Made by a program: the position numbers and the translations under genes. 64,000 nt of DNA from Chloroflexota bacterium (GTDB lineage Bacteria > Chloroflexota > Anaerolineae > Aggregatilineales > J027): positions 248,001-312,000 of the forward strand of contig QMIT01000010.1 in NCBI GenBank assembly GCA_024434115.1, in the 5' to 3' direction. Of the stretch, positions 1 to 64,000 are shown piece by piece (within the stretch, counting starts at the first letter, position 1; the number at the start of each line of letters is the position of its first letter). The notes below the pieces were generated by a model. That model saw only the letters and a list, made by a program, of their open reading frames with translations. It was not told the origin of the DNA and made no database searches.

Positions 1-818
1 CCTAAAAAATTTGACATTAAGACCGTTTTGCCATTGAGGTCAAATGTGATGGCATTCGACCATTTTTCGGGATAGCCCAATTCAATCCCCACGATTGGCT
101 GGCCTGTTTGCACATCAAAAAACTCAAATGATTGTGGCGGAGCGTCCGAGCAGAAGTTTGCAAAATAGGTTGCAAGAACCGAGCCATCGGGGGTGAAAGC
201 AAGTTGCAGTGGGGTTAGGCGTTCCCCATCATCATGATGACTTAAAACCGTACTAATCAGATTGCCCGTTGCCCAATCCCACAATTTGATTTTGCCGTTA
301 ACATCCAATCCTCTTGTTTCGTCAAAAACCCATGTATCAGCGGAAGCCAAAATCGCGCCATCAGGGGTAAAGGCCAATAAAGTCACGGCATTACGATGGG
401 CTTCTATGGTTTTAAGCTCAGTACGTGCTGCGACATCCCAAAAAGATAATGTGCCGTCGCGGTTGCCTGCCACAAGCGTATTTTCGGTGGGGTGAAAGAT
501 CATACTACTGACGCCGCCATGCTCATTTTCGAGTAGGTATGGTTCTTGAAAAGAATACGGGCTTTCGGGAACATAGACCCAAATCCCGATAGTGCTTTGA
601 ATAGCTAGAATTTGATTGTCAGGTGCAAATGCCGCATCCATGACAAAGCCGCGCCCCCAACGCTCTAGTTGGGTCAATCTGGCAACATTTTCAGCCGTGA
701 TGACCTGCAAATTATCCTGATGGGGCGGGTTTCCGGTGGCGATGGGAAGTTTGACGACGAGGGCTGTGATAACAATAACAACGGACACCAAATGAATCAG
801 CGATTTTCGACCCTGCAT
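1..818 (-). CDS. WD40-repeat protein, N-terminal part (runs off the window)
   Basis: An open frame runs from ATG at 818 to the window edge with no stop (272 codons visible), so the C-terminus is missing. Residues 8-28 form one hydrophobic segment (signal peptide or anchor), suggesting export. From about residue 60 there are degenerate WD40/YVTN blades with the typical 'AFTPDG..LA' and 'IKLWDWATG' turns (blade endings LSFWDVA and IKLWDWA). It lies 34 nt downstream of the PyrD-like gene on the same strand and is probably co-transcribed with it. Function beyond a beta-propeller scaffold cannot be told. Confidence 0.85.
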   Translation of the reverse strand, partial: MQGRKSLIHLVSVVIVITALVVKLPIATGNPPHQDNLQVITAENVARLTQLERWGRGFVMDAAFAPDNQILAIQSTIGIWVYVPESPYSFQEPYLLENEHGGVSSMIFHPTENTLVAGNRDGTLSFWDVAARTELKTIEAHRNAVTLLAFTPDGAILASADTWVFDETRGLDVNGKIKLWDWATGNLISTVLSHHDDGERLTPLQLAFTPDGSVLATYFANFCSDAPPQSFEFFDVQTGQPIVGIELGYPEKWSNAITFDLNGKTVLMSNFL

Positions 819-852
819 TTTTCGCCTCACTATTCTTTTGGAAAACGGATTT

Positions 853-1845
853 TTAAAACTCGTCGGTAGGTTCGGCGGATTCGGTATCCTCGTCACCCCA
901 TGCAAGGCGCTCCGGCAGTCCCGGTGGAGGTTGTGTGGGAGGCGGTGTGGGGCGCTGGCGTTTCATCACTTGGGTTTTGCCGAGACCGGGTTCCCATTCA
1001 TCGGCTAATGCGCCAATTTCGCGTGTTAATTCCAAGCCACCCAGATTCCGAGCGATAATTTCCACTAAGGATGGCTGCACCCACAAGAGGGTATCAATTT
1101 GCACGGCTTTGGCCCCGGCACTGATGTAATCGCGTGCATCGTCGGCAGTGTGAATCCCCCCACAGGCGATAATCGGCATGTTGGCGAACTCGGCAATCTG
1201 ACCAACAGCCCGCAGCACCAGCGGCTTTAACCATGCCCCATACAACCGCCCGCCGATGAGTTGACCGGAGAGGGGGTCACGTTCCGCGCCGCGTGGGGGT
1301 GAGGCGACCACCAGCGCATCCGCCCCGGCATCAATCGCGGTTCGGGCTAATTCTGCCGCGTTATAGAGAGGGAGTTTGATTAGCAGGGGTAGTTGCGAAC
1401 GATCCCGCAAAATGCCGATTGAGGTTAGGGCGTTGCGGGGTTCGACCTGATCGGCAAGGCCCAATTCAATTCCGGCAATTCCTTCGGCCTCATCCAACAC
1501 CTCGGCACAGTGGCGCAAATCGTCACGACTGGTGGCAATCAAATGCACAATAATCGGCAGTTCGCTGGTACGCCAAATTTTGCCATAATGCCGGATAACC
1601 CGCGCCATACCGGGATTCGGTAGCCCCGTATGCAGCAGCAGGCCACCGGGGAATGGGACGATTCGTGTTCCATGTGCAGGGCCGCGTGCCTTCCATGTCA
1701 GGGGGGCAGTGACCATCGCGCCGAGTTTTTCTAGTTTGATTAAATCACGGTAGGGCGATGGCTCAAATCCCATCATGCCGGACGCGATCATCACCGGATT
1801 TTCGATAATCAGGGATTGTTTGCCGGGGCGAGCAATTTCTATCAT
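853..1845 (-). CDS. PyrD-like (class 1B dihydroorotate dehydrogenase family) flavoprotein, catalytic motif missing
   Basis: A TIM-barrel FMN protein of 330 aa resembling the PyrDB subunit: N-terminal 'ENPVMIASG', then 'GLPNPG', 'LPLLIKL' and C-terminal FMN-phosphate loops 'IIACGGI' and 'AGAKAVQIDT'. The signature loop after 'IEL' (normally NxSCPN, with the catalytic Cys and orotate-binding Asn) reads GLADQVEP at about residues 129-136, so the catalytic base is absent. The Asn of 'NxxGLxN' is His, and the late 'N(T/S)' orotate contact is replaced by 'VVASPP'. Start is ATG 1845, overlapping the upstream gene's TGA by 4 nt (ATGA); an extension to 1890 lies wholly inside that gene. The pairing with a PyrK-like subunit suggests a two-subunit oxidoreductase, but dihydroorotate is unlikely to be its substrate. 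Confidence 0.75.
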   Translation of the reverse strand: MIEIARPGKQSLIIENPVMIASGMMGFEPSPYRDLIKLEKLGAMVTAPLTWKARGPAHGTRIVPFPGGLLLHTGLPNPGMARVIRHYGKIWRTSELPIIVHLIATSRDDLRHCAEVLDEAEGIAGIELGLADQVEPRNALTSIGILRDRSQLPLLIKLPLYNAAELARTAIDAGADALVVASPPRGAERDPLSGQLIGGRLYGAWLKPLVLRAVGQIAEFANMPIIACGGIHTADDARDYISAGAKAVQIDTLLWVQPSLVEIIARNLGGLELTREIGALADEWEPGLGKTQVMKRQRPTPPPTQPPPGLPERLAWGDEDTESAEPTDEF

Positions 1846-2591
1846 CGTAGCCTCACTTGGGCTAAATCGAACGCCGCGCCGTCTGCGCAAGCCGCCCGAT
1901 GGTCATGTTTATAACGTACGAGGCAGGCCATACACGCGCCTGTGCCACACGGCAGCGGCAAATCATAGACCCCATATAAAAATTCGGCGGGCAGGGCGTG
2001 GCGGGCCAAGCGACTGGCATCGTAGAGGGTCGTATAATAATCATCCGCAAAAACGGGCGAGGTCACAGCAAAAATCTGATCGGCCCACCCAAACGACTGC
2101 TTTTGATCGGGCCACGTCATCGGCTCCGGGCTGGTGATGACTTCCACGACAGGTGGCAAATTACTCACCGGGTATTCTCGCGCTATGCCTGTCAAAATCA
2201 GGGTGACGGAGGCTTGCTGGGTCGCAAGGGCGTGATTCATTAGATGCAGGAGACGGGTCGGGGCATAATCGAGCGCCAATAAAAGCAGATGCCGTGTATT
2301 GGGTCGCAGTGGAAAAGCCGACCCCACCGGGCCGATAATATTAACCACATCACCGGGGGAATGGCGGCGTGATAGGGGGCGCTCAATCATCAACGTGCCA
2401 TCTTCAGCATCCCGATTGACCGGAATCCAATGGTCACGCAGATAAGGGTCAAGACTGGCATCCGTGCGGGTCAGCAGGGTTTGACCGGGTTTTAGCTGCG
2501 CGATCCCGGCATCCTCAACGGTTAATTCTAACTGCTGCCACCCGCCGCCGATCTGCCGGACACGCTCGATGATGCCCTGTGTTTCACGCAT
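1842..2591 (-). CDS. PyrK-like iron-sulfur electron-transfer subunit, divergent
   Basis: 249 aa. The C-terminus carries a PyrK-type [2Fe-2S] site: C215, C220, C223 and C235 in the spacing C-x4-C-x2-C-x11-C, followed by ADG as in PyrK. 'GDVVNIIGPVGSAFPL' (about residues 80-95) matches the PyrK core 'GD.LxVLGPLGxGF'. However, the FAD-binding RPxS motif and the GGGxGxxP nucleotide loop of the ferredoxin-reductase fold are not recognisable: the second position reads LALDYAPTRLLHL. Start ATG 2591 has GAGGAG about 6 nt upstream. It is translationally coupled to the PyrD-like gene. In the canonical complex it would pass electrons from FMN through Fe-S and FAD to NAD; here only the Fe-S part is clearly kept. 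Confidence 0.75.
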   Translation of the reverse strand: MRETQGIIERVRQIGGGWQQLELTVEDAGIAQLKPGQTLLTRTDASLDPYLRDHWIPVNRDAEDGTLMIERPLSRRHSPGDVVNIIGPVGSAFPLRPNTRHLLLLALDYAPTRLLHLMNHALATQQASVTLILTGIAREYPVSNLPPVVEVITSPEPMTWPDQKQSFGWADQIFAVTSPVFADDYYTTLYDASRLARHALPAEFLYGVYDLPLPCGTGACMACLVRYKHDHRAACADGAAFDLAQVRLR

Positions 2592-2610
2592 AACATCTCC
2601 TCAATAGCAA

Positions 2611-2637
2611 TAGGGGCAAGCCCAAGACCTGCCCCTA
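2611..2637 (-). other. hairpin between ybaB and the pyrK-like gene
   Basis: An 8-bp perfect inverted repeat (TAGGGGCA ... TGCCCCTA) with an 11-nt loop sits just upstream of the ribosome-binding site of the PyrK-like gene. There is no T-run, so it is not a classical terminator. It could be an RNA-processing or attenuation element, or a relic of a dispersed repeat. Confidence 0.4.
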
Positions 2638-2660
2638 CAAAATTGGTACACGAATGGGGA

Positions 2661-3062
2661 TTAGCCGAACAGCCCGCCCAGACCACCCGGCAGCATTCCA
2701 CCGATGTTGCCTGTGATAGATTCCATGCGTTCAGCCGCCATCGTTTGGGATTGTTCAATGGCCTGATTCACCGCCGCGACCAACAAATCTTGCAGGTCGG
2801 TCAGCCATTCTTCGTCGGTCAAATCAATCTGGGCCTTATCAATAGCGATTTTTTGGATGCGCTGGTGTCCGGTGATAGTTACGACAATTGCGCCACCACC
2901 AACACTGACATCCATCGTTTCGGTCTCAAGCGCGGTTTGGGCCGCTTCCATGTCTTCTTGCATCTTTTGAATTTGTTTGAGCATAGCGGCTTGTTGTCCC
3001 ATCCCGCCACCCCCCATTGGAGGGTTAAATCCACCGCGTCCACTCCCTTTACGTTTCGACAT
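2661..3062 (-). CDS. ybaB: YbaB/EbfC family nucleoid-associated protein
   Basis: 133 aa. After a Gly/Met-rich start (residues 1-25) comes the family's amphipathic first helix 'LKQIQKMQEDMEAAQTAL', then the beta sheet 'VSVGGGAIVVTITGHQRIQKIAID' and the final helices. This dimeric DNA-binding protein is nearly always encoded next to dnaX, as here (11 nt gap). The C-terminal 'GGMLPGGLGGLFG' is typical of Chloroflexota/Cyanobacteria-like versions. Transcribed with dnaX. Confidence 0.93.
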   Translation of the reverse strand: MSKRKGSGRGGFNPPMGGGGMGQQAAMLKQIQKMQEDMEAAQTALETETMDVSVGGGAIVVTITGHQRIQKIAIDKAQIDLTDEEWLTDLQDLLVAAVNQAIEQSQTMAAERMESITGNIGGMLPGGLGGLFG

Positions 3063-3073
3063 TGTATGACTCC

Positions 3074-4666
3074 TTACTGTTCTTCTTCATCGGGTACACT
3101 AAGCTCACCACCCAGTTCGTTAACACCGTACATGAGCAGTTCGTCGTTAGCATAATCTTGGGGCAGACGCTTATTTCCCGCGCCTGCATTGTCGTCTAAC
3201 AATTCTATTCGCACTTGGATGCCTTCGCCAAATACTTGATGGGCCGCTTTTTCAATCAATTGCAAATTCTCGGCCTGTTCCATCTTCTGACGCAGCATTT
3301 TATTATCGGTTTGCAGGATTAGGAAACTTTCCTCGACGCGATAGCCACGCCACCACTCGATAAACGCTTTGAGACGGGGATTGCGATGGGCCACCTCTAA
3401 AAAGCTGGGCCATTTGGCTTCAATCATGGCGATACTCACCAAGGGGCCAGTTTTGCGTTTTTCTGGGACGTGATCTGTCCACGCCGTTTCGATGGTCGGT
3501 GGTTTGCTCGGTGGACGACTGGGCGGGCGTGATTCGGAACGGCGTGGCGGTGGGGCGGGTTCGGCAATCGGCTCTTCTTCGACCACAGGCCGGGTAGATT
3601 CGACCAATGCCAGTTCCAATGGCAATTGCGGCTGCCACCCTCCGCGTAAATCGGCAATGGCGGCATTAAAAGCCCGAATGGATTTTAGGAGTGCGCCCCG
3701 TCCAATCATCTGCGCTTGTTCGCTCATAGCTTGTAGCATTTCATCGGAGGCCGCGACCAAATTGGGGCTACCCATCTGAATCAGCAGCAGAGAGCGCATA
3801 TATTCAATGACCTGCCGTCCAAAATAACGCGGGTCAGCGCCATTATCCACCGCGCCATTAATCATATCCAAGCCATAAGCGGCATCGTTGCTGATAATGG
3901 CCTTGACCAATTCAATCACATATTGGCTGCTGGCTGCACCCAAAATCGCTTGGGCCAACTCAAATGAGATATGTTCGGTGGGGTCGGCGACAATTTGATC
4001 AAGTAGGCTGATACTGTCGCGCACACTGCCTGTTCCCTGCCGCGCGATCAATTCTAGTGCCCGATCATCAATGCTAATGCCTTCATCGTCGCAAATTTGA
4101 CGCAGGCGACCTACGATTTCTCGCAGGGGGACACGCCGAAATTCAAATGGCAAACAGCGGCTCTTGATGGTGGCGGGGACTTTATCAATCTCGGTGGTGG
4201 CGAGGATAAAAATGGCGTGGTCGGGCGGCTCTTCCAATGTTTTGAGCAGGGCGTCAAAGGCAGAACCAGAAAAACGATGCACTTCGTCAATGATATAGAC
4301 CTTGTAGCGGCCTTCGCTGGGGGCAAACGCGATTTTGTCCCGCAGTTCGCGCACGTCATCCACCCCGGTGTGCGAGGCGGCGTCAATTTCAATCACATCC
4401 AGAAAGCGCCCCTCATTGACCGCGACACAATAGGCACATTCATTGCAGGGGTGGCGGGTGATGTCGGGGTGAACACAATTAACGGCCTTTGCCAATAAAC
4501 GGGCGGTGGTGGTTTTGCCTGTGCCACGCGGCCCACTAAACAAATAGGCATGGCGGATGCGCCCCTGTCGAATTGCTCCCAACAGCGTCCGGATGACGTG
4601 TTCTTGCCCGATCATGTCATCAAAAATCAGCGGACGCCATTTTAGATAAAGCGCCTGTGTTGCCAC
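3074..4666 (-). CDS. dnaX: DNA polymerase III subunit gamma/tau
   Basis: 530 aa clamp-loader ATPase. Walker A is 'GPRGTGKTTT' near residue 45, followed by the DnaX zinc module (C..C..C-x2-C, residues about 64-81), Walker B/DExx 'IIDEVHRFSGSAF', the sensor 'ATTEIDKVPATIKSRC' and the arginine-finger region. A Pro/Arg/Ser-rich linker (about 370-395) leads to a short tau-like C-terminal domain. Start is GTG 4666 with AGGAAG 7 nt upstream. It heads the operon dnaX-ybaB-pyrK-like-pyrD-like. Confidence 0.96.
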   Translation of the reverse strand: MATQALYLKWRPLIFDDMIGQEHVIRTLLGAIRQGRIRHAYLFSGPRGTGKTTTARLLAKAVNCVHPDITRHPCNECAYCVAVNEGRFLDVIEIDAASHTGVDDVRELRDKIAFAPSEGRYKVYIIDEVHRFSGSAFDALLKTLEEPPDHAIFILATTEIDKVPATIKSRCLPFEFRRVPLREIVGRLRQICDDEGISIDDRALELIARQGTGSVRDSISLLDQIVADPTEHISFELAQAILGAASSQYVIELVKAIISNDAAYGLDMINGAVDNGADPRYFGRQVIEYMRSLLLIQMGSPNLVAASDEMLQAMSEQAQMIGRGALLKSIRAFNAAIADLRGGWQPQLPLELALVESTRPVVEEEPIAEPAPPPRRSESRPPSRPPSKPPTIETAWTDHVPEKRKTGPLVSIAMIEAKWPSFLEVAHRNPRLKAFIEWWRGYRVEESFLILQTDNKMLRQKMEQAENLQLIEKAAHQVFGEGIQVRIELLDDNAGAGNKRLPQDYANDELLMYGVNELGGELSVPDEEEQ

Positions 4667-4825
4667 TGTTCAACTTCCTCACCCAAGTAAACGAATAGGC
4701 CCAAGTGTACTCGATTTTTTTAGATTTAGCGCGGCTATTAGTATAATTTTTTGAATATAAAATGAATGATAGGCAACAATATTAGGTGTTGTTCATGACT
4801 TATCTAGTCAAGGAGTTTTAGAGGG

Positions 4826-5176
4826 TTGATAAACCTAATTTTTTATAGTGGCGTCGTTTTATTGGGTATTGCTATGGTTGCTTCGGGAGCAAAAGCTATC
4901 ATAGCTAAGAGATTTATGTTCATATCTAACAATTTCCCTTTTCGAGAAACACGCAGAGAACAGTTGGGTGTTCCTGCCGTTATTTTTGGGATATTCCAAT
5001 GCTTTTGTGGGATGCTAGTGGCTATTCGAGGGCTGTTTGGAATAATTGGAATTGAAATCGGGACTATTTTTTGGAATGGTATCTGTTTTCTATTTCTTAT
5101 TTTTGTAATTCAATTTGTAGGAGTAATAGCTTCGGATATTTTGGCTTGGCGAATTAAATCAAAAAATGAAAAGTAA
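4826..5176 (+). CDS. small membrane protein of unknown function
   Basis: 116 aa with three hydrophobic segments (about residues 2-25, 48-70 and 78-105) and a basic, charged C-terminus. It starts at TTG 4826 with AAGGAGT about 9 nt upstream. The codon choice is more AT-rich than that of its neighbours, which may mean recent acquisition. I do not recognise the family. It stands alone between the divergent dnaX operon and the rpoB promoter. Confidence 0.7.
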   Translation: MINLIFYSGVVLLGIAMVASGAKAIIAKRFMFISNNFPFRETRREQLGVPAVIFGIFQCFCGMLVAIRGLFGIIGIEIGTIFWNGICFLFLIFVIQFVGVIASDILAWRIKSKNEK

Positions 5177-5184
5177 AATATTTA

Positions 5185-5213
5185 TTGACTTGATTTTTAA
5201 AGCCATGTATAAT
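5185..5213 (+). promoter_or_regulatory. sigma-70 type promoter of rpoB
   Basis: TTGACT (5185-5190), a 17-nt spacer and TATAAT (5208-5213): a perfect -10 and a near-perfect -35. Initiation near 5220 would give a leader of roughly 150 nt before rpoB, which has room for regulation but no riboswitch or leader peptide that I recognise. Confidence 0.8.
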
Positions 5214-5368
5214 GCTAAGTTTACATTAGACGGCGGATTCAAATCTTCAACCTAACTGAAATCCCAAAAATCCAATCGTGACTAATCCACCTAACACTGA
5301 GTTAACCGTTATTTAAGAAAGATCGCAGTGTCTGTAGTGTTGTTCTGTTTGTGTCAGAAGGAATAGAG

Positions 5369-8300
5369 ATGCAGCACCTGATCGAAGATAAAAGCTATGC
5401 CCGCACTCGTGACGTTCTGGATTTACCCAAACTCATCGAAGTCCAGACCGAAGCATTCCAATGGTTCTTGAGAGAAGGCCTCGCTGAACTCTTTGATGAG
5501 ATCAGCCCCATTGAGAGCTTTAATGGCAATCTGAAGCTCTACTTTCCGGGTAATAGCCCAGAGGCGCGTGAATTCGGCCTCGAATATTGGCTGGAAGAAC
5601 CGAAGTATTCCAAAGAAGAATGCCTTGAGCGTGATATTGACTATGCCGCCCCACTAAAAGTCAAGGTCGCGCTGGTCAATCACGAAGCTGGCGATCAAGT
5701 CGTCATCTCCGAGATTTTCCTCGGCAACTTCCCGCTGATGACCGAAAACGGCACATTCATTATCAATGGAACCGAGCGCGTCGTCGTCAGCCAGTTGATT
5801 CGTTCCCCCGGCGTGTACTTTGCCGCCAGTGAAGACCGCACGACGGGTCGTAAGCTGTCCACTGCCAAGATGATTCCTGATCGCGGCGCATGGATGGAAT
5901 TTGAAACCCGCAAGAGCGACTACATCACCCTGAAATTTAACCGCAAGCGCACCGTGCCAGTCACCATTCTGCTGCGTGCGATGGCAGCGGTCAGCGATGG
6001 GTATGACCACCTGTCACCCATCAAAGAGGGGTCAACTGAGGAATTGATGGAACTGTATGCCCATGTGGATACAGAAGCCGATCACCCCTATATCGCCCGT
6101 TCGATTGAAGCCGAGCCGACTTGGGAAGCCAAAGATGGCCGCACCGTCGCGGAAATGGCGCTTTTGGAATTCTACAAGCGTATGCGCCCCGGCGACCCAC
6201 CCACGTTGGAAAATGCCCGCGAATATCTGGAAAGCCAGTTATTCGATCAGCGCCGTTATGACCTTGAGCGCGTGGGGCGTTATAAGCTCAATCAACGCCT
6301 GCGTATTGATGACCAAATTGATCGCAAGACGCGCACCATCACCAAGCTGGATATTGTCAAGCTGGTTGAGCGCATGATCCAGATCAACAACGGGATGGAA
6401 CAACCCGACGACATTGACCACCTCGGCAATCGTCGTGTCAAGACCGTTGGAGAACTACTGCAAAATAAACTGCGTATCGGCCTGCGCCGTACCGAGCGCG
6501 TCGTCAAGGAACGTATGTCCATCCGCGAAGGAGACAGCCTTTCCCCGACGACGCTAGTTAACATCCGCCCAATTGTCGCCGCTGTACGCGAATTTTTCGG
6601 CAGCAGCCAATTGTCCCAGTTCATGGAACAAACCAACCCGCTGGCGGAATTGACCCACAAGCGCACCCTCTCGGCGCTCGGCCCCGGCGGTCTGCGGCGT
6701 GAACGTGCGGGCTTCGATGTGCGTGACGTTCACCACAGCCACTATGGTCGTATCTGCCCGATTGAAACGCCCGAAGGCCCGAACATCGGCTTGATTGGCC
6801 GTTTGGCGAGCTACGGACGGGTGAATGAATATGGGTTTATCGAAACCCCCTACCGCCGTGTCTTGCGCGAACTCCCACTGGATGAACCTGAAGCATTGGG
6901 TCGCTTTTTGGGGGAAGATGTTGAAGACAAAAATGGCGATGTGGTCTTGGAGGCTGGCATCGAAATTACCAATGATGTCCTCAAGACGGTCAAGAAGTTG
7001 GGGCATAAAAACGTGCCCGTCCGCCCCTATGTGACACCCGAAATTGTGTATCTCTCGGCGGATTCCGAAGACCGTTATCGCATTAGTCAGGCGAATACGG
7101 TTGTGGACAAACGCGGCCAATTCCTGCAAGAGCGTGTATCGGCCCGCTTCCAACAAAAATTCTTGATGGAAAGTGCCAACCGCATTGACTACATGGACGT
7201 AGCCCCCCGCCAAATCGTGGGTATTTCGGCCTCGCTCATTCCGTTTTTGGAACATGACGACGCCAACCGCGCTTTGATGGGTTCAAACATGCAGCGGCAA
7301 GCCGTGCCCCTCCTGCTGCCTGATATTCCAATCGTCAGCACGGGCATGGAACAATATGCCGCCTATGACTCCGGCCAAATCGTGGTCGCTGACCAAGATG
7401 GTGAAGTCGTAGCCGCAACGGGCGACTTGGTCGTGACCCGTGCCGCCAATGGTTTGGAGCGCGTCTACAAACTGCGTAAATACAATCGCTCCAATCAAAG
7501 CACCTGCATTGACCAACGCCCTGTCGTCAACAAGGGCCAATATGTCTATGCCGGGGATGTGATTGCCGACAGCAGCAGCACGGTCAGCGGACATCTGGCT
7601 CTCGGTCATAATGTGCTGTGTGCCTTCATTTCATGGGAAGGCGGCAACTATGAAGACGCCTTGCTCATTAGTGAAGAACTGGTACGCAACGACAAATTCA
7701 CCTCGATTCATATCGAGAAGCATGAAGTCGAAGCCCGTGATACCAAGTTGGGGCCAGAAGAAATCACCTATGACATTCCCAATGTTGGGGATGCGGTGAA
7801 AGACCTTGATGAATACGGCATCATCCGTATTGGGGCGGAAGTCAAACCGAACGATATTCTCGTCGGCAAGATTACCCCCAAAGGCGAACGTGAACTCAGC
7901 CCCGAAGAAAAACTGCTGCGGGCCATCTTTGGTGAAAAGGCGCGGGAAGTGAAAGACACCTCGCTGCGGCTGCCACACGGGGAACGCGGCAAGGTGATTG
8001 ATGTCAAAGTCTTTACCCGCGACGAACACCGCGACCTACCAGCGGGTGTTGAACAGATGGTGCGGGTCACGGTTGCCCAAAAGCGCAAGCTGACGCAGGG
8101 TGATAAGATGGCAGGCCGTCATGGAAATAAGGGTGTTATCTCGACCATCGTGCCGATTGAAGACATGCCCTTCCTTGAAGATGGACGCCCGGTGGAAATC
8201 ATCTTGAATCCGTTGGGTGTGCCCGGTCGTATGAATGTTGGGCAGGTTTTGGAAACGCATCTTGGTTGGGCCGCTGATCGTCTTGGTTTCCGCGCCATTA

Positions 8301-9292
8301 CTCCGGTGTTTGATGGAGCCAAGGAATGGGAAATCGAGGCCGAATTGGGGCGGGCATGGCTCATTGACCGCGCTTGGAAGGTCATTACCGAACGTGCCTT
8401 TGAATGGATGCGCGAACAGAGCATTGACCCTGAATTCTATGAAGATGACGACGATGTGCGCCGCGAATATGTGAATGAATGGTTAGGCGACCTGCCCGAA
8501 TATAATCGGGAACGTCTGGCCCTTGATTCAACCTATGCCCGCCGTATCGTCTTGGCTGAATGGCTGCGTGAACTGGGTTATGATCCAGAAGCCATGCTGT
8601 CGTATAACCTGCAAGACTTCACAGCCGAGCAGCGCCAGCAACGAGATCGTTATGCACTAGCCATCAGCCTGCGCCAATGGATTGAAGCCCAAACGGGTGA
8701 AACCCTCCCGATGGATGTGATGGACATTGATACGCTGCGGGATATTGCGGATCGCACTGCCCTGCGCGTGGGTAAGCCTGTGCCGGTCTATGGCAAACAC
8801 AAGTTGTTTGATGGCAAGACAGGTGAAGCCTTTGACCAACCTGTGACCGTCGGCATTATCCATATGCTGAAACTGGCCCACTTGGTCGAAGACAAAGTTC
8901 ACGCCCGCTCGACTGGCCCCTACAGCCTCGTCACGCAGCAACCGTTGGGTGGTAAGGCGCAGTTCGGTGGTCAGCGCTTCGGCGAGATGGAAGTGTGGGC
9001 ACTGGAAGCCTATGGCGCGGCCTATACCCTCCAAGAAATGCTCACCGTTAAATCCGACGATGTGCAAGGGCGCGTCAAGACCTATGAGGCCATCGTGAAA
9101 GATGAGCCGATTGACGAACCCGGCATTCCCGCCAGCTTCCGTGTGTTGGTCAAGGAACTGCAAAGCCTCGGCCTCGCAGTCGAAGCCATCACCGAAAGTG
9201 GTGAAATCATCACGTTCGGACGTGATGACGACAAGAGCAAGACCCCCAGTCTTAGCACGGGGTTGCTCGGTCTAGGCACTACCAATCGTTAA
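5369..9292 (+). CDS. rpoB: DNA-directed RNA polymerase subunit beta
   Basis: About 1307 aa, complete. Landmarks include '[19 protein letters not shown]', the rifampicin-region '[28 protein letters not shown]', '[18 protein letters not shown]', the Mg-proximal '[15 protein letters not shown]', '[13 protein letters not shown]' and the clamp-end '[38 protein letters not shown]'. The ATG at 5369 is preferred because AGAAGGA ends 6 nt upstream; an in-frame GTG at 5351 would add 6 residues but has no site. Ser at the start of the rif region ('SSQLSQF') and '[12 protein letters not shown]' look wild-type. It is unusual that rpoC does not follow: rpoB is a single-gene unit bounded by its own promoter and terminator. 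Confidence 0.98.
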
Positions 9293-9322
9293 AACATCCC
9301 TGTAGCAAAAAACAGGGGCAAG

Positions 9323-9355
9323 AAAGGGCAGGTTCAACACGACCTGTCCTTTTCA
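9323..9355 (+). terminator. rho-independent terminator after rpoB
   Basis: An 11-bp stem (9323-9333 paired with 9342-9352, one G-U) with an 8-nt loop, A-rich before and T-rich after. It closes the rpoB transcript 30 nt past the stop. Confidence 0.85.
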
Positions 9356-9374
9356 TTTACATGGGGAAATAAAC

Positions 9375-9893
9375 ATGGTCACGATTGAACGTTGGACAGC
9401 CGAACAAATCGCGGCGGCAATGCCTGAATTTATTGAATTATTGCGGGACAGTGTGGACGGCGGCGCTTCGATTGGATTTTTGCCCCCCCTCACGGATGCT
9501 GTTGCACACGAGTATTGGTCAGGTGTTCATGCCGATGTTGCAGCCGGTAAACGGATTTTGATTGTCGCCCTGTTTGACGGCAAAATGATCGGGTCGGCGC
9601 AATTGGAGTTAGTCATGCGCCAAAATTCGCGTCATCGCGCCGAGGTACAAAAAGTGCTGGTACATTCCAGTTATCGGCGGCGGGGGATTGGGCGGCAGTT
9701 GATGGTTGAACTGGAACATCAAGCCCACCTCGCCAAACGTACCCTATTGGTATTGGATACCTGTCGGGGGGATTCCGGTGAACCGCTCTATCGCAAGATG
9801 GGCTATATTGAAGTGGGTGTTATCCCGCATTACGCCGAAATCGAAAACGGCGGCTTTTGCGACACGGTAATTTATTACAAACAGTTGACCTAA
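9375..9893 (+). CDS. GNAT family N-acetyltransferase
   Basis: 172 aa. The acetyl-CoA binding motif A is clear: 'VQKVLVHSSYRRRGIGRQLM' (RRRGIG matches Q/RxxGxG), followed by 'TLLVLDTCRGDSGEPLYRKMGYIEVGVIPHYAEI', typical of GNATs that acetylate small amines or antibiotics. The acceptor cannot be told from sequence. Convergent with the next gene, overlapping by 4 nt. Confidence 0.9.
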   Translation: MVTIERWTAEQIAAAMPEFIELLRDSVDGGASIGFLPPLTDAVAHEYWSGVHADVAAGKRILIVALFDGKMIGSAQLELVMRQNSRHRAEVQKVLVHSSYRRRGIGRQLMVELEHQAHLAKRTLLVLDTCRGDSGEPLYRKMGYIEVGVIPHYAEIENGGFCDTVIYYKQLT

Positions 9894-10462
9894 TGTTCAG
9901 CCCACTCACCGTTGGGTTGTTTTTCGCCAGCGCGAATCGCCACTTTTAGCCGATTTTCTTGCGGCGGGATGGGGCATGTCCATGTGCGGGGTTCCCGTCC
10001 CGCCTGCATCGCCAAAGATGCGGGTTCATTAAAGGCGCAGTAGGGCGAATAGGCGATATTAAAATTGACATGGAATCGGCCTCCTCCAAGCCATTCCGGG
10101 TCAAGGTAGCGTCCGGCAGAATAGCTTTCGACGCCGCTGGTGGCATCCATAAACGGCAAAAAGAAATAGCCTTGCTCCGGGCTAAAGAAAAGGGTTAGTT
10201 CGACGGTTTGCCCCTCAACCTCAAAACTCAATTTACCCCATTTTTGATACCAGCGGATTTCGCCTGTCGAGGTCTGCATTTTGACATTAGACTTCTCGGT
10301 AAATTCTTCGGCCTCAAGGATGAGGTCGAGAGCCGGATTGGGGTCAAAGTAGTCCAAATGGGTAAATAGCGCCTGCTGTTCGGGGGTCAGGGGTGAATAG
10401 GGATGGCTTTTGAAGAAAGCATCCTTCTCTTGGCGTTCTTGCAATAGGGCCTGTATATCCAT
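9890..10462 (-). CDS. DUF1684 domain-containing protein
   Basis: 190 aa with the hallmarks of DUF1684: an N-terminal 'RQEKDAFFKSHPYSPLTPEQQALF..LDYFDPNP', a central beta-rich part, and 'FNIAYSPYCAFNE' with 'WTCPIPPQENRLKVAIRAGEK'. Members are soluble and of unknown activity. Start ATG 10462 has AAGGA 5 nt upstream, which favours it over the ATG at 10483. Confidence 0.88.
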   Translation of the reverse strand: MDIQALLQERQEKDAFFKSHPYSPLTPEQQALFTHLDYFDPNPALDLILEAEEFTEKSNVKMQTSTGEIRWYQKWGKLSFEVEGQTVELTLFFSPEQGYFFLPFMDATSGVESYSAGRYLDPEWLGGGRFHVNFNIAYSPYCAFNEPASLAMQAGREPRTWTCPIPPQENRLKVAIRAGEKQPNGEWAEH

Positions 10463-10530
10463 GTGCGTCCTTCGTTTCATCAATGACTTCGCTGATTAGA
10501 CGCCACAAAACACACAGACGTTACACAGTT

Positions 10531-11304
10531 TTATTGGAGGGCGGTTTGGACAGCGACCTCAAGGTCTTGATAGGCGACGGCGACCCCATTGACAAAGAAG
10601 GTGGGCGTGCCGCGCAGCCCCAACTCTATGCCTGCCTCAATCAGCGAAAACACGATATTGCGATACCTGCCACTGAACAGACAACTTGAAAAATCCTCAG
10701 TATTCAGGTCTAGTGTTTTAGCCAATTCCAAAAATGGGGCCATATCGGAATAGGCATAATATTCTTCGTCGCTGAGGCTAAACACGGCATCATGATAGGA
10801 CATAAACGCAGCGTGCCCCTGCTCTAAGGCACAAAAAGCCGCTTCGGTTGCCACCTTGTCATTCCATTGGGTGGTCGGCCAACTGACAAACGCCACCCGC
10901 ACATCATCGGGGTATTGAGCTTGCAGTTCGTCCAATAGCCCGCGGCGATGCAACCGCCGACAGACTGAACAGCCATAGGAGCCGATTTCAACCACTGTCA
11001 CCTTCGCGTCTTGCGCACCACGCACCGTCACTTGAGCCATCTGCCGTGTGACTGAGGGCAGCAGTCCCATTTGATTGTCTGGCAAGGGGGGGTATTCCTC
11101 AAAAATATTGCGCGTATCAGCAAGACTGGGTGTGGAATTGGGGAGTTGCTGTTCAGCCGAATCCGATGACGTGACATCGCCTAAAAACACAAAATCAATC
11201 ATGATGCAGGTCGCGCTGGTCAACAGCACCAAGCACAAAAATATCCCTAATAGGGTATAGGGGAGAGTCGGTTTGGATCGTTTGAATGATGTTGAAAGGC
11301 GCAT
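10531..11304 (-). CDS. membrane-anchored DsbA-like thiol oxidoreductase
   Basis: 257 aa. One N-terminal membrane segment (about residues 14-40) is followed by an extracytoplasmic thioredoxin fold with an inserted helical domain. The active site is C112-S-V-C115 ('YGCSVCRR') and the cis-Pro loop is 'GTPTFFVNG'. It resembles the DsbA/BdbD group that oxidises or isomerises disulfides in exported proteins. The ATG at 11304 is chosen because the longer TTG start (11337) would lie inside the T-run of the tRNA terminator; no strong ribosome-binding site is visible. Confidence 0.88.
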   Translation of the reverse strand: MRLSTSFKRSKPTLPYTLLGIFLCLVLLTSATCIMIDFVFLGDVTSSDSAEQQLPNSTPSLADTRNIFEEYPPLPDNQMGLLPSVTRQMAQVTVRGAQDAKVTVVEIGSYGCSVCRRLHRRGLLDELQAQYPDDVRVAFVSWPTTQWNDKVATEAAFCALEQGHAAFMSYHDAVFSLSDEEYYAYSDMAPFLELAKTLDLNTEDFSSCLFSGRYRNIVFSLIEAGIELGLRGTPTFFVNGVAVAYQDLEVAVQTALQ

Positions 11305-11333
11305 TGTAATCTGAAACCGCTTTACCCATAGAA

Positions 11334-11360
11334 ACAAAAAAATCGCCGACTATGGCGATC
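11334..11360 (-). terminator. terminator downstream of tRNA-Ser
   Basis: Read on the minus strand, a 6-bp GC-containing stem (ATCGCC/GGCGAT, 11354-11359 with 11342-11347) is followed by seven T. It starts a few bases after the tRNA 3' end. Confidence 0.8.
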
Positions 11361-11364
11361 TTGG

Positions 11365-11455
<91 letters not shown>

Positions 11456-11507
11456 GTGATATAGGCCGAGTGTGGAAGACTTGTTCCAAACTCTAGCTAT
11501 TATACAC

Positions 11508-11981
11508 TCATTTTTGTCCTTGTGAACGGAGTTCTGCAAAAAAGTTGACCAAAAGTGCAGCCGCTTCGTCCCGTAGGATGCCGCTTTGGACTTCAACGCG
11601 ATGGTTTAGGCGCGGATGATTTAGAATATCAAAAACGCTTCCACCTGCCCCGGCCTTTGGGTCAGGGGTGGCAAAGACCAACTTGGGCAGTCTTGCCAGC
11701 ACCATCGCCCCGGCACACATCACGCACGGTTCCAAAGTACAGTAGAGTGTCACCTCTTCTAAGCGCCAGTGACCAATCACTTGGGACGCTTCACGGAGAG
11801 CGAACATTTCCGCATGGGAAGTAGGATCATGATCCACTTCACGGCAGTTATGTCCTTTGCCAATAACCTCACCATGACGTACCGCTATCGCACCAACGGG
11901 CACATCCCCATGTGCTTGGGCGAGGCGGGCCTCATCTAGGGCAAGGCGCATCCAAAATTCGTCGTCCATAATCCCATTCAT
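11508..11981 (-). CDS. tadA: tRNA adenosine(34) deaminase TadA
   Basis: 157 aa zinc deaminase making inosine at the wobble base of tRNA-Arg(ACG). The catalytic H56-A-E58 and the zinc cysteines in 'P-C86-VM-C89-AGA' are intact, and the length is typical. Start is ATG 11981, with ATG 11969 (MDDEFW) an equal alternative. It is followed by the tRNA-Ser gene. Confidence 0.95.
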   Translation of the reverse strand: MNGIMDDEFWMRLALDEARLAQAHGDVPVGAIAVRHGEVIGKGHNCREVDHDPTSHAEMFALREASQVIGHWRLEEVTLYCTLEPCVMCAGAMVLARLPKLVFATPDPKAGAGGSVFDILNHPRLNHRVEVQSGILRDEAAALLVNFFAELRSQGQK

Positions 11982-12046
11982 TATACAATTCGCTATTTTG
12001 ACGGGTCAATTAAAATAGCAGACTCTAAGCAAGCGCTAAATTCCTT

Positions 12047-12649
12047 CTAATGCTCAGACTCACTTATGGCCGCGTCGGCCTCACGATCTTCCGGGGTGAT
12101 ATATTCAAAGAACATGAGCAGGGTACTGGCATAGCGTCGTTCATCATAGAGGGTTAAGTTTTGCAGGGGCAGGTCTTCGCGCTCTTTGGGATCAATCTGG
12201 ACGATCACTAGCGCATCAGGGGCAAGATGTTGGGGATGGGCATCCAATTTTTGGAGGGCCTCTTTCCAAATCTCTTTATATTGGGGCGGCGCGATATAAA
12301 CAATCTCAAAGGGGGTCGGGTTTTCGCGTTCCAAATAGAGCAGCGCGTCGGTATGCAGCACATCGGCTTTATCGGTAAAACGGCAGGTTTCCAGATTTTC
12401 CTGAACGGTACGGATGGCGGCCTTATCGCGGTCAATGAATCGGGCAAACGACGCCCCCCGACTAAGGGCTTCAATGCCGACTGCGCCCGTCCCGGCAAAT
12501 AAATCCAGAATACTGGCTTCTGGCACATTTCCACCCAAAATGCTAAATAGGGCTTCCTTGACACGATCCATAATCGGGCGTGTGCCTTCACCGGGCACCA
12601 TTTTGAGTTTGCGGCCTTTGGCGATGCCGGCTATGACCCGATGGCTCAT
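12047..12649 (-). CDS. rsmD: 16S rRNA (guanine(966)-N2)-methyltransferase RsmD
   Basis: 200 aa SAM-dependent methyltransferase. Visible features are the family start 'RVIAGIAKGRKLKMVPGEGTRPIMDRVKEALFSIL', the SAM loop 'ILDLFAGTGAVGIEALSRGA' and the acidic 'FIDRD'. Motif IV, usually (D/N)PPY/F, reads 'IAPPQY': the first Asp/Asn is Ala. The ATG overlaps the TGA of the preceding gene by 4 nt, so translation is probably coupled. Confidence 0.9.
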   Translation of the reverse strand: MSHRVIAGIAKGRKLKMVPGEGTRPIMDRVKEALFSILGGNVPEASILDLFAGTGAVGIEALSRGASFARFIDRDKAAIRTVQENLETCRFTDKADVLHTDALLYLERENPTPFEIVYIAPPQYKEIWKEALQKLDAHPQHLAPDALVIVQIDPKEREDLPLQNLTLYDERRYASTLLMFFEYITPEDREADAAISESEH

Positions 12650-13653
12650 GACAGCACTCCCCGTGTGGCTTCAACCGATTCACGGGCGGCGCGGATATTC
12701 GACTGGGGGGTGGTGGTCATAATGACACAGCCAGTCGAAAGAATCAGACGGCGGCGATTGGTCAGGTCAAAGGCTTCGCGGGCCTGTTCCTTAACGCCTC
12801 CCGGATTACCATTGTGCATATCCATACGCCCTAATCCGCCACACACCGCCCCCTGAAATTTCAGCTTGCCGAGTGCTAGATTCGGCTCGGTTTCGCGGTC
12901 ATGCCAATTGATGACCTGTACCGGATAGGTGGCAATCGTCTCAAACATGGGTAGCGGGCCGTGTAGATGAATTACATTCAGCCACCAACTTTTCGGCAGG
13001 GCATTCAAAATTTGTAGGTCGTAGGGGCGACCAAATTCCTCATATTCTTTGACCGTCATTTGGGCAAGGCTGGCATGTTGGACGGCATAAAAAATACCCG
13101 CGATGCCAGAATGCTGCATGGCTTCGATAAAGCGCAGGGTGTTTTCCGTAATCATATTGAGGCCCGTTTTGAGGCGTTCGGGTGCGGTGCGGAGATGCTC
13201 GATCAAAAAGTCATTCCCGGCGACGTGTTTGGCTTGGGCCAGCGGGCTAAAAATGGTCTGGATATACGGGACATTCCCCTTTAGCCCTTCTTGCATCAGC
13301 CGCACGGTTTCAATCTGTTGACCGAGGCTGCCTTTTTTGGGGTCGAGCGCACGTAGCGTTGTCCAATCCACTGACCTCTCCACCACGCGCTTGGTGGTTT
13401 CCCGCGTGCCTTCGATATGACCAACCCAGCGATCTTGGACGCCGTAGTCGGTCACACTGTAATTGGAAGCGGGGGTGATTTTAATAAAGTCAAAATCCCA
13501 CTGTTTTTGGAAATCCAGACAGGCTTGTACTAAATCGGCAGGGCGTTGGTCATCACCGGGCCAGTGACGCCATAAAGCCACTGGCACTCGATCCGTCGCT
13601 TCGCCTGCAATGGTTTTTTCTAATCGTTCACGTTTGGTAAGTGTCATCATCAT
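12646..13653 (-). CDS. uroporphyrinogen decarboxylase (URO-D) family protein
   Basis: 335 aa barrel protein. It has the family opening 'TKRERLEKTIAGEATDRVPVALW', a central 'VIHLHGPLPMFETIATYPVQVINWHDRE' and the closing 'LILSTGCVIMTTTPQSNIRAARESV', which match the URO-D/cobamide methyltransferase superfamily. HemE requires PxWxMRQAGR near its start, and this is absent, so it is not classical HemE; the exact reaction is open. It lies within a tight three-gene run (TPR protein, this gene, rsmD) with 4-nt overlaps. Confidence 0.8.
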   Translation of the reverse strand: MMMTLTKRERLEKTIAGEATDRVPVALWRHWPGDDQRPADLVQACLDFQKQWDFDFIKITPASNYSVTDYGVQDRWVGHIEGTRETTKRVVERSVDWTTLRALDPKKGSLGQQIETVRLMQEGLKGNVPYIQTIFSPLAQAKHVAGNDFLIEHLRTAPERLKTGLNMITENTLRFIEAMQHSGIAGIFYAVQHASLAQMTVKEYEEFGRPYDLQILNALPKSWWLNVIHLHGPLPMFETIATYPVQVINWHDRETEPNLALGKLKFQGAVCGGLGRMDMHNGNPGGVKEQAREAFDLTNRRRLILSTGCVIMTTTPQSNIRAARESVEATRGVLS

Positions 13654-13979
13654 CCGAGTTGGCGCAGTTGTTGACGCACCATGTTGTTGAGCATGTAATA
13701 ACGACCCGGCGCTCCGGCGTCTTCTTGGTTTTGCAGTTCTTTGAGCAGGTCTTGTAACTTCGAAAAGGTTTCACGGGCATGGGCAGTGTCGCCTGAATTC
13801 TTGAGCACCAACCCTAAGCCATACAATGCATCCACATTGTTATTTTCAAGCGACAACACCTGCCGAAAAATATTAAGGGCGGTCTCATGTTGACCCTGAC
13901 GGTGTGCCCGCCAAGCATCCCCAATTAGTTTTTTGAGACTATCGGTTACTGCCCCCGATGTTTTTACTTGGTCAGTCAT
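13650..13979 (-). CDS. small tetratricopeptide-repeat protein
   Basis: 109 aa with about two TPR units (residues 20-85: 'AWRAHRQGQHETALNIFRQVLSL', 'ALYGLGLVLKNSGDTAHARETFSKLQDLL'). No signal peptide, so it is probably a cytoplasmic protein-interaction module. AAAGGAG lies 10 nt before the ATG. The stop overlaps the start of the URO-D family gene. Confidence 0.8.
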   Translation of the reverse strand: MTDQVKTSGAVTDSLKKLIGDAWRAHRQGQHETALNIFRQVLSLENNNVDALYGLGLVLKNSGDTAHARETFSKLQDLLKELQNQEDAGAPGRYYMLNNMVRQQLRQLG

Positions 13980-14080
13980 AAAAAGGTCGCTCCTTTAAAA
14001 AGATTTTTAAGCTGCTTGGAAATTATAGTCCCCCTACGTTTTGTCGCAAAATTTCTACCTGTCGAATTCGTATGAAGCGT

Positions 14081-16471
14081 TTAATTTTGAACTGTAAGCG
14101 GACTTGGCAGGACAATTTTCGAACCTACTGCCCCTTTTAGGTTAAAAATATTTCGCGCCACTGCATTTTCGCAGGGTTGCAAATCAATGCTGTCGCACGA
14201 TTCGACCTGCAAAGCAATTTCATAAGTGCCTGAGAGCAGATCATCGGGCAATTGCAGTTGGTAGATGCTGGTGATATAGCCTTCGGTGGGCCAAAGATTG
14301 GTGGGCCAATTGGCAGGATGGCGATAGCGGGTTTCGCTCACAACGGTATCGGTACGGGATTCTACAATCTGTATTGCCACCTGATAGTTTGGCAGATTAG
14401 GCCGACTGGCCCGCCAATAGGCATACAGATTCAGGGTATCGCCAGCATTGATGGTATTGTCGAACTCATAGCCTAAGAAACCAATGCCGCCATCCACAAT
14501 TAAACGCAGCGGGATTGCTCCGGCGGGTGGGCTGCTGCTCGGCGATGTTTCGGTAATCAGCGATGGATTCGCCCGAAAATAGATGCTAATCCCAATCAGC
14601 GGGAGAGCGATCAAAGCCAACAGCCATTTTTGTTCCGCGCCAAAACCCCACAGCCAAGAGGTGGTGTGGTCGGGTTCTTGGGGGGGACGGCGGCGATCCA
14701 GCCCATAGGTCAAACCACCAATCAAAATAAGGCTGAGTAGGCTGATGATAATGGCCCACTGACGAACGGCGGTATTGCTGAAACGGATAATTACGTCATT
14801 TGAACCAGCGTCGAGGGGAATGCGGATGAAGCCTGTCGTCGGAACACTTTCAACAGACACGGGGCGGTCATTGAGTTCGGCCTGCCAACCGGGATAGTTG
14901 AGTGTCAGAATAACCACGTCCGTCGCTTGGCGGGTTTCTATGCCAAAATCGTCGAGAGTGGGATCATGAGCATTGACCGAGACTAAACTATACGGCGGCA
15001 GGCTTTCGGTCTGCACTTTAAAAATGCGCTCTTTGTTATAGGAGTTGAGTAAGGCAGTAGAAGGTTCAGGCAAAATGGTCGCCTGTTTGGGTAGCATATA
15101 GCCATGTCGAAATGTGCCCAACGCATGGCCGCGCAGTTCCAACTCAAAAAGAGAGTTGACAGTGAAGGGTGCTTCTATGGGGCGAAAGCTCGGCGCGTAA
15201 AAAGCTGGCGCTGACGAAATAACCACCACCAATACAAGGATGGCGACTCCCGCATAACGCATGAGAGACCAATGTAATAACTGCTCAATCATGACCATCA
15301 CCTGCGCGGCTAGAATTGCACATGCCAGCGTTAATGCACCCAGTAAGTCCATTGGCTGAAGTGCTTCAAATCCATTCCCCCATAGCGAATCGTCCAAAAT
15401 CAGACCACTGAGAATCATGACAAGTGGGATGAAGAAAGAAACGGCCTCTGGGGATTTTAAGAACGTTGTCCGTTTACGCAGTCGGCGCACGAAACCAATC
15501 CCCATCCATATCCCCCCAAAAACCGCCAGCGCCCATGTAGCAAGGCCAAGATTAAAACGTATCGGCGTGTTGAGAGCCGATTGATCGAGGAGTGGGAGGG
15601 GCGCTAAAAGGTCACTGATCGTATTCGGCGCAACATAATCGGCTGGATAGGATGCCACCGTCTGCCATTGAATATCATCTTTTTCTAAGAAGGCGGGCAG
15701 CCAATAAAACGCGGCGAGGGTTAGCCCCAACAAAAAACCACCCATCGTGATTTCCCAATGCAGTGGCTTGGCGCTGAATAACATCATCCACAGCAGCCAC
15801 CCCCCGGCCATTGCAAATAAAATGGGAGACAGGGTTCCATCCGAGAGCAGTAGGGACATAGCAGTGAAGGCCAGAATAAGTAAGTCGCGCCCGCGTCCGG
15901 ATTGAAAAGTGCGGTCAATGGCCCATAACACCGCAGGAAACCATGCCACTGCCCATGCCGTGCCAAGATCGCTGTGTAAATAGGGTTCGGTTTGCAGGGT
16001 ATAGGGGGAAAACAGAAAAATCACCGTGCCAACAATGGCGGCGACTGCCCCCCACCGCTGACGGATAAAACCAAATAATCCGACCCCGCCCGTAAAAATA
16101 CTTAAAATCAGCAGAATCTTAAAACTGGTTTCTGGCTCGGCTTGCGCGATGGTGACATGGAGACCCCCGACATAATACGGCATCGGGGCGAGGTAATTGA
16201 AAATGGGTGAACCATAGCCGTAGGTAAAATCGGGTGCCCAACGGGGATAATAGTCACCCGCTTGGATGCTTTGCGAAACCGAATAAATACGGTGCATTTC
16301 AAGCAGGGCTTCAGGGGAATTGGGCAGGCCACTATTGATTATCAAGGGCCACGCGACAATCAGGCAAAACGCTAAAACCGCCAGTAGAGGCCAATCTATC
16401 CCGCGCGGACGTGGACGCATCCATGCGGGAAGCTCTTCAAGGGTTAGGCCATAGTCGGCGGGATCAAACAT
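14081..16471 (-). CDS. large polytopic membrane protein, GT-C-like ('6-pyruvoyl-tetrahydropterin synthase related' domain)
   Basis: 796 aa. After a short cytoplasmic N-terminus there are about 10-12 membrane segments up to residue ~440, a large extracellular beta-rich part, another membrane span near 585-600, one near 640-655 and a final soluble domain. The loop 'YYPRWAPDFTYGYGSPIFNYLAPMPYYVGGLHV' is the hallmark of the PTPS-related membrane family, which resembles lipid-linked GT-C glycosyltransferases. It probably acts in envelope glycan or glycolipid assembly. It follows sucD by 47 nt on the same strand. Confidence 0.8.
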   Translation of the reverse strand: MFDPADYGLTLEELPAWMRPRPRGIDWPLLAVLAFCLIVAWPLIINSGLPNSPEALLEMHRIYSVSQSIQAGDYYPRWAPDFTYGYGSPIFNYLAPMPYYVGGLHVTIAQAEPETSFKILLILSIFTGGVGLFGFIRQRWGAVAAIVGTVIFLFSPYTLQTEPYLHSDLGTAWAVAWFPAVLWAIDRTFQSGRGRDLLILAFTAMSLLLSDGTLSPILFAMAGGWLLWMMLFSAKPLHWEITMGGFLLGLTLAAFYWLPAFLEKDDIQWQTVASYPADYVAPNTISDLLAPLPLLDQSALNTPIRFNLGLATWALAVFGGIWMGIGFVRRLRKRTTFLKSPEAVSFFIPLVMILSGLILDDSLWGNGFEALQPMDLLGALTLACAILAAQVMVMIEQLLHWSLMRYAGVAILVLVVVISSAPAFYAPSFRPIEAPFTVNSLFELELRGHALGTFRHGYMLPKQATILPEPSTALLNSYNKERIFKVQTESLPPYSLVSVNAHDPTLDDFGIETRQATDVVILTLNYPGWQAELNDRPVSVESVPTTGFIRIPLDAGSNDVIIRFSNTAVRQWAIIISLLSLILIGGLTYGLDRRRPPQEPDHTTSWLWGFGAEQKWLLALIALPLIGISIYFRANPSLITETSPSSSPPAGAIPLRLIVDGGIGFLGYEFDNTINAGDTLNLYAYWRASRPNLPNYQVAIQIVESRTDTVVSETRYRHPANWPTNLWPTEGYITSIYQLQLPDDLLSGTYEIALQVESCDSIDLQPCENAVARNIFNLKGAVGSKIVLPSPLTVQN

Positions 16472-16518
16472 AAAAGGTTAAGCAGGGGCAGGGAATTGGC
16501 ATCCCCACCCCGTCGCTG

Positions 16519-17379
16519 CTATTGCATAATCAGATCGGGAATTTGTTCGGGATAGGCTGCGACCTTAACACCCACCGATTTCAATTTTTCAATCTTTTCG
16601 GCGGCGGTCCCGACGTTGCCTTCGACCAATGCCCCGGCATGGCCCATTGTCTTACCAGCAGGGGCACGCTGGCCCGCGATGAATGCCACAACGGGTTTGG
16701 TCATATGTTTGTCAATAAAATCAGCGGCTTTTTGTTCATCCGTCCCGCCGATTTCGCCAATCAACACGACCTTTTCGGTGTTGGGGTCTTCTTCAAACAT
16801 CTGCAAGACATCCAAGAAGCTCGTGCCGTTGATGGGGTCGCCGCCGATGCCAACGCAGGTGGTTTGACCAATGCCGCGCTGGGTCAGGGCATAGACCGCT
16901 TCATAAGTCAGTGTACCACTTTTAGAAACCACTCCAATCGGGCCGGGGGTGGCGATATAACCGGGCATAATGCCGACTTTGGCTTGGCCGGGGGTGAGTA
17001 AGCCGGGGCAGTTCGCACCGACTAACCGGGAATTGCTAGTATCCAAGATGGCGCGGACTTTCATCATATCCTGAATCGGAATGCCTTCGGTGATGCAGAC
17101 AATCAATTCGATTTCTGCGTCAAGGGCTTCCAAAATCGCATCGGCAGCACCCTCGGCGGGTACATAGATAATGCTGCAATTTGCGCCTGTCGCTTCACGG
17201 GCGGCCTTCACAGTGTCGAAGACGGGTTTGCCAAGCACCCATTCGCCGCCTTTGCCAGCACGCACGCCGCCAACTACGTTCGTGCCATATTCAATCATCT
17301 GTTGGGCATGGAAACGGCCTTGTTTGCCGGTGATGCCCTGCACCACCAATTTTGTGTTTTTATCAACCAGAATCGCCAT
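16519..17379 (-). CDS. sucD: succinyl-CoA ligase [ADP-forming] subunit alpha
   Basis: 286 aa, standard length. It has the CoA-binding Rossmann '[26 protein letters not shown]', '[22 protein letters not shown]', '[17 protein letters not shown]' and the phospho-histidine loop '[10 protein letters not shown]'. It acts in the TCA cycle with SucC, encoded 2 nt upstream. Confidence 0.97.
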
Positions 17380-17381
17380 CT

Positions 17382-18551
17382 TTACTTCGCTCCTCGGACG
17401 GCTTCGACAGCCTTTTGCGCGGCTTCATATAGGGTCTTGGCCCCGGTCATATTGGTCAAATTGGCGCTGTTGATAATCGCCAAGCCTTCTTCCTGATTTG
17501 TGCCGATGAGCCGGACAATAATCGGCAGTTGGGTGGGAACTTCGTTCATGGCCGTGATAATGCCGCGTGCCACGTCGTCGCAGCGTGTGATGCCACCGAA
17601 AATGTTAATCAGAATCGTTTTGACGTTTTTGTCGGACAGGATAATGCGCAAGGCTGCCGCCACCTGTTCGGGGTCAGCGCCGCCACCGACATCCAAGAAA
17701 TTCGCTGGGCCAATGCCATATTGTTCACCGAAGTGGGCGGTCATATCCATCGTTGCCATCGCTAGGCCTGCCCCATTGACCATACAGCCGATTTGCCCAT
17801 CCAATTTGACATAACTTAGGTCAGATTCGCGGGCGGTGATTTCCTCTTGGGGTTCTTCGGAGGTGTCGCGCAGGGCCTCTAATTCGGGGTGACGACCCAG
17901 CCCATTGCCGTCAATCGTCATTTTGCCATCGAGCGCCTTTAAAATGGTCTGCCCATATTCTTCTACAACAGCAAGGGGGTTGATTTCGCATAGGGTCGCA
18001 TCGCTGGCGGCGTAACATTCATACAGCCCCAACGCAATTTTCTCGAACTGCTTCCACAAATCGTGCGGTAAATTAATCCCGGAGGCCAGTTCAGTAATTT
18101 GATAGCTGCGGAGGCCGATGAGCGGGTTGATATGAATGCGTTTAATTTTTTCCGGTGCGGTGCGGTTGACTTCTTCAATATCCATCCCGCCTTCGGAGCT
18201 TGCCATAATGAGGGGTTTGCGGGCGGCACGGTCATTGGTCACGGCCAAATAAATTTCACCTTTGATGTTCGCACCGGGGTCAATCAACACTTTGTTGACG
18301 GTGTGGCCTTTGATGTCCATGCCGAGGATTTTGCTGGCATGTTCACGGGCTTCATCGGGAGTCTTGGCAACTTTGACCCCGCCTGCCTTGCCGCGTCCAC
18401 CGGAATGTACTTGAGCTTTGACGACGGTGACGCCGCCTAATTCTTTGGCGATTTCATAGGCTTCGTTTGCGTTAAAGGCGACTTTACCGCGTGGGACGGG
18501 AATCCCAAATTCGGCAAAGCGCAATTTTGCCTGATATTCGTGAAGATTCAC
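17382..18551 (-). CDS. sucC: succinyl-CoA ligase [ADP-forming] subunit beta
   Basis: 389 aa ATP-grasp subunit: '[21 protein letters not shown]', '[16 protein letters not shown]', 'CEINPLAV', '[14 protein letters not shown]' and '[14 protein letters not shown]'. Start GTG 18551 has GGAGGT 9 nt upstream; the in-frame ATG at 18572 lies before that site and is less likely. First gene of sucCD. Confidence 0.96.
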
Positions 18552-18669
18552 TGATCTTCGACCTCCATCCAAATAGTAGGGTATTCAAAATTCGTTTCGA
18601 TTTGATGTAGGGGATGACACGCACCAAACCTTGAAGAGTATACCACCGTGCTAGGGCGGCTTCCAATTG

Positions 18670-19734
18670 TCAGTCTAATTTATCCAAGCGACGTGTGCCT
18701 TCAATTTCTAAAACAAAATCTGCTCCAAACGCTTGTGAAGGCGTAAGTGCTCCCACTGGATGCTGCTCGAAAATCTTCTCCACACAGCACACCCCACCCA
18801 CTGCTGTCAATTGATAGGCTTCCATTGTTTCCAACCACGCCTCTTTGGAATTGCCATTTTTATCGGTAGCCTTCGCCCAGATATATGATTTTCCACTTTG
18901 GCGCAGGTGTTCATCTGGCCCGGTGATGCGTTTTTCGACCCACCATTGAATCAAGCGGCGCACAGGTTTGACAGCCAACAGATAGGGGAACAGGGGGCTA
19001 AATGTTTTGACAGTGCGAATCATGCGCGGGTGATAGCTCATATAGGTGGTGATATTGGGAATCCCGGTGGCACGATAGGCGGTTTCCAAATCGCCCCAAG
19101 GGATCGGCATGACCCAACGCTGCTTGCCATGCGAAAAACGGACTTGTTTAGCCCCCTTGCCCAATGGATAGGGGATTAACTCACCATTTCGGCGCACCGT
19201 CCCCCCCTTGCCAAGACCTGCTAAAGCGGATTTGGCGGTTCCGGCGCTGGTTTGGGAAATGGCTTGGAAGGCGATTTCTAGCTCGACGGCCTCCGGTAAT
19301 TGACTGGCGACATAACTTGAAAGGCAATCGGTTGGGATGATGTCGAAGCCCACGCCTGAAATCAGCGCAATATTTTTCTGACGGGCCGCTTCGTCGCGCT
19401 TGAATGTTTTGCGGAATACCAGAATCTCGCCCGTAATATCTACATAATTTGTCCCCGTCTCGACACAGGCATCCAACATCGGGGAGGCGGTATAAATGAA
19501 TGGGCCAGCGGCATGAAAAACAAGGTCAACATCGGCAAGGGCGTTTTTTAAGGCAGGGGTATCGTCTAGGCTGAACACCCGATAGTCAAGGCCAAGTCGT
19601 TCTGCCAGTGGGATTAGTTTTTCCGCCGAACGCCCGGCCAAAATCGGTTTGTGACCACGTTTGAGGGCCTCCTCCGCAACTAATTCACCCGTATAACCAT
19701 ATGCGCCGTAGAGCATCCAACGATTATTTGCCAT
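18670..19734 (-). CDS. saccharopine dehydrogenase-like NAD(P)-binding oxidoreductase
   Basis: 354 aa. The N-terminal Rossmann fold 'MLYGAYGYTGELVAEEALKRGHKPILAGR' is followed by 'VDLVFHAAGPF', 'YVDITGE' and 'GVGFDIIPTDCLSSYV', matching the saccharopine dehydrogenase/trans-acting enoyl reductase group. Substrate unknown; relatives act on lipids or are uncharacterised. It stands alone between sucC and the divergent lipoprotein gene. Confidence 0.85.
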   Translation of the reverse strand: MANNRWMLYGAYGYTGELVAEEALKRGHKPILAGRSAEKLIPLAERLGLDYRVFSLDDTPALKNALADVDLVFHAAGPFIYTASPMLDACVETGTNYVDITGEILVFRKTFKRDEAARQKNIALISGVGFDIIPTDCLSSYVASQLPEAVELEIAFQAISQTSAGTAKSALAGLGKGGTVRRNGELIPYPLGKGAKQVRFSHGKQRWVMPIPWGDLETAYRATGIPNITTYMSYHPRMIRTVKTFSPLFPYLLAVKPVRRLIQWWVEKRITGPDEHLRQSGKSYIWAKATDKNGNSKEAWLETMEAYQLTAVGGVCCVEKIFEQHPVGALTPSQAFGADFVLEIEGTRRLDKLD

Positions 19735-19809
19735 CTGCTTCCCTATGTTTCCTTGCTACAAGTGGAGGGGCGTGCTAGGATTTTGAACGTTGGCTGATTA
19801 TAACGTGGA

Positions 19810-21453
19810 ATGGATTCGGAAATGATATTGAAGCGGCAAGTTGGGCTGATCTTATTGGTGGTGCTGGTACTGCTTGCGGCCTGTCAGCCGGAAAATTCGG
19901 GTGAGCGCGAAATTCGAGTGGCCTTGATTGCCGATGGCACACAGCGGGCCTTTGTGTTTGATCGGCCTTTGTCGGTTGAGCAGTTTTTGCGCCAAGCCAA
20001 TATCACGCTCAACCCGCTGGACGAAGTCACACCCTCCAAATTCACCCAAGTCACCGATGGCATGACGGTCACAGTGGTGCGTGTGGCGGAGACCGAAGAT
20101 TGCAGCAGCACCGAATCGCTGGCTTTTGATCAAATTGAACAGCCCAGCACTAATCTTGAACCCGGCGAGACGCGGATTTTGGAACGGGGCGAAAACGGCG
20201 AAGTCCAAATATGCTATACCATTATCATCGCCGATGGGGTCGAACGTGACCGCCGCGTAAAATCTCGCATTGTCATCAAAGAACCCAAAAATCAGATTGT
20301 CGCTGTCGGTCAGACTGATACGCTTGAACCTGTGGTGATTGATGGAACATTGGCTTATATTTCGAGTGGGCAGGCATGGATGGTGCGGGGCAACAGCGGC
20401 AATCCAATGCCCTTGACCACTGATAACAATTTAGATGGACGTGTCTTTGATTTATCGGTGGATGGTCGCCAACTCCTGTATACGCGCAAAACGGATGATC
20501 CGAGCGATACAGCTTTTTCTAACGAATTATGGGTCATTTTGGATACCAATAATCCTGTCCCTATTCCATTGGGCTATAACAATATTTTATCCGGGGGATG
20601 GATACCCGGTCAGCCGTATAACCTGTATTATTCGAGCGCCAATGCCGGGGGAGGTTTTCAGGGGTGGGTCGCCTATAACGATTTATGGGTCGTTCGGCTC
20701 AATCCACGTGATGGGGATACTTTAGACATTGATGAGGTCATCCCCGATAACGTCACAGGTGAATTTGCCTTTTGGGGGACACGTTTTGCATGGTCGCCGG
20801 ACGGTACAAAGGTCGCCTATGCCAAATCGAATGGGGTAGGATTGATAAATTTGGGCACAGGGGATGGGGATGGCGATTTTGGCCCATTCGCACTCAACTT
20901 CGCTTATTACAATACCGCGATTGTAAATGAATGGGTGTGGCAGCCCACTCTGTCGTGGTCGCAGGATGGGCAATGGGTGGTGACAACAGTGCATGGCCCA
21001 TCGTATAGCAGCGAAGCCCCTACCGACAGCATTATTTTTGATATAGGCGTTTTTAAAGCCGACGGATCGCTGGCCCTCCAAAGTGTGATTTCCAAGACAG
21101 GCATTTGGGCAAGTCCGGTCTATTCACCTGTTTCGGTTGGGCCGGATGGTCAAGCGCAGTTCAGCATTGCCTTTTTGCAAGCACGCGAACCCCTCAACAG
21201 CTATGGCACCGAGTACGATTTGATGATTGCAGATCGGGATGGTAGCAATCCACGCCGTGTGTTTCCGCCGCAAGGCTTGCAGGGGATTCGCCCGGTGAAC
21301 CTTGAAGATGCCATGCCGCTGTCTTGGAGTCCGTCGGGGCAAAAAATTGCGGTGTTGTATCAGAAAAATTTATGGATCGTAGATGTTGAGTCTGGCCTCC
21401 CCCGCCAAATTACGAATGATGCTCAGACCTCCACACCCCGCTGGACAAATTAG
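19810..21453 (+). CDS. lipoprotein with DUF348, G5 and TolB-like propeller domains
   Basis: 547 aa. A signal peptide ends in the lipobox 'LLAAC' (Cys about residue 20). Residues about 30-95 resemble the ubiquitin-like DUF348 of YabE/Rpf proteins ('IRVALIADGTQRAFVFDRPLSVEQFLRQANITL'), and about 125-170 resemble a G5 domain. A six-bladed TolB/WD40-like propeller fills the rest ('SVDGRQLLYTRK', 'FAWSPDGTKVAYAKSN', 'LSWSQDGQWVVTT', 'LSWSPSGQKIAVLYQ'). It is probably anchored to the outer face of the membrane and binds cell-wall glycan or protein. An alternative start at 19822 gives a more typical signal peptide. It abuts the next gene directly, suggesting an operon. Confidence 0.82.
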   Translation: MDSEMILKRQVGLILLVVLVLLAACQPENSGEREIRVALIADGTQRAFVFDRPLSVEQFLRQANITLNPLDEVTPSKFTQVTDGMTVTVVRVAETEDCSSTESLAFDQIEQPSTNLEPGETRILERGENGEVQICYTIIIADGVERDRRVKSRIVIKEPKNQIVAVGQTDTLEPVVIDGTLAYISSGQAWMVRGNSGNPMPLTTDNNLDGRVFDLSVDGRQLLYTRKTDDPSDTAFSNELWVILDTNNPVPIPLGYNNILSGGWIPGQPYNLYYSSANAGGGFQGWVAYNDLWVVRLNPRDGDTLDIDEVIPDNVTGEFAFWGTRFAWSPDGTKVAYAKSNGVGLINLGTGDGDGDFGPFALNFAYYNTAIVNEWVWQPTLSWSQDGQWVVTTVHGPSYSSEAPTDSIIFDIGVFKADGSLALQSVISKTGIWASPVYSPVSVGPDGQAQFSIAFLQAREPLNSYGTEYDLMIADRDGSNPRRVFPPQGLQGIRPVNLEDAMPLSWSPSGQKIAVLYQKNLWIVDVESGLPRQITNDAQTSTPRWTN

Positions 21454-24400
21454 ATGATGAATTCACCTGTGTTCCGCCGCTGGATTATTTTCCTGATCTG
21501 CTGCTTATTCCTGCTGGTCAGTATCGGCGCGATCTTAGACCGCCGTTCCGCTGAAGCCAAAGCGACACGGGGTTGGGAGCTTGCCACCGAAGTTCAAGCC
21601 ATGCCCTATCGCCAACCCATCGGCGGGGTCAATGTCGAATTGACGCAATATGCCCCCGACGAATTGGATACCCAGTTGCAGGCGATAGATGGATTGGGGT
21701 TTACATGGCTGCGTCAGACGATTTATTGGGAACGGGTCGAACCTGAACAAGGCACATTCGATTGGTCGGTCTATGACCCGATTGTGGATGCCGTCGCCCA
21801 ATACCCCAGCCTCAAATTAGTGCTGGTGTTGGATGGCACACCGCGTTGGGCACGTCACCGCGAAGCCCCTGACCATGCCTTTGCTCCACCTGCCAGTGTG
21901 GACGCCTTTGCCAATTTTGGGCGGGCGATTGCCGAACGGTACGGCGACAGGGTGGATTATTATCAAATCTGGGACGAGCCAAATATCCGCGACCATTGGG
22001 GCAGCCTCGACCCACGACCCGCACTCTATGTGGCGATGTTAAAAGCGGCCTATCTCGCCATTCATGAGGCGGATGGTCAGGCGAGGGTTATCGCTGCGGC
22101 CCTTGCGCCGAATGTCGAAGATGGCCCGGAAAATTTGAGCGACGTGTTGTATCTACGGGCGATGTACGATCTTGGCGGCAAAGATTTTTTTGATGCGGCG
22201 GCGGGCAAACCCTATGGCTACAACACCTCCCCGGATGACCGCACCACCGATGAGGCCACGCTGAATTTTTCGCGGCTGATTTTGCTGCGTGAAGAAATGG
22301 TCGCGCATGACGACGGCGCAAAACCACTCTGGGGCAGTAATTTTGGCTGGAATGCACTGCCTGCCGATTGGAGCGGCCCGCCTTCGATCTGGGGGCAGGT
22401 GTCGGCAGCAGACCAAATCGCCTATACCCGAGCTGCTTTTCGCCGGGCCGAACGCGAATGGGCATGGGTCGGTGGGTTGATTATCCAGCATTGGCAGCCG
22501 GATGCCCCTCCGGATGACCCGATTCAGGGGTTTGCGCTGGCTCCTCGATTAGCAGAATGGCAGGCCGCTGGATTGCCATTTGAAAAAGATGCCCTGCTGT
22601 CCGGTTTATATCCTGCCGTCAATCCTTTCACCAACTACGAAGGCGATTGGCAGTTTAGTGATTTGGGGGCGGACGCGGGAACCGTTGACCCGAACGACCC
22701 GAATGTGTACGACATCCAAAATTCGATTCGCGTAACCTTTCGTGGCACAGATTTTGCCATGTTGGTGCGGCGGGATGATTACGTGGCGTATCTGGCGATT
22801 ACGATTGATGGACAGAAAGCCAATAAATTACCCACCAACAAACAGGGGGAATCCTTCCTCATTTTGACCTCTCCTAGCCGAAAACCTAGCACTGATTTAA
22901 TCCCGGTTGCCAGTGGACTTGATGACGGGCTGCATGTTGCGGAAATTGTACATCGTCCATGGCAGGGCGATGATCGTTGGGCCATTGCGGGCTTCGCGGT
23001 TGCCAGCGCACCGGATACCTTACCTTATGAACGGGGGCAGATTATCGCCGCGATCTTTGGCCTATTGTCCGTTGTTGGCATGGTGGGGGCGGGCTATCGT
23101 TTGCCGTTCCGCCAAATCAAGATGCCTTCACGGGAGGCCCTGCAAAATATCGCCGATGTTGCGCTCACCCTGATCGTGTCGCTTATTTTTGTGGTCGGTG
23201 TTGTCCTCTCGTGGGGTGATATGGTCACAACCTTTTTACGGCGCGATACCCCGGCCTTGATTGTCAGTATCACCTCCATGAGCGTGGCCTATTATTCGCC
23301 GATTGTATGGGGCACATTGGCGGCATTGGCGGTATTTGCAGTGATCGTATTCAACCGTCCGCTGATGGGTCTCTTGGCAGTGTTGTTCTGGTCGGCGTTT
23401 TTTACGGCTACACTTGATGCTTATGTGCAACTCATCGCCGTCGTGGAAATCATGTTGGCGATTAGTGCCGCCGCTATTATCGGACGCGGATTATATGAAT
23501 GGGCCAAGACGCGCCGTTTGATGACCCCACCCCTAAATCCCCTCCCCAAACATGGAGAGGGGCCTTCAAAGCCGCAGTTTATATTCCTAAATTTGTGGAA
23601 TCGTTTGAGTACACTCGACATTGCGTTGATTGCCTTCTTCATTTTGGCAGTCATTTCGCTGTCATGGGCCGATTTGCGCCCGGAGGCCCTGCGCGAACTG
23701 CGGACGATGATTTTTGACCCATTAGTATTCTACCTGCTGCTGCGGGTGGCTCGCCTCCAAGAAAAAGACCTGTCTCTGTTGGCAGAAGTCATGATTTTAA
23801 TAGGGGCGGTGGTCGCGCTGGTTGGTTTGTACAATTACGTCACCGAAACCTATGTGGTGTTCACGCCAGAGGGGTCAAAGCGGTTAGTGGGGATTTATGG
23901 CTCACCTAACAGTGTTGCTCTGCAATTAGGGCGCTGCCTACCCTTTGCCTTCGCCTATGTGATTTTGCCAGTTGGCGCATGGCGACGTGTCTATGCAGGG
24001 GTCGGCGGTGCGATTATGCTGCTGGCGGTGGCTCTGACACAGAGCATCGGCGCGATTGCACTGGGTCTACCGGCTGCTTTCGCGGTCATTGTTTTGGGCT
24101 GGCAGGGGCGACGGGCATGGCTGCCATTAGGGGGTGTCGCTGTCGTCGGGACGCTTGGGCTTTTCCCGCTATCGAGAATATTTCCGCGACTTCGCCATCT
24201 TGGAGATTTTGATAATATACGTATCAACGTTTGGCGGAGTACGCTTGAATTGATTAAAGATCATCCAATCACAGGAGTAGGCCTTGATCAATTTTTGTAC
24301 GCCTATCGGGGGCGCTATATTTTGTCCGAAGCATGGGCCGACCCCGACCTCTCGCATCCGCATAACGTGGTCTTGGATTATTGGGTGCGTCTAGGGATTT

Positions 24401-24642
24401 TTGGGGTATTGATTGGCGTGTGGCTGCAAGTCGCGTTTTGGCGGACGGCATTGGCGGCCTATCGTCAAGTGCGGCATTCCAATCCGATGCTGCTGGCGAT
24501 TGTGTTGGGCGTGATGGGCAGTATGGCGGATTTCCTTGCACATGGCATAATTGACTCGGCCTATTTTGCCATCAATCTGAGTTTTATTTTTGTGCTGCTG
24601 CTGGCGGTGGTGCAGGGGGTTATGGCACAGTCTAGAAATTGA
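21454..24642 (+). CDS. glycoside hydrolase-like / O-antigen ligase (Wzy/WaaL) fusion membrane protein
   Basis: 1062 aa. One N-terminal span (10-27) leads to an extracytoplasmic clan-A (GH5/GH39-like) barrel at about 55-380: 'GFTWLRQTIYWERVEPEQGTFDW', acid/base 'IWDE175PN'. At the expected nucleophile site ('W.TEfGW' in relatives) it reads WGSN296FGW, Asn for Glu. A beta-rich part (about 390-520) is followed by about 12 membrane spans and the O-antigen ligase loop 'GVGLDQFLYAYRGRYILSEAWADPDLSHPHNVVLDYWVRLG'. The linker 'TPPLNPLPKHGEGPSK' (about 691-706) is the in-frame translation of a palindromic repeat. It overlaps the convergent TIR gene by 11 nt. It may bind glycan with the front half and polymerise or ligate it with the back half. 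Confidence 0.85.
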   Translation: MMNSPVFRRWIIFLICCLFLLVSIGAILDRRSAEAKATRGWELATEVQAMPYRQPIGGVNVELTQYAPDELDTQLQAIDGLGFTWLRQTIYWERVEPEQGTFDWSVYDPIVDAVAQYPSLKLVLVLDGTPRWARHREAPDHAFAPPASVDAFANFGRAIAERYGDRVDYYQIWDEPNIRDHWGSLDPRPALYVAMLKAAYLAIHEADGQARVIAAALAPNVEDGPENLSDVLYLRAMYDLGGKDFFDAAAGKPYGYNTSPDDRTTDEATLNFSRLILLREEMVAHDDGAKPLWGSNFGWNALPADWSGPPSIWGQVSAADQIAYTRAAFRRAEREWAWVGGLIIQHWQPDAPPDDPIQGFALAPRLAEWQAAGLPFEKDALLSGLYPAVNPFTNYEGDWQFSDLGADAGTVDPNDPNVYDIQNSIRVTFRGTDFAMLVRRDDYVAYLAITIDGQKANKLPTNKQGESFLILTSPSRKPSTDLIPVASGLDDGLHVAEIVHRPWQGDDRWAIAGFAVASAPDTLPYERGQIIAAIFGLLSVVGMVGAGYRLPFRQIKMPSREALQNIADVALTLIVSLIFVVGVVLSWGDMVTTFLRRDTPALIVSITSMSVAYYSPIVWGTLAALAVFAVIVFNRPLMGLLAVLFWSAFFTATLDAYVQLIAVVEIMLAISAAAIIGRGLYEWAKTRRLMTPPLNPLPKHGEGPSKPQFIFLNLWNRLSTLDIALIAFFILAVISLSWADLRPEALRELRTMIFDPLVFYLLLRVARLQEKDLSLLAEVMILIGAVVALVGLYNYVTETYVVFTPEGSKRLVGIYGSPNSVALQLGRCLPFAFAYVILPVGAWRRVYAGVGGAIMLLAVALTQSIGAIALGLPAAFAVIVLGWQGRRAWLPLGGVAVVGTLGLFPLSRIFPRLRHLGDFDNIRINVWRSTLELIKDHPITGVGLDQFLYAYRGRYILSEAWADPDLSHPHNVVLDYWVRLGIFGVLIGVWLQVAFWRTALAAYRQVRHSNPMLLAIVLGVMGSMADFLAHGIIDSAYFAINLSFIFVLLLAVVQGVMAQSRN
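23525..23570 (+). repeat. palindromic repeat copy R1, in frame inside a gene
   Basis: Core 23539-23562: CCCCTCCCCA - 4 nt - TGGAGAGGGG, a 10-bp arm with one mismatch. It is a member of the same family as the intergenic copies near 46.5, 47.3, 48.2 and 57.6 kb, but lies within the linker-coding part of the fusion gene and keeps its reading frame. Confidence 0.85.
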
Positions 24643-26257
24643 GGATTATCCGATACCCGCCGCCATCAAGTCGTAGGTTGGGGAAGATACCAAAACGATA
24701 GGTACAGCGCAGGGCCTCATCATTACTAACCCACCATGTCCCACCACGCATGGCACGCGGACGGTTGGTGGTGATGTCGAGGCCATCCGTTCCCCATTCG
24801 TTGAGACACCACTGCCAGATGTTGCCACACATATCCATTACCCCAAAGGGACTGGCCCCATCAGGAAATTGGGTGACCGGGGTTGGGCCAGTGCTCATGA
24901 AATTGCATCGCCCGACATCAAATTCATCACCCCAAGGGTATTTCAAAAAATAATCCCCCTGTGCAGCACGTTGCCACTGCTGTTCGGTGGGAAGCAGAAT
25001 ATTTTGGTTGGTTTTATGGCCCAGCCAATTGCAAAAAGCCATCGCGCTGTACCAGCTAACATTCGTGCGCGGCAGGTTATCCCCCGGAAAGGCTGTTTCT
25101 TCGGGGGACTGCTTGCGTTGGTACCAGTTACTCGCGTGTGGTGAATATTCCCACCACTGCGGGTTGCGATAGCCATCAGCGGCTTCCATAAAGACCTGAT
25201 ATTGGGCATTCGTAATCGGATAGCGGGCGATAGCAAAAGGGCGTACTTGAAATTTACCACCTGATGTGCCGCCATAGTGGGAAGCATCTTCCAAAAAAAC
25301 CGCGCCTTCGGGGATTTCGACCCATTCAAAAAGATCGCCAATCACGGAAGCGACTTCATGAGAATATTTACGGCTTGTTTTAGGTGGCGGGTCATGGGCA
25401 GCATATTTTTGGGCCAATAAATCGGGATCATAGCCGGATTCAATACGCCAAACAGATTTTAGAGCTTGTGCTATTTCTTCGGGGGGACGGCGCAATCGTA
25501 CCATGTAACGCACAAAGCTGTATTCATAGTCAGCCATTTCATGTCGTCGTCGTGCTTCTTCTTCGGCCCGCAAAATCTCCAGAATATCGGCTTCGATTTC
25601 ATCCAATTTAAAAAAATCCGGGATGACCGCACCTGACTCTCGAATCCGTGCGACCCAGCCCAGCGCTGTCGGCCAATCACTTTTTTCATAGGACTCAGAA
25701 AGGTGATCTGCTGCTGCCCAAATATCAAAGGAGTCACGGCGATGGGGCAAAATCACTTCTGGTTTTGGACTGGCAGGCATAATCAAAGAATTGCCTTGAT
25801 GTACTAGTTGAGTCTCAAGGCTGTCCATGATACGTCCAATATCTTCTAGGATGTCTCGACCATCACGCAGGGTGGCGACATTGCGACGGAAAATTGGGCG
25901 GAGGGCCGCTGGAAGTTCGTCGGATGGGGGGACGGCTGCACCTTTAATACAGATGGGGGCAATGACCTTGTTGTGTCTAAGTGCCTCCTCCAATTCTATG
26001 CGTACATAATCAGGCCGATCTGAATGCTCTTTCTCGCGCAGAAGCCGTAGCCAATTGTGCCCGATGACGGCAACCACAGCATCGCTTTCTCGAACTTTCT
26101 CGCGGATAAAGTCTTCAAAACGCGCGAATTCCGGGATGGTATCAAAATCCATAAACACGTTTTCGCGGCCATAACGAATCATAAACCATGTCCGCATATG
26201 CTGAACAAAGTCCGGATCATCGGCACGGCGATAATTGACGAAAAGTTTTAGCGGCAT
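24632..26257 (-). CDS. TIR domain protein with C-terminal FGE-sulfatase (SUMF1) domain
   Basis: 541 aa. Residues 1-150 form a TIR fold: 'KLFVNYRRADD' (strand A), 'VFMDFDTIPEFARFEDFI' and 'YVRIE88LEEAL', with Glu88 at the NADase catalytic position. A helical linker (about 170-290) leads to an FGE/C-type-lectin-like domain (300-541) with 'WVEIPEGAVFLED', 'YPITNAQYQVFMEA', 'PRTNVSWYSAMAFCNWLG', 'LPTEQQWQRAAQG' and 'DMCGNIWQWCLNEW'. Only one Cys remains at the C-terminal site ('ALRCTYR') where formylglycine-generating enzymes need two, so it is probably a ligand-binding or sensor module. Such fusions fit an immune or signalling protein that consumes NAD when triggered. It lies divergent from a macrodomain gene. 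Confidence 0.88.
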   Translation of the reverse strand: MPLKLFVNYRRADDPDFVQHMRTWFMIRYGRENVFMDFDTIPEFARFEDFIREKVRESDAVVAVIGHNWLRLLREKEHSDRPDYVRIELEEALRHNKVIAPICIKGAAVPPSDELPAALRPIFRRNVATLRDGRDILEDIGRIMDSLETQLVHQGNSLIMPASPKPEVILPHRRDSFDIWAAADHLSESYEKSDWPTALGWVARIRESGAVIPDFFKLDEIEADILEILRAEEEARRRHEMADYEYSFVRYMVRLRRPPEEIAQALKSVWRIESGYDPDLLAQKYAAHDPPPKTSRKYSHEVASVIGDLFEWVEIPEGAVFLEDASHYGGTSGGKFQVRPFAIARYPITNAQYQVFMEAADGYRNPQWWEYSPHASNWYQRKQSPEETAFPGDNLPRTNVSWYSAMAFCNWLGHKTNQNILLPTEQQWQRAAQGDYFLKYPWGDEFDVGRCNFMSTGPTPVTQFPDGASPFGVMDMCGNIWQWCLNEWGTDGLDITTNRPRAMRGGTWWVSNDEALRCTYRFGIFPNLRLDGGGYRIILNF

Positions 26258-26427
26258 TGCTAACCTTGTACAAACCTTGTTAAAACCTCAAATTAATTAT
26301 AGCCTATAGGCTTTATGCGAGAGAAACCCGTTTTGTCATGAAGTTCGAAGTTATTCCGCTTGTTTTCGATGCGAGTACGGATACGGTACAATGCGGGTGT
26401 ACAATAGCGATAGGCTAGGATGACGCG

Positions 26428-27012
26428 ATGGAATTTGTCCTCAATAAATTACAAGTTCAATTGATGCAGGGCGACATCACCGAACTGGATACCGACGCCA
26501 TCACCAATGCCGCCAACAGTTATCTCATTTTGGGCGCAGGGGTGGCGGGGGCGATTGCACGCAAAGGTGGCCCATCTATCCAAGAGGAATGTTACGCCAT
26601 CGGGCACTGCGAGGTGGGCAAGGCAGCCATCACAGGCGGCGGCAAACTTAAAGCCAAATATGTGATTCACGCCGTCGGGCCGATGATGGGTGAAGGCGAT
26701 GAACACGCCAAACTTGCCAGCGCCTTTCGGTCAGTTTTGGAACTCGCCGAGGCCAATGAATTGCATTCTGTCGCCCTGCCCGCGATCTCTACCGGAATTT
26801 TTGGTTTCCCGGTGGCGGACTGTGCTGAGATTTTGGCAAAACAGATCATTGATTATTCGTTTGAAAAACGCGAATATCTTCAGCAGGTGGTGGTCTGTCT
26901 CTATGACAACCGTACCCATCAGATTTTTGAGAAAAAATTCATAACCGCGCTGGAGAATGTTGAGGGCGGCGGAAATGACAGCACCGTGCTGTTTCGAGAC
27001 GATGCTGACTAA
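26428..27012 (+). CDS. macrodomain (ADP-ribose-binding) protein
   Basis: 194 aa. It shows the macrodomain signatures 'LMQGDITELDTDAITNAANSYLILGAGVAGAI' (N27-A-A-N30 and the glycine-rich phosphate loop), 'VIHAVGP' and 'ALPAISTGIFGFPVADCAEIL'. Relatives bind or hydrolyse ADP-ribose esters and O-acetyl-ADP-ribose. It is transcribed away from the TIR-FGE gene with a 170-bp shared upstream region. A C-terminal tail of about 20 residues is acidic and low-complexity. Confidence 0.92.
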   Translation: MEFVLNKLQVQLMQGDITELDTDAITNAANSYLILGAGVAGAIARKGGPSIQEECYAIGHCEVGKAAITGGGKLKAKYVIHAVGPMMGEGDEHAKLASAFRSVLELAEANELHSVALPAISTGIFGFPVADCAEILAKQIIDYSFEKREYLQQVVVCLYDNRTHQIFEKKFITALENVEGGGNDSTVLFRDDAD

Positions 27013-27141
27013 AATGTTATGAACAAGGCACTTAAGTACCTTGTTTGAGAGGTGTATTTAAGCACGGTGTTTTGTGGTACACTTCCACGCCGGATTTTTC
27101 TCTCATGTTTTCATTCATTACCAATTAAAAGGGGCGTCAAA

Positions 27142-28092
27142 TTGCGCGTACTCATTACAGGCGGGGCTGGCTTCCTCGGCTCCCATCTCTGTGACCGTTT
27201 TTTAAAAGAGGGTTATGAAGTTGTCGCGCTGGATAACTTTATCACGGGTAGCATAGACAATATCGCCCACCTTGCAGGCAACCCGAAATTTAAATTTATC
27301 CGGCACGATGTCTCGAATTACATCTTTGTGGATGGCCCGATTGACGCGGTGCTGCATTTCGCCTCACCCGCCAGCCCACCCGGTTATTTAAAATATCCCA
27401 TTCAGACCCTGAAAGTCGGAGCATTGGGGACGCATAATGCCCTCGGTGTGGCAAAGGCCAAAGGCGCGCGCTTTTTGTTGGCCTCAACTTCAGAAATCTA
27501 TGGCGACCCGCTGGTTCATCCCCAAACGGAAGATTACAATGGCAATGTTGACCCGATTGGCCCACGCGGGGTCTATGACGAAGCCAAGCGTTTTGCCGAA
27601 GCCCTAACGATGGCCTATCACAACGAACACGGGGTCAGAACCCGCATCGTGCGTATCTTTAATACCTATGGCCCTCGTATGTCATTGGATGATGGTCGAG
27701 TTGTGCCTAATTTTATAGCACAGGCCCTGAACGGCGAACCCTTGACGGTTTATGGTGAAGGCACACAGACCCGCAGTTTCTGCTTCTATTCCGATTTGAT
27801 TGAGGGACTCTATCGCCTATTGAACAGTGACTATCACATGCCCGTCAACATCGGCAACCCCTACACCGAAATGACCATGCTGGAACTGGCTGAATTGGTG
27901 AATCGCATTAGCGGCAGCAAGGGTGGTATCGTCATCAAGAAAGAGATGCGCATTGCAGGCGACCCACAAGTACGGCAACCCGACATCACCCGTGCGCGTG
28001 AGGTGCTAGGTTGGGAACCAAAGGTCAAGTTTGAAGAGGGCCTGCAAGAAACCTTCGCCTTTTTCCAAAAGAAAGTTCATGCGAACCGCTAA
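27142..28092 (+). CDS. NAD-dependent sugar epimerase, UDP-glucuronate decarboxylase type
   Basis: 316 aa extended SDR: '[20 protein letters not shown]', '[23 protein letters not shown]' (typical of UXS), '[12 protein letters not shown]', the catalytic Y-x3-K in '[13 protein letters not shown]', and '[10 protein letters not shown]'. It would make UDP-xylose from UDP-glucuronate for surface glycans. TTG 27142 is chosen as start because AAGGGG sits about 7 nt upstream and the Rossmann strand begins at once; an upstream ATG (27052) would add 30 residues of non-homologous sequence. The stop overlaps the next gene by 14 nt. Confidence 0.9.
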
Positions 28093-29563
28093 CTGGGCGC
28101 TCCCCACCTTTCCAACATGGGGCTGGTTGGGGCTGGCAGTCATCAGCGGTGTGTTGATTGCTGCCTTGCCTCTTACGGTTTCAAGCGCCTTGATCGGGGC
28201 GGCCTTGCTTATCATTTTGATGCTCATTGAGCCGTCCCTTGCGCTGGTGATGTTGATGTGTGTCGCGCCTCTCAAGACCCTGATTGAAACGGAAGCGACT
28301 TTCAATCTGCCCGCCGACCCCGGACAATTGGCACTGGTGATGGTGATGGGGATTTGGGGATTGCGCAAAATCGCCGATCGGGAGGCGTTTGTTCAATCAG
28401 TCCATCAATGCGCCCTTGCCCTGTATATCAGCTTGGCGATTTTTCTGGGAGCGACGTTATTGACCCTGCCGAATGCCTATTCGTTGGGGCAGGGCATCAG
28501 CGAATGGGTGAAATGGGCCGAAATTGCGCTGCTGGCCTATCTGGTGGCGGATTTTGCCGAAAAACGCTGGCAGTGGATTTTGTTTGGTGTGCTGCTGGCG
28601 GCGGTGATACAGGCCCTCATTGGCATTTATCAATTTCGCGGTGGGTCGGGTGCAGCCCATCTGTGGATTTTAGATTATCGCTATTTCCGCGCCTTTGGCA
28701 CATTTGGGCAGCCGAATCCATTTGGGGCATTGATGGGCCTGACTTTACCACTGGCCCTCGGCACGACATGGGGCTATCTGGTCAGCGCGTGGCCGCATCG
28801 CCAAGAACCTGCTCGTTGGAAAACCGATGTTTCGCTAATGGGTGTTTATGGGGTGATGGCAGGCATTATCTTCGCTGGGTTGTTGGTATCGTGGAGTCGC
28901 GGTGCGTGGATCGGCTTTGCGGCAGCGGTTGTGGTGATGATCTGGCTGACCCCGCCCAAATTCTGGCAGGGCACATTGGCAATGGTCGTTGTCGGTAGTC
29001 TTTTTGTGGGATTGTGGTCAGCGGGACTGCTGCCAGCCAGCATTAGTGACCGCATCACCAGTTTTACCGAGGATTTTTCGGGTTTTAAAGATATGCGCGG
29101 CGTGGTGATTAACGATGATAATTTTGCAGTCGTCGAGCGTTTGGCGCATTGGCAAGCCGCGATACGCATGGCCGAAGAACGTCCATTATTAGGGGTTGGT
29201 TTCGGGAATTATGAGGCCGCTTATGAAAAATTTATGTTGGTCAACTGGCCTCTTGCTTTAGGCCACGCACACAATTATTATTTAAACCTTCTGGCCGAAA
29301 CAGGGATTGTGGGTTTAATTGCCTATCTGGTCATGGGTGCAGTCATTATCCGCCTGACCTTTCGGGCAATTCAGAAAGCCAACACGCCGATTGAGCGCGG
29401 TATGGCCGTCGGGTTGATGGGTATCTGGACACATTTGAGTATTCACAGCTTGTTTGACAAGTTATATGTCAACAATCTGTTTTTGGTGATCGGGGTACTG
29501 CTGGGATTATTGGCAGTCCTGCTAAGTCGTTCTAAACAATCAATCGTCCGTATCAGTAATTGA
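28079..29563 (+). CDS. O-antigen ligase/polymerase family membrane protein
   Basis: 494 aa with about 11-12 membrane spans and the Wzy/WaaL family loop '[44 protein letters not shown]' near residues 365-410 (the His of 'GHAHNYYL' corresponds to the functional H in WaaL). It is the second member of this family in the region, without the hydrolase half. ATG 28079 lies within the end of the epimerase gene; the longer start at 28031 lies deeper inside it. Confidence 0.88.
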
Positions 29564-29573
29564 GGGTTGGTCA

Positions 29574-30197
29574 TTGTCTACCGCAGTTAATACTCATCCA
29601 GCGGAGGAAGTCAAAATTTCTCGCCGAATTCATTCCCCCATTGACCCGTTCATCGTATTTGTTTCGCGGCGTTTTGGCCCCAAAGCCAAAGAAGTGGAAC
29701 GTTTTTTGAAATTTGCCATTGTCGGTACGATTGGGGCAGTGGTGGATTTTGGGACGCTCAATCTTTTGCAACACACCCTACTTCATCCCGACGGCCCGAA
29801 CGAACAATTGCATGTCGCAATGGCATCAGGGATTGCATTTACGGCGGCGGTTGCCAGCAATTTCTTTTGGAATCGCTATTGGACTTATCCCGATTCACGT
29901 TCGCGGCATGTTGGATTGCAGTTGGCCCAGTTTTTCTTTATCAACACCGTCGCTGTCATTGCCCGCTTGATTTTCGTCAGCCTTGCCTATTCACCATTGG
30001 GCGAATTTGCCGAGCATTTATTAGGCAATTCCAATGTGGAAACGACAGTTGCGAACCGACTAGGGACAAATTTGGCTCAAGCGATTGCCGTTGCGGTGGC
30101 GATGTTTTGGAACTTCTTTATGAACCGCTATTGGACATACAACGACGTAGACAAACATCATCACAAACCCGCATCTGATTCACTTGCGGCTGAGTAA
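29574..30197 (+). CDS. GtrA family membrane protein
   Basis: 207 aa. After a 45-residue cytoplasmic N-terminus come four membrane spans with the GtrA signatures 'FLKFAIVGTIGAVVDFGTLNLL', 'VASNFFWNRYWTYPD' and the repeated 'MFWNFFMNRYWTYND'. GtrA proteins are thought to flip polyprenyl-linked sugars. Start is TTG 29574; gap to the previous gene 10 nt. Confidence 0.92.
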   Translation: MSTAVNTHPAEEVKISRRIHSPIDPFIVFVSRRFGPKAKEVERFLKFAIVGTIGAVVDFGTLNLLQHTLLHPDGPNEQLHVAMASGIAFTAAVASNFFWNRYWTYPDSRSRHVGLQLAQFFFINTVAVIARLIFVSLAYSPLGEFAEHLLGNSNVETTVANRLGTNLAQAIAVAVAMFWNFFMNRYWTYNDVDKHHHKPASDSLAAE

Positions 30198-31352
30198 ATG
30201 CTCAGTGACCGACCCATTGCCATTGACTATACCGCTGCCTATGAACAAGGGGCGGGTATTGGTCGGTTGGTACGTGATCTTATTGGGGGCTTGGCGGCTC
30301 TAGATCGTCAAACCCCCTATCAATTGTTTGTTGCCGGGGCGGAAAAATCCAAACTCCCTCCTGTCCCCGGCCCGAATTTCACATGGAAACCCACCCGTAT
30401 TACCCCGCTGTGGTTTGCCCGATTGTGGCATCGTGCCCAAGTGCCATTGGTCGTAGAATCTTTTGTTGGCCCGGTGGCGCTGTTCCATGCGACGGATTTT
30501 ACGCTGCCGCCAACCCTGCCGAGCACCAAAACGATTTTGACGGTGCATGACCTGTCATTTGTGCGTACCCCGGAAACCGCGCCGCCTGTGCTCAAAATTT
30601 ATTTGGATAAGGTCGTGCCGCGTTCGGTGCGTCGTGCCGATCATGTGATTGCTGATTCCCAAGCGACCAAAGATGATTTAGTTGAACTGTATGGCACACC
30701 ACCGGATAAAATTTCGGTGGTACTCAGTGGGGTCAGTCCGCGCTATGTGCCGATTGTTGACCCGACCCAACTCAACGCCGTGCGCCAACGCTATCACATC
30801 CCCGAAGGCCGCCCCTATATTTTTTCGATTGGCACGGTTCAGCCGCGCAAAAACTATGGCCGCCTGATGGAAGCACTAGCGATGCTTGGGCCTGCTTTTG
30901 AGGATGTGATTTTGGTGATCGCGGGAGCGAAGGGCTGGCTGGATAGCCCCATTTTCGAGACGGTTAAACGCCTGGGCCTTGAAGATCGGGTGTTTTTTAC
31001 TGGATTTGTGGATGATGCCGATGTGCCTGCCTTATACAGCGGGGCGACGGTGACGGCCTATCCCTCGCTCTATGAGGGGTTCGGTTTCCCAGTAGCTGAG
31101 TCTATGGCGTGTGGCACTCCTGTCGTGACATCAACGGTGTCGTCTATGCCGGAGGTGGCCGGAGATGCCGCGTTGTTGGTTGACCCGTATAATAGTGAAG
31201 CAATTGCTGATGCGCTGCGCCGTTTGTTGGATGATGTTGACCTCCATAAACGCCTAAAACTGGCCGGATTGGAACAAGCGCAGCAGTTTACATGGGAAAA
31301 ATCCGCCCAAACATTGCAGGCGATTTATCAGAAAGTGCTTAACCATGCCTAA
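30198..31352 (+). CDS. GT4-family glycosyltransferase
   Basis: 384 aa GT-B enzyme. It has N-terminal 'GAGIGRLVRDLIGGLA', 'LTVHDLSFVRTPETAP', 'HVIADSQATKDDLVELYG', the acceptor/donor hinge 'PYIFSIGTVQPRKNYGRLMEAL' and the EX7E motif 'PSLYEGFGFPVAESMACGTPVVTS'. It resembles mannosyl- and rhamnosyltransferases of surface polysaccharide. It begins directly after the gtrA stop and overlaps the next gene by 8 nt. Confidence 0.92.
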   Translation: MLSDRPIAIDYTAAYEQGAGIGRLVRDLIGGLAALDRQTPYQLFVAGAEKSKLPPVPGPNFTWKPTRITPLWFARLWHRAQVPLVVESFVGPVALFHATDFTLPPTLPSTKTILTVHDLSFVRTPETAPPVLKIYLDKVVPRSVRRADHVIADSQATKDDLVELYGTPPDKISVVLSGVSPRYVPIVDPTQLNAVRQRYHIPEGRPYIFSIGTVQPRKNYGRLMEALAMLGPAFEDVILVIAGAKGWLDSPIFETVKRLGLEDRVFFTGFVDDADVPALYSGATVTAYPSLYEGFGFPVAESMACGTPVVTSTVSSMPEVAGDAALLVDPYNSEAIADALRRLLDDVDLHKRLKLAGLEQAQQFTWEKSAQTLQAIYQKVLNHA

Positions 31353-31914
31353 ATTTGCCAATGCTCTGCATGATGTCCAACGCAAAACGCAGGAACAGGG
31401 CTTGATGAAACCCAAGACTCCTGCGGAATCCGCTGTCACGCTTAGTGATCTCATGGGGCCGCAAGACGCCAATGGACTCGGCAATGTACACGGCGGGGTC
31501 ATCATGAAGCGGGTAGATGAAGCTGGGGCGTTAGCGTCCATGCGCCACGCCGGGTCGCCTGTTGTTACCGTACAAATTGACTCGATGACCTTTCGCAAAC
31601 CGATCCTAATCGGCTATCTGGTCACGATTTACGCCGAACTGACCTATGTTGGGCGGACTTCAATGGAAGTGCGGGTCGAGGTCAAAGCTGAACATCCCTA
31701 TACCGGAGAGGTCACCGAGACCAACACCGCCTATCTGGTCTATGTGGCGTTGGATGAAGAAGGCCGTCCCCGCGACGTGCCCCGCTTACAGCCCGAAAAT
31801 GAAGCACAGGCCCTCCGCATGGAACAAGCCAAAATTCGCCAGAAGTTCCGCAAAGAACAGTTGGAACATGAAGCCGAAATTTTGCGCTTAAACGAGGCTG
31901 AAAGAGGCAAATAA
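31345..31914 (+). CDS. acyl-CoA thioesterase (hotdog, YciA/BACH type)
   Basis: 189 aa. The hotdog core 'LSDLMGPQDANGLGNVHGGVIMKRVDEAGALASMRHAG' contains the N/H-GG turn and the acidic catalytic position, followed by 'VTVQIDSMTFRKPILIGYLVTIYAELTYVGRTSMEVRVEV'. The C-terminal ~45 residues form a charged helix. It would hydrolyse acyl-CoA; chain length is not predictable. Its ATG lies inside the end of the glycosyltransferase gene; a later ATG at 31405 is also possible. Confidence 0.9.
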   Translation: MPKFANALHDVQRKTQEQGLMKPKTPAESAVTLSDLMGPQDANGLGNVHGGVIMKRVDEAGALASMRHAGSPVVTVQIDSMTFRKPILIGYLVTIYAELTYVGRTSMEVRVEVKAEHPYTGEVTETNTAYLVYVALDEEGRPRDVPRLQPENEAQALRMEQAKIRQKFRKEQLEHEAEILRLNEAERGK

Positions 31915-31917
31915 TCC

Positions 31918-33063
31918 ATGTCGGATAACGAACTCGACCCCAACAGCCCGCTGCCTGAATTTCAAAATCTCGAAGGCTCGCTGCTCCTCCAAATTTTGAA
32001 TGATGCGGGGGCGCGGCGGTTGCTGCGGATGCCCGCTGAAGATTTGGGCATTGCAGACGACATCCCCTATCCGTTTATTGCGATGGTCGGTCAGTTGGAG
32101 ATGCGTTTTGCGTTGGTGTTGTCGCTGATTAACCCATCCATTGGCGGCGTGCTGCTGATTGGGCCGCGTGGGGTTGGCAAAACGACCTGTGTGCGCAGCT
32201 TGACCGGGATTTTGCCAGAAGTGCTAATTCCGGTAGACAAAGACGGCGTACCGATCTCCGAATCGGACGAAGAAGAAGCGGACGTGCGTTATGAGCGCGT
32301 GAAGCTGATCGAACTCCCCCTGAATGCCCGTTTGGAAGATGTGGTCGGTGGCATTAATGAACGTATCGCCATCCAACAGCAGCGCGTGCGGTTGGAACGT
32401 GGAATTTTGGCACGGGCCGACCAGAATTTGCTGTATGTGGATGAGGTCAATTTATTGGATGACCAGATTGTAGACGCCATTTTGGATGCCTCGGCACAGG
32501 GGCATTATACGGTGCGGCGTGGCGCAATGGCGGGGACATATCGTTCGCGGTTTGTGCTGATTGGCTCCATGAACCCCGAAGAAGGCGATTTGCGACCCCA
32601 GATTATGGATCGTTTTGGCCTGCGCGTGATTGTACGTGGATTGGAGCGCAAGGAAGACCGTCTTGAGATATATAAGCGGGTGCGGGCCTATCGAGAAAAT
32701 CCACGCACTTTTTTGCAGGAGTGGGCATCGCTGACTTCACAAATCCGTGAGGAAGTAGGCTTGGCACGGGATTTGTTGAAGGAAACGTCCGTCAGTGATG
32801 AAGCCCTTGAATTGGGGATTAAGCTGGTACATCAATTGGGTATTGATTCGACCCGTGCCGAGTTCACTATGTTTGAGGCGGCGCGTGCCCATGCCGCCGC
32901 CGACGGACGTGATGTAGCCGATGTGCGGGATTTGCGTTTTGTCGCTCCCCTTGCCCTCCGCCAACGACGCAGTGTCTATATGAACGAATTTTTTGACCAT
33001 CAACTCCAAGAAGATGGTCAGATTAACACGACATTTGACCAACTCTCGAATGGAAACCCATGA
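31918..33063 (+). CDS. ChlI/BchI-like AAA+ ATPase (magnesium chelatase subunit I family)
   Basis: 381 aa. Walker A 'GPRGVGKTT' (about residues 82-90), the ChlI insertion with 'LPLNARLEDVVGGINER', 'RADQNLLYVDEVNLLDDQIVDAILDASAQGHYTVRRGAMAGTYRSRFVLIGSMNPEEGDLRPQIMDRFGL' (Walker B, presensor and Arg finger region) and the C-terminal lid. No ChlD or ChlH partner is encoded nearby. It is coupled to an unknown membrane protein (ATGA overlap), so it may serve a MoxR-like chaperone role rather than chlorophyll synthesis. Confidence 0.9.
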   Translation: MSDNELDPNSPLPEFQNLEGSLLLQILNDAGARRLLRMPAEDLGIADDIPYPFIAMVGQLEMRFALVLSLINPSIGGVLLIGPRGVGKTTCVRSLTGILPEVLIPVDKDGVPISESDEEEADVRYERVKLIELPLNARLEDVVGGINERIAIQQQRVRLERGILARADQNLLYVDEVNLLDDQIVDAILDASAQGHYTVRRGAMAGTYRSRFVLIGSMNPEEGDLRPQIMDRFGLRVIVRGLERKEDRLEIYKRVRAYRENPRTFLQEWASLTSQIREEVGLARDLLKETSVSDEALELGIKLVHQLGIDSTRAEFTMFEAARAHAAADGRDVADVRDLRFVAPLALRQRRSVYMNEFFDHQLQEDGQINTTFDQLSNGNP

Positions 33064-33731
33064 CATCTAAGCCCCGCTCCCAAAATGACCTAGCATGGCT
33101 TGTGCTGTGGTGTGCCCTACTGGGGGTGATGGCCTATCATATGGTATGGCAGACCCATAAAGTTGCCGCGTTTAACAGCAATGCTTTTGATTTAGCTGAA
33201 TGGGTCAGCCTTCATCCAACGGTGCGTGCTGAAAGTCCGGCCTTGTTTACCCCCCTGCTGCTGCGTCTGCCCCTCATTTTATTGGCGGGGATCATGGCGA
33301 CGGCCTCTAGTGTTTTGCAAGCAGAAAAAGCGAAATGGTTGTGGCGCGGGGTGGCGCTGTTGGTGGTGCTGCGGCTCAACCCCCCGACGGATTTTTATCC
33401 TTGGGGCGGCGGTTCCCCCAATGACCAGCAGTTAGGCCGATTAACTGCCTTTGGTTTGGTGGCGGTGGTAGTGTTGATGATCGGAGGGCGCTGGTTACGA
33501 TTTTTCTGGAAAATCGCCACATTGGTGCTGTTGATGGCTGGTCTGATTACTGCCATTGAGGGCTATAACCGCGCACAAAAAGTTTTGGAAAGTATTCAAA
33601 TCGAAACGGGTCTAGGGGGTGGCTTGGTGCTGTATATGGCGTTTTTGATTATCCCTATCGCGGTTATTCTGATCAGTTGGGTTAGAGGCTTTCTGCCGAA
33701 ACGCCCGTTAGTGCAGTACTATGACCAATAG
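33060..33731 (+). CDS. membrane protein of unknown function
   Basis: 223 aa with about five hydrophobic spans (about residues 10-30, 60-80, 90-105, 122-142 and 145-165, with another at 185-208). No recognised motif. It is coupled by a 4-nt overlap to the ChlI-like ATPase before it and by 11 nt to the unknown gene after it, so the three are probably one functional unit. Confidence 0.7.
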   Translation: MTSKPRSQNDLAWLVLWCALLGVMAYHMVWQTHKVAAFNSNAFDLAEWVSLHPTVRAESPALFTPLLLRLPLILLAGIMATASSVLQAEKAKWLWRGVALLVVLRLNPPTDFYPWGGGSPNDQQLGRLTAFGLVAVVVLMIGGRWLRFFWKIATLVLLMAGLITAIEGYNRAQKVLESIQIETGLGGGLVLYMAFLIIPIAVILISWVRGFLPKRPLVQYYDQ

Positions 33732-34689
33732 CAAGATTATCGAACGGATCGAACGTGAGCTTGGCGTGTCGGGGTTGCTGAATTTACTGGCGGAGCAGCT
33801 TTCACTCCCCGACTTGCAATCGCTTTTACTTGAGGTCTATCGTCAGCAAGCGCAGCAGCAAAAGCCGTCACAAGTGTTAGCGGCCCATGAAAGAGATAGG
33901 TTCACTCGCCCCGCTGAACTTTCCCCCTTACGTTTGCTTGAATGGGAACGAGCGGTCTTATCCGAACTACCACCAGAATTTCAGACCATTTTGTTATCGC
34001 CAGTGTGTGCCTTAGGTACAAGTTCGGTACTGGGTTTGTCCGATCAAAACCGTGTGATGTCTACGATTTATAATACCGAGGTAGTCTCCGATTCTACAAA
34101 CGTGTTGGCATTGGAAGGTGCATTGCAACGACGGAAAATGCTGCGGGAAAATCCCAAAGCAACGAATCCAGTACATCTGGCTACTGCTCACCGCTTACTA
34201 CGAACTCAGCGTTATGAAAACCCCAAAGCCCTCCCTCACTTCAGTGCGTTTGCTCTATGCAGCGCCGGGCGTGATCTCGGAAATTGGCGATTTGAACTGA
34301 CCACTTTGGCCCTGCATATAGGGGTTTATTTAAGAGCGCTCCGCTCCTACATCGGGCCAGATATTCGCCTGCGTATCGCCGTCACGGATTTCGCTACAGT
34401 ATCCTCCCCATTCATTACCCGGCTTTTTGAGCTACTGCAACATGATTTTGCAGATATAGATTGCGCTGAAGATGCGGATCGGACAAGTGGGCGTGGGTAT
34501 TATGTTGACCATTGTTTTCATATCTATGCAACCACCTCATCGGGTCATTTTGTAGAATTGGCAGATGGGGGGGTGGTAGATTGGACACAAAAATTGTTGA
34601 GTAATGCCAAAGAACGCTGTGTGATTAGCGGGATTGGGAGCGATGGGGTTTGTAGTGTTTGGGAGAGCTATCACAACGGCAACGAATAA
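33721..34689 (+). CDS. conserved-looking protein of unknown function
   Basis: 322 aa, soluble, no signal peptide. An N-terminal amphipathic helical part (1-55) is rich in Gln. The central block 'SPVCALGTSSVLGLSDQNRVMSTIYNTEVVSDSTNVLALEGALQRR' and the segment 'HFSAFALCSAGRD..NWRFELTTLALHIGVYLRAL' look like strongly constrained core motifs and faintly recall class II synthetase-like folds, but I cannot name a family. Translationally coupled to the preceding membrane protein. Confidence 0.65.
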   Translation: MTNSKIIERIERELGVSGLLNLLAEQLSLPDLQSLLLEVYRQQAQQQKPSQVLAAHERDRFTRPAELSPLRLLEWERAVLSELPPEFQTILLSPVCALGTSSVLGLSDQNRVMSTIYNTEVVSDSTNVLALEGALQRRKMLRENPKATNPVHLATAHRLLRTQRYENPKALPHFSAFALCSAGRDLGNWRFELTTLALHIGVYLRALRSYIGPDIRLRIAVTDFATVSSPFITRLFELLQHDFADIDCAEDADRTSGRGYYVDHCFHIYATTSSGHFVELADGGVVDWTQKLLSNAKERCVISGIGSDGVCSVWESYHNGNE

Positions 34690-34705
34690 AACCGTTAAAG
34701 TTGGT

Positions 34706-34760
34706 TCAAAAATCAAAAGAGAGCATATCCTTTACCGAATACGCCCTCTTGATTGTTAAG
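34706..34760. terminator. imperfect bidirectional terminator
   Basis: An imperfect inverted repeat (AATCAAaAGAG.. paired with CTCTTGATT) lies between two convergent genes, the unknown gene ending at 34689 and acpP ending at 34774. It has A/T-rich ends that could serve both strands. Confidence 0.5.
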
Positions 34761-34773
34761 GTCTAGCCAGAGC

Positions 34774-35013
34774 CTAAGCACGCATCTTGGTGTCAATATA
34801 GGTGATGGCTTCTTGAACTGTGGTAATTTTTTGGGCTTCCTCGTCAGAAATTTCGCCCCCAAATTCTTCTTCAAAGGCCATAATCAATTCGACCAAATCG
34901 AGCGAATCGGCTTCAAGGTCATCGCGGAAGCTGGCAGGGGGGACAACTTTTTCTTCGTCCACACCAAGCAGTTCAGAAATAATTTTCACCACACGTTCCT
35001 GAGTATCGGACAT
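34774..35013 (-). CDS. acpP: acyl carrier protein
   Basis: 79 aa, acidic, with the phosphopantetheine serine in '[19 protein letters not shown]' and the helical ACP pattern throughout. It carries acyl chains in fatty acid synthesis. Monocistronic here, as no fab genes flank it. Confidence 0.96.
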
Positions 35014-35152
35014 TGTTGATTTCCTCCAATTAAGGCTGAGATTCCCTTTACGGGGTTAATGGCATTTTGGGTTCGCGCCATTGTACCAACCATGATTATG
35101 CTTCACAATAGAGAACTGTAATTGTAGTCTCCAACCTAAAGGAACACCAGCG

Positions 35153-36232
35153 ATGACAAAAGTTACGGGCGGGGGCACGGAAAACATCACGGAACGCCGT
35201 AAAGAAGAACACATTCGCATCAACTTGGAGCAAGACGTCCAGTTCCCGCGCCTGACGACTGGCCTTGAGTATTATGCTTTTATGCATGACGCCCTCCCGG
35301 AAATTAATCTGACCGATGTAGACACCAGCCTCACGCTTTTTGGCAAAACCCTGAAAACCCCCGTCTTTATTTCTTCTATGACCGGTGGAACGGAAATGGC
35401 CCAAAATATCAATCGCAGTCTGGCCGAGGCTGCCCAGATACGGGGTATGGCAATGGGTTTGGGGTCACAACGGGCTGCCATCGAAGACCCCACGTTGGTG
35501 ATTACCTATCAAGTACGGAAAATCGCGCCGGATATTCTGCTCTTTGCCAACATCGGGGCGGTGCAGTTGAACTATACATATGGAGTCGAGCAGTGCCGCC
35601 GGGCAGTGGATATGGTCGAGGCCGACGCGCTGATTTTGCACCTCAATCCCTTGCAGGAGGCCGTTCAACCGGAAGGCGACCATAATTTCGCGGGCCTGCT
35701 CAAGCGTATTGAGATGGTGTGTGCTCAAGTAGGTGTGCCTGTTATCGCCAAAGAAGTTGGTTGGGGTATCTCCGAAAAAACCGCCCGAAAACTCGCCTCA
35801 GCCGGGGTCGCGGCCATTGATGTTGCAGGGTCGGGTGGCACATCATGGAGCGAGGTGGAATATCATCGTGCGCCGAATGCCTTTTATGCACGGGTGGCCC
35901 GCAGTTTTGCCGATTGGGGTATCCCCACCGCCGAAAGCATCCAATATGCCAAGCGTGGCGCACCCAACATACCGATTCTTGCCAGTGGTGGCCTGCGCGA
36001 CGGCATTGATATTGCCAAGTGCATTGCATTGGGGGCGAAAATGGGCGGCATGGCGGGGCCATTCCTTAAAGCCGCTGCTGTTTCAACTGAGGCTGTGTTG
36101 GAATTGGAACGTGAAATCACCGCCCAAATTCGGATTGCGATGTTTAACGTCGGAGCAGGCAATCTAACCGAATTAGCCCAGACACCGCTTTATCGTCGGG
36201 AAATAACTACCATCCTTCACCAAAATAGATAG
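35153..36232 (+). CDS. fni: type 2 isopentenyl-diphosphate delta-isomerase
   Basis: 359 aa FMN/NADPH-dependent isomerase (IPP to DMAPP). Family motifs are '[16 protein letters not shown]', '[19 protein letters not shown]', '[15 protein letters not shown]', '[15 protein letters not shown]', '[11 protein letters not shown]', '[13 protein letters not shown]' and '[21 protein letters not shown]'. AAAGGA precedes the ATG. Its 3' end overlaps the convergent GNAT gene by 26 nt. Confidence 0.96.
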
Positions 36233-36758
36233 GCGTCTGGATGAAAGTGTCGTATGCTGTCCGCGCTTTTTCTGAGAAAAACAACATCATGATATAGCCG
36301 TCATCCGGGCGTGGGTGTTCCGGGTCGCCAAGCTGGATGATGGTATTTGGCATATGTTTCCAACCATACTGCCCATAGAATGGCTCCAACTGAGGTGATG
36401 TCCACAAGATGGCAAGGTCAGCATGGGGGTCTTGCCGAATATAGTTGGTGGCCGCTTGGGCAATTTGTGAGCCATAGCCTTTTTTGCGAAAGGCTGGATA
36501 GGTAAAAACGCTGCTCAACCCATAACATTTATAGTCTTGGCCTGCATGGTGAAGGGATTTCCAAACGACTGCCCCATGTGCGAACAATATATTTTCTTCA
36601 GAAATGGTGATATGAGTGGAGTGCCATTCAGGTGGCATCATCGCACCATGAAGATCGTATTGAAAAATATCGAACCATGTAATACGGATAAAGGCGTGGG
36701 CCTGACAAGCCAGCGACGCGGGTAAATCATTTAGAGAAGGATAAATAGTCAACTGAGG
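36207..36758 (-). CDS. GNAT family N-acetyltransferase
   Basis: 183 aa. The acetyl-CoA motif is '[29 protein letters not shown]' (RKKGYG) followed by '[27 protein letters not shown]'. Substrate unknown. ATG 36758 has AAAGGAG 6 nt upstream, ruling out the ATG at 36782. Unrelated in sequence to the GNAT near 9.4 kb. Confidence 0.88.
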
Positions 36759-36898
36759 CATAACACGCTCCTTTTGCATCAACGTTATAGTGAAGTATGC
36801 GACAGGCTGAGAGTCATTTTTAGCCGCAACATTGGGCTGTTGAAAGAACCTGCGCTAAACTAAGGTGGTTGATGATAACCATTTTTCTAAAGGGAAAA

Positions 36899-36935
36899 TA
36901 AAATCCCATTTGCCACACGCTGCAATGGGATTTTT
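36899..36935 (-). terminator. terminator of the cytochrome c gene
   Basis: A perfect 10-bp inverted repeat (AAATCCCATT/AATGGGATTT, 36901-36910 with 36924-36933), 13-nt loop. On the minus strand it is followed by a T-rich tract 20 nt after the cytochrome stop; the A-tract on the other strand allows two-way use. Confidence 0.8.
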
Positions 36936-36956
36936 GAATTGGCACTAAAGTCAAAA

Positions 36957-37925
36957 TTAGGGTTGTGAACGAACCCATGCAATCAGGGCATCAACGTCAC
37001 TGTCGGTCAGATGGGCAAAGGCATAGAACGGCATAAAGAACACCGGTTCACCATTGGGTTTAATGCCATCGTGAATCAGGGTTCGAATTTCCTCGTCTGC
37101 CCAATCCCCTATTTCTGACTGTGCCAATGATGGGAAGGTGAATTCGCCAAAATCGGTATATTGGGGAATCTCACCCAGAGCTGGCCCTTCAGGATTAATT
37201 GAGACACCATCTTCGGCTAAAGAGCCATGACAGCGCAAGCAGGCTGACACATGTTGTGCAAGGTACGTGCCGCGCGTAAGGGGGTCACTGAAATCGGGGG
37301 AAGGGAATTCAGTTTCGGAGTCAAATTCTGGCACAGTGCGGATGTCCTCGCGGGTCTTGCCATCCAATTCGGCTTCGGAGATGGCATTTTCAACGGGTTC
37401 AAGTGACCGTAGATAGGCGATTACCGCTGCCATATCATCATCCGACATACCCGCATACAATTCATAGGGCATGGGTGGCAGCAGTGCCGCGCCATCGGGC
37501 CGAACTCCATACCGAATCGCGTTTTCTATCTGCTCATCTGTCCATTCGCCAAGTGTAGTCAAATTGGGCGCATAGACCGTCCCCCACGGCTGATAGGCAA
37601 AAGCGAACCCGCCGGACAGATCAATATTGAGGGGGTCTTCATAGACCGCATTAAAATCGCCGCCTCCATAATGGCAATCTTGGCACGCCCCGGCAACCCG
37701 TACCAGATAAGCGCCGCGTTCCACAATATCTTCGCTGTTGGGGTCTGGCACAGCCGTGTCGCCACTGTCGCCGCCGTCTTCCGGTTCAGGTGTGGCTTCC
37801 TCCGTTCCTCCTTGAGCCAGTGATGGCGTAGGTTGATGGCTCATCAAGACCGCGACTAACACTAGAACTACTCCTAGAAACAAAACGGCCAATCCAATAC
37901 GTAAAAACCTATTTGGGTTAGTCAT
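36957..37925 (-). CDS. membrane-anchored dihaem cytochrome c
   Basis: 322 aa. An N-terminal membrane anchor (about 9-28) and an acidic linker (40-65) precede two cytochrome c domains. Haem sites are C81-QD-CH85 and C229-LR-CH233, with likely Met ligands in 'LLPPMPYELYAGM' and 'FFMPFYAFAHL'. Each domain ends in the class I helix 'DDDMAAVIAYLRSL' and 'DSDVDALIAWVRSQ'. It probably carries electrons outside the membrane. No oxidase or dehydrogenase partner is adjacent. Confidence 0.92.
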   Translation of the reverse strand: MTNPNRFLRIGLAVLFLGVVLVLVAVLMSHQPTPSLAQGGTEEATPEPEDGGDSGDTAVPDPNSEDIVERGAYLVRVAGACQDCHYGGGDFNAVYEDPLNIDLSGGFAFAYQPWGTVYAPNLTTLGEWTDEQIENAIRYGVRPDGAALLPPMPYELYAGMSDDDMAAVIAYLRSLEPVENAISEAELDGKTREDIRTVPEFDSETEFPSPDFSDPLTRGTYLAQHVSACLRCHGSLAEDGVSINPEGPALGEIPQYTDFGEFTFPSLAQSEIGDWADEEIRTLIHDGIKPNGEPVFFMPFYAFAHLTDSDVDALIAWVRSQP

Positions 37926-38089
37926 CTATTCTCTCCCTTATTTTCATTCACTCACTACCGAATTGGGTACATTCTCAGAAATTATAGGGAGAGATGGCCT
38001 AATAGGAAAGCAGTCCGGTTATTCGATATTGTGCCAAATAGTCCCCAAGTGAGCGTTATAATAGGCCCTATTCAATAAGGAGTAGACAG

Positions 38090-39784
38090 ATGAGAACTCG
38101 ATTAGAAATTATCGAAAAATTCCGCCAACAGCCCGAAGTTCCGGTGTTGATTGTTGGTGGTGGGGTCAATGGAATAGGGGTATTTCGAGATTTAGCACTG
38201 CAAGGGGTTGAGGTACTGCTGGTAGATAAGGGCGACTTTTCATCCGGGGCAAGTGCGGGGTCATCGCATATGGCGCATGGTGGCCTGCGTTATTTGGAAA
38301 ATGCTGAGTTCCGATTGGTCAAAGAAGCCTTAACCGAGCGTAACTTGCTGCTGCAAAATGCCCCCCATTATGTCAAGCCGCTGCCGACGACTATCCCAAT
38401 ATTTAGCTGGCTTTCGGGCACGCTCAATGCCCCCCTAAAGTTTTTGCGACTGCGCGATAAGCCAAGTGAACGGGGCGCATTAATTATCAAAATCGGCCTG
38501 ACATTTTACGATTTGTTTACCCGCAAGCAACAAAGCCTGCCGCGCCATGAATTCTATTCCAGAGCCAAATCATTGGAGATGCGACCTAAACTCAACCCCG
38601 ATATTGTGCTGACGGCGCGTTATTATGATGCGTGGATGCCCTATCCCGAACGCATCTGCCTTGAAATGATTTTGGACGCTGAAGCCGCGAACCCAGATGC
38701 CCACGCCGTCAATTATCTGCGTTTGGTGGGTGGTAATGGAGAGGTCGTGACCCTAAAGGATGAACTTTCCGGTGAAACGCTTGAGATCAAACCCCAAATT
38801 GTCATCAATGCCGCTGGCCCTTGGATTGATTTCGCCAACCAAGCCATGCAGCATCCCTCCAAGTACATCGGTGGGACAAAAGGCTCACATATCATCCTAG
38901 ATCACCCCGAATTACATGCGGCCACGATGGGGCATGAGATGTTTTTTGAGAACAGCGATGGACGGATTGTGCTGTTTTTCCCCTTTATGGATAAGGTCAT
39001 GGTTGGCTCGACAGATATTCGGGTTGATGACCCCGAACAGGCCCGCTGCACCGATGAAGAGGTTGATTACTTCTTGACTATGGTGCATAAGGTATTCCCC
39101 GGTATGCAGGTCACACGCTCCAATATTGTGTTTTGGTTTACGGGGGTGCGCCCTCTGCCAGCCAGCGATGCCAACCGAACAGGGCAAATTAGCCGCGATC
39201 ATGTCACCCATATCACCGAGCCGGATGATAAGATGAAATTCCCGGTCTATTCATTGGTCGGTGGTAAATGGACGACCTTCCGTGCTTTCAGTGAACAGAC
39301 CGCTGATTTGATCTTGGCTCGCTTGAAAAAATCCCGTCAGATACGCACCGATCAATTACCGATTGGTGGTGGTAAACATTTCCCCAAGACGGATGCTGAC
39401 CGGGAGGCGTGGCTGAATGCGCTGCTGCAAAAAGTGAACCTGCCAAAAGAGCGTCTTGATCAATGGCTGGATCGTTATGGCACACGCGCCGAAGCAATTG
39501 CCCACTATGCCGCAGATGGGTCTGACCAATCCTTAACCCATCATCCTAATTACACCCACCGCGAAATCCAATTTCTGGCGATCCATGAGAAGATTGCCCA
39601 TTTGGATGATTTGCTGCTGCGGCGTTCACTCATCGCTATGCTGGGTCAAACCACTCGACCACTGCTCGAAGAATTGGCAGATATCGTGGGCGATTGTTTG
39701 GGGTGGTCGGCTGATATGAAAACCTCGGAAGTCGAACGCGCCGCTCAAATTTTACAAGATAAGCATGGGGTGGTGTTGAAGTAA
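38090..39784 (+). CDS. glpD: FAD-dependent glycerol-3-phosphate dehydrogenase
   Basis: 564 aa. The N-terminal dinucleotide fold is 'VLIVGGGVNGIGVFRDLALQGVEVLLVDKGDFSSGASAGSSHMAHGGLRYLE', followed by 'YYDAWMPYPERICLEMILDA', 'VINAAGPWIDFAN', 'GTKGSHIILDHP', 'FFPFMDKVMVGSTDI' and 'VYSLVGGKWTTFRAFSEQTAD', all typical of GlpA/GlpD, with the helical C-terminal domain. It oxidises glycerol-3-phosphate to DHAP and feeds the quinone pool. Stand-alone gene with its own terminator. Confidence 0.95.
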   Translation: MRTRLEIIEKFRQQPEVPVLIVGGGVNGIGVFRDLALQGVEVLLVDKGDFSSGASAGSSHMAHGGLRYLENAEFRLVKEALTERNLLLQNAPHYVKPLPTTIPIFSWLSGTLNAPLKFLRLRDKPSERGALIIKIGLTFYDLFTRKQQSLPRHEFYSRAKSLEMRPKLNPDIVLTARYYDAWMPYPERICLEMILDAEAANPDAHAVNYLRLVGGNGEVVTLKDELSGETLEIKPQIVINAAGPWIDFANQAMQHPSKYIGGTKGSHIILDHPELHAATMGHEMFFENSDGRIVLFFPFMDKVMVGSTDIRVDDPEQARCTDEEVDYFLTMVHKVFPGMQVTRSNIVFWFTGVRPLPASDANRTGQISRDHVTHITEPDDKMKFPVYSLVGGKWTTFRAFSEQTADLILARLKKSRQIRTDQLPIGGGKHFPKTDADREAWLNALLQKVNLPKERLDQWLDRYGTRAEAIAHYAADGSDQSLTHHPNYTHREIQFLAIHEKIAHLDDLLLRRSLIAMLGQTTRPLLEELADIVGDCLGWSADMKTSEVERAAQILQDKHGVVLK

Positions 39785-39792
39785 CTAATCAA

Positions 39793-39826
39793 AAAGGGCG
39801 GTCTATGTTAGACCACCCTTTATTTC
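39793..39826 (+). terminator. terminator after glpD
   Basis: A 6-bp stem GGTCTA/TAGACC with a 3-nt loop, extended outward across a C/A mismatch by AAAGGG/CCCTTT, then TTATTT. It lies between convergent genes and may act on both strands. Confidence 0.85.
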
Positions 39827-39844
39827 CTTGAGAGGCTGATTACC

Positions 39845-41131
39845 CTAGTTGCTGGTATAGAGTTCCAACATCGCGCGGGTTTCGGTGGAGGGTGCAATGC
39901 CCAGTGTGCGCTTCAAGGTAGACTCTAATAGCTTGTATTGAGCCTGCACATCTTTGATACGGCCTTGTTCGTGATAGATCGTCATAATGTTACGATGTAC
40001 ATCTTCACGATCTGGTTTCTCGGCAACGGCGCGTAGGAAATAGCCCAAAGCGCGGTCAAGTTCACCCAAAGCGCGGTGCATACGACCTAGACCGATTAAG
40101 GCTTGCGCAAAGTCATTGCGTAGTTTTTCGCGTTTTTCAAGCATCCAAGGCATATCGAGACCCTCAAGATAGGGGTGACGATAGAGTTGGACAGCGCGAT
40201 ACCATTTGGCAGGTGCTACGTCATCGGGGCCGGCAAGGGCTTCTTCGATCTGTTTCTCAAATTCACGTGCATCATACATGATATTGACACGCGGGGATGG
40301 GACATAGAAGCCGCCGCTGTAGGCCGTAATTTCATAACCCAATTTTTCAGAAATCTTGCGCTTGGTGACATGGAAGACATTAGTCGCTTCTTTGACACCC
40401 AAATGGGGCCAGAAGATGCGGAAGATTTCGTCGCGTGTCACCATATGGTGGTCAATGAAATAATACGCCAGATTTCGCGGTAACGATCCATCCCAGCTAT
40501 GTACGGCGCGGCCATCACTCATTAAGCGTGAACTGCCGGAGAGTGAATAGAATTCAATCTGTCCACGTGGGGCGGGTTCTCTAAAGATGCCATTTTCCAC
40601 TGCGTTATTTTCCCCGATAGTGGCTGCTAGTCCATTGAGGATTAGATCGTTCCACGGCTGGCGAAACATTTCTCTACCGTTAATCAAAACTCTAACGTTT
40701 TTGGGGAGCTTTTCGGCGAGTACGCGGAAGAAACCATCGAGTTCAGCCGAGTCACGCGGGATGCGATCCAATTCGTCTATCGCTAAGAAATATTGATCTT
40801 TGCGGAGCGACTTGAGATCAGCCGCGAACGCTTCAGCAAGGCTTTGGGGCGATTCATTTTTCTTGAGGGCTGAGGTGGTTTGCGCTCCAAAATCAGACGG
40901 AAATTGGGCATCATTCACTAAATTCCCCAGCATCTTGCGTAAAGTGGTATCTTCTTCATGGAGGGGATAGTAGTAAATTTGACTCTTAGTCTGGCGTAGA
41001 ATTAATGCAATGAGGGCATTCCGCGCATTATGGCGAGGATACATGACCAAAATGGGCGCATCGTGGACGCCAGATTGGATCTCCTTGTACATTAAGTCTG
41101 CTACATTTTCAGTTATGGTCAACTCTGCCAT
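39845..41131 (-). CDS. SARP-type transcriptional regulator with BTAD domain
   Basis: 428 aa. Residues 1-190 look like an ATPase-derived module with a Walker B-like 'YFLAIDELDRIP', but the P-loop position reads 'PILVMYPRHNARNALIAL' with no GxxxxGK(S/T), so it is unlikely to hydrolyse ATP. Residues 200-290 form an OmpR/SARP winged helix ('VTRDEIFRIFWPHLGVKEATNVFHVTKRKISEKLGYEI'), and 295-428 a helical bacterial transcriptional activation domain ('AREFEKQIEEAL', 'YRHPYLEGLDMPWM', TPR-like helices). Targets unknown. It has a 360-bp AT-rich upstream region shared with hemW. Confidence 0.88.
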   Translation of the reverse strand: MAELTITENVADLMYKEIQSGVHDAPILVMYPRHNARNALIALILRQTKSQIYYYPLHEEDTTLRKMLGNLVNDAQFPSDFGAQTTSALKKNESPQSLAEAFAADLKSLRKDQYFLAIDELDRIPRDSAELDGFFRVLAEKLPKNVRVLINGREMFRQPWNDLILNGLAATIGENNAVENGIFREPAPRGQIEFYSLSGSSRLMSDGRAVHSWDGSLPRNLAYYFIDHHMVTRDEIFRIFWPHLGVKEATNVFHVTKRKISEKLGYEITAYSGGFYVPSPRVNIMYDAREFEKQIEEALAGPDDVAPAKWYRAVQLYRHPYLEGLDMPWMLEKREKLRNDFAQALIGLGRMHRALGELDRALGYFLRAVAEKPDREDVHRNIMTIYHEQGRIKDVQAQYKLLESTLKRTLGIAPSTETRAMLELYTSN

Positions 41132-41509
41132 GTATAACTCAACTTTCCAGTCTCTCAGGAGTGCTATTGACTAATTAAAGGAACTCATCAAATCCAAGAT
41201 GGCTCTTGGGCCGACTTGGTAATTTCTAGGTTTCAAAGATATTGTGTGAAGCCAAATTTTAGAATAAAGTCATAAATAAAAATAGGTCATCTCTACATTT
41301 TTTAATTTGTAATTACCCCTTTCCATAAGACTTATTAGGTCTTTAGGTTGAAAGTGCAAATTCTTAGGTGCTTATTAAAATGATACCTTATTTGATTTAC
41401 ATCCGCAATCCATAACCGGGTCATCTTGTGTAAGAATTGTGAAGATTTGTGTGATAATTTTTAACAAGGAGTATGTTCATTAACTGTTTTAATGAGTAAA
41501 GGAAAAATA
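41132..41509. promoter_or_regulatory. AT-rich divergent intergenic region with TTAGGT repeats
   Basis: 378 bp between the SARP-like gene and hemW, with no coding frame. Three TTAGGT hexamers lie at 41335, 41343 and 41364. They overlap a weak promoter-like pair, TTGAAA (41348-41353) and TTATTA (41372-41377), with an 18-nt spacer and pointing to hemW. SARP regulators bind short direct repeats near -35 elements, so an operator is possible but unproven. Confidence 0.35.
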
Positions 41510-42697
41510 ATGGGTAGGCAGTCTATATGTTCACTCTATTTGCATATCCCATTTTGTGCAACCCGTTGCACCTACTGTGCCTTTAATACCTATACGGATC
41601 GTCACGCACTTTTGGACGAGTATGTTAGAGCGCTTTGCACTGAGATTGCATCCTTTAGCACCTTAAATCAAGCCATCCACACCGTTTATTTGGGTGGCGG
41701 AACCCCTAGTTTATTACGACCTTTTCAATTAGAACAAATTATATCCCATGTTCTAATAAATTTCACTTATAGCCCAATTTTGGAAATCACGCAAGAGTTA
41801 AATCCGCGTGATGCCACCGAAGAATATTTACACGCGATACGACAATATGTCTCACGAATCAGTTTGGGGATGCAGTCAGTGAACCCTTCCGAGCTTCAGA
41901 TGTTTAGTCGTGACCACGAACATCTCCATGTTGTACAGGCGATGAAATATGCACGGCAGGCGGGTTTTGACAACATCAATCTCGATTTGATTTATGGAAC
42001 CCCATCTCAGACACTTGATATGTGGCGTGATTCCGTTCAGGCAGCCCTCGACCTTGATCCAGACCATCTCTCAGCATATGCACTGAGTCTGGAAAACGGC
42101 ACGGAACTAAAACGCCGCGTGACCTATAACGAACTCCCCCTGCCCGACCCCGACCTTGCCGCCGATATGTACGAACTCGCCAGTGAAATGATGGAACAGG
42201 CCGGGTTTATTCAGTATGAAATTAGCAACTGGGCCAAACCGGGCAAAGAGTGCTTGCACAATATCCAGTATTGGAAAAATCTGCCCTATTTGGGACTTGG
42301 GGCAGGCGCACATGGCTATGCCAATCAGATGCGCACGGTGAATGTAATGAAGCCCGAGATTTACATCCAGCGCCTTCAAAATCCCCCCGCGAATCCACTA
42401 CCCTTTCCACAGACACCTGCTACGATGACTGCCGAACCGATTGACCGCCAAACGGATATGTTCGAGACGATTTTTACGGGATTACGCCTACTCAATGAGG
42501 GCCTATCGCTGATGGGTTTTGAGCAGCGGTATGGCGAAAAACTGGACAGAAAATTCGCCGATGAAATTAAACGGCTCACACGAATGGGCCTATTATGGCA
42601 GGATGGAGATGCTCTAAAATTGACCAAATCGGCCCGTTTGATTAGCAACCGTGTGTTTCAAGAATTTGCCACTTTTGCCGATGAGGAAGAAGCCTAG
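41510..42697 (+). CDS. hemW: HemW-like radical SAM protein
   Basis: 395 aa. The radical SAM cluster motif is 'HIPFCATRCTYCAFNTY' (C-x3-C-x2-C, HemW style), with 'TVYLGGGTPSLL', 'RISLGMQSVNPSELQMFSRDH', 'NINLDLIYGTPSQTLDMW' and 'SAYALSLENGTEL'. HemW is a haem chaperone; true coproporphyrinogen dehydrogenase HemN has an additional N-terminal part. ATG 41510 is preferred (AAAGGA 6 nt upstream) over ATG 41492. Confidence 0.92.
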   Translation: MGRQSICSLYLHIPFCATRCTYCAFNTYTDRHALLDEYVRALCTEIASFSTLNQAIHTVYLGGGTPSLLRPFQLEQIISHVLINFTYSPILEITQELNPRDATEEYLHAIRQYVSRISLGMQSVNPSELQMFSRDHEHLHVVQAMKYARQAGFDNINLDLIYGTPSQTLDMWRDSVQAALDLDPDHLSAYALSLENGTELKRRVTYNELPLPDPDLAADMYELASEMMEQAGFIQYEISNWAKPGKECLHNIQYWKNLPYLGLGAGAHGYANQMRTVNVMKPEIYIQRLQNPPANPLPFPQTPATMTAEPIDRQTDMFETIFTGLRLLNEGLSLMGFEQRYGEKLDRKFADEIKRLTRMGLLWQDGDALKLTKSARLISNRVFQEFATFADEEEA

Positions 42698-42700
42698 TCT

Positions 42701-43186
42701 ATGCGTCGAATCTGGATACCTGCTCTGCTGATATTGTTGCTATTAAGTGCCTGTGGTGATGATAAGCCCACTGACGATCAATCAACATCCACGCCTGAGG
42801 CCGCGCCAACCGTCGAAATCGAAGTCACACTGTTCCCAACACTGACCGATGAATTACGCGAGCAACTGGAATCTACCTACAGCGTTTTATCGGAGGCGCA
42901 AGCCCAAATTGAGAAGGTGTGGTCGGATTTGCAGGCGGGTCGGACAGTGGAGTGTGCCGCCGAGCTAAAACCGCAGATTTCCCCTGATGCCTTATCAAGC
43001 GATGACTCCATCTCGCTGACCTTGCAGCAGGCCGCAATTGAAGTCCAGACCGCCGTGAATTTATGGCAGGCCGAATGTCAAAATCCGCGTCCCCAACCCC
43101 CACCGGAGGTGATTGACCGGGGTATCCGTGCCGCGCTTGCCGCTGGAACGGCCCTCGATGCTGCCTCTGCCTCTTTGAGCCAGTAA
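42701..43186 (+). CDS. small lipoprotein of unknown function
   Basis: 161 aa. A signal peptide with lipobox 'LLSAC' (Cys about 18) is followed by a Thr/Ser/Pro-rich acidic linker (20-45) and an all-helical domain (50-161) with two Cys that could form a disulfide (C85 and C126 approx.). It begins 3 nt after hemW and is probably co-transcribed. No family recognised. Confidence 0.75.
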   Translation: MRRIWIPALLILLLLSACGDDKPTDDQSTSTPEAAPTVEIEVTLFPTLTDELREQLESTYSVLSEAQAQIEKVWSDLQAGRTVECAAELKPQISPDALSSDDSISLTLQQAAIEVQTAVNLWQAECQNPRPQPPPEVIDRGIRAALAAGTALDAASASLSQ

Positions 43187-43261
43187 GTTGATGAAACGGC
43201 CCTATCAATGCTATAGTGCCTTGCGTATTTCGCCGTATCGCAACAGGAAGCAACGCTATTT

Positions 43262-44131
43262 ATGACTGATGATAATCGCTCCAGCCTTGCCCGTTCGTCC
43301 AATTCGCTGCAACAACTGGCGGCCTATGTGCATGATGTCGCCATCGAAGCCGCTGCCCGCACAATGGGCAATTTACGCGTGGATGCTATTCGCAATGAGG
43401 CCACCGTCACCGAGCGGTTTTTGGCCTATATGGAAATGGGCCTTGATCGCAAAATCGTAGATGCGGATGAACCGCTGCGAGTTTCCGCGATTGCCTTTAC
43501 GGATCGGGGCACGGCGGAGGAAACCTTTGAGCGCGAAACCGGGGCGGATATGGCCTGTTTTATCCGCTATGACCTACCGGGGTTGCGTTGGGCCAAAGGC
43601 TTTTTGGGACAGAGCAAAATGGGCAAGGTTTACAACGTGGATGATGATGGACGGGTGCGGATGGGCCTGACCAGCGAAGCCGATTACGATCAGATGATTG
43701 TGGATTGCACGGCGATGCGGCGGGTGACGGAAGAAAGTTATGTGTTTTTCTTTTCACCCGAAGCGGTCACGGTGGAAAAAGCGAGTGCCTTATTAGGGGA
43801 TCGTGGCGAGATGTACCCCGACAAGCCATGGAAGGACATCCATATGTTTCGGGAGGATGGTGGGGTCAATATTGCGCGGTTTTACGGGGCATTTGCGGGG
43901 TGTCAATTGGGGGGGACGTTGCTCGAAAAGCCAGCGGTGGGCTTTAATTCCGTGTTGGATTTGATTAATGCGCGGGGGATTGCGGTCATTTTGCTGTTAA
44001 TGGTCGGGACGGCCAGCCCCATGCCGTCTTTGCAGCGCGATTCGGCGGAACTCAAAGCCCTGCCATTTGAAGTGCCAGAAACCTATTGGTACTGGCCGCA
44101 GTTAATGGCAACGTTGATGAAGGGGCGGTGA
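43262..44131 (+). CDS. unknown protein with a PD-(D/E)XK nuclease-like pattern
   Basis: 289 aa, soluble. The segment 'FERETGADMACFIRYDLPGLRWAKGFLGQSKMG' (about residues 85-118) has the arrangement E..GAD..(about 20).QxK seen in restriction-endonuclease-like folds. The rest, including 'SYVFFFSPEAVTVEKASALL', is not familiar. AGGAAG lies about 11 nt before the ATG. It begins a short run of small unknown genes, which may be an accessory or defence-like cluster. The nuclease idea is an inference from a short pattern. Confidence 0.6.
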   Translation: MTDDNRSSLARSSNSLQQLAAYVHDVAIEAAARTMGNLRVDAIRNEATVTERFLAYMEMGLDRKIVDADEPLRVSAIAFTDRGTAEETFERETGADMACFIRYDLPGLRWAKGFLGQSKMGKVYNVDDDGRVRMGLTSEADYDQMIVDCTAMRRVTEESYVFFFSPEAVTVEKASALLGDRGEMYPDKPWKDIHMFREDGGVNIARFYGAFAGCQLGGTLLEKPAVGFNSVLDLINARGIAVILLLMVGTASPMPSLQRDSAELKALPFEVPETYWYWPQLMATLMKGR

Positions 44132-44141
44132 GAAATAACTT

Positions 44142-44456
44142 ATGGTAGGGAAATTCAATTTAGATTATCCCGAATGGTGGGATGAATCTGACGATGAATT
44201 AGTCGAATGGGCTGTATCATTAAATTTACGAAAAGCTCTTTTTCAGCCTAAAGATGCGATTATGCACTATTTTGACGGCAGGGTGGTGGAAGTTTTTGAC
44301 GGTTGGGATCATGAACACTGCCATTTTCATTTTTGCGGTCAGAAAATTTCCCCATATGAAGGGGATGAGCAGGCAGGCTATGTAGATGAGAGTGGGAAAA
44401 TTTGGTTTTGTAATGATTGTTACGAAAGATATATTCTCCCCGCGTTGAAAGGGTGA
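44142..44456 (+). CDS. small protein with a zinc-knuckle-like C-terminus
   Basis: 104 aa, acidic. The C-terminal half has 'HEHCHFHFCGQKI ... IWFCNDCYERYI', a C/H-rich pattern (CxxxxC then CxxC) that could bind one zinc. No family recognised. It ends 1 nt before the next gene, suggesting they are co-translated. AT-rich relative to the surroundings. Confidence 0.65.
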   Translation: MVGKFNLDYPEWWDESDDELVEWAVSLNLRKALFQPKDAIMHYFDGRVVEVFDGWDHEHCHFHFCGQKISPYEGDEQAGYVDESGKIWFCNDCYERYILPALKG

Positions 44457-44457
44457 T

Positions 44458-45108
44458 ATGAACGAGCAAGAGCGTCTCGCCGATATTCACAAGCGAGCAT
44501 TAGTCGAAAAAATCTCGCCTGATGAACTCGATTGGGTGGCCTCAGAACTGCAAAAATGCCCGTCTGATCTTAGTTGCATTCAAATGTTGATGATTCTGGC
44601 ACGGCAGGAAGCAAAACAATATCGCAGCTTGGTTGAAAGGTTTCTTGAATATCAGGGGGGATGGTTTTGTGTCGCTGAGGCGCTTGGAACACTGTGCCGC
44701 TGGTGGAAAGATACCCACTTGTATGTTGATTATCTTTTGAGATATATGGGCGCTATCGAGGATGAAAGCTATAGCCTTGTAGATGTCTCATATACTCGCA
44801 TGGTAGCGATTCATCTAGCGGGTGAATATTTACGCTTTCACAAAGAGCCGAGGTTACTCAATAGGCTCATTGAACTCTACGAAGATCCCGATTTGCCGAA
44901 ATGGGAGTTTATCAAAGACCTAGACTATCGGGTTTCAGAAATTCAAATGGAGCGTGGGTCAGTGAGAGGCGATGCTTATTTGGCATTGGCTGATGCAGTG
45001 GGCCAAGATTACCGAACATTGCCTAGAATAACAGATGAGGCTGAGTTAGAGAGTAAAGCCGATCCTCAAATCATTATTAGGGCTAAAGAACGGCTTAAAA
45101 TAGAATGA
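44458..45108 (+). CDS. helical protein of unknown function
   Basis: 216 aa, predicted mostly alpha-helical with a HEAT/ARM-like rhythm ('LVERFLEYQGGWFCVAEALGTLCRWWKDTHLYVDYLLRYM'). No signal peptide or catalytic motif seen. Its stop is adjacent to the stop of the convergent gene (45108/45109). Base composition is AT-rich, like its upstream neighbour. Confidence 0.65.
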   Translation: MNEQERLADIHKRALVEKISPDELDWVASELQKCPSDLSCIQMLMILARQEAKQYRSLVERFLEYQGGWFCVAEALGTLCRWWKDTHLYVDYLLRYMGAIEDESYSLVDVSYTRMVAIHLAGEYLRFHKEPRLLNRLIELYEDPDLPKWEFIKDLDYRVSEIQMERGSVRGDAYLALADAVGQDYRTLPRITDEAELESKADPQIIIRAKERLKIE

Positions 45109-45573
45109 TTACTTCGATAGCGGAGCGACTAAAATTTTCCATGCTCTTTGTTCAAAATCTGGGTCATTTACCAAATCTACCACTTGACGTAAGTTGTAGA
45201 CCAAAAGCCATCCTGAGTCGGCATCATACGGAGCGGGGCCACCTGTAGCATTGTACGTAATCTTTGCAACCTTTTCCGCAAGATCATAAACCGCTACTAG
45301 AAGTCTGTTCTCTGGGACTTGGCGATTTAGGCTGCTGGTCAATTCTTTTCGCACAATCGTGAAAGCATCTCGACCTTGTGACCACTTTGTAGGGTCTTTA
45401 GCCACCTCAATCACGTATTTAGTTTGGGGGATTTCGGGAATGATTTCGCAGCAGAGTTCAAGAATATTGGCTCCCCAAATTGGGCGCTGTTCATTGGGTA
45501 GATTCTCAAAGATGAGATAACCTGCTTCCGATGCCTTCTTTGATTCCCACGCGGTACGTGCCTCGTCAAGCAT
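45109..45573 (-). CDS. hypothetical protein
   Basis: 154 aa, soluble and mixed alpha/beta. AAAGGAG 8 nt before the ATG supports that it is a real gene. Phrases such as 'RPIWGANILELCCEIIPEIPQTKYVIEVAKDPTKW' do not match a family I know. Its compact size and the convergent partner resemble toxin/immunity-type neighbourhoods, but nothing direct supports that. Confidence 0.6.
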   Translation of the reverse strand: MLDEARTAWESKKASEAGYLIFENLPNEQRPIWGANILELCCEIIPEIPQTKYVIEVAKDPTKWSQGRDAFTIVRKELTSSLNRQVPENRLLVAVYDLAEKVAKITYNATGGPAPYDADSGWLLVYNLRQVVDLVNDPDFEQRAWKILVAPLSK

Positions 45574-45612
45574 TGCCAGTCTCCTTTAAGCCAATTGCTT
45601 GTGTTTTGTGGT

Positions 45613-46446
45613 CTATGGCGTTTGAGTGCTTACAGTTGACCCAAGCGGTTGTAAGGGCGGCACGGTGACAGGCACTAACCCCTCAGTTGGTGAGACCTCC
45701 GGTGTCGCGGTGGCAGTTGAGGTTGCGGTTGGGGTATCGCTCGGTGCTGGCGATGGGGTGGCGGTGTTCGGCTTATTTTCAAAGGAGGCCGATTTGACTG
45801 TCAGGGTATCAAAGCGTACCTCGACCTGTTGATCTTCCGCCCCGCCTGCCAATAATCCGACACCCCCCACACGATCAAAAGATTTATCGGTGCGATCCGC
45901 CACAAATTCACCATTCACATAGAGGGCCAGATAATTATCCACACAGTAGACTTGGAGGGTGTTGGATTTATTGCCCTTCTCAATCGCCTTCGATTCTTTC
46001 CATGTCTCCAAGAAATCTAATCCGCGCTGACTGTCGGCCTTCGCAATCGCCCAAAATCCATCAGCACTAATCAGGAAGGCATAGCCAGAATCGCTATCAT
46101 CTATACGACACATCACGCCAAACCAATTATCTTTTTCACCGCCGCTGCTGGTCGCCTGCACCTCAATTACCACATTTTTCACTGGGATGGTGTCATTTTT
46201 GCCCCACAGGTAACTTGCGCCGTTGGGGTTGTTGGTGCGGATGACGTACTGCCCATCCTCAATGGCAAGGCTGGAATCGCCATCGAATGTGCCCGTTTCA
46301 AAGTCGGCGGGGTCGTCAAAATTGAGGGTCAGGGCGGCATTGGAATCCACCGTAAAATCCCGGGAGTCGTGGTCGGCTTCATCATCGCCCCCACAGGCAA
46401 CCAGAATGAGCGAAACAAATAATACGCAGATGATAGAGCGTTTCAT
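45613..46446 (-). CDS. lipoprotein with a concanavalin-like (3-keto-disaccharide hydrolase/LamG-type) domain
   Basis: 277 aa. The signal peptide ends in 'ILVACGG' (Cys about 18). Residues 35-225 form a beta-sandwich-like sequence: 'LNFDDPADFETGTFDGDSSLAIEDGQYVIRTN', 'GVMCRIDDSDSGYAFLISADGFWAI', 'LALYVNGEFVADRTD', 'VGLLAGG'. The tail is a Thr/Pro/Ser-rich stalk. It is probably surface-exposed and carbohydrate-related. The frame is open upstream to 46524, but that extension is encoded by a palindromic repeat, so ATG 46446 is the likely start. Confidence 0.8.
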   Translation of the reverse strand: MKRSIICVLFVSLILVACGGDDEADHDSRDFTVDSNAALTLNFDDPADFETGTFDGDSSLAIEDGQYVIRTNNPNGASYLWGKNDTIPVKNVVIEVQATSSGGEKDNWFGVMCRIDDSDSGYAFLISADGFWAIAKADSQRGLDFLETWKESKAIEKGNKSNTLQVYCVDNYLALYVNGEFVADRTDKSFDRVGGVGLLAGGAEDQQVEVRFDTLTVKSASFENKPNTATPSPAPSDTPTATSTATATPEVSPTEGLVPVTVPPLQPLGSTVSTQTP

Positions 46447-46482
46447 CAGAATTTTTACCAGTGTGTTGTTATATAAAAGCGA

Positions 46483-46528
46483 CCCCATCCCAGACCCTTC
46501 CCCGAACACAGGGAAGGGCTTCAATACG
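46483..46528. repeat. palindromic repeat copy R2
   Basis: Core CCCTTCCC - 8 nt - GGGAAGGG (46495-46502 with 46511-46518, perfect 8-bp arms), flanked by a CATCCCAGAC-type lead and a CTTCAATACGG tail. The tail supplies the stop codon of the FAH-family gene. Confidence 0.8.
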
Positions 46529-47249
46529 GGCCGACAATATTCCGCAGGATGCCGAGACGATCAATTTCCAATTCGACTACATCCCCCGGTTGCAACCAGC
46601 GCCCTAAAGCACTTTTTTCGCCGCCGAGTTCCAACAAACAGCCTGTGCCGACGGTGCCGCTACCGATGACATCACCGGGGTAGAGCATCACATCCGCCGA
46701 GGCCCGTTCGATTAATTGAGCGAATGGGAAGTAAATATCTTTCGCGTTACCTTTGGACAATGCCTGTCCATTGACCCGCGCTGTCATGGTCAAATCATAC
46801 CGCAAGTCCGCGCCTGTGCCGATGGTACGATCCGCCAGTTCATCGGGGGTGACAATGGATGGGCCAAGCGAGGTGGCGAAATCTTTGCCTTTGGCGGGGC
46901 CAAGCCCAACCCGCATTTCTTTCATTTGAATATCACGGGCGCTCCAATCGTTCATAATGGTGAACCCCGCGATATGGGATAGGGCATCTTCGGCCTGAAT
47001 ATTGATGCCCCCCTCCCCAATCATGAAGGCGATTTCTAGTTCGTAATCGAGGCTTTGGGTGTAACTTGGCATGGGGACGGTATCGCCATCGTGAAAAATG
47101 GCATTGTGATTGGAGAAATAAAAGACAGGGATTTCGTACCATTCGGGTATCATGTCGAGGCCGCGATTGGCACGGGCGGTTTTAACATGCTGCTCGAAGG
47201 CGTAAAAGTCGCGCAGGGAGTTGATTTTGTCAGGGATGGGGAGTTTCAT
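46521..47249 (-). CDS. fumarylacetoacetate hydrolase family protein
   Basis: 242 aa. It has the FAH fold motifs 'SLDYELEIAFMIGEGG', 'AGFTIMNDWSARDIQMKEM', 'GPAKGKDFATSLGPSIVTPDEL', 'MLYPGDVIGSGTVGTGCLLELGG' and 'LQPGDVVELEIDRLGILRN', including the acidic metal ligands in 'E-x-E'. In company with HPPD it may act late in tyrosine/homogentisate breakdown, but other FAH-type activities are possible. Starts at ATG 47249 without a clear ribosome site. Confidence 0.9.
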   Translation of the reverse strand: MKLPIPDKINSLRDFYAFEQHVKTARANRGLDMIPEWYEIPVFYFSNHNAIFHDGDTVPMPSYTQSLDYELEIAFMIGEGGINIQAEDALSHIAGFTIMNDWSARDIQMKEMRVGLGPAKGKDFATSLGPSIVTPDELADRTIGTGADLRYDLTMTARVNGQALSKGNAKDIYFPFAQLIERASADVMLYPGDVIGSGTVGTGCLLELGGEKSALGRWLQPGDVVELEIDRLGILRNIVGPY

Positions 47250-47271
47250 AAGTTAGGATTCACTTTACAGA

Positions 47272-47320
47272 TCATCCCCACCCCCAGCCCCTCCCCACTG
47301 AGTGGAGAGGGGAGCAAGGA
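47272..47320. repeat. palindromic repeat copy R3
   Basis: Lead ATCATCCCCACCCCC, core CCCCTCCCCACT-G-AGTGGAGAGGGG (47288-47312; 12-bp arms with the family's single C/A mismatch). It lies between the FAH-family gene and the SDR gene. Confidence 0.88.
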
Positions 47321-47360
47321 GCAGGGAGAAAAGCCTGTTGATGGGTTGATACGATACTCT

Positions 47361-48161
47361 CTAATTTTTACCATATTTCTCGCGGACAAAATCGGCCCAT
47401 GTGATGTGACCATAGCGATTTTTCGGCACAAGATTCAGTCCCTGTTGGAAGGCGGCGACACCGACTGGTCCAAAAACCTCGATAGGGCCATCCATCAACA
47501 CGGGATTTTCAACCCCTTGTGCGGCGAGATAGGTGCGGGTGATGTCCTCAACACGCAAAATTTCCGGGCCGCCTACATCCAATAAACGTCCGGCGGGGGC
47601 TGCTGTCAATAGGGGCAGCATATAGGCGGCGACATCACGGGTATCAATGGGTTGGAATTGGGCATCATGCGGGATGGGCAGGATATAGCCATCAGGGGTA
47701 GACCGCACCATAGACATTACAAAATCGAGCAGGGAATGAAATTGGGTGACGCGGAGGATGGAATGTGGTACCCCGCTGTTGATAATGGCGTTTTCCGCAC
47801 TGACTTTGTGCTGATAAAACTCGGAATTTATCTGGTCAATCCCGGCGATGGAAATATGGAAAAAATGTTGGATGCCTGCTTGGACTGATGCCTCTGCCAA
47901 GCGCTTGACACCCAACACATCAGTTTCATAGGCGTTGCGGGCATTCCCCACACAGTTGGCGACGATATTGACCCCGGATAAGGCAGTATCAAGGCCATCC
48001 CCAGTTAAGACATCGCCCTGTGCCCATTCGAGATTGGGATCAAGATTGGTTGGGGCAGATTTCCGGCTGAGGAGGCGGATTTGATGGTCAGTAGAAAGTA
48101 GAAATTTAATGAGGGCACTGCCGAGTGCCCCCGTACCACCTGTGACGAGAATACGGGTCAT
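47361..48161 (-). CDS. NmrA-like atypical short-chain dehydrogenase
   Basis: 266 aa. 'ILVTGGTGALGSALIKFLLSTDHQIRLLSRK' (NADP-type Rossmann start), 'VNIVANCVGNARNAYETDVLGVKRLAEASVQAGIQHFFHIS', and 'SILRVTQFHSLLDFV'. There is no YxxxK catalytic pair, as in the NmrA/complex I-associated atypical SDR group. It may be a sensor or reductase. GAGGAC 5 nt before the ATG. Confidence 0.87.
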   Translation of the reverse strand: MTRILVTGGTGALGSALIKFLLSTDHQIRLLSRKSAPTNLDPNLEWAQGDVLTGDGLDTALSGVNIVANCVGNARNAYETDVLGVKRLAEASVQAGIQHFFHISIAGIDQINSEFYQHKVSAENAIINSGVPHSILRVTQFHSLLDFVMSMVRSTPDGYILPIPHDAQFQPIDTRDVAAYMLPLLTAAPAGRLLDVGGPEILRVEDITRTYLAAQGVENPVLMDGPIEVFGPVGVAAFQQGLNLVPKNRYGHITWADFVREKYGKN

Positions 48162-48205
48162 AGTTGTCCTCGATGAAATGAAAAAATAGCTTAATGTGGT
48201 AACTC

Positions 48206-48355
48206 ATCCCCACCCCAAACCCCTCCCCACTCAGTGGCTATACATTACCCACAAGTCTGAGGATGGCTTAGATAAGCCAATGTGAGCGGGGGCGAAACGA
48301 CGAATTTTGACAAAGCGCCTTGTGAAGTTTGACTCAGTGGAGAGGGGCTTTAATA
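48206..48355. repeat. palindromic repeat copy R4, split by an insertion
   Basis: The left half (48206-48237) and right half (48332-48355) join to an exact family member, CCCCTCCCCACTCAGTGGAGAGGGG followed by CTTTAATACGG, once the 94 bp between the ACTCAGTGG direct repeats and one repeat are removed. Confidence 0.85.
48238..48331. mobile_element. candidate miniature non-autonomous element (94 bp) with 9-bp target duplication
   Basis: 94 bp bounded by identical ACTCAGTGG repeats (48229-48237 and 48332-48340), inserted in repeat R4. Inside is a small hairpin GGCTTA-GA-TAAGCC. The ends share only CACAAG-type similarity in inverted orientation, so terminal inverted repeats are not convincing. It encodes nothing. 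A 9-bp duplication fits several transposase families. Confidence 0.55.
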
Positions 48356-48372
48356 CGGCGCTTTGGTCCCTT

Positions 48373-49524
48373 TTAGAGCGTGCCGCGTAGAGCTTGTTCG
48401 CGTTCGATGCTTTCAAAGAGGGCCTTAAAATTGCCGAGACCAAAACCACGACTGCCACGCCGCTGGATAATCTCGAAAAACAACGTGGGCCGATCCCCTA
48501 CTGGACGGGTGAAAATTTGCAGTAGATAACCTTCGTCGTCAGCGTCTACCAAAATGCCCAACTTGCGGATTTCTTCGAGGTCTTCTTTGACCTTGACGTT
48601 TTTCTCCCGCAGGCGCTCAATGATGACTTCATCATAGTAGGCGTTGGGGGGCGGGGTCAAAAATTCGACTCCACGACGGCGTAGTTCACTGACCGTGCGG
48701 ATGACGTCATCGGTAATCAGGGCGATGTGCTGGACACCCGGCCCATGATAGAAGTCGAGATATTCTTCGATTTGCGATTTTTTCTTGCCCTGTGCGGGTT
48801 CGTTGATGGGGAATTTGACGCGGCCATTTTCCATGACTTTGGACATCAAGGCGCTGTATTCGGTGCTGATGGCTTGATCGTCAAAGTGAATCAATTGACG
48901 GAAGCCCATTACTTGATGATAGAAATTGACCCAGTAATTCATTTTGCCGAGTTCAACATTACCAACCATGTGATCAATGGCGGCGAGTCCAACGGCATTT
49001 TTCGACTCATCGGCGTTGGGGATAGCACGATAACCGGGCATAAACACCCCCTTATAGCCACTGCGCTCCACAAAACGGTGGATGGTATCGCCGTAAATCT
49101 GAATGGCGCTGGTTCGCATGATGCCGTTTTCATCTTCGCTTTCTATCACATCATGCAGACCAGTCGCGCCGCGTGTGGTGGTCGCTTCATAGGCGGCAGC
49201 AGCATTGGGCACTTCCAACGCGATGACCTTTACACCGTCGCCGTGCATCATATGGTGGGCACTCAGTTCAGTGTTGGGGTGATAGGCCCCGGTCAGCACC
49301 AAGCGGATTTTGCCCTGCTGCATGACATAGGAAGTGGTTTTGCGGTTGCCTGTTTCCAGACCGGAATAGGCGATGGGGGTAAAGCCAAAAGCGTGCTGAT
49401 AATAAAAAGCGGCTTGTTTTGCGTTCCCCACCCATAGTTCGACATGATCCATGCCTTTGAGGGTTAGGAAATCGGCTTCTTCAGTCATGGGACGGGCTTG
49501 AGGCGGGGCTTCTTTGATCGCCAT
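48373..49524 (-). CDS. hppD: 4-hydroxyphenylpyruvate dioxygenase
   Basis: 383 aa, two VOC domains. The Fe(II) ligands lie in 'IDHMVGNVELGKMNYWVNFYHQVMGF' (His), 'GVQHIALITDDVI' (His) and 'PTLFFEIIQRRGSRGFGLGNFKALFESIEREQ' (Glu), with 'DEGYLLQIFTRPVGDRPT' before the last. It converts hydroxyphenylpyruvate to homogentisate. ATG 49524 is preferred (AAGGAG 12 nt upstream); a GTG at 49545 precedes that site. No homogentisate dioxygenase is in the window. Confidence 0.95.
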   Translation of the reverse strand: MAIKEAPPQARPMTEEADFLTLKGMDHVELWVGNAKQAAFYYQHAFGFTPIAYSGLETGNRKTTSYVMQQGKIRLVLTGAYHPNTELSAHHMMHGDGVKVIALEVPNAAAAYEATTTRGATGLHDVIESEDENGIMRTSAIQIYGDTIHRFVERSGYKGVFMPGYRAIPNADESKNAVGLAAIDHMVGNVELGKMNYWVNFYHQVMGFRQLIHFDDQAISTEYSALMSKVMENGRVKFPINEPAQGKKKSQIEEYLDFYHGPGVQHIALITDDVIRTVSELRRRGVEFLTPPPNAYYDEVIIERLREKNVKVKEDLEEIRKLGILVDADDEGYLLQIFTRPVGDRPTLFFEIIQRRGSRGFGLGNFKALFESIEREQALRGTL

Positions 49525-49652
49525 TGATGCGTACTGCTCCTTCACCAGCTTATCATTAGATATTTTTTCTATTGTAAGCCAAAATCTGCTTTCATCAAAA
49601 AATTCAAAGCAGGGAAGGGTGGGTTTTTAAATTTTGGCGAATAGACAGGCGG

Positions 49653-50324
49653 TTATTCTTCGTCTTTTTCATTTTTGTCATTATCTTTAAGCAGTTGATA
49701 GATCAGCACCAAAATCGCAACCACCCACCCGGCAATCAGGGGCAGCATATGCGTTAGTTCGTTACGTTCGGCGGGTGCAGGGGTTGAGGCGGTTGGCTGT
49801 GGCGGCGGTTCAGTTCGTAGTGGCGGGGCGGATTCATCCCATCTTTCAAAATTTTCGTCTATAAGGGCCGTGACTTCGGGTGGTAATTCGACATCCGTTG
49901 GGTTTAAGACTACAAACGAGGGTGATTCATCTTCAAGGGGCGGGATGGCTTCAGTATCACTAGATATTTGGTCGGCGGTTTCGTAGGCATCGGCAACAAG
50001 GGACTGCAAATCATCCGTCAGTGGCAGGGTTTCCCCGGCTAGGTTGGCTACAGGGGGCATGTCTAGTTCGGGTGGGGGTAGAGCCTGCTGTTTGGACGCG
50101 GCATGAAGCGGTGCGGCACTCATGGACGCGGAGACCGCTGACAACAAATCCAATTCTTCGTCGGCTGTCAATTTTAGGACGGCAGGATCGTCGGTAGTGG
50201 GTTCTGATACGGAGGTAGGTTCAACTGGCTCAACTGAGTCAACAGGTTCTACCGATTCATCACCCAATAGGATTTTCTTGCCTAAGCCGCGCATGGAGGC
50301 TCGCTGAAAGTCGTTTTCCGCCAT
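49653..50324 (-). CDS. acidic tail-anchored protein of unknown function
   Basis: 223 aa, very rich in Glu, Pro, Thr and Val, with a single membrane span near the C-terminus (about 193-210) and a charged tail 'KDNDKNEKDEE'. It probably faces the cytoplasm with a disordered N-terminal region. Its ATG overlaps the parA stop (TAATG), so it takes the position a parB gene would usually have, but no ParB motif is present. Confidence 0.75.
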   Translation of the reverse strand: MAENDFQRASMRGLGKKILLGDESVEPVDSVEPVEPTSVSEPTTDDPAVLKLTADEELDLLSAVSASMSAAPLHAASKQQALPPPELDMPPVANLAGETLPLTDDLQSLVADAYETADQISSDTEAIPPLEDESPSFVVLNPTDVELPPEVTALIDENFERWDESAPPLRTEPPPQPTASTPAPAERNELTHMLPLIAGWVVAILVLIYQLLKDNDKNEKDEE

Positions 50325-51088
50325 TAGTTTCCTCGATTGATAATTTCGGTTGCTAGAGCGCGATAGGCGTGGGCGGCAGGATGCATCGGGGCATAATCAA
50401 TAATAGATATACCCGCGACGGGGGCTTCCGCCATGATGTCATCATAGGCAAGGATGGTCTCAAACATTTTTTGTTTAAACACGCTACGCATTTCGCCCAA
50501 TGCCTCTTGCGAATGCAGCGACTCGGCTTGGTAGAGGGTCGCTAATACACCCAACAAATGCAGCGACGGGTTGACGTTCTTTTGAAGACGCTGCATGGCC
50601 TGCATCATGGTGCGGACACCGCGCATGGCAAGATATTGACATTGGACAGGGATTATCAACTCATCGGCGGCCACCAAGCCATTGGCGGTAAGGATTCCGA
50701 GCGTTGGCGGGGTATCCATAATAATAAAATCTACGGGCGGCGGCTGACGTTCTAGGGCATCACGCAGGCGGATAACGGCATCGGTGCGGCGAGCCAGTTG
50801 GATTTCGGCAACGGTTAAATGCAGGCTGGCGGGCATCAGAAAAAGATTGTCGCCAATGCGCTGGCTCACACGGTAGATGGGTGCAGAGTCATGCAGCAGA
50901 AAGATATGGCTGCCAAATTGCACATCATACGAATCTACCCCCAATGCCGCGCTCAGGCCGCCTTGAGGATCGAGGTCAATCAGCAGGACTTGATAGCCTT
51001 GTTCGGTAAGGGCACGTCCGATATTCGCGGCGGTTGTAGATTTGCCAATGCCCCCTTTTTGGTTTGCGATCACCAGCGTGCGCGTCAT
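50324..51088 (-). CDS. parA: ParA/Soj family ATPase
   Basis: 254 aa. The deviant Walker A is 'NQKGGIGKSTTAANIGRAL', followed by 'VLLIDLDPQGGLSAALG', Walker B 'DFIIMDTPPTLGILTANGLVAADELIIPVQCQYLAMRGV' and the C-terminal helix. It is in the chromosome segregation family and is often found near the origin. Divergent from rpmH. Confidence 0.92.
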   Translation of the reverse strand: MTRTLVIANQKGGIGKSTTAANIGRALTEQGYQVLLIDLDPQGGLSAALGVDSYDVQFGSHIFLLHDSAPIYRVSQRIGDNLFLMPASLHLTVAEIQLARRTDAVIRLRDALERQPPPVDFIIMDTPPTLGILTANGLVAADELIIPVQCQYLAMRGVRTMMQAMQRLQKNVNPSLHLLGVLATLYQAESLHSQEALGEMRSVFKQKMFETILAYDDIMAEAPVAGISIIDYAPMHPAAHAYRALATEIINRGN

Positions 51089-51204
51089 AAGTTTGAGTAA
51101 CCCTTTTTTTCAGCCACCCGACACTACCCAATTCAATACTGCTCAACACTGTTCAATACCTATTGGGGATTATAACACTAGGAGGGTGGTGTACGAAAAA
51201 CGCT

Positions 51205-51233
51205 TGACCCTGCCCTCTCAGTAAGCTATACTT
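51205..51233 (+). promoter_or_regulatory. sigma-70 type promoter of the rpmH operon
   Basis: TTGACC (51205-51210), 17-nt spacer, TATACT (51228-51233). Initiation near 51240 gives a leader of about 70 nt before rpmH. Confidence 0.8.
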
Positions 51234-51313
51234 CCCGTTTCGTTGAAACACTTGAAAAACTTGAAAACGGCGTAAAACAAACGATTCTAAAAATCTGAGG
51301 AACGAGAAATCTC

Positions 51314-51517
51314 ATGCCGAAACGTACTTGGCAACCGAAAATTCGTCGCCGCGCCCGCGTGCATGGCTTTCGTCAGCGCATGGCGACTAAAAACGGGCGG
51401 AGAGTCTTGAAGGCTCGGCGGGCACATGGCCGTCACCAATTGGCGGTGAAGGGTAATCATGTGAAGAAAGTAAACTGGAACGGCGCTAAGGGTTCTGGTA
51501 AAGAAGCGACCCGGTAA
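51314..51517 (+). CDS. rpmH: 50S ribosomal protein L34
   Basis: 67 aa. The first ~43 residues are classic L34 ('[39 protein letters not shown]'), followed by a 24-residue basic tail that most L34 proteins (about 44-50 aa) lack. First gene of the rpmH-rnpA-yidD-lipoprotein-yidC-jag run. Confidence 0.96.
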
Positions 51518-51532
51518 CACGAAAGGTTGGCA

Positions 51533-51901
51533 TTGGAAAAGCGGTTGCGGCTGCGAGGTCGGGCCGATTTTGCGCGATTACGTGCAGAGGGTCATACGCT
51601 CCAACACCGCTTGCTGATGCTCAGTTACTTGCCCAACGAGCAGGGGCATAATCGCTATGGATTGGTGGTGAGTCGGCGCATTGGCAAAGCCGTTGCCCGT
51701 AACCTGATCCGGCGAAGGCTGCGCGAAATCTTGCAACACCGCGATCCATCTATCGCTTACCCCAAACAGATGTCGGATCAATCCGGTAACAAAGGGTGTG
51801 ATATTGTGATTATTGCGCGTACCCCGATTGTGGATGCCAGCTATCAAGAGATAGATGAGGCCGTCGGCGAACTATTGCGACGTGCCCGTTTGTTGTTGTA
51901 G
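51533..51901 (+). CDS. rnpA: ribonuclease P protein component
   Basis: 122 aa. '[31 protein letters not shown]', then the RNR motif '[26 protein letters not shown]' that binds RNase P RNA, and '[18 protein letters not shown]'. TTG 51533 is chosen since GAAAGG lies 6 nt upstream; TTG 51527 would abut that site. A short insertion ('[16 protein letters not shown]') sits after the RNR helix. Confidence 0.94.
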
Positions 51902-51926
51902 CTGCAAAAATGCCAAAAAGAGGCTT

Positions 51927-52208
51927 ATGAAATATCCTATCCTGCTGCTCATCCGCTTCTATCAGAAATACGTTTCTGCGGGTTTACCCTCGGGTTGTCG
52001 GTATGACCCCACCTGTTCACACTATACCTATCAAGCGATTGAGCGTTTTGGGTTAATTCGGGGCGGCTGGATGGGCCTTCAACGGATTGCCCGCTGTCAT
52101 GGGTTAAGTCCGGGAGGCTATGACCCTGTGCCAGAAAAGAAACGGCCACATCAACATCCCACACGTTCAAAGAAAATGCCAAAGAACTTGCAAGAGGAAC
52201 AGCATTGA
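51927..52208 (+). CDS. yidD: membrane protein insertion efficiency factor YidD
   Basis: 93 aa. '[65 protein letters not shown]' is the full family signature with its three conserved Cys, plus a basic tail of ~25 residues. ATG 51927 (MKYPIL) is the family start; the frame is open further back into rnpA. It overlaps the next gene by 4 nt. Confidence 0.95.
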
Positions 52209-53365
52209 ATACCAGTCGTACATCACGTTTGACACCGCGCTTTTGGGTGTTGACGATTTTAATCTTGGGTGCGGTACTGCTTACAGCTTGTGAGGGCGGT
52301 AACGAGAGTTGGGCCGGAATCAGTACGGACACCAACGGCGAAACAGTTGTCGTTTCATTTGAAAAACAAGTCGTCAGTTACAGCGCCGATGGCTCACGCA
52401 ATTGGACGTATCGAGACGACGACAGTGACGCCAAATTTTATGCGCCGTCCCTGATTACCGCTGATCGCGTTTATGTCGGCGATTATTCGGGCCGTGTCCA
52501 TGCCATTAACCGTGCCGATGGCAAACGCATCTGGATTTACGAACCAAAAGTCTCGAAGGTGCTCGGTTTCAGCCTCGGTGCGAATGACCGTATCCTTGGG
52601 CCAGTTGCCCAAAGCGGCGACAGTTTATTTTTTGGCAATGAGCATGGGGTTGTGAAACTGGACATCTCAGGTGAGCAACCGCGTGAAGTATGGGAATTTG
52701 AAACTGAACATAGTATTTGGGCACAGCCGCTGTATGTCAATGACCCCGAACTGGGCGAACCAACCCTTTTTGTAGCGGCCCTTGACCAACACCTTTATGC
52801 ACTGAACCCTGAAAATGGCGAAGAACGCTGGTCGGTGGATTTGGAAGGGGCAGCCGTCAGCCATCCGGTGTTGGATGCGGTCAATGGTCGGCTGTATATC
52901 GGGACGTTGAATTACAAGCTGTATGCGTTTGACTTTAATGACGGCGCTAAGGTTGCCGAGTTTAAGACCGAAGGCTGGATTTGGGACGCGCCCCTGTTTG
53001 AAGATCAGACCCTCTATTTTGGCGATCTTTCCGGTTGGCTGTATGCTCTACCGATTACTTCAGATGGCTTTGGTGAAGTTTGGAAAACCAAGCTGTCAGA
53101 TGCGGCATTACGTGCTGCCCCTGTTTTGGTGGATGGCGTCCTTGTGGTCGCTTCCCAAGATGAAAAGGTCTATGCCATTAACCTAGATGACAAGTCACGG
53201 AAATGGGAAAAAGGCATTGGGGCACCCGCCGTTGCAGGCTTGTTTGTGCTCGAAGGTGAAGACGGGCCACTGTTGGTCGTTGGCACCAAAGATAAAGAGA
53301 ACTTACTGGTGACCTTGCGCCTTGATAATGGCGAAAAGGAATGGGGCAAGAAGTATGAAGATTAA
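52205..53365 (+). CDS. PQQ-like beta-propeller lipoprotein (BamB-like)
   Basis: 386 aa. The signal peptide ends in the lipobox 'LLTAC'. Seven or so PQQ blades follow, with '[10 protein letters not shown]', '[12 protein letters not shown]', '[18 protein letters not shown]', '[17 protein letters not shown]', '[12 protein letters not shown]' and '[20 protein letters not shown]'. The start is TTG 52205 inside the yidD stop region. Its place between yidD and yidC suggests a role in envelope protein assembly, but that is inference. Confidence 0.88.
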
Positions 53366-53410
53366 GGCCGAGGCAGGCAGCATAGTGGTAGAGGTAGATA
53401 AGGGAATTTC

Positions 53411-54451
53411 ATGCTCGATATAATCATCAACCCATTCATTACCCTCTTGCTGGTATTGTATGGTCTGCTAGGTCGGAATGTTTTCTTGGCGATTGTGGGC
53501 TTTACCATTATCGTTAGGTTCGCGTTGCTGCCACTGACCATCAAACAGCAGCGATCATTCAAGCGGATGCAAGAACTTCAGCCCAAGCAACGCATGTTGC
53601 AGGAAAAGTATAAAAATGACCGTGAACGCCTGACGCAAGAGCAAATGGCGCTTTATCGGGAACACGGCGTTAACCCATTCGCGGGATGTTTGCCCTTGCT
53701 CATCCAATTACCGATTTTTCTGAGCTTGTGGCGGGCAATTCTGGCGACGCTGGCCTCAACCCCCGACCAGCTTTTGGAACTGCAAGACCGTATTCTCATT
53801 GGTGGCTTAGATCATTTGGTGCCGCTGAAAAACACGTTCTTGTGGATGAATTTGGCGCTGCCCGATCAGTTTTATGTCCTGCCGATTTTGGTAGTGATTA
53901 CGACCTATCTGCAACAAAAGCTGATTATGCCTGTCACCCCTTCGACCAGCAGTAGCGGGAATGATGCCGCCGACCAAGCTGCCCGTATGAGCCGTCAGAT
54001 GACAACGTTTATGCCTTTGCTATTTGGCTTTTTTGCATTGACCTATTCGTCAGGTTTGTCTATCTACTTTATTACCTCCAACATTGTGGGTATTATTCAA
54101 TATGCCATGATGGGTAAGGCCGATTTCCGCCGATTGATTGGCAGGGAAGCCCCGAAGAAAGAAGAAAACGTCGTCAGCGAGGTGGTGACAGGTGAAGTTG
54201 AGGCGGGGGATGTTATTGAAGCGCCTGCCAAGAAACCCACTAAACCTACCGCACCTGTTCGACAGTCGCGTGTGGAAAAACTACCGGTTGAGGCCGGCAG
54301 TGTAGTAAGTGCGACGGGACGGCAATTGAAACCGGGGATTACAGAACGCAAACTCAGTGGCAGCAGTGCAGCCGCATCATCTGGAACTACGACTAAGAGC
54401 GCGGGTAAAACGAGTAAGGCACCCCCCAGCCGTAACCGACCTAAAAAATAA
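53411..54451 (+). CDS. yidC: YidC/Oxa1 family membrane protein insertase
   Basis: 346 aa, short Gram-positive-like form without the large periplasmic domain. It has about five spans and the motifs 'NVFLAIVGFTIIVRFALLPLTIKQQRSFKRMQELQPKQRMLQEKYKND' (with the functional Arg in span 1), 'HGVNPFAGCLPLLIQLPIFLSLWRAI', 'PLLFGFFALTYSSGLSIYFITSNIVGIIQYAMM'. A Lys/Pro/Ser-rich C-terminal tail (about 235-346) may contact ribosomes. AAGGGA precedes the ATG. Confidence 0.96.
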   Translation: MLDIIINPFITLLLVLYGLLGRNVFLAIVGFTIIVRFALLPLTIKQQRSFKRMQELQPKQRMLQEKYKNDRERLTQEQMALYREHGVNPFAGCLPLLIQLPIFLSLWRAILATLASTPDQLLELQDRILIGGLDHLVPLKNTFLWMNLALPDQFYVLPILVVITTYLQQKLIMPVTPSTSSSGNDAADQAARMSRQMTTFMPLLFGFFALTYSSGLSIYFITSNIVGIIQYAMMGKADFRRLIGREAPKKEENVVSEVVTGEVEAGDVIEAPAKKPTKPTAPVRQSRVEKLPVEAGSVVSATGRQLKPGITERKLSGSSAAASSGTTTKSAGKTSKAPPSRNRPKK

Positions 54452-54517
54452 AGTGTGCGGCTGAAAAAGTCGCCCTTTTTTATCAGAAGTTTTTTGATAC
54501 ACCGGAGTAAGCAAATT

Positions 54518-55396
54518 ATGAGTGAGACACGGACGGTTGAAGCAACCGGGGCAGACATTGAACAGGCTATTGAAGCAGGTCTTGTTCAACTCGATGTCTC
54601 GCGTGAGAGCGTGATTGTGGAAGTGCTAGAGGAACCGAGCCGGGGATTGTTGGGGATCGGTGCGAAGCAGGCACGGGTCAGATTGACGACCGCCGTTGCT
54701 CCCCGCAGCGCCCAACCAACTTATGCTCCGCCTGCGCCACGTCCCGCTGCTCCTCCACCACCGCCGAGAAGTGAGCCACGTTTTGAACGACCTGAAAGAA
54801 CAGAACGGCCCAATTATTCTGCACCGCGTACCTCAGCCCCGCAACCAGTACGTCGTGAACGTTCGGATCAGGATGATTCGTATCAGCGTGTGACGCAACT
54901 GATTGAGGATGAAAGTGAACTGCCCCAAGATGTTCGGATGGGCCTTGCAACGCTGCGCGAAATTTTGGGGCATATGCAAATTGATGCCAGCGTGACGGTG
55001 GAAAGGTCATTAGAAGAAACCGACGCCGAAGCCGAGACCGCCCCGTGGATTTTGCATGTACATGGGGAAGACCTCGGTTTATTAATTGGGCATCGCGGCG
55101 AAACACTCTCATCATTGCAATATCTGACGCGCTTGATCGCCAGTCGGGATTTGCAGCAGCGGGCTGATTTTATTATTGATGTCGAAAATTATAAGGGCCG
55201 CCGTGAAATGCTGCTGCGGAAATTGGCCCATCGGATGGCAAAGGATGCTGTTCGCCGTCGCCGCACGGTTGAGCTTGAACCCATGCCGCCCCACGAGCGC
55301 CGGATTATCCACCTTGCCCTAAAAGATCGGGACGATGTATATACCGAAAGTGTAGGCGAAGGCAACCGTCGCAAAGTGACGATTGTACCCAAGTGA
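54518..55396 (+). CDS. jag: Jag/KhpB RNA-binding protein
   Basis: 292 aa. Jag_N domain (1-50: 'VEATGADIEQAIEAGLVQLDVSRESVIVEVLEEPSRGLLGIGAKQARVRL'), a Pro/Arg-rich linker (60-125), a KH domain ('DLGLLIGHRGETLSSLQYLTRLIA') and an R3H domain ('DAVRRRRTVELEPMPPHERRIIHLALKDRDDVYTESVGEGNRRKVTIVPK'). The start at ATG 54518 matches the family; the open extension to 54455 does not. Confidence 0.94.
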   Translation: MSETRTVEATGADIEQAIEAGLVQLDVSRESVIVEVLEEPSRGLLGIGAKQARVRLTTAVAPRSAQPTYAPPAPRPAAPPPPPRSEPRFERPERTERPNYSAPRTSAPQPVRRERSDQDDSYQRVTQLIEDESELPQDVRMGLATLREILGHMQIDASVTVERSLEETDAEAETAPWILHVHGEDLGLLIGHRGETLSSLQYLTRLIASRDLQQRADFIIDVENYKGRREMLLRKLAHRMAKDAVRRRRTVELEPMPPHERRIIHLALKDRDDVYTESVGEGNRRKVTIVPK

Positions 55397-55432
55397 TAAA
55401 CTGGCTTATTCAAGCCGGAAACTCGAACTATC

Positions 55433-55470
55433 AAAAGACGCGCTTCCATTGATTTGGGGCGCGTTTTGTG
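55433..55470 (+). terminator. terminator of the rpmH-jag operon
   Basis: A strong hairpin, GACGCGCTTCC paired with GGGGCGCGTTTT (55437-55446 with 55456-55465), followed by TTTTGTG. It overlaps the gyrB promoter. Confidence 0.7.
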
Positions 55471-55477
55471 CTATAAT
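55449..55477 (+). promoter_or_regulatory. sigma-70 type promoter of gyrB
   Basis: TTGATT (55449-55454), 17-nt spacer, TATAAT (55472-55477). The -35 element lies in the loop of the preceding terminator. The predicted leader to gyrB is about 160 nt and contains a CAACTG-CCT-CAGTTG hairpin followed by A-rich sequence, and a single DnaA-box-like TTGTCCACA (55516-55524). Confidence 0.7.
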
Positions 55478-55644
55478 TAGAACATCTGTTAAGGCAATTA
55501 AACCACCCAATAGGTTTGTCCACATTCATCGTTAATTTCAATACCCAAATGCTTTGTTTTCCCAACTGCCTCAGTTGAAAAATCATAAAGGTTTTGTGGC
55601 GGGTTGTGAATTGCAGACTTGGATCGAAGTGATAGGAGGGCCGT

Positions 55645-57633
55645 GTGGCCGGAATAGACAGAACGACTCCCCAGCATAAAGTTGAAAATGGCGCGAACTA
55701 TGATGCCTCTAGCATTCAGCACCTCGAAGGTGTTGAGCATGTACGTAAGCGGCCCGGTATGTATGTTGGTGGGACGGACGTTCGTGCATTACATCATCTG
55801 GTGTATGAGGTGGTGGATAATTCGGTGGACGAGGCACTGGCGGGGCGTGCCAGTTATGTCGAAATCACGCTGCATGATGATGGTTCGGTCAGTGTTATAG
55901 ATGATGGGGCTGGTATTCCGGTTGGAATTCACCCTAAAGCGGGAATTTCGACTTTGGAATTGGTGCTGACACGCTTGGGCGCAGGCGGTAAGTTCGATAA
56001 TAAGGCCTATGCAGTCTCCGGTGGTCTGCACGGCGTTGGTGTGTCGGCGGTCAATGCACTATCAAGCCATTTACGTGCCGAGGTCAAACGCGAAGGCAAA
56101 GTCTGGGTGCAAGATTTTGAACGTGGTCATCCTGTGTCCGATGTCAAATCGGTTCGCAAGATGAAAGAAGGCGAAATTACGGGTACAACGATTCATTTCA
56201 TGCCCGATGAGGAAATATTCCCCGAACGCACCTTTAGTTATGAGACCCTTGTCAATCGCTTCCGCGAAATCTCATTTTTGGTCAGTGGCCTCACCATTGC
56301 AGTACGCGATGAACGTGTCAAGCCATTTTCGCACGAGATGATGTTCTATTTTGAGGGTGGTCTGCGTTCATTTGCCCAATATCTCAATCGCAACCGCCAA
56401 GCGCTCCATCCGGTTGTTTATGCCGAACGGGAAGTCTGGTTTAATGAAGATGACCCGGAGAAAGCCTATCGCGTCGGTATTGAAGTGGCGATTCAATATA
56501 CCGATGGCTCGACGACAACGGAATTGGCCTTTGCCAACACGATCAATACCCCCGATGGTGGTAGTCATTTGACGGGTTTGCGTTCGGCCATTACCCGCAC
56601 GGTTAACAACTATGCCCGTAAGGCGGGTTTCCTCAAAGATAAAGAGGCCAATTTCTCCAGTAATGATACGCTGGAAGGGTTGACCGCAATTGTCAGCGTT
56701 AAACACCCTGATCCTCAATTTGAAAGCCAGACCAAAGTCAAATTGATGAATCCTGAAGTACAAGGCGCGGTATCGTCGGTGCTGGGGGATGTGTTTGGCG
56801 AATTTTTGGAGACCAATTCACGGGAAGCGCGGCGCATCATCGAAAAATGTATGCTGTCCAAACGCGCACGTGATGCAGCGGCTAAGGCACGCGATTTGGT
56901 GCGTAACAGCCGGGGCAATTTGCTGGAAAACACGACCCTGCCCGGTAAACTGGCCGACTGCTCCAATAGCAACCCGGCTGAGACCGAATTGTTTATTGTC
57001 GAAGGGGACTCGGCAGGCGGTTCGGCGAAACAAGGGCGTGATCGTCATTTCCAAGCGATCTTGCCGCTGCGTGGGAAGATTCTCAATACCGAACGCGCTC
57101 GGCTGGATAAGATTTTGGATAACAATGAAGTGCGGGCCTTGATTTCGGCGCTTGGCGTGGGGGTCGGCGATGACTTTGATCTCTCGAAACTGCGCTATCA
57201 CCGCATCATCATCATGACCGATGCTGACCAAGACGGGTCACACATTACCACGCTACTTCTAACGCTGTTCTTCCGCTATATGACCCCACTGATTCAAGAT
57301 GGGCATTTGTATATTGCGCAGCCGCCACTGTATCGCATCGCAGTGAAAAATAAAGTGCAATATGCCTATGGGGAAGATGATCGAGATCGGATTTTGGCGG
57401 AGTTGAACACCGAAAAAGCGACTCTTCAGCGGTTTAAGGGGTTGGGTGAAATGAACCCTGACCAGTTGTGGGATACCACGATGAACCCTGAAAATCGCAC
57501 GCTGCTTCAGGTGCATATTGATGATCTTGCCATAGCTGACCAGACGTTTGATATGCTGATGGGCAGCAGTGTGCCGCCACGCAAACGTTTTATCCAGACC
57601 CATGCCAAGAGTGTACGGAATTTGGATATTTAA
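55645..57633 (+). CDS. gyrB: DNA gyrase subunit B
   Basis: 662 aa. GHKL ATPase: 'QHLEGVEHVRKRPGMYVGGTDVRALHHLVYEVVDNSVDEALAG', 'VIDDGAGIPVGIHP', 'GLHGVGVSAVNALS'. Toprim: 'ETELFIVEGDSAGGSAKQGRDRHFQAILPLRGKILN', 'IMTDADQDGSHI', and the C-terminal 'RFKGLGEMNPDQLWDTTMNPE'. The start is GTG 55645 with GGAGGG close upstream. ParE is a less likely alternative; the origin-type neighbourhood favours GyrB. Confidence 0.95.
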   Translation: MAGIDRTTPQHKVENGANYDASSIQHLEGVEHVRKRPGMYVGGTDVRALHHLVYEVVDNSVDEALAGRASYVEITLHDDGSVSVIDDGAGIPVGIHPKAGISTLELVLTRLGAGGKFDNKAYAVSGGLHGVGVSAVNALSSHLRAEVKREGKVWVQDFERGHPVSDVKSVRKMKEGEITGTTIHFMPDEEIFPERTFSYETLVNRFREISFLVSGLTIAVRDERVKPFSHEMMFYFEGGLRSFAQYLNRNRQALHPVVYAEREVWFNEDDPEKAYRVGIEVAIQYTDGSTTTELAFANTINTPDGGSHLTGLRSAITRTVNNYARKAGFLKDKEANFSSNDTLEGLTAIVSVKHPDPQFESQTKVKLMNPEVQGAVSSVLGDVFGEFLETNSREARRIIEKCMLSKRARDAAAKARDLVRNSRGNLLENTTLPGKLADCSNSNPAETELFIVEGDSAGGSAKQGRDRHFQAILPLRGKILNTERARLDKILDNNEVRALISALGVGVGDDFDLSKLRYHRIIIMTDADQDGSHITTLLLTLFFRYMTPLIQDGHLYIAQPPLYRIAVKNKVQYAYGEDDRDRILAELNTEKATLQRFKGLGEMNPDQLWDTTMNPENRTLLQVHIDDLAIADQTFDMLMGSSVPPRKRFIQTHAKSVRNLDI

Positions 57634-57690
57634 AGATCATCCCCACCCTAAATCCCTCCCCATTGCATGGAGAGGGACTTTGAAATACCT
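57634..57690. repeat. palindromic repeat copy R5
   Basis: Lead GATCATCCCCACCCTAAAT, core CCCTCCCCAT-TGC-ATGGAGAGGG (57654-57663 with 57667-57676) with the same single mismatch as the other copies, then ACTTTGAAATACC. It lies between gyrB and the convergent phosphoesterase gene. Confidence 0.85.
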
Positions 57691-57719
57691 CATCACTCAA
57701 CGAAGGGGTATTTTTATTT

Positions 57720-58358
57720 CTATTCAGATTCAATTTCAATATGGGGATAGTCAATGAAGGCTTCTTGGATGGGCTTGCCAGTTACGATGTCGTAGACGGA
57801 AAAGCACAGTTCCGGCAGGGTAAGGATGGCACAGGTACGGCTGCCACGTTCGGAGACCGAGCCGGGATTCAACACCCAGCGCCCTTCGATATGGGCACGC
57901 ATGGGGATGTGGGTGTGGCCTAATATCAAAATATCGGCATCGGCGAGTTCGACAATGCGTTTAAAAATATAGGGCCGGGTTTGGGGGTGAAGTGTCCAAA
58001 GTGTGCCGTGTGAGATGACGACACGCTGACCCGCCCATTCATAACACAGGGTTTCGGGGAGGTGTTGAAGATAGCTAAAGGTCTCTGGCTTTAGGAGGCG
58101 ATTTTGCAGGGTTGCTGGATCACCGTTTTTTAGTAGCCATAAGTGATGCCCGACGGAATACTGGTCGTGATTGCCCATGACACAGGGGATGGCTAACTCT
58201 TTTAGACGGGCGACAACCTCATCACCCCGTCCGCGTCCGATTTCAACGACATCGCCTATGCAAATGATTTGATCAACATTCTGACGCTGCAACTGGGCCA
58301 GTGCTAATTCAAGGCCGTTTAATTCAGAGTGGATGTCGGATAGTAGGCCGATTTTCAT
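57720..58358 (-). CDS. metallophosphoesterase (YfcE/MJ0936 type)
   Basis: 212 aa. Calcineurin-like motifs: 'MKIGLLSDIHSELNGLELAL' (DxH), 'ICIGDVVEIGRG' (GDxxxxG), 'CVMGNHDQYSVGHH' (GNHD), 'VISHGTLW', 'ILGHTHIPMRAHIEGRWVLNPGSVSERGS' (GHTH). It is a bimetal phosphodiesterase; substrate unknown. Its ATG overlaps the DnaJ gene stop by 4 nt. Confidence 0.92.
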   Translation of the reverse strand: MKIGLLSDIHSELNGLELALAQLQRQNVDQIICIGDVVEIGRGRGDEVVARLKELAIPCVMGNHDQYSVGHHLWLLKNGDPATLQNRLLKPETFSYLQHLPETLCYEWAGQRVVISHGTLWTLHPQTRPYIFKRIVELADADILILGHTHIPMRAHIEGRWVLNPGSVSERGSRTCAILTLPELCFSVYDIVTGKPIQEAFIDYPHIEIESE

Positions 58359-59341
58359 TCTTTGTAAAGCGTGACGGCACAGGCCGCAAGAGGACTGCCA
58401 TTTTGATGGACAATCGTCAGAATAATGCGATAGTAACCCGTTGGGTAGCGTATCAGGGGCGATAGGGAAGCAAGTTGGTTGTGATAAATGGGGCTTTCCG
58501 GCAAAACTTGTGGTTGGCGGTTCATGGAAATAATAAGCTTGGCCTCGTTGAGTGGATTGTCGCCCAAAAGCTCGACTTCGACACGGTAGGTATAGAGATC
58601 AGGATGGTCAACCGTGCCGATTAGCTGCATTGTATCAGCGGTTAGTTTTGCGCCATCGGCGGGGAACTCGATTACGGCATATTGGGTGCAATTCCCCGGC
58701 ATCACAATGGGGGTGACGCTGGGGGCAGGAGTGGGTGTGGAGATAAAGCCCCCCAAGCCCGCCATGAGGGTTGAAGTTGGGCCGTTTTCGGTAGCCAGTT
58801 TTTCGTCGAGTGGGGAGTCGGATGAGGGCGAAAAAAAACCGCCAAAAATGAGCACCCCATTACAAAGCAGGATCAGACCCAAGATTGGCATGACGTAGCG
58901 ATAGGGGCCGGTCATCAATTCCAACGCGGCGACATAAAAGGGACGCAGCCAACCCATGCCCCTTTCTTCTAACCATACCCCGCGCCTTTTGATGGGTTTA
59001 TAGCCGGGCCGGGTAGTGTAATGGCGGGGTCGGGTATACGTTGAACGGGAGCGAACACCAGCCGATGAGAGCGGCTTGCTCATTCCGGTGCGGCTGTAAT
59101 AGGCCCAGCGCAAATCGTTATATTGGCTACGAAGCTCAGTATCACTCAAAATGGAGTAGGCTTCGGTCAGGCGCTGGAATTGTTCGGTGGCCCATTCCAT
59201 ACGATCCGGGTTGCGGTCAGGATGGATTTCTTTGGCTTTTTGGCGATAGGCACGTTGAATGGTTTCAGTATCGGCGCTCGTTTCGACACCGATAAGCTGA
59301 TAAAAATCATGTTGGGGATCGTAGCGAAGATTAAGGCGCAT
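58355..59341 (-). CDS. DnaJ-domain membrane protein
   Basis: 328 aa. An N-terminal J domain (about 10-75) has the HPD motif in 'KAKEIHPDRNPDRMEWATEQFQRLTEAYSILSD'. A basic region (85-125) with 'GVWLEERGMGWLRPF' is followed by one membrane span (about 148-170) and a C-terminal beta-rich domain outside, which starts with a Pro/Thr stalk. The J domain would recruit cytoplasmic DnaK to the membrane. It belongs to a tight minus-strand run with the zinc ribbon and MBL genes. Confidence 0.88.
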   Translation of the reverse strand: MRLNLRYDPQHDFYQLIGVETSADTETIQRAYRQKAKEIHPDRNPDRMEWATEQFQRLTEAYSILSDTELRSQYNDLRWAYYSRTGMSKPLSSAGVRSRSTYTRPRHYTTRPGYKPIKRRGVWLEERGMGWLRPFYVAALELMTGPYRYVMPILGLILLCNGVLIFGGFFSPSSDSPLDEKLATENGPTSTLMAGLGGFISTPTPAPSVTPIVMPGNCTQYAVIEFPADGAKLTADTMQLIGTVDHPDLYTYRVEVELLGDNPLNEAKLIISMNRQPQVLPESPIYHNQLASLSPLIRYPTGYYRIILTIVHQNGSPLAACAVTLYKE

Positions 59342-59363
59342 GAGACTCTAGGACTACAACCAT

Positions 59364-59684
59364 TTAGCGGCGGCCATACCGACGTTCGGCCTCGTCAAAA
59401 TCGCCTGTATTGACTTCCAAAATTACCATGCCACAGTTGCGACAAACATCCGCATCTACGCGGGTGAGGTGACGAAATGGGCGGAACATATTGCGTAATT
59501 TGCGGATCGTCAAGCGGCGTGGGGCAAGATAGATATGGTCAAATTTGCCGCTGTAGTCAATCACATAGGCTGCCCCTAGATCATTGGAACCACAGCGCGG
59601 ACAAGCCCAACTCACGATTGCGGCACGTGGGCCAGTGGTTTGCGCTTCGGGCAGGGTTGGGGGCGGGGCAACAGGCATTGTCAT
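59364..59684 (-). CDS. small zinc-ribbon protein
   Basis: 106 aa. Two knuckles, 'CPRCGSNDLG' and 'CRNCGMVILE', frame a basic segment ('RRLTIRKLRNMFRPFRHLTR') and would bind one zinc. AAGGGA lies about 8 nt before the ATG. No known family; possibly nucleic-acid or protein binding. It sits 22 nt before the DnaJ gene and 14 nt after the MBL gene. Confidence 0.75.
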   Translation of the reverse strand: MTMPVAPPPTLPEAQTTGPRAAIVSWACPRCGSNDLGAAYVIDYSGKFDHIYLAPRRLTIRKLRNMFRPFRHLTRVDADVCRNCGMVILEVNTGDFDEAERRYGRR

Positions 59685-59698
59685 CGTGCGATCCCTTT

Positions 59699-60460
59699 CT
59701 AAATATCATAAACGCTGAAATCTGCCGCCAATTCAATCGGGCCGTTGTAAGTTTGACGGGCTTCATCCAACAAGCGGGTAGGGTCTTTTTCCCACACCTC
59801 GTAATGAATCAACACCAATCGCTTGGAATTGGCTTCGGACGCGATTTCACCCGCTTGGGCCGCGCTGGAATGTCCGGCAGGGTCAGCCCCGGCGGATTCA
59901 TGAAAGAGCAAATCGGCATCATAACCAAGCCGCACTACATTTGGCGTTGGAGCAGTATCACAAGAATACCCCACGATTTTACCGGATGCACGGCTTTCAA
60001 TCCGCAAGCCCATTGTAGGAATGCCATAATGTTTGACAGGCCATGAGTTAATGCGGAAATCGGGGTTATCCAACACCAACTGCTCTTCACGCTCAGGGAT
60101 ACGATGGAAGGCCACCGGGAAAAATTGGGGCCAGTCGTCCCATTGAAAAGCGGCCATCATATCTTCGGTGCGTTCAAGGCAGTGATGAAACCCGTAGACA
60201 CGCAGGGGTTTGCGACGGCCTAGCAGCCACATGTGCATCAACAAAATCGGCACCCCATAGACGTGATCGGGATGAAAGTGGGTCAGAATCATATCAGTGA
60301 GTTGGTTGTGGTGGATGCCAAAACGTCGCAAATTCACGACTGGATTTGAGCCGCAATCTACCAGCACCACACTATGTTCGCCCTGCAATGCAAAATGTGT
60401 ATTGTCGTGTTCAGCATCCGATACGGCTGCCGCTGACCCCAACACGATTAATCGAGCCAT
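59699..60460 (-). CDS. MBL-fold metallo-hydrolase (RNase Z-like)
   Basis: 253 aa. Metal site 'LTHFHPDHVYGVPIL' (HxHxDH), 'VDCGSNP', 'KHYGIPTMGLRIES', 'YSCDTAPTPNVVRLGYDADLLFHESAG', 'LVLIHYE'. The arrangement resembles ribonuclease Z or phosphodiesterase-type MBL proteins. It lacks the flexible arm of true RNase Z, so the substrate is open. AAAGGA lies before the ATG. Confidence 0.9.
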   Translation of the reverse strand: MARLIVLGSAAAVSDAEHDNTHFALQGEHSVVLVDCGSNPVVNLRRFGIHHNQLTDMILTHFHPDHVYGVPILLMHMWLLGRRKPLRVYGFHHCLERTEDMMAAFQWDDWPQFFPVAFHRIPEREEQLVLDNPDFRINSWPVKHYGIPTMGLRIESRASGKIVGYSCDTAPTPNVVRLGYDADLLFHESAGADPAGHSSAAQAGEIASEANSKRLVLIHYEVWEKDPTRLLDEARQTYNGPIELAADFSVYDI

Positions 60461-60491
60461 ACATGTCCTTTAGAACCCTATCGGATTGATT

Positions 60492-62027
60492 TTACAGGGT
60501 GAGTGCCCACTCCACCGCCTTCGGGGTGATATGCACCTCGAAGATACCTGCGATAGTAAGCAGGGGCAGCACAACAGCAAACCCAATTTTCACCACATCG
60601 GCGAATGCACGCAACCATGCCTCCCCCACCGTCATGTTCTTAGGGGGTTTGGTCGCCACACTGCCTAAACGCAGTGCCGCTGCCCCCGCAATAATGATGG
60701 CCGGGATTTCAAAGATGCCATGCGGGATGATTGCCACAATAAATGGCAATGGACTTATCCCGGCTGCGGTGACATTCCCCATTAAATACCCAAGTATTCC
60801 AAAAGGCAAGATGACCAAGAGAATTGAGGCGACACCAAAGCTGAAGGCACCGAGCAAAGTCGCTACAAACAACACACGCATGTTTTGGGTGACGGCGAAT
60901 GTTACCCACCGAGGGTCTTTTTGGGCCGTCTCCCAAATATCACGCATATCGTCGAGGATTTGATTGTTACTTTTGTTTTCAAGCGGTAACTGCCATTTTT
61001 CGGAGAGTGCCCATCCGCCCGCGAAGGAGAGAATCATGGCTACCAACAGACACACACTTGCACCGCGCAGGTTACGAATAGAAGGGAATACCGTCCGGCG
61101 ATAATAGCGAATGGGGTTGGGACGGATGGGGCGACCCGCAGCTTTGGCGGCACGACGTTCTTCGCGGGTGATACCTGTTAACTGCTCCCAAAAGATGCGC
61201 CATGCCCAACGCAAGTTGATTTCGTCAATAGAGCGGCCTAGCAACTCCTCGCGGTTAAAAATACCTGCCCCCGTGCGTACCAGCAAAGTGGTGACAATCA
61301 ATAGCCCGCCAGCGACGTACCACAAGACATAACGCTGATGGGGCTGAATCATCAAGATACTTTCACCCATGACCAAAATAGACATCGGCAAAATGATGGC
61401 GCTGGCGAGCAGGTTGGCAGCACGGGTGGAGGTGGTTTGACTGGAGACGACGACGGCCCCCGTCACCATGACTAAGGCTTGCACGGTGGTGAGAACGGCA
61501 ATCAAGAGCACAAGGCTGAAATCGGGCCGCCATTGCTGTGAGCCTAAAATCATCTGCCCAATGTAAATCCCCACGCCGAGATAGGCAGCTACTAGCGGCG
61601 GAATCATCGCGGCGAATACTTTGCCTAGATATAACTCGGTGTTGGTGAGTGGGGTTGAGAGCAAAGGCTCAAGGCTGCGGCGTTCCTTTTCACCCACAAA
61701 AGTTTCGAGGGCAATGACCAGTGAAATGCTGACCGGGAAGAATCCGACCAGCATGGGCATGAGGGGCAAAAACGCCTCAATAAACTCCTTGCCATCCGCG
61801 CCCTGTTTGTCGAAGTAGTTGATAAACACGCGGCTGGTGAAATTGGCAAGGGTTGGGAAAAACAGCGTCAGAAGGAATATCGGCACGACAATGCGCCAAT
61901 CCCGAAAGCTGTCGCGGACTTCACGGCGGGTGATGATCCACGCATTACGAAGGGTATGCAGCCAACTAAACCCGTTGCCGAAATAGGTCTGGACATGGTC
62001 ACTGGTATCACTGGACAGTGCGTTCAT
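60492..62027 (-). CDS. ABC-2 permease fused to a SpoIIM-like domain
   Basis: 511 aa. The N-terminal half is an ABC-2 permease (about six spans; 'WIITRREVRDSFRDWRIVVPIFLLTLFFP', 'GEKERRSLEPLLSTPLTNTELYLGKVFAAMIPPL'). A charged loop (about 265-300) leads to a C-terminal stage II sporulation protein M-like domain with further spans ('FAVTQNMRVLFVATLLGAFSFGVASILLVILPFGILGYLMG', 'IPHGIFEIPAIIIAGAAALRLG'). ATG 62027 follows AGGAG and overlaps the ATPase stop by 20 nt. It pairs with that ATPase as an exporter. Confidence 0.88.
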   Translation of the reverse strand: MNALSSDTSDHVQTYFGNGFSWLHTLRNAWIITRREVRDSFRDWRIVVPIFLLTLFFPTLANFTSRVFINYFDKQGADGKEFIEAFLPLMPMLVGFFPVSISLVIALETFVGEKERRSLEPLLSTPLTNTELYLGKVFAAMIPPLVAAYLGVGIYIGQMILGSQQWRPDFSLVLLIAVLTTVQALVMVTGAVVVSSQTTSTRAANLLASAIILPMSILVMGESILMIQPHQRYVLWYVAGGLLIVTTLLVRTGAGIFNREELLGRSIDEINLRWAWRIFWEQLTGITREERRAAKAAGRPIRPNPIRYYRRTVFPSIRNLRGASVCLLVAMILSFAGGWALSEKWQLPLENKSNNQILDDMRDIWETAQKDPRWVTFAVTQNMRVLFVATLLGAFSFGVASILLVILPFGILGYLMGNVTAAGISPLPFIVAIIPHGIFEIPAIIIAGAAALRLGSVATKPPKNMTVGEAWLRAFADVVKIGFAVVLPLLTIAGIFEVHITPKAVEWALTL

Positions 62028-62961
62028 GGGATTTCTTCTCCTGCCCCTCATCTTCTTCGACGATTTGTAAGTAGACATCTTCCAACGTCTGGGTTAATTG
62101 GCTGAGGGTGATGACATCAATGCCCAAGCCTAAAACATGGCGCAAGACCTGCGGATTAATTTCAGTCGGATTAGAGGCCTCATACCGCAGCCAGTTTTCG
62201 CCGTTCTCGACCACCTTGACCAGCGGGGCTAAATCTTTGGCAAGGCCATTCAACGACTGGGAGGTTTTGAGTTCCATGAGGGGAGGCCCAACAAAGCGCG
62301 TGGCGAGGCTTGCCATATCCCCATAGGCCACAATGCGACCCCGCCGAATCACGCCAATGTTATCCGCAAGGGCTTCGGCTTCGGTTAGGTTATGGGTGGT
62401 CAAGATAATGGTGCGTTTGTCTTGGCGCAGTTCAATGATGGCGTCGCGCACCAATTTGGCACTTTGTGGATCCATCGCGCTGGTGGGTTCGTCAAGCAGC
62501 AGCACAGGTGGGTCATGCAGCAGCGAACGGACGAGGGCTAGTTTTTGTTTCATGCCTTTGGAATATTCACCGACCCGTTTGCCAAAAGCATCACCCAAGC
62601 CGAAGCGTGTCATTAACTGTTCGGCGCGGGCTTGGCGGACGTTGGGGGGGAGATGGTAGATGCGCCCAAAAAAGTCGAGATATTCCAGGCCACGCATTCG
62701 TTCATAGAGACCGTGTTGTTCGGTCAATACGCCGACGCTGGCCCGCACCCGCGCCGCGTCTTTTACGACATCGTAACCCGCGACTTTGGCCCAGCCAGAA
62801 GTGGGGGCAAGGATGGAGGTCAACATGCGGATGGTGGTGGTTTTGCCCGCCCCATTTGGCCCTAAGATCGCCAAGACCGTGCCGGGGGGAACGGAGAGGT
62901 TGACGTTATGCACGGCCTCAAAGTCGCCAAAAAATTTGGTTAGGCCCTCGGTTTCAATCAT
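62008..62961 (-). CDS. ABC transporter ATP-binding protein
   Basis: 317 aa. Walker A 'GPNGAGKTTT' (34-43), Q-loop region 'LTEQHGLYERMRGLEYLDFFGRIY', signature 'EYSKGMKQKLALVRSLLHDPPVLLLDEPTSAMDP' (LSGGQ variant YSKGM plus Walker B), H-loop 'ILTTHNLTEAEALAD', and the extra C-terminal domain typical of ABC-2 exporters. ATG 62961 with AGGACAGGG upstream is preferred; the frame is open to 63105 with unrelated sequence. Confidence 0.94.
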   Translation of the reverse strand: MIETEGLTKFFGDFEAVHNVNLSVPPGTVLAILGPNGAGKTTTIRMLTSILAPTSGWAKVAGYDVVKDAARVRASVGVLTEQHGLYERMRGLEYLDFFGRIYHLPPNVRQARAEQLMTRFGLGDAFGKRVGEYSKGMKQKLALVRSLLHDPPVLLLDEPTSAMDPQSAKLVRDAIIELRQDKRTIILTTHNLTEAEALADNIGVIRRGRIVAYGDMASLATRFVGPPLMELKTSQSLNGLAKDLAPLVKVVENGENWLRYEASNPTEINPQVLRHVLGLGIDVITLSQLTQTLEDVYLQIVEEDEGQEKKSHERTVQ

Positions 62962-63124
62962 GATTCCCTGTCCTTTTGATCGGGCGTTGTTATTTAATTG
63001 TAAGGAATTGTTAAAAGAACCTGAATAGTATTGAGGGCATGGTTTGCATGAAAAATTTGTGAATGAGGTGTTTTTAGAACGCGGGGATAAATCCACCGCG
63101 CTCAACCCTCATTACCCGAATATC

Positions 63125-63940
63125 TTAGCGGCGCAAATTCCATGAATCGTTGGCGTAGGTCTCTTGTATCAATTCGGTGGCTCGATCTTCCTCGTCTTGG
63201 CTTAAATCGGTAGCCTCTAATTGGACATCAAACGTTGTACTAAAGGCCTCCGCCATTGTATAGGCCGCTTTGTCCCAATCGAGTTCAATACCGAGGGCAT
63301 CTTCGACTGTGCAGGCCCGCTGGCGTACCCGTTCTTTGGCAGATTCGCGCTCGGACTCGTTTTCAAACACAAGGGCGTCACAAATTCGCGTGACATCGCC
63401 CCACAACGGAATTGACCCGTGCTGCAAGACGGCATTGGCGCGACGAACTTGGGCACTGCCGATTAATTTACGCCCCTGCCATGTAATTTCATAATTGGAT
63501 GGCACTTCAAAACAGACTGGCCCGGTGGTTTTAGGGGTCTCGTGTAAGGGCATACTTTCGGCGGCGACGCCTAACTGATGCAGGCCATTGAGCAAAGCGG
63601 CACTAAGGCGGCGATAGCTGGTGAGGATATCACCTTCGACCAGCGGGTGATCGTCGGGAAAGGCGATGCTGTAGGTGAGTTCATCGGTGTGCAAAATGGC
63701 TTTGCCGCCAGTAGCCCGCCGCACCAAGCTCCAACCCTGTGCATCAATACGTTCTTTGTCTGCTTCTCGACTGAACTGCCCATACCCAAGCGAGAGGCAG
63801 GCAGGCCGCCACGCATAAAAACGCAGGGTGGGTGCGATTAATCGCTTGCCAATGGCCTCCATGATGGCTTGGTCAATTGCCATATTGGTTGCGCCGTCTA
63901 AAGCGGGGTGAAAAATTACACGCCAAGTGTTTGTGGACAT
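63125..63940 (-). CDS. lipoate/octanoate transferase (LplA/LipM family)
   Basis: 271 aa. 'WRVIFHPALDGATNMAIDQAIMEAI', 'LRFYAWRPACLSLGYGQ', 'LVRRATGGKAILHTDELTYSIAFP', and 'GPVC143FEVPSNYEITWQGRK158LIGSAQVRR'. The Cys in 'CFEVPSNYEI' fits LipM octanoyltransferases and Lys158 is the family lysine, so it probably loads octanoate on lipoyl domains. ATG 63940 matches the family start; the frame remains open to a TTG at 63985. Confidence 0.9.
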   Translation of the reverse strand: MSTNTWRVIFHPALDGATNMAIDQAIMEAIGKRLIAPTLRFYAWRPACLSLGYGQFSREADKERIDAQGWSLVRRATGGKAILHTDELTYSIAFPDDHPLVEGDILTSYRRLSAALLNGLHQLGVAAESMPLHETPKTTGPVCFEVPSNYEITWQGRKLIGSAQVRRANAVLQHGSIPLWGDVTRICDALVFENESERESAKERVRQRACTVEDALGIELDWDKAAYTMAEAFSTTFDVQLEATDLSQDEEDRATELIQETYANDSWNLRR

Positions 63941-64000
63941 TTTTATACTCACTTTAGCCTCAAAATCTGAAAAATTTATAGCCAACTGTTCTAATTTTGC

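Follow-up and report, generated by a model that had tools for sequence, protein, structure and literature searches.

It is not obvious why a protein whose membrane half is of the O-antigen ligase type should carry at its front the barrel of a glycoside hydrolase, and less obvious still why that barrel should have lost its catalytic nucleophile. The gene that raises this question lies in what we call the window, the whole 64,000-nucleotide stretch of Chloroflexota DNA that was analyzed (contig QMIT01000010.1). A related puzzle has been noted before, in that the reason for the presence of a glycoside hydrolase in polysaccharide-synthesis clusters is stated to be unexplained (PMC9075953). The part of the literature that our search covered holds no description of a barrel–ligase fusion.

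The fusion gene is a single frame, and its ends, its length of 1062 residues, the placement of E175 within IWDEPN and the AAT codon of N296 are all exactly as a first-pass annotation had given them (Table 1). Its account of the layout needs revision. Where about 12 membrane spans had been counted, hydropathy gives 15 and the AlphaFold2 (AF2) model one extra helix, or about 15–16 including the N-terminal anchor. A β-sandwich missing from the earlier layout sits between the barrel and the membrane part, with a weak match to CE2_N that falls below cut-off. The full-length AF2 model, built with 62 aligned sequences, has a mean pLDDT of 86.5. Judging from the charged short loops, the barrel and the long loop bearing R923 and H970 are predicted to lie on the same outer (extracytoplasmic) side. 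The linker before the ligase core also contains a short palindromic insert (23515–23575; CCCCTCCCCA/TGGAGAGGGG, read in frame as PPLNPLPKHGEGP), which is absent from the two closest relatives of the gene and probably arose when a small repeat element inserted there.

Table 1. Features of the fusion gene and its neighbors (window coordinates; counts refer to 80 related loci)
Feature	Position	Strand	Remarks
G5/DUF348 + β-propeller protein	19810..21453	+	directly upstream in 71/80 loci
Whole fusion gene, 1062 aa: anchor + PslG-like barrel + β-sandwich + O-antigen-ligase-type membrane module	21454..24642	+	
N-terminal membrane anchor, residues 5–38	21466..21567	+	AF2 helix 5–38; hydropathy peak 10–28
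PslG-like (β/α)8 barrel, residues 48–378	21595..22587	+	pLDDT 93.4, pTM 0.93; Foldseek match to PslG
D174–E175	21973..21978	+	D174 replaces clan-A Asn (PslG N164); E175 is the acid/base position (PslG E165)
K252, end of strand 6, coupled to D174	22207..22209	+	N/M/H/Q/A in relatives with intact pair
N296 (AAT), nucleophile position (PslG E276)	22339..22341	+	
β-sandwich, residues 384–517, between barrel and membrane part	22603..23004	+	strands of AF2 model
Membrane module, O-antigen-ligase type, residues 523–1061	23020..24636	+	
Wzy_C match, residues 853–987	24010..24414	+	Pfam PF04932, E 1.8e-18
R923, aligned with ligase R265 (diphosphate binding), invariant	24220..24222	+	role per PMC10920833
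H970, aligned with ligase H313 (proposed acceptor activation), invariant	24361..24363	+	role per PMC10920833
Macro-domain protein	26428..27012	+	35/80 loci
NAD-dependent nucleotide-sugar epimerase/dehydratase	27052..28092	+	55/80 loci
Second Wzy_C protein, 510 aa	28031..29563	+	56/80 loci
GtrA-type membrane protein	29574..30197	+	46/80 loci
GT4 glycosyltransferase	30198..31352	+	44/80 loci

The locus is a glycan-assembly locus, and its genes recur to differing extents in related loci (Table 1). Convergent with the fusion gene, and overlapping its end by 11 bases, is a reverse-strand gene (24632–26257) for a protein with TIR and FGE-sulfatase domains, which occupies this spot in only 2 of 80 related loci.

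The assignment of the C-terminal half to the Wzy/WaaL type holds up well. It matches O-antigen ligase by profile (E 2.5e-6), and Wzy_C, which scores 67.2 bits against a curated cut-off of 31.7, is the sole match in a Pfam search of the 1062-residue protein; the barrel goes unnamed by both Pfam and NCBIfam. R923 and H970, which align with known ligase residues, are invariant in 148 of 148 family sequences, and a His rather than Asp or Glu at the place of H313 is the ligase-type choice (PMC10920833). The second diphosphate-binding arginine of the ligase, R191, is Ile865 here and R, K, V, A or I across the family, so that ligase activity itself is not certain. Nor can lipid A be assumed as the acceptor, because Chloroflexota have been reported to lack lipopolysaccharide genes (PMC13319060).

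For the barrel, PslG is the best match in the PDB by sequence (phmmer E 4e-14; profile search E 1e-26) and by fold (Foldseek E 1.3e-21, TM 0.75 over the barrel), with GH39 enzymes ranked next; the Pfam GH39 model does not match the window protein. The barrel-only model superposes on PslG with an rmsd of 4.5, and the full-length model superposes poorly (rmsd 13), probably because of domain orientation. In the phmmer alignment, E165 and E276 of PslG stand opposite E175 and N296. These are the acid/base and the nucleophile of PslG, and E276 has been seen covalently bound to an inhibitor (PMC11912335). The predicted structure agrees with the alignment, as the AF2 model has strand 4 stopping just ahead of D174–E175, strand 6 just ahead of K252, and N296 at the C-terminal end of strand 7 (residues 292–297), a strand with no Glu elsewhere that could serve as an alternative nucleophile. 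Thus, N296 occupies the nucleophile site, as had been proposed. The accompanying view that the clan-A signature is otherwise kept is correct for the acid/base E175 and not for the residue before it, an Asn that is now Asp174 (WNEPN to WDEPN). Because the PslG counterpart of D174, N164, contacts the −1 sugar (PMC11912335), two residues of the −1 subsite have been replaced in the fusion barrel.

Asn itself is not fixed at position 296, contrary to expectation. Across a 158-member clade, the site is N in 49, H in 44 and E in 22, with A, S, Q and others, including D and Y, making up the rest, so that 136 members have a residue other than Glu. At least one catalytic Glu has been lost in 141 of the 158; Glu175 is retained in 142, both catalytic Glu persist in 17, some of which may thus remain active, and the canonical trio N174, E175 and E296 is found in none. 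Outside the clade, all 29 relatives have E175 and E296. Within the window's order, D174 and E175 are invariant among 50 orthologues, as is K252 in the barrel alignments (50/50), and site 296 is H in 21, N in 20, E in 2 and other residues in the remainder. Class-wide, four site types are seen: WDEPN with non-Glu296, WDQPN with Glu296, WHNPN with His296, and WDEPN with Glu296. Positions 174 and 252 vary together in the clade (D–K 130, H–Q 13, N–N 15), which suggests that these residues touch. Other residues of the old pocket at the strand ends (R87, Q88, W92, N177, W182, Y254, W299 and W313) are nearly invariant.

On a barrel tree rooted with the canonical, intact paralogues of the window's own genome, parsimony counts 44 changes at 296, 7 at 174 and 6 at 175. 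Within the clade, the median column has 35 changes and site 296 has more, so a position that was formerly invariant now varies as any ordinary one does; the tree also implies a few returns of Glu there, a point against a disabled barrel. Some lineages keep Glu296 and have lost the acid/base Glu, and others have lost both. Loss that recurs in such different forms favors a barrel that no longer catalyzes and speaks against transglycosylation through whichever acid/base is left. The window's genome (G000) also encodes, at loci L002–L007, several unfused paralogues of the barrel in which both catalytic Glu are present, the one in L002 adjoining a PMT-like membrane protein.

The fusion occurs in about 50 of the 61 genomes from the window's order. 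It is not strictly universal, since G004, a genome of the same genus with 96% completeness, has no match to it. A class-wide search of 60 families found the fusion in many, and three families are mostly or wholly without any match. Fusion frames fetched and read from about 33 families of the class Anaerolineae keep a full-length barrel, so the fusion is far from peculiar to this assembly, and its presence across order and class rules out an assembly accident. Individual loci vary: inside the order, L061 has the fusion split into two overlapping frames of 534 and 562 residues, with barrel and ligase separate; in another family, the L181 genome carries two fusion genes in tandem; and the match in L016 contains one in-frame TGA.

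Three arrangements appear outside the class in the phylum-wide search and fetched loci (other phyla were searched with clade-specific patterns only). Barrel and ligase can be encoded by two neighboring genes, the barrel having its catalytic pair intact (e.g. L218–L224, L227, L230), they can be fused with that pair intact (L226, L228, L231–L233), or an intact barrel gene can lie directly upstream of a fused gene of the D174/K252 type (L225, L229, L235). Together, these arrangements support the view that the two modules already worked as partners before the barrel lost its catalysis. In the ligase tree, halves from fused and unfused proteins are intermixed, which indicates fusion or fission more than once. 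We also considered that fusion and inactivation were simultaneous; this is not upheld, because intact fusions exist and fused and unfused halves intermix.

What, then, does the barrel do? That it is a functionless, decaying remnant is hardly tenable. The 44 changes at 296 could be read in this way, as could the L067 genome, whose divergent homologue of 1022 residues has a barrel without the WDEPN stretch, but fusions in some 33 families keep the barrel at full length. Moreover, dN/dS among close relatives (Nei–Gojobori) is 0.08–0.11 for the barrel and 0.07–0.11 for the ligase part; synonymous sites are near saturation in the more distant pairs, and the closest pair, alone fully reliable, gives 0.111 and 0.105. 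With a value near 0.1, no higher than in the ligase half, the barrel is under purifying selection and is not decaying. Retaining glycosidases whose nucleophile has been mutated can transglycosylate when given activated donors, and with the acid/base Glu retained in so many clade members, the barrel might be imagined to work slowly as a retaining glycosidase or transglycosylase, with Asn/His296 or an external nucleophile standing in for Glu. We regard this as very unlikely, as the −1 Asn is also gone and there are lineages that lost the acid/base instead, or along with the nucleophile.

A more serious case for catalysis comes from the window's order, where the invariance of D174, E175 and K252 weighs against a purely binding role and could mean unrecognized chemistry. 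These residues might form a rebuilt center that acts on 2-acetamido sugars by a GH20-type, substrate-assisted mechanism with no enzyme nucleophile, which would allow the free variation seen at 296. GH20-type enzymes belong to a different clan, and other fusion proteins show HN/Q (WHNPN), HQ/Q or DQ/K in place of this center, which is thus not kept across the class; we consider such an enzyme improbable. A purely structural or docking role, in which the barrel would hold, for example, the propeller protein or the second Wzy_C protein and its pocket would contain no glycan, is somewhat easier to reconcile with the data, though still unlikely. It would account for catalytic residues being lost in several ways and for the G5/propeller gene lying directly upstream in 71 of 80 loci, but docking does not obviously require that the residues of the old pocket be nearly invariant.

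The explanation that we favor, and think probable, is that a surface-glycan ligase here contains, within its own chain, a pseudo-glycosidase that came from a PslG-like partner and binds glycan on the ligase's behalf. Most likely, from the pattern of residues kept and lost, the barrel grips a sugar chain or an acceptor without cutting it, and the original suggestion that it "holds or measures" glycan for the ligase would be apt. The barrel descends from a PslG-like retaining endoglycosidase that worked next to a ligase, as the neighbors and fusions with an intact pair outside the class show. In the Anaerolineae lineage, the −1 subsite was rebuilt once, with the change of Asn174 to Asp coupled with Lys252, and repeated loss of one or both catalytic residues, nucleophile and acid/base, followed. 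By homology, the ligase half, with its main active-site residues kept, would move a lipid-diphosphate-linked glycan to an acceptor, and the barrel, on the same side as the catalytic loop, may hold the chain or the acceptor such that the ligase acts on the right, or a long-enough, chain. A more specific form of this glycan-binding model, which we put forward only tentatively, is that the lipid-linked glycan is threaded through the barrel or clamped by it, so that the barrel serves a class-wide ligase as a gate on the length or identity of its own donor chain. If so, a polysaccharide-processing enzyme has been turned into a measuring device, and nature has provided a demonstration that a synthesis-locus hydrolase has a role beyond hydrolysis.

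In general, the PslG hydrolase fold here forms part of one protein with a ligase, and the domain has been retained through repeated losses of its catalytic function. The cutting role is therefore separable from any binding or scaffolding role, and natural versions of both kinds, intact and disabled, exist for comparison. The analysis also marks a widespread, uncharacterized envelope protein in the class Anaerolineae, whose envelope is poorly understood.

Three known systems offer analogies, none of them exact. The fusion protein shares with the WaaL/GT121 O-antigen ligase (PDB 7tpg, 7tpj) the aligned R265 and H313, but it lacks R191 and carries a barrel. WadA, a bimodular GT121 ligase of Brucella and relatives, likewise couples an O-antigen-ligase module to a further carbohydrate-active domain (PMC10920833); its added domain is a GT25 glycosyltransferase, whereas that of the fusion protein is a disabled glycosidase. 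For the barrel, the nearest solved structure is that of PslG, the GH39-type endoglycosidase of the Psl locus of Pseudomonas aeruginosa (PDB 5bx9, 4zn2, 9g17). The barrel fold is common to both, and the match continues into the C-terminal β-sandwich; PslG, too, is membrane-associated and coded with polysaccharide genes, and it belongs to the inner-membrane synthesis complex (PMC6813494). PslG is active, however, whereas the fusion barrel has both the nucleophile and the −1 Asn replaced and is joined to a ligase. Normal Psl production requires the hydrolytic activity of PslG (PMC6813494, PMC9075953), and in P. aeruginosa production of Psl is not rescued by the E165Q/E276Q double mutant (PMC6813494). 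Cutting thus matters for PslG in that organism, and in this respect Anaerolineae must differ.
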